Of a stretch of 10,762 nt of DNA, positions 1-10,762 are shown piece by piece. A model generated the notes under the pieces. It saw only the letters and a program-made list of their open reading frames with translations, did no database searches and was not told where the DNA came from. Positions within the stretch are counted from its first letter, which is position 1. Every line of letters starts with the position of its first letter. Source of the stretch: Terriglobia bacterium (GTDB taxonomy: Bacteria; Acidobacteriota; Terriglobia; UBA7540); NCBI GenBank assembly GCA_030040455.1, contig JASHTR010000529.1:1-10762 (forward strand), written 5' to 3'. The position numbers were made by a program, and so were the translations under genes.

Positions 1-105
1 TTACTGGCCCATACGATTCCGGGCTCCATCGTTGTCCCCTCGATGGTGGCGACGGTTGCTGTGCTCCAGCTCCAATATCACTTCAGCTACATTACCGTAG
101 CTTGA
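1..105 (+). CDS. C-terminal tail of an unidentified hydrophobic protein (partial)
   Basis: Frame 1 is open from the window edge to a TGA at 103-105 and gives 34 residues rich in Leu, Val, Ile, Ala and Ser, with one His-Thr-Ile-Pro-Gly stretch. The composition suits the last membrane segment of a membrane protein. It lies on the same strand as the substrate-binding protein and TsdA genes, so it could be the preceding gene of that cluster, but the family is not recognisable from so short a tail. An accidental open frame cannot be excluded. Positions 106-185 between this stop and the MITE hold nothing I can identify. Confidence 0.35.
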   Translation, partial: LLAHTIPGSIVVPSMVATVAVLQLQYHFSYITVA

Positions 106-185
106 TGAACTTCGGGCCACTCGCATGAACTGTCATCCTCCAATCGTGCTTCGATTTCGCGCTGCTGTTTGCCGCGCAGTCATTT

Positions 186-350
186 GGAGCCGCGCACGAA
201 TAACGCGAACAATGGGCAGCGCATTAGAGTTTCCTGTCTTTGGAAACTGTCTGTCAACCCTACCCGAAAAGCCGCAGACTTCGAAAAGCGCGAAGTCGCT
301 ACTCCTACCCCGCGGCGCGACAGATGTTCAAGCGATCCATGCGCGGGCCC
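186..350 (+). mobile_element. MITE-like element, copy 1 (165 bp)
   Basis: This segment matches, in inverted orientation and at roughly 85% identity by eye, the segment at 5318-5487. Its ends are imperfect inverted repeats: the left end begins GGAGCCGCGCACGAATAACG and the reverse complement of the right end begins GGGCCCGCGCATGGATCGCT, with about 18 of 26 positions matching. Inside are two hairpins, arms 228-234/242-248 (AGTTTCC) and 277-283/291-297 (GACTTCG), both with 7-nt loops. The arms are shorter than in copy 2 because of substitutions, so this copy looks older or more diverged. It has no coding capacity of its own. Flanking bases do not show a convincing target duplication, so the end points are approximate. 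The right end stops 2 bp before the ATG of the substrate-binding protein. Confidence 0.75.
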
Positions 351-352
351 TA

Positions 353-1294
353 ATGGCCATTTTGATGATGTCGTTCTTCGCAGTCGCCGCTCCTGCGCAA
401 CAGAGTCTCCCCTGGAGTCAGGGTAAAAACAATCCGGCGCTGGAGAAAGGCTATGTATTTCAGGTCCCGGGTGTTGACAACGTCCCGGATCTGCACGGCA
501 ACCCGGCAGACGCTAAGCTGGTGCTTTTTATTGGGGGAAACCAGTTTATGGTGCTTCCCGAGCTCGTGAGCGCTTTTGTGGAAGAACATCCCGAATTTGT
601 CGGAACGATTTTCTATGAGACACTGCCCCCCGGCATCTTGCTGAACCAAATGCAAAACAATGATACGCTGACCCTCGGCAACCTGACGCTCACGGTTCAC
701 CCCGACGTCTTTGAGGCGGGAGCTTTGAAGCTGGAGGCGCTGAAAAACCAGAACGCCGTCAAGAGTTATGTGACCTATGCCACCAACGAGCTGGCCATCA
801 TGGTGCGAAAGGGCAATCCCAAGCACATCCAATCGCTCAACGATCTTGGCCGGGAGGACGTGCGCCTCTCCATGCCCAACCCGGACTGGGAAGGCGTTGC
901 GCGGCTCATCCAGAACTCGTTGCGCAAGGCGGGTGGCGAAGCGCTGGTTGAAAAAGTCATGGTCGACAAGCAGGAGAAAGGCACCACGTTTCTAACGCAC
1001 GTGCACCACCGCGAAACGGCGATGCGCATCATTCAAAACCTTTCCGATGCCGGCGTCACCTGGCAGTCGGAAGTCCATTTTCAGGAGAGCCTGGGCAACC
1101 CGATTGGCGGCGTCCCCATCCCCCAACGCTACAATACGGTTGGAATCTACGCGGCGGGAGTGCTGGTGAGCGCGCCCCACCCCGCGGCAGGCCGCCTCTG
1201 GGTAGACTTTCTGAGCTCCGACAAAGCGCAGTCTATTTATCGCGAGTTCGGTTTTGGGATGCCGCAACCCGCATTACGCCCGCAGGCGAAGTGA
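353..1294 (+). CDS. Periplasmic substrate-binding protein (type 2 fold, ModA/SBP_bac_11-like)
   Basis: A 313-residue exported protein. Starting at the ATG at 353, residues 1-15 form a short hydrophobic signal ending Ala-Pro-Ala before Gln-Gln. The mature part begins a Rossmann-like lobe at KLVLFIGGNQFM and continues with PELVSAFVEEHPE, the pattern of type 2 periplasmic binding proteins of the molybdate-binding sort. Near the C-terminus AAGRLWVDFLSSDKAQSIYR and the following FGFGMP match the closing helix and strand of that family. The ligand is not determinable. The frame is open back to 125, but that stretch is mostly MITE sequence. The start at 353 has no Shine-Dalgarno site and no positive n-region, so the original 5' end may have been altered by the MITE. 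The tsdA-like gene follows after 16 bp, and no ABC permease or ATPase is visible. Confidence 0.8.
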   Translation: MAILMMSFFAVAAPAQQSLPWSQGKNNPALEKGYVFQVPGVDNVPDLHGNPADAKLVLFIGGNQFMVLPELVSAFVEEHPEFVGTIFYETLPPGILLNQMQNNDTLTLGNLTLTVHPDVFEAGALKLEALKNQNAVKSYVTYATNELAIMVRKGNPKHIQSLNDLGREDVRLSMPNPDWEGVARLIQNSLRKAGGEALVEKVMVDKQEKGTTFLTHVHHRETAMRIIQNLSDAGVTWQSEVHFQESLGNPIGGVPIPQRYNTVGIYAAGVLVSAPHPAAGRLWVDFLSSDKAQSIYREFGFGMPQPALRPQAK

Positions 1295-1310
1295 TCCTGA
1301 AGAGAGGCTC

Positions 1311-2129
1311 ATGGCAAACCACCAGAAAGTTCTGTTTGCGGTTCTCTTGCTCGCCGCGCTGACCTCCGCGACGCTGCTTTGGAGCTCGGGCCGGGCTGCA
1401 TCCCTGCCGGATTCGCCCGGAACGCCAATCCCTGCTGTTCCCTTGCGCGTGCCGCCCGAGTCGTCCATCCCAGCCGGCCCGAAAGGCGACCTGATCCGAT
1501 TGGGAAAGAACATCATCACGGACACGCCCCAATACGCCTCTGCTTACACGGGCAACGATATGAAATGCAGCGATTGTCACATCGGCGGAGGCACCGTGGC
1601 ATTCGCGTCTCCGCTCGGCGGGGTGACAACCCTTTTCCCGTGGTACAGTCCGCGCGCCAAGCGAGTGATTACGATTCAAGACCGGCTCAACGAATGTTTC
1701 GTCCGCAGCCAGAACGGCAAGCCGCTGCCTTCAGACAGCCGCGAGATGATTGCGATGATTGCATACATGAACTGGTTGTCTCAGGGCGTTCCGATGGGAT
1801 CAACCGTGCAAGGTCGTGGGTTGCTGCGCCTGGAAGCACCGGCAAAAATTGACGCCAAGGCGGGCGAGCAAATCTACGCAAAGCAGTGCAGCATGTGCCA
1901 CGGGGCAAGCGGCGAAGGGACGCCCGGCATGGCACCGCCCTTGTGGGGACCACGCTCGATTAATGACGGCGCCGGAATGAGCAAGGTTCCCAAGATGGCC
2001 GCATTCGTCAAGGCGAACATGCCACCCACCCAACCCGGCAGCTTGACGGTCGAAGAAGCCTTTGACGTAGCCGCCTACGTGGACTCGCATCCTCGCCCGC
2101 ACTACAACCCTATCTACGACAAATATTAG
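1311..2129 (+). CDS. tsdA: Diheme c-type cytochrome, thiosulfate dehydrogenase (TsdA-like)
   Basis: A 272-residue exported cytochrome expected to oxidise thiosulfate to tetrathionate, or the reverse, in the periplasm. Residues 7-30 form a signal or anchor segment. Heme motifs are CSDCH at 86-90 and CSMCH at 193-197. The segment PWYSPRAKRVITIQDRLNEC followed by FVRSQNGKPLP is very like TsdA. There the Cys in this position (Cys129 here) is the unusual distal ligand of the active-site heme, and it is kept. Met237 in ANMP is a plausible distal ligand for heme 2. Length is usual for TsdA. The ATG at 1311 has AGAGAGG just upstream, and an earlier in-frame ATG at 1254 lies inside the preceding gene. 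Without a SoxA-type partner visible, TsdA is preferred over SoxA. Substrate is inferred from family resemblance. Confidence 0.88.
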   Translation: MANHQKVLFAVLLLAALTSATLLWSSGRAASLPDSPGTPIPAVPLRVPPESSIPAGPKGDLIRLGKNIITDTPQYASAYTGNDMKCSDCHIGGGTVAFASPLGGVTTLFPWYSPRAKRVITIQDRLNECFVRSQNGKPLPSDSREMIAMIAYMNWLSQGVPMGSTVQGRGLLRLEAPAKIDAKAGEQIYAKQCSMCHGASGEGTPGMAPPLWGPRSINDGAGMSKVPKMAAFVKANMPPTQPGSLTVEEAFDVAAYVDSHPRPHYNPIYDKY

Positions 2130-2155
2130 CGTTGGACTCAATAATTCCCGGTCTT

Positions 2156-3337
2156 CTACGGCTGGGGCACGCTGAGCCTTATTAATACCACGCCGTGGCG
2201 CGGCACGGACGCCGAAAAGCTGCGATCCATTGTACCGAGGTCCTTATGCTCCCAAAGGTCCCGAACCTTGGCAGGCCCGTAAATTCCAACGTCGCTGAAA
2301 TTGACTTCCATCACCGCGTCACCCACGCTGCGGTTAAATAAGCCCACCACCTTGCTGCCATCCGCCATTGCTTTCACCCAAACCTCCAGCGGCCCTTCCT
2401 GGGTCACGCGATGGCCCTCAACCCCTCGCGGGTCCTGGTCCACGGCGATAACTTCGCGGTTGGTCAGAACGCCGAGGGTCTGCGAGTCCATGTTCGTCAG
2501 GTCGTTGCCGGCTAGCAGCGGGGCGGCCAGCATACACCATAAGCTCATCTGGGTGCGCTCTTCATTGATGTTGGTGAGCTTGCCGTTGCCGATTTCGAGC
2601 ATGTCCGGATCGTTCCAGTGTCCCGGCCCGGCATACTTCTGAAGCCCGTTCTGTTCAAACCCGATAAACGCCATTCGCGTATAGTCGGGCGAAATGTCAC
2701 CCGAGGTTCGCCACAGGTTTCCACCCACCGACGGCCCCCATCGCCATACTTGCTGAAGTCCGTACTGGCAGAGGCTGAAAACAATGGGCCGCCCGGTTGA
2801 GAGCAGCGCGTCATACATTTTGCGATAGGCGGCCTGCATCTGGTCCGGCGAGTAAACCTGGGGGGCGCTGCACCAGTCGTATTTCAGATAATCGACACCC
2901 CAGGCCGCATACGTCTTCGCGTCCTGCACTTCGTGCTGGTAGCTGCCGGTATAACGCGCGCAGGTTTTGGGGCCTGGAGAAGAATAAACGCCGAAATTTA
3001 AGTCCAGGCTGTGGATGTAGTCCGCAAGCCCTTTCATGTCTGGAAATTTTGAATTGGGTTGGATGTTTCCTTCCGCATCACGGTCGCCCTGCCAGCAGTC
3101 ATCAATGTTGACGTAGAGATAGCCCGCGGCCTTCATGCCGTTCGTGGCCATGGCGTGCGCCTGCGCGCGAACAATATCTTCGGTGACGCCGCAGTGAAAA
3201 TGATTCCAGCTATTCCAGCCCATCGGCGGCGTCAACGCCACCCGCGACGCCTGGGCGCGCGCCACGCCCGCGAGCGAGCTTGCGAGCAGCACCAACAGGC
3301 ACGAGCGCAGCATTTCGTCGATCTTCGGATGTCTCAT
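2156..3337 (-). CDS. Secreted alpha-galactosidase, glycoside hydrolase family 27
   Basis: A 393-residue retaining alpha-galactosidase that releases terminal alpha-galactose from oligosaccharides or galactomannans, probably in the periplasm or outside. Residues 9-29 are a signal peptide ending Val-Ala-Arg-Ala. The GH27 barrel starts at LTPPMGWNSWNHF (about 35-47). The nucleophile is Asp154 in YLKYDWC, the acid/base is Asp214 in WRTSGD, and substrate-pocket motifs NIDDCW (77-82) and GHWNDPDML (239-247) are intact. A C-terminal beta domain begins around residue 300. Length is normal for bacterial GH27. The ATG at 3337 is supported by AGGAG at 3351-3347 with 9 nt spacing. It converges on the tsdA-like gene with 26 bp between stops and looks monocistronic. 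An alpha-N-acetylgalactosaminidase or arabinopyranosidase activity is possible within the family but less likely. Confidence 0.93.
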   Translation of the reverse strand: MRHPKIDEMLRSCLLVLLASSLAGVARAQASRVALTPPMGWNSWNHFHCGVTEDIVRAQAHAMATNGMKAAGYLYVNIDDCWQGDRDAEGNIQPNSKFPDMKGLADYIHSLDLNFGVYSSPGPKTCARYTGSYQHEVQDAKTYAAWGVDYLKYDWCSAPQVYSPDQMQAAYRKMYDALLSTGRPIVFSLCQYGLQQVWRWGPSVGGNLWRTSGDISPDYTRMAFIGFEQNGLQKYAGPGHWNDPDMLEIGNGKLTNINEERTQMSLWCMLAAPLLAGNDLTNMDSQTLGVLTNREVIAVDQDPRGVEGHRVTQEGPLEVWVKAMADGSKVVGLFNRSVGDAVMEVNFSDVGIYGPAKVRDLWEHKDLGTMDRSFSASVPRHGVVLIRLSVPQP

Positions 3338-3432
3338 CGCTTCACGCTCCTGAACGAATGTCAGCTTCCACTTGCGCCATCCAAGCAGAGGAGGAAGTTT
3401 ATCGCCACGACAAATGAGAAGTCCAGTAAAAG

Positions 3433-3648
3433 ATGCGCATTATCGTCGAAAAAGCTCCGGGATCGCTTGACGAGCTAGCGCGTATTACCGGCAAGGCCAA
3501 GTCGAATCTGTCGCGGACCTTAAAGACAATGGCAGGCTATGGCCTTGTCCGCCTTGAGCGCGGCGAGCGCAGCCGCATCACGCCACAGGTGACTCACGAC
3601 CGGGTGGAATTGGAGATCCCGCTCACCCGGTCGCGGAAAGTAAGTTGA
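3433..3648 (+). CDS. Short winged-helix protein, orphan TumA/HVO_A0114-like antitoxin, probably truncated
   Basis: Seventy-one residues with a helix-turn-helix (LDELARITGKAKSNLSRTLK, about 12-31) followed by a wing (GYGLVRLERGERSRITPQV). The pattern matches the DNA-binding domain of HVO_A0114/TumA-type antitoxins, which are usually 100-130 residues. Upstream in the same frame lie plausible coding residues (EEEVYRHDK) cut off by TGA at 3415-3417 and TAA at 3427-3429, so the N-terminal third appears lost. The ATG at 3433 has no clear Shine-Dalgarno site. No TumE-like toxin is recognisable on either side. It lies divergently from the alpha-galactosidase gene, so regulation of that gene is conceivable but unsupported. 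It may be a working short regulator or a pseudogene. Confidence 0.6.
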   Translation: MRIIVEKAPGSLDELARITGKAKSNLSRTLKTMAGYGLVRLERGERSRITPQVTHDRVELEIPLTRSRKVS

Positions 3649-3773
3649 GCAACAATCGCTTGTGTGCAATCGAAGGCTGCGCAGGAAAGCCCTCGAAGGC
3701 GTGAGTGTTATGATAGCGGAAGATTTATTCCAATAAAGCAAAGGGCATGAAGCTTACTAAACGGGATATTTTT

Positions 3774-3788
3774 GCGGAGAGGGTGGGA
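3774..3788 (-). repeat. 15-bp duplicate of the tRNA-Ser 3' end
   Basis: GCGGAGAGGGTGGGA at 3774-3788 is identical to 4113-4127, which covers the acceptor 3' strand, the discriminator base and part of the T arm of tRNA-Ser. The two copies are in the same orientation and 339 bp apart, bracketing the GIY-YIG remnant. This is the pattern of an attachment-site core left by insertion at a tRNA 3' end. The copy starts in an A+T-rich stretch and is not part of a second tRNA. Confidence 0.7.
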
Positions 3789-3815
3789 CCTCCTACGTCC
3801 TCCGGACTATGGAGG
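3789..3815 (-). terminator. Hairpin after the GIY-YIG frame
   Basis: CCTCC (3789-3793) pairs with GGAGG (3811-3815), and GTCC (3797-3800) with GGAC (3804-3807) around a 3-nt loop, with a 3x3 internal loop between. On the minus strand it overlaps the TAG stop of the GIY-YIG frame and abuts the duplicated tRNA end. There is no T-run, so it may be a cassette-end structure and not a terminator. Confidence 0.35.
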
Positions 3816-4064
3816 TTAAAATTCGTTTACGCAGACTGGCGGCCCCGGAACCGCTCTTGAGGTACTTCTCCAGAGCGCGAGCAGTTGTTTCTCCCCGCAC
3901 CGCGATGTACGCTTCCAGCGCCAGTGGCCGACGAAATCTCGTGGACTCACATTTACCTTCGTGGTGCTCTTCCAGCCGACGCTTGAGGTCGTTTGTGGAG
4001 CCAACGTACAGTTTCCGTCCTTCTCGCTGGAAAGAATGTAAACATACCACATAAGATCGGCCAT
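3793..4064 (-). pseudogene. GIY-YIG family nuclease, frameshifted, attached to tRNA-Ser
   Basis: Two frames together encode a small single-domain GIY-YIG protein of about 90 residues. The first frame starts at ATG 4064 or 4052 with MWYVYILSSEKDG, the GIY-type strand. The second continues KLYVGSTNDLKRRLEEHHEG, which supplies the YIG strand and the conserved Arg and His, then ALEKYLKSGSG with the conserved Glu, ending at TAG 3795-3793. Restoring one A in the run at 4012-4016 gives a perfect join (DGKLYVGSTND). The frame that runs back over the tRNA to 4194 yields only tRNA-derived residues and is not a genuine N-terminus. It lies on the tRNA strand 46 bp past the CCA end and is probably transcribed with it. 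It is either a decayed mobile nuclease or an intact gene with a homopolymer sequencing error. Confidence 0.8.
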
Positions 4065-4110
4065 CCATCCTACGCCAGAGGCTTCGGATGGCTCGCCACC
4101 GGCGTTTGGG

Positions 4111-4200
4111 TGGCGGAGAGGGTGGGATTCGAACCCACGATGCGGTTTCCCGCATACACGCTTTCCAAGCGTGCTCCTTAAGCCACTCGGACACCTCTCC
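4111..4200 (-). tRNA. tRNA-Ser (anticodon GGA), CCA encoded
   Basis: On the minus strand, GGAGAGG at 4200-4194 pairs with CCTCTCC at 4121-4115, followed by discriminator G (4114) and an encoded CCA (4113-4111). The anticodon stem CACGC/GCGTG encloses the loop TTGGAAA, giving anticodon GGA, which reads UCC and UCU. A long variable arm (GCGG-GAAA-CCGC), typical of class II serine tRNAs, and a GGTTCGAATCC T-arm are present. Total length 90 nt. A good promoter lies 28 bp upstream. The 3' end serves as the apparent insertion site of the GIY-YIG cassette. Confidence 0.96.
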
Positions 4201-4227
4201 ACGTTCGAAGCTTCCCTGAGCATAGAC

Positions 4228-4256
4228 AGTCTAGCCGGTGGCCTTAAGACGGTCAA
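4228..4256 (-). promoter_or_regulatory. Sigma70-type promoter of tRNA-Ser
   Basis: Reading the minus strand, TTGACC (4256-4251, 5 of 6 to consensus) and TAGACT (4233-4228, 4 of 6) are separated by exactly 17 nt. Transcription would begin near 4221, giving a 5' leader of about 20 nt before the mature tRNA. The -35 box lies inside a long palindrome, which could modulate it. Confidence 0.65.
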
Positions 4257-4278
4257 TTCGTTTTCTGAATTGACCGTC
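4248..4278. promoter_or_regulatory. Perfect 12-bp-arm palindrome over the tRNA -35 box
   Basis: GACGGTCAATTC (4248-4259) is the exact reverse complement of GAATTGACCGTC (4267-4278), with a 7-nt loop. It falls between the end of the small membrane protein gene (4381) and the tRNA promoter. As RNA on the minus strand it could terminate the upstream message, but only TT follows the stem, so a classical intrinsic terminator is doubtful. As DNA it could be an operator, since each arm contains a TTGACC hexamer. Confidence 0.55.
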
Positions 4279-4380
4279 GGTCTTAGAGCATACCACCCTG
4301 CAGATCGACAATATCTAAGCAGGATAATTACAGCAAGGTCATCCTTTACAGCGTCGCTACGACCCGGATTGTGAGAAACA

Positions 4381-4614
4381 TCACCCATGATCCGACCGGG
4401 GGGTGTTCCTCCTCTGGGTTGGAGAGGATTGAGTTGCAACGAGCGAATACAGGTAGATGAGAATGCCTATGGCTACTAGGGGACAGCTCATCAGGATGAA
4501 AGCCATGAAAGCCAGCGGATGGACCCAGATAAAAGTAATTAGTTGGATGACAAGCCCGGCGGCGATCAGAATCCCCGCCCAGCGGATGCGGCTTTCAATC
4601 AATGGCGCGGCCAC
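4381..4614 (-). CDS. Small two-helix membrane protein of unknown function
   Basis: Seventy-seven residues starting at a GTG (4614-4612), one base after the TGA (4618-4616) of the cytochrome remnant, so the two frames are translationally adjacent. Two hydrophobic segments, about residues 11-31 (WAGILIAAGLVIQLITFIWV) and 34-58 (LAFMAFILMSCPLVAIGILI), are joined by a short turn. A polar tail of about 19 residues ends in several Arg. It has no Cys pair and no metal motif. Close coupling to a multiheme cytochrome tail suggests it once served the same electron-transfer module, perhaps as a membrane accessory subunit. That is inference, and I do not recognise a named family. It may be an orphan now that its partner is broken. 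Confidence 0.6.
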   Translation of the reverse strand: MAAPLIESRIRWAGILIAAGLVIQLITFIWVHPLAFMAFILMSCPLVAIGILIYLYSLVATQSSPTQRRNTPRSDHG

Positions 4615-4615
4615 G

Positions 4616-5181
4616 TCACTGGTTCTCCTTCCAGAAAGTTGCGTACTTCAGATCGTCAAGATCATGGATCGTATCGTGGCAATTACTCGTCATGCAGGAC
4701 ATTGGGTTGGACTTGATTTTCGCCATCATGTCTGGCGTTTTATGGTGGCCAGGCTCCTCTTCAAAGGTTCGCGCGCCGAGATGGCAGTGAAGGCATTCGT
4801 GATTGTTGAACGGACCACTGGCAAACACGATATCCCCGAGCGCCAGGACGCTATCATAGCTGAACCCTCCAAATAACGAGAAGGTGGTGTTGAAGGCATA
4901 GTTGAGCAAGGTCGCGTTGGCCCGCACCCGGTCCTCGTATCCGGTCGCCAGCAGACTGCTGCTGCTGAGGCTCACATTGTCATTGACGCTCAGGCTGTCC
5001 GTCAGCTTGAGGCGCGCCACCACGTTGCCAGTTGTCTCGGTACTCGGGGTAATCGCGGTGTAAGAGGCCCCATTGTCAAAGGTGCGGAGGCCCCGCGGAG
5101 GCTGAACCGCTTGGAAGGCTGCCAATAGGCGGTGAAGGCGGGCTCGACGGTGTTCCAGCGCACCTTTCCCTGTGACGGCTG
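4616..5181 (-). pseudogene. Porin-like beta-barrel fragment fused to a multiheme cytochrome tail, frameshifted
   Basis: Barrel-like alternating strands are visible: VRWNTVEPAFTAYWQP, SKRFSLRG, then after a frame change LRTFDNGASYTAITP, VVARLKLTDSLSVNDNVSLS and LFGGFSYDSVLALGDI. Adding one G to the run at 5091-5094 joins the frames perfectly. The frame then passes without a stop into a c-type cytochrome tail with CLHCH (4795-4781) and a CX4CH motif (CMTSNCH, near 4696-4676). Barrel porins and multiheme cytochromes are known partners in outer-membrane electron conduits, but one chain carrying a few strands and then two heme motifs is not a usual architecture. No signal peptide or barrel N-terminus is present, and in the barrel frame a TGA lies at 5184-5182. 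Most likely it is a deletion-fusion remnant. Confidence 0.6.
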
Positions 5182-5317
5182 TCACAGCACCAAAGGGAGT
5201 GAGTATGGGATAAAGGAAGCTGCCCCATCCCCTTGGTGGCGCGTGGCGGGGCCGAAATGAGTGAGCTGGAGAAGAATCTGAACAACGTCCATCGCACATG
5301 CCGGATGCCAGAAGCAA

Positions 5318-5487
5318 GGACCCGCGCATGGATAACTTGAACCTCTGTCGCGTCGCGGGGTAGGAGTAGCGCAGACTTCGTGCTTTTCGAAGTCTGCGGC
5401 TTTTCTGGTGGGGTTGACGGACAATCAGAGTTTCCAAAGACAGGAAACTCTGCCTAGCCATTGTTCGCGTTATTCGTGCGCGGCCCC
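5318..5487 (-). mobile_element. MITE-like element, copy 2 (170 bp), inverted
   Basis: The minus-strand reading matches copy 1 along its full length. Terminal inverted repeats are GGGGCCGCGCACGAATAACG at one end and GGACCCGCGCATGGATAACT at the other, about 19 of 25 matching. Two perfect hairpins lie inside, each with 10-bp arms and a 7-nt loop: 5371-5380/5388-5397 (GCAGACTTCG) and 5426-5435/5443-5452 (CAGAGTTTCC). This copy keeps its stems better than copy 1. It has no coding capacity. It separates two unrelated broken genes, a barrel/cytochrome remnant on one side and a DUF2934/Hsp20-like fragment on the other, so it sits at a rearrangement junction. Confidence 0.78.
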
Positions 5488-5607
5488 TAAGGAGGAGGAG
5501 AAGGAGGACGACTTCTTCCAGCGTTTTCAGCGCATGCACGATTCGATTGCCCGCCGGGCGTTCGAAATCTTCGACGGCAACAGCCGATCGTATGGAGGCC
5601 TGACTTT
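5488..5607 (+). pseudogene. Truncated DUF2934/Hsp20-type N-terminal fragment
   Basis: The frame reads KEEEKEDDFFQRFQRMHDSI and then ARRAFEIFDGNSRSYGG. The part from DSIARRAFEIF onward resembles the N-terminal helix found in DUF2934 proteins and in some acidobacterial Hsp20-type chaperones. The fragment has no start of its own because the MITE ends at 5487. After the Gly-Gly it runs into the universal stress gene in another frame, so no chaperone domain follows. Small heat-shock and universal stress genes commonly lie together, so this may be the scar of a neighbour lost by deletion. The last bases (GGAGG, 5594-5598) now serve as ribosome binding site for the stress gene. Confidence 0.5.
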
Positions 5608-6504
5608 ATGCTCAAGATCAAGAGTATTCTTTATCCGACCGATTTTTCGAAAGCCTCGGCGGTAGCTTACGGGTATGCGGAGTCGCTTGCCGCGCACTAC
5701 GGCGCCAGGCTGTTCGCAATCCATGTTGCCCAGCCCGCTTTCTTCGCCTATCCGGACTACGCCTACACGGGTGCCGTAGCCGGAGTTTTTCGCGACCTTC
5801 GGGCCCACGCCGAGCAGAAGTTCGCGGAGTTTATGAAGGACCGTAGCGGCCATGCGGCGGAGCATGGAATTCAGGCGGAGTATGATCTCCTGGAAGGTGC
5901 CATTCCAAGTGAAATCCTTAACTTTGCGGAGAAGAGCGCTATCGACCTGATCGTTATGGGCACTCACGGGCGTAATGCAGCCGACCGGAGGACGCTGGGA
6001 TCGGTTACGGAAAAGGTATTGCGGAAAGCCTGCTGCCCCGTTTTGGCGGTCAGAAAGCCCGAGCATTCTTTTGTAACGCCGGGGGACAGAACCCAAGCGG
6101 TAGACTTGCGGAAGATTCTCTACTGCACGGATTTCTCGAAAGATTCGAGCCGGGCTTCGGACTACGCTTTTTCTCTGGCGATGGAGTATGGAGCCGAAAT
6201 CACGCTGTTGCACGTTCTCGAGGACGTGCCGGATGCGGGCGACGCTCAATTGGCCATGTCCGAGGTCAAATCGCGGTTGAGCGCCATCATCCCGCCGGAG
6301 GCTGGCGGCCGCTGCACAAGCCCCGTGAAAGTGCGGATTGGGCGTCCTTACCAGGAAATTGTCCAGCTCGCCGTCGAAGACCAAATCGATCTGGTTGTCT
6401 TGGGCGTCCGTGGGCGCAATATCGTCGATTTGGCCCTCTTTGGATCGACGACGTATCGAGTGATCCAATTGGGGCCATGCCCGGTGCTGGCGGTCCATAT
6501 CTGA
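5608..6504 (+). CDS. Universal stress protein with two UspA domains
   Basis: A 298-residue cytoplasmic protein with tandem Usp domains, about 1-150 and 165-298. Each starts with the family's first strand (KSILYPTDFSKAS and RKILYCTDFSKDS). Each has a complete nucleotide-binding signature G-x2-G-x9-G-S: GTHGRNAADRRTLGS in the first and GVRGRNIVDLALFGS in the second. Both copies therefore look able to bind ATP, with the conserved Asp near the start of each domain. The ATG at 5608 follows GGAGG by 9 nt. Such proteins act in survival of starvation, oxygen or energy stress, though the exact role is unknown. It appears to be a single gene: the sequence upstream is MITE and gene debris, so its original promoter may have been replaced. 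Confidence 0.93.
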   Translation: MLKIKSILYPTDFSKASAVAYGYAESLAAHYGARLFAIHVAQPAFFAYPDYAYTGAVAGVFRDLRAHAEQKFAEFMKDRSGHAAEHGIQAEYDLLEGAIPSEILNFAEKSAIDLIVMGTHGRNAADRRTLGSVTEKVLRKACCPVLAVRKPEHSFVTPGDRTQAVDLRKILYCTDFSKDSSRASDYAFSLAMEYGAEITLLHVLEDVPDAGDAQLAMSEVKSRLSAIIPPEAGGRCTSPVKVRIGRPYQEIVQLAVEDQIDLVVLGVRGRNIVDLALFGSTTYRVIQLGPCPVLAVHI

Positions 6505-6715
6505 ACCCGGACTACCAAGAGGCGCTGCCTCCATTGTAGGTTGCGTGCATGCTGCCTGATCGATAAGCCGCGAGGTGACAAAACAACTCGGCGCTGCCTC
6601 TTCCAAGGCCATTATTAAATCAGGCAGCTTTTACGCCAGCAAATCCCACGATCGGAAAAACGCCGACCGTAGCGGCCCTTGCTAACCCAATCCGCAGCCG
6701 TGCGTCCAATCTCCC
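6505..6715 (+). other. Intergenic region with possible terminator of the stress protein gene
   Basis: No gene is apparent. GAGGCGCTGCCTC (6518-6530) is a small self-complementary hairpin just past the stop codon. GCTGCCTGAT (6551-6560) and ATCAGGCAGC (6619-6628) are perfect 10-bp inverted repeats, and the second is followed by TTTT. They would make a large-loop terminator. GGCGCTGCCTC also recurs as an 11-bp direct repeat near 6590. The rest is featureless. Confidence 0.4.
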
Positions 6716-6730
6716 TGTGGTATCACCACA
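6716..6730. promoter_or_regulatory. Dyad 1, probable PadR operator
   Basis: TGTGGTATCACCACA has perfect 6-bp arms (TGTGGT/ACCACA) around ATC. It resembles dyad 2, with centres 33 bp apart, about three helical turns. It would cover the -35 region of a promoter whose -10 could be GTTAAT at 6739-6744. The promoter itself is a guess. Confidence 0.55.
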
Positions 6731-6748
6731 TCAGATGTGTTAATGCCA

Positions 6749-6763
6749 TGTGGCATCTCCACA
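6749..6763. promoter_or_regulatory. Dyad 2, probable PadR operator abutting the ribosome binding site
   Basis: TGTGGCATCTCCACA matches dyad 1 at 13 of 15 positions and has 5-bp arms TGTGG/CCACA. An overlapping inverted repeat ATGCCA-TG-TGGCAT (6743-6756) shares part of it. It ends where AGGAGAG (6763-6769) begins, so a bound repressor would block early transcription of padR and the permease. Confidence 0.55.
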
Positions 6764-6772
6764 GGAGAGAAT

Positions 6773-7126
6773 ATGCAGCCATCGAAAGTCGATCTTCTTC
6801 AAGGCACGCTGGACCTCATGGTGCTCCGCACATTAGTGGCCATGGGGTCGATGCACGGCTACGGCATTGCGCGGCGCATCGAGCAGGTAAGCGGGAACCG
6901 AGTCCTCCTGAACCAGGGGACGATCTATGCTTCGCTCGTGCGTTTGCAGCAGCGTGGCTCGATCTCGGCCGCATGGGGCACCTCAGAGAACAATCGCCAA
7001 GCCAAGTTCTATTCCGTCACCACGAAGGGCCGCAAACAGCTCTCTGAAGACGCTACGCACTGGCAGAGGCTTTCGAGCGTCGTCGGTCGCGTGCTCGCCA
7101 TGCCGGAAGGGGAGGGAAGCCGATGA
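6773..7126 (+). CDS. PadR-family transcriptional regulator
   Basis: A 117-residue winged-helix regulator. LLQGTLDLMVLRTLVAMGSM and then HGYGIARRIEQVS (about 7-39) is the typical PadR opening. It is followed by LNQGTIYASLVRLQQRGSI, the recognition helix region, and a wing ending KFYSVTTKGRKQL. The short C-terminal helix is typical of the compact PadR type that dimerises. The ATG at 6773 has AGGAGAG 5 nt upstream, while the earlier in-frame ATGs lie across the operator dyads. The stop overlaps the permease start (ATGA at 7123-7126), so the two genes are co-translated. The two dyads in front suggest autoregulation. The inducer is unknown. In Acidobacteriota such regulators regularly precede this permease type. 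Confidence 0.92.
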   Translation: MQPSKVDLLQGTLDLMVLRTLVAMGSMHGYGIARRIEQVSGNRVLLNQGTIYASLVRLQQRGSISAAWGTSENNRQAKFYSVTTKGRKQLSEDATHWQRLSSVVGRVLAMPEGEGSR

Positions 7127-9777
7127 TGGACACGATTTCCGAATGCTTCGCGCGCGTGCGGTCGTTCTTGCGGAAGCGGAAGCTTGACGAGGACCTCTCG
7201 AGCGAGCTTTCGGCTCACATCGAGATGGCCGTCGAGGACAACCTGAAGCAAGGAATGAGCCCTGAGGAGGCTCGCCGCCAGGCGCTCATCAAGCTCGGTG
7301 GTACCGAGCCGGCAAAAGAGCGCCACCGGGAAGCGCGGGGATTGCCCTTCCTGGACAGCATCCTCCAGGACCTGCGCTACACCTTTCGGACTTTAAAGCG
7401 GGATCGCAGCTTCACGATCATTGCGGTGCTCATTCTCGGTTTGGGTATCGGTGCCAACGTGGCGGTTTTCAGTGTCGTGAATACAATTTTGCTGCGCCCG
7501 CTGCCGCTGACGGATCCCCAGCAACTCGTCTGGATCGCTCCGCCTCCGACCAAGTGTGGCTTCTCCTGCGAGACATACTCTGCGGATGCATTTGAAGAAT
7601 TTCGCGCGCAGAATCGTTCTTTTCAAGACGTAACCGGTTATTTTGCCTTTACTACAGAGGACAATTTCAAGCTTATGGGACGCGGCGAGCCCGTCCCGGC
7701 CACCGGCATTTTCGTGGTCGGGAATTTTTTTCAAGTCTTGGGCGTTCAGCCGTCGCTCGGACGCTTATTCACCGCCGATGAAACAAGGAAAGGCAGTCAT
7801 CCGGTGGTTCTGCTTGCAAACGCCTATTGGAAACGCCAGTTTGCAGCCGATCCGAGGATCGTGGGCAAAGCCATCGATCTTAATGGGCAGCCGGTAACTG
7901 TGGTCGGGGTTCTGCCGCCGAGTTTCGATTTCGGTGCTGTATTTTCTCCGGGCGAAAAGGTCGATCTCTTCACACCCTATATTCTGGACGACTGGCGCGA
8001 CGATGGGAACGATCTCACCATGATTGGTCGGCTCAAGCCCGGCGCGAGCCTACCCCAGGCGCAGGCGGACGCGAACCTCGTTGTGCCGCAGCTCTACTTC
8101 AATACTAAATATCCGGACACAAAGGGATCTTACAAGACCATCGTCCTGAGCCCGCTGAAGACATATGTCACCGGCAGATTGCATCGTTCTCTGATTGTGC
8201 TGTGGTGCGCGGTGGGTCTGATTCTGCTCATTGTTTGCGTCAACTTGGCGAACCTTTTGCTTGGGCGCGCCGCCGCGCGAAGCAAGGAGTTTGCCATGCG
8301 CATTGCACTCGGAGCGGGGCGAAGACGGCTGATTCGTCAGTTGTTGACGGAGAGTCTGGTTCTCGCGGGCGCTGGCGCGGTGCTCGGCCTTGGAATCGCT
8401 TATGCCATCATCCAATACCTGGCTCATCAAGGATCGATTGCGCTCCCGCTCCTCAGCGATGTGCGTGTAGACGGTGACGTGCTGGCCTGGACCGTGCTCA
8501 TCGCGGTTGTCGCGGCCGTTCTCTTCGGTCTGTTTCCTGGCTTCAGAATCTCCGGCGTAAACCTGCAGGAGGCGCTTAAAGATGCCGGACCGGGAATGAG
8601 CGAAAGCAGAAAGCACGACCGTATGCGGGGCGTGCTGGTTGTCTCGGAAGTCGCCCTGGCCTGCGTGTTGCTGATCGGCGCGGGATTGCTGTTGCGAAGC
8701 TTTCTTCACGTGCTGGATGTCGACTTGGGATTCCAGCCTAGCCACGCCGCTGCGATCAAAGTTGACTACGACGATGGAGGCAGCCCGGCGAAGAGAGCCG
8801 TGATTTTCCAGCAGATTCTGGCCCATATCGAAGCCATCCCGGGGATCGAGGCCGCTGGAATGGTGGATTACCTGCCGCTGGGTCGGAACCGAAGTTGGGG
8901 CTATCTGAAGGTGAAAGGAAAACTCTATCGCCCCGGCGAGGCTCCGAATCCGCTTGTGTATGTCGTCACGCCGGGCTTTTTCCGAGTGATGGGCATGCGC
9001 CTGGTGGCTGGACGCGATTTTTCCTGGGACGATGGCCCAAAAGGGCAGCCGGTCATTATCATTAACCAGGCGCTTGCGCACGCGTTCTGGCCTCAGGGAA
9101 ATGCGGTGGGACAAATTGTCACCGGTAGTAATGGCACGGACATGCTCGTCATCGGAGTGGTGGATGATGTCCGCGAAACCAGTGTTGAGGGAGCGCCAGG
9201 ATGGCAAGCTTATTATCCGGCGACGCAACATTGGCCGGCTGGAGCGGAACTTGTGGTGAGATCGACTTTGCCGCCCGATACGTTGGCGACAAGCGTGCTG
9301 CACACCTTGCGTCAATTGAACCCGAACCAGCCTGCCGCAGCGTTTATGCCGATCCAACAGATCGTGGATCATGCCGTCTCGCCGCGTCGCTTTTTTATGC
9401 TGTTGGTCACGTGCTTTGCCGCCCTCGGCCTCCTTCTGGCGGCGCTGGGCATTTACGGCGTCATCTCGTACTCGGTTACGCGACGAACGCAAGAGATTGG
9501 CATTCGGATGGCGCTGGGCGCTACCCCCGGCAACGTTCAACTTCTGGTCATCCGAGCCACGCTGCGGCTGGCGCTCATTGGCGTTGCAATAGGCGTGGTA
9601 GCCTCTTTTGCTGTTGCGCGCTTGATTGCATCATTGCTGTTTGGAATTACTCCGTCTGACCCAACGACGTTTGCCGCGATTGTCCTGATCCTTGCTTCCG
9701 TGGCGTTCTTGGCGGGTTATCTTCCGGCGCGGCGCGCTTCCCGGATCGATCCCATGTCCGCGCTTCGTGCCAATTAA
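7123..9777 (+). CDS. FtsX/MacB-like permease, acidobacterial duplicated orphan permease type
   Basis: An 884-residue inner-membrane protein. Residues 1-90 are a soluble prefix with an antisense-like charged helix (LDEDLSSELSAHIEMAVEDN) and MSPEEARRQALIKLGG. The first membrane helix is near 97-125 (SFTIIAVLILGLGIGANVAV). A MacB-type periplasmic domain runs to about 350. A first FtsX block lies at about 355-435 with RIALGAGRRRLIRQLLTES, followed by further helices, a second periplasmic domain, and a second FtsX block from about 755 with QEIGIRMALGATPGNVQLLV. It ends ARRASRIDPMSALRAN, the usual terminus. So the permease is duplicated in one chain. No ATPase gene lies nearby, so it may use one elsewhere or act otherwise. 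Its substrate is unknown; MacB relatives export peptides or lipids. It overlaps padR by 4 bp with GGAGGG upstream. Confidence 0.93.
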   Translation: MMDTISECFARVRSFLRKRKLDEDLSSELSAHIEMAVEDNLKQGMSPEEARRQALIKLGGTEPAKERHREARGLPFLDSILQDLRYTFRTLKRDRSFTIIAVLILGLGIGANVAVFSVVNTILLRPLPLTDPQQLVWIAPPPTKCGFSCETYSADAFEEFRAQNRSFQDVTGYFAFTTEDNFKLMGRGEPVPATGIFVVGNFFQVLGVQPSLGRLFTADETRKGSHPVVLLANAYWKRQFAADPRIVGKAIDLNGQPVTVVGVLPPSFDFGAVFSPGEKVDLFTPYILDDWRDDGNDLTMIGRLKPGASLPQAQADANLVVPQLYFNTKYPDTKGSYKTIVLSPLKTYVTGRLHRSLIVLWCAVGLILLIVCVNLANLLLGRAAARSKEFAMRIALGAGRRRLIRQLLTESLVLAGAGAVLGLGIAYAIIQYLAHQGSIALPLLSDVRVDGDVLAWTVLIAVVAAVLFGLFPGFRISGVNLQEALKDAGPGMSESRKHDRMRGVLVVSEVALACVLLIGAGLLLRSFLHVLDVDLGFQPSHAAAIKVDYDDGGSPAKRAVIFQQILAHIEAIPGIEAAGMVDYLPLGRNRSWGYLKVKGKLYRPGEAPNPLVYVVTPGFFRVMGMRLVAGRDFSWDDGPKGQPVIIINQALAHAFWPQGNAVGQIVTGSNGTDMLVIGVVDDVRETSVEGAPGWQAYYPATQHWPAGAELVVRSTLPPDTLATSVLHTLRQLNPNQPAAAFMPIQQIVDHAVSPRRFFMLLVTCFAALGLLLAALGIYGVISYSVTRRTQEIGIRMALGATPGNVQLLVIRATLRLALIGVAIGVVASFAVARLIASLLFGITPSDPTTFAAIVLILASVAFLAGYLPARRASRIDPMSALRAN

Positions 9778-9786
9778 CATGCGAAA

Positions 9787-9842
9787 CCTCCCGCAAAAGG
9801 CACCAAGAACAACCCCTTTGTTTACTTTGCGCGAGGCTTTTT
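9787..9842 (+). terminator. Terminator between convergent permease and ackA
   Basis: CCTCCCGCAAAAG (9787-9799) pairs with CTTTGCGCGAGG (9825-9836) with one mismatch and one bulge, closing a loop of about 25 nt. CTTTTT follows on the plus strand. It lies 10 bp past the permease stop, and the ackA stop (9849) is just beyond, so it could serve both genes. Confidence 0.5.
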
Positions 9843-9848
9843 GGCTTG

Positions 9849-10762
9849 CTAACTTCGAATCCGTGTGATGAGCCTCAAGCAGGCTCGCGCGATCGCCCCC
9901 TCTTCCTGCGCTCGAATAATCAGAAGCCGCACCCTCGATTCAGCCGTGGCGATGTCCTGGTCTTGGTCCGCAGAGGGCAGAGCATTCTTCTTCGAATCCA
10001 GCTCCAGGCCTAAGAATCCGAGTTTTGCGCACGCCCCGGCGCGAACCTCCGCGGCATTCTCGCCAACACCCGCCGTGAACACCAAGGTGTCAACGCCACC
10101 CAGCACGGCAACCATGGCCCCGATGTAATATACGAGCCGATGGACATACAGGTCGAATGCGAGCTTCGCCCTCGGGTTTCCGTTATTCATCGCCGCGAGG
10201 ACCTCCCGCATGTCGCCTGAGACGCCCGAAACGCCGAGGAGCCCGGAGTTCCTGTTGAGCATCTCATCCAGACCGTTCGCCGTGAGACCATCGCGCCGCA
10301 TCAGGTAGGTAAGAATCCCGGGATCGATGGACCCTGAGCGTGTTCCCATCATGAGTCCTTCAAGGGGAGTGAATCCCATCGTGGTTTCCACGCTGCAGCC
10401 GCGTTCAATGGCTGCCAGAGAACATCCATTTCCAAGATGGCAGACGATCAACCGCAAGGAGTTCAAGCCCCTACCCAACATCTGAGCGGCCCGCTCAGCA
10501 CAGTATTGATGATTGATCCCGTGGAACCCGTAGCGGTGTATCCCTCGCTCCAGCCATTCGTAGGGGCCAGGATAAGCCGCGGCCGGTAGCGGCAACTGGG
10601 CGTGAAAAGCTGTATCGAAGACGGCCACCTGTGGGACTGAAGCAAGTTTTGCCTCGATGATTTCGATAGCCTCCAAGGCAGCGGGGTTGTGGAGTGGAGC
10701 AAAATCTGCCAGCCGTGCAATGCCGGTTTTAACTTCGGGCGTCACGACGGTGGGTTGAACGT
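9849..10762 (-). CDS. ackA: Acetate kinase, C-terminal part (runs off the right edge)
   Basis: Catalyses acetate + ATP to acetyl phosphate + ADP in the cytoplasm, usually paired with phosphotransacetylase. The visible 304 codons stay open to the edge, so about 90-100 N-terminal residues are outside the window. The GTG at 10745 is internal and not the start. Family signatures in order are [24 protein letters not shown] with the catalytic Asp, [41 protein letters not shown], and [13 protein letters not shown] near the C-terminus. Variations are GFHGINH where GFHGTSH is commonest, and RSGSIDP where RSGDIDP is common. The catalytic His and Arg are kept, so activity is likely. A propionate or butyrate kinase of the same superfamily is less likely. 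It converges with the permease gene. Confidence 0.93.

Follow-up and report, generated by a model that had tools for sequence, protein, structure and literature searches.

In a stretch of 10,762 nucleotides from a Terriglobia bacterium (contig JASHTR010000529.1 of assembly GCA_030040455.1, called the window below), the 3' end of a tRNA-Ser(GGA) gene occurs twice, and the two copies enclose a small GIY-YIG nuclease frame. The question raised by this locus was whether the frame and its flanking repeat form a mobile unit, and of which kind. As we read it, the unit is made up of a leader, a GIY-YIG nuclease gene, a hairpin and a partial copy of the target tRNA. The evidence given below makes it rather probable that the window holds a decayed copy of a class of mobile elements of about 300-450 bp, each with one recognised gene, which insert at tRNA and tmRNA genes.

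The tRNA-Ser(GGA) locus and its intact relative

When GCGGAGAGGGTGGGA was searched in the window with up to three mismatches allowed, two occurrences were found, both exact and on the same strand, 339 bp apart, and the 15-bp direct repeat described in the original prediction proved to be exact at both of its positions (Table 1). After shuffling of the 500 bp downstream of tRNA-Ser, a match of 15 bases was reached in 0 of 1000 shuffles and a match of at least 12 bases in 1 of 1000. The exact pair and this shuffle test together rule out a chance origin of the repeat. In the source genome, the 15-mer (at most one mismatch) was found at three places, namely the two copies in the window and a tRNA-Ser(CGA) gene on contig C85.

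Table 1 Features of the tRNA-Ser(GGA) locus in the window
Feature	Position	Strand	Basis
tRNA-Ser(GGA), intact target gene	4111..4200	minus	ARAGORN; Rfam RF00005, 56.9 bits
First 15-bp copy of the tRNA 3' end, within tRNA-Ser(GGA)	4113..4127	minus	exact match
Leader, interval from tRNA to nuclease gene	4053..4110	minus	alignment with G008
Small GIY-YIG nuclease gene, frameshifted	3793..4052	minus	PF01541, reading frames, alignment with G008
Imperfect hairpin CCTCCATAGTCCGGAGGACGTAGGAGG	3789..3815	minus	sequence; same position in G008
Second copy of the tRNA-Ser 3' end, downstream junction of the unit	3774..3788	minus	exact match; same place in G008

The frame between the two copies matches the GIY-YIG domain (PF01541, E 2.5e-10). 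It had been predicted that only a small GIY-YIG frame and a hairpin lie there; both are present, but the gene is frameshifted. Relative to the related genome G008, one base is missing within 4005-4019, and the protein is split into MWYVYILSSEKDG in one frame and KLYVGSTND... in another. Either the gene is truly a pseudogene or the assembly is in error at this point; the source genome is a draft of 630 contigs with a completeness of 77%. Because the gene is frameshifted, the 133-aa frame that reads into the tRNA is a mechanical artefact and no evidence for a tRNA-derived N-terminus, and for the window the earlier idea of an N-terminus running through the tRNA falls with it. A start by read-through was rejected on two grounds: relatives begin with MWYVYIL, and the frame in the window is shifted. 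The gene probably starts at the ATG at 4052, and the unit of the window looks like a dead, decayed copy. Its hairpin overlaps the nuclease stop codon and is followed directly by the second tRNA-end copy; taken alone, the hairpin of the window is not beyond chance (p 0.545).

In G008, a genome of the same family as the source, tRNA-Ser(GGA) is followed by an intact gene of 86 residues and by a tRNA-end copy at the same place. The nuclease gene is also intact in L027, from a Terriglobia MAG, and the proteins of both are identical. In an alignment of 348 columns, which starts inside the tRNA 3' end and closes with the second copy, the units of the window and G008 are 87.6% identical; the leader stretch CCGAAGCCTCTGGCGTAGG aligns to its counterpart in the G008 leader with one base different. 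Further matches, among those listed (matches of at most 120 columns starting within 100 bases of the tRNA start are omitted and the tRNA itself is unlisted), were two of 34 bases between the window leader and leader copies of G008. A repeat of the leader behind the second tRNA-end copy of G008 is, as we read it, the trace of a further unit. The leader motif CCTACGCTNNAGCTTCGG gave 11 matches in 8 of 40 genomes with one mismatch allowed, against 16 for a backward control; as evidence for a dispersed repeat this number is uninformative, being lower than that of the control. Six of the 11 matches sit one base past a tRNA-Ser 3' end (coordinates compared by eye), and because of this position the motif marks leaders or scars at those six places.

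The source genome itself contains a remnant of a window-type nuclease gene on contig C85, which starts at most 10 bases behind tRNA-Ser(CGA) and carries stops; a downstream tRNA copy was looked for there and not found. For the tRNA-Ser locus of the window no empty site was found; two genomes (G001 and G002) have tRNA-Ser(GGA) without a recognised GIY gene, with no flank match to the window among the matches listed.

tRNA linkage and phylogeny of the nuclease genes

With the window protein alone as query, a scan of genome contigs returned 68 loci. Among the best 11 (L027-L037), 10 have a same-strand upstream tRNA, which is tRNA-Ser in 8, tRNA-Asp in L030 and tRNA-Gln in L032, and L037 is without any. 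The tRNA lies within 300 bp in 9 of them; in L029, where the gene takes second place in an array, the distance to its tRNA-Ser is 445 bp. The remaining 57 loci (L038-L094) include 3 with a same-strand tRNA within 300 bp (L060, L088, L093), none of these three with a repeat. At L059, L061, L065, L083 and L086 (Nomurabacteria and uncultured bacteria), a small GIY-YIG gene was observed 71-82 bp from an opposite-strand tRNA-Gln, perhaps a shared synteny of another clade.

In a draw across the Acidobacteriota, a match at E 1e-13 was obtained in 94 of 297 genomes. A same-strand upstream tRNA within 300 bp was found for 10 of 108 distinct genes from 108 fetched loci of this draw and an opposite-strand one for 0 of 108, the profile having been built from tRNA-linked genes and thus favouring them. 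By this measure, most small GIY-YIG genes are not tRNA-linked.

For 40 linked genes (same-strand upstream tRNA within 400 or 300 bp, depending on the gene set; the window counted once), the region behind the gene was searched for the last 30-40 bases of the adjacent tRNA, with a score of at least 12 taken as a copy (shuffled maxima 7-12). The tRNA's own 3' part is copied downstream in 26 of the 40, at about ten tRNA types (Ser, Met, Asn, Ile, Val, Lys, Arg, Asp, Gln and Glu), which bears out the suggestion of a general class of tRNA-linked elements. The expectation that homologues carry the tRNA-end repeat holds for these 26 but not for the other 14, in which no downstream copy was detectable and which include the Ser units L012, L022 and L099. 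In one of the 26, L033 behind tRNA-Ser(CGA), the best copy forms the 3' end of another tRNA-Ser gene, which is whole.

In a test blind to tRNA genes, direct repeats with a score of at least 14 were found to flank 58 of 221 genes, against 3 of 221 in the best of three shuffles. An upstream tRNA was called for 25 of these 58. Some of the other 33 are tRNA or tmRNA cases that were uncalled upstream or reversed (L101, L020, L023, L149, L105 and the tRNA-Ala loci), and others have different repeats. At L105, an 18-base copy of the tmRNA 3' end lies behind a small GIY-YIG gene. Repeats of the GTCATTCTGAGCGCAGCGAAGAATC type were observed on both sides of small GIY-YIG genes at L001, L108, L110, L119, L122 and L123, which are perhaps a second repeat-linked nuclease class. 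Carriage by phages was also considered and is not supported: with the L027 subfamily as query, none of 53 pattern stretches from viral contigs codes for a relative of the L027 protein.

The target tRNA follows the phylogeny of the protein, as judged from a tree of 219 genes. With 54 genes labelled by target, some by hand, this tree requires 18 changes of the target label, where 200 shuffles required 28-36; for the linked or unlinked trait the figures are 17 and 42-54. The tree rests on few columns, and its clustering is increased by near-copies. Acidobacteriota, Chlorobiota, Chloroflexota, Lentisphaerota and Peregrinibacteriota are among the groups that carry the 54 labelled genes. In a careful tree of these 54 genes, the window and G008 group (98/78) with genes of Chlorobiota and Peregrinibacteriota, all at tRNA-Ser.

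The ratio dN/dS could be computed in 6 of 10 pairs; it was 0.09-0.13 in five of them and 0.99 in the tandem L112 pair (dS 0.024). Three pairs were saturated in dS, and in the tandem L106 pair dN was 0.006 and dS 0. The gene is under purifying selection in five of the six computable pairs, and no sign of constraint was seen in the tandem pairs L112 and L106. The protein is little more than the GIY-YIG catalytic domain, which is present with its conserved residues (PF01541; alignment of 15 relatives): Y5, Y16, G18, R26 and H30 are invariant and E62 nearly so, and we take these to be the catalytic residues. Among solved sequences, two UPF0213 proteins and SLX1 come closest to the protein (1zg2, 1ywl, SLX1 6seh and others). 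Proteins of the UPF0213/YhbQ and SLX1 types thus have the small GIY-YIG domain in common with the present family, and we know of no link between them and tRNA mobility.

Empty site, stacked units and tRNA mimics

One filled site could be compared with its empty counterpart. In G026, tRNA-Ile(GAT) is followed by the gene, by tRNA positions 13-27 (one mismatch), by the palindrome TCCCGACAAGGTCGGGA where the anticodon stem-loop would be, by positions 45-77 and then by the flank. In G013, which belongs to the same genus, there is a single tRNA-Ile and then at once the flank that follows the second copy of G026. Identity between the two genomes is 81% in the 2295 bp that lead up to the tRNA end and 84% in the 1264 bp that start at the copy, and GIY-YIG is the only recognised gene in the insertion. 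We regard G013 and G026 as a true empty-site pair, the sole strict one found; for tRNA-Ser, tRNA-Asn and tRNA-Lys, unit-free relatives exist, and a matching downstream flank was not found. The original prediction of a minimal mobile unit that restores the tRNA 3' end agrees with the layout in G008 and with this tRNA-Ile pair, and an empty site already holding the second copy, which it had named as evidence to the contrary, is not what G013 presents. On the evidence of the compared genomes, insertion leaves the host tRNA whole, with the unit after it and the displaced 3' part of the tRNA and the old flank behind the hairpin; the copied part matches the tRNA at that very site. Mobility of the element is well supported at the level of sequence, and the unit is probably selfish DNA.

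At the fMet locus, G033 has two units and G009 one truncated unit, with flanks that are 94-96% identical. Tandem units were found at L106, L112, L116 and L029, and decayed copies in the window, on C85, in G009 and at fMet in G036. L260 (G024) is a scar, in which a palindrome-bearing mimic stands behind tRNA-fMet with no recognised gene. In the order, 68 tRNA-fMet and tRNA-Ser loci were compared for an exact second copy of the 3' end within 700 bp: it was present in 5 of 10 with a recognised GIY gene and in 1 of 58 without, 6 of these 58 having less than 400 bp behind the tRNA. Such decayed and stacked copies, the gene-less scar, the several targets and the patchy presence in the order (18 of 40 genomes at E 1e-10) argue against a host gene that acts with tRNA (in processing, defence or repair) and has been retained behind tRNA genes to be expressed together with them. 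The strand of the upstream tRNA (10 same-strand against 0 opposite-strand among 108 genes) and the constraint between diverged copies would fit such a gene, to which we give very little credence.

The downstream copy is not a plain copy but a tRNA mimic in those Met, Asn, Ile, Val, Lys, Arg and Ala units that were examined. A tRNA stretch is followed by a palindrome, mostly of the form TCC...GGA, which stands in place of part of the anticodon arm, and directly after it the tRNA continues; in L015, part of the T-loop is also replaced by a palindrome. Of 26 junctions chosen by hand (including two each from L015, L106, L116 and L149), 25 have a palindrome with a stem of at least 5, and L107 has none by this measure. 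In 24 of the 25 the palindrome lies within 2 bases of the junction, and no more than 13 of 500 shuffles equalled it; in L148 it is 3 bases away, and 145 of 500 shuffles did so. The 25 palindromes represent 23 different sequences. In an automatic set of 27 genes, only 10 junctions had a palindrome at p ≤0.05, and none significant was found in the Ser units other than L118, among them that of the window, in the Asp, Gln and Glu units and in some Asn and Met units.

The tRNA-Ala loci L013, L016, L019 and L024 are mirrored, with the palindrome-bearing mimic upstream, then the GIY-YIG gene and the intact tRNA-Ala downstream. Several tandem mimics of the tRNA-Ala 5' part with the palindrome TCCGACGGTGTCGGA were observed around one GIY-YIG gene at L024:1150-1926, each apparently with its own upstream region copied too. 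The junction palindrome, the tandem arrays and the mirrored form were absent from the original prediction.

Some copies are nearly whole pseudo-tRNAs (L015, L025), and tandem tRNA-Ser genes occur at the Chloroflexota loci L029, L031, L033 and L034, as would be expected from ordinary tandem tRNA duplication and decay with a GIY-YIG gene in between by chance. This explanation is already disfavoured, and hardly credible beside an empty site whose flanks are continuous, a layout shared by about ten tRNA types and several phyla, palindromes that adjoin the junction and the purifying selection in five of six computable pairs.

Integrase islands are kilobases in size, and to our knowledge their layout has no palindrome in the copied tRNA. 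The present units, in contrast, measure about 300-450 bp and have a palindrome inside the displaced copy; no tyrosine or serine integrase was found within them, nor is there room for one, and GIY-YIG is the sole recognised gene, so that the predicted lack of an integrase stands. What they have in common with the islands, which insert into tRNA and tmRNA genes (Islander; accessible text of PMC4383910), is the insertion in a tRNA gene, the restored tRNA and the displaced 3' end at the far boundary, and a direct repeat of the tRNA 3' end was found at both boundaries. The same footprint would be left if a tRNA-targeting tyrosine integrase encoded elsewhere acted in trans on a non-autonomous unit, with the GIY-YIG gene as its cargo. 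We consider this unlikely: the target tRNA tracks the GIY-YIG phylogeny, GIY-YIG is the only recognised gene in the one clean insertion (tRNA-Ile), and a palindrome within the copied tRNA is not known to belong to the integrase layout.

Possible route of transfer and relation to known systems

For the one-gene mobile element, we infer a nuclease-driven insertion through tRNA homology, in which the GIY-YIG nuclease would make the break that starts the transfer. This break could fall within the tRNA gene, in a homing-like manner, or in the cruciform-prone hairpin of the unit, through structure-specific cutting like that of SLX1. The palindrome is a plausible substrate because the nearest solved relatives include SLX1, a structure-specific nuclease. 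The two cuts are equally open; against cutting of the tRNA, the retained intact tRNA would stay a target, unlike in classical homing. The tRNA sequence would then serve host recombination as a homology arm. If a mimic-bearing unit and a tRNA gene underwent one crossover, the order would be tRNA-nuclease-mimic with the exchange on the 3' part, and the mirrored mimic-nuclease-tRNA, as at tRNA-Ala, with the exchange on the 5' part; this two-sided scheme is our reading of the anatomy. In its fullest form, which we put forward tentatively and somewhat short of an even chance, the class would be integrase-free: a structure-specific GIY-YIG nuclease would act on the palindrome in the tRNA mimic, the flanking tRNA halves would serve as homology arms, any matching tRNA gene in any species would be a landing site, the host tRNA would never be lost, and subfamilies would have settled on different tRNAs and on tmRNA.

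In searches of an open-access library, with most subscription papers and preprints outside its scope, no published description of a class of tRNA-linked GIY-YIG units was found among the entries listed, and the accessible part of PMC1564403 contains nothing on tRNA-linked small GIY-YIG genes. In its anatomy we regard the class as categorically new; its nuclease-driven mechanism is presumed. If autonomous, such units would by our estimate be among the smallest bacterial mobile elements, with a gene of about 80 codons and neither integrase nor transposase, and would target conserved, essential genes yet leave them whole. They offer a candidate role for some small GIY-YIG proteins of unknown function, would account for the pseudo-copies of tRNAs and the scars of tRNA 3' ends that occur in MAGs, and could point to a compact way of inserting DNA at tRNA genes. 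With the empty-site pair and the intact relatives, the mechanism is directly testable.

Insertion of a homing endonuclease destroys its recognition site, so that occupied sites are immune. Here the tRNA is left intact and re-usable and units are stacked at filled sites, which is not the pattern of occupied-site immunity, provided that the tRNA is the recognition site. Free-standing GIY-YIG homing genes such as that of T4 SegB, a homing endonuclease gene in a tRNA region (accessible text of PMC13096335), are alike in that a single GIY-YIG gene stands beside tRNA genes and selfish spread is likely. The present units differ from SegB in the intact target tRNA, the palindromic tRNA mimic at the far junction, the tandem stacking, and sites that are chromosomal tRNA genes of several phyla. 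Group I introns in tRNA genes, with their homing endonucleases, likewise combine a tRNA target with nuclease-linked mobility (available text of PMC3984707), but lie within the tRNA, whereas the insert here lies behind an intact one. In the window and the loci compared with Rfam (two sets, of 8 and 6), the only group I intron match was at L302, in the fMet region of G026; there was none in the window or in the filled tRNA-Ile locus (L306).

The REP/RAYT and IS200/IS605 systems work with HUH enzymes, not GIY-YIG, and make no tRNA copies. Hairpins at the element boundaries are what they have in common with the present units (PMC6006769, as far as its text is accessible). One type of junction palindrome was searched on both strands of 40 genomes of the order and gave 0-6 matches per genome; their total of 54 exceeds the 3 of the backward control but is small. 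For this type, REP-like dispersal in many genomic copies was not seen, and an abundant genome-wide REP was rejected. By the tested features, the class falls outside the integrase islands, the group I introns and the abundant dispersed REPs.

Two minor observations were made in the course of these searches. A dispersed repeat of about 110 bp, found in G005 through the flank of a tRNA-Lys unit, is present at 36 places or more with 71-95% identity (40 of 58 candidates scored). At L302:1141-1456 (contig C60 of G026), a tRNA-fMet is apparently split near position 36, with the group I intron match (Rfam) between the two parts, and a GIY-YIG gene with a stop lies about 40 bp downstream.
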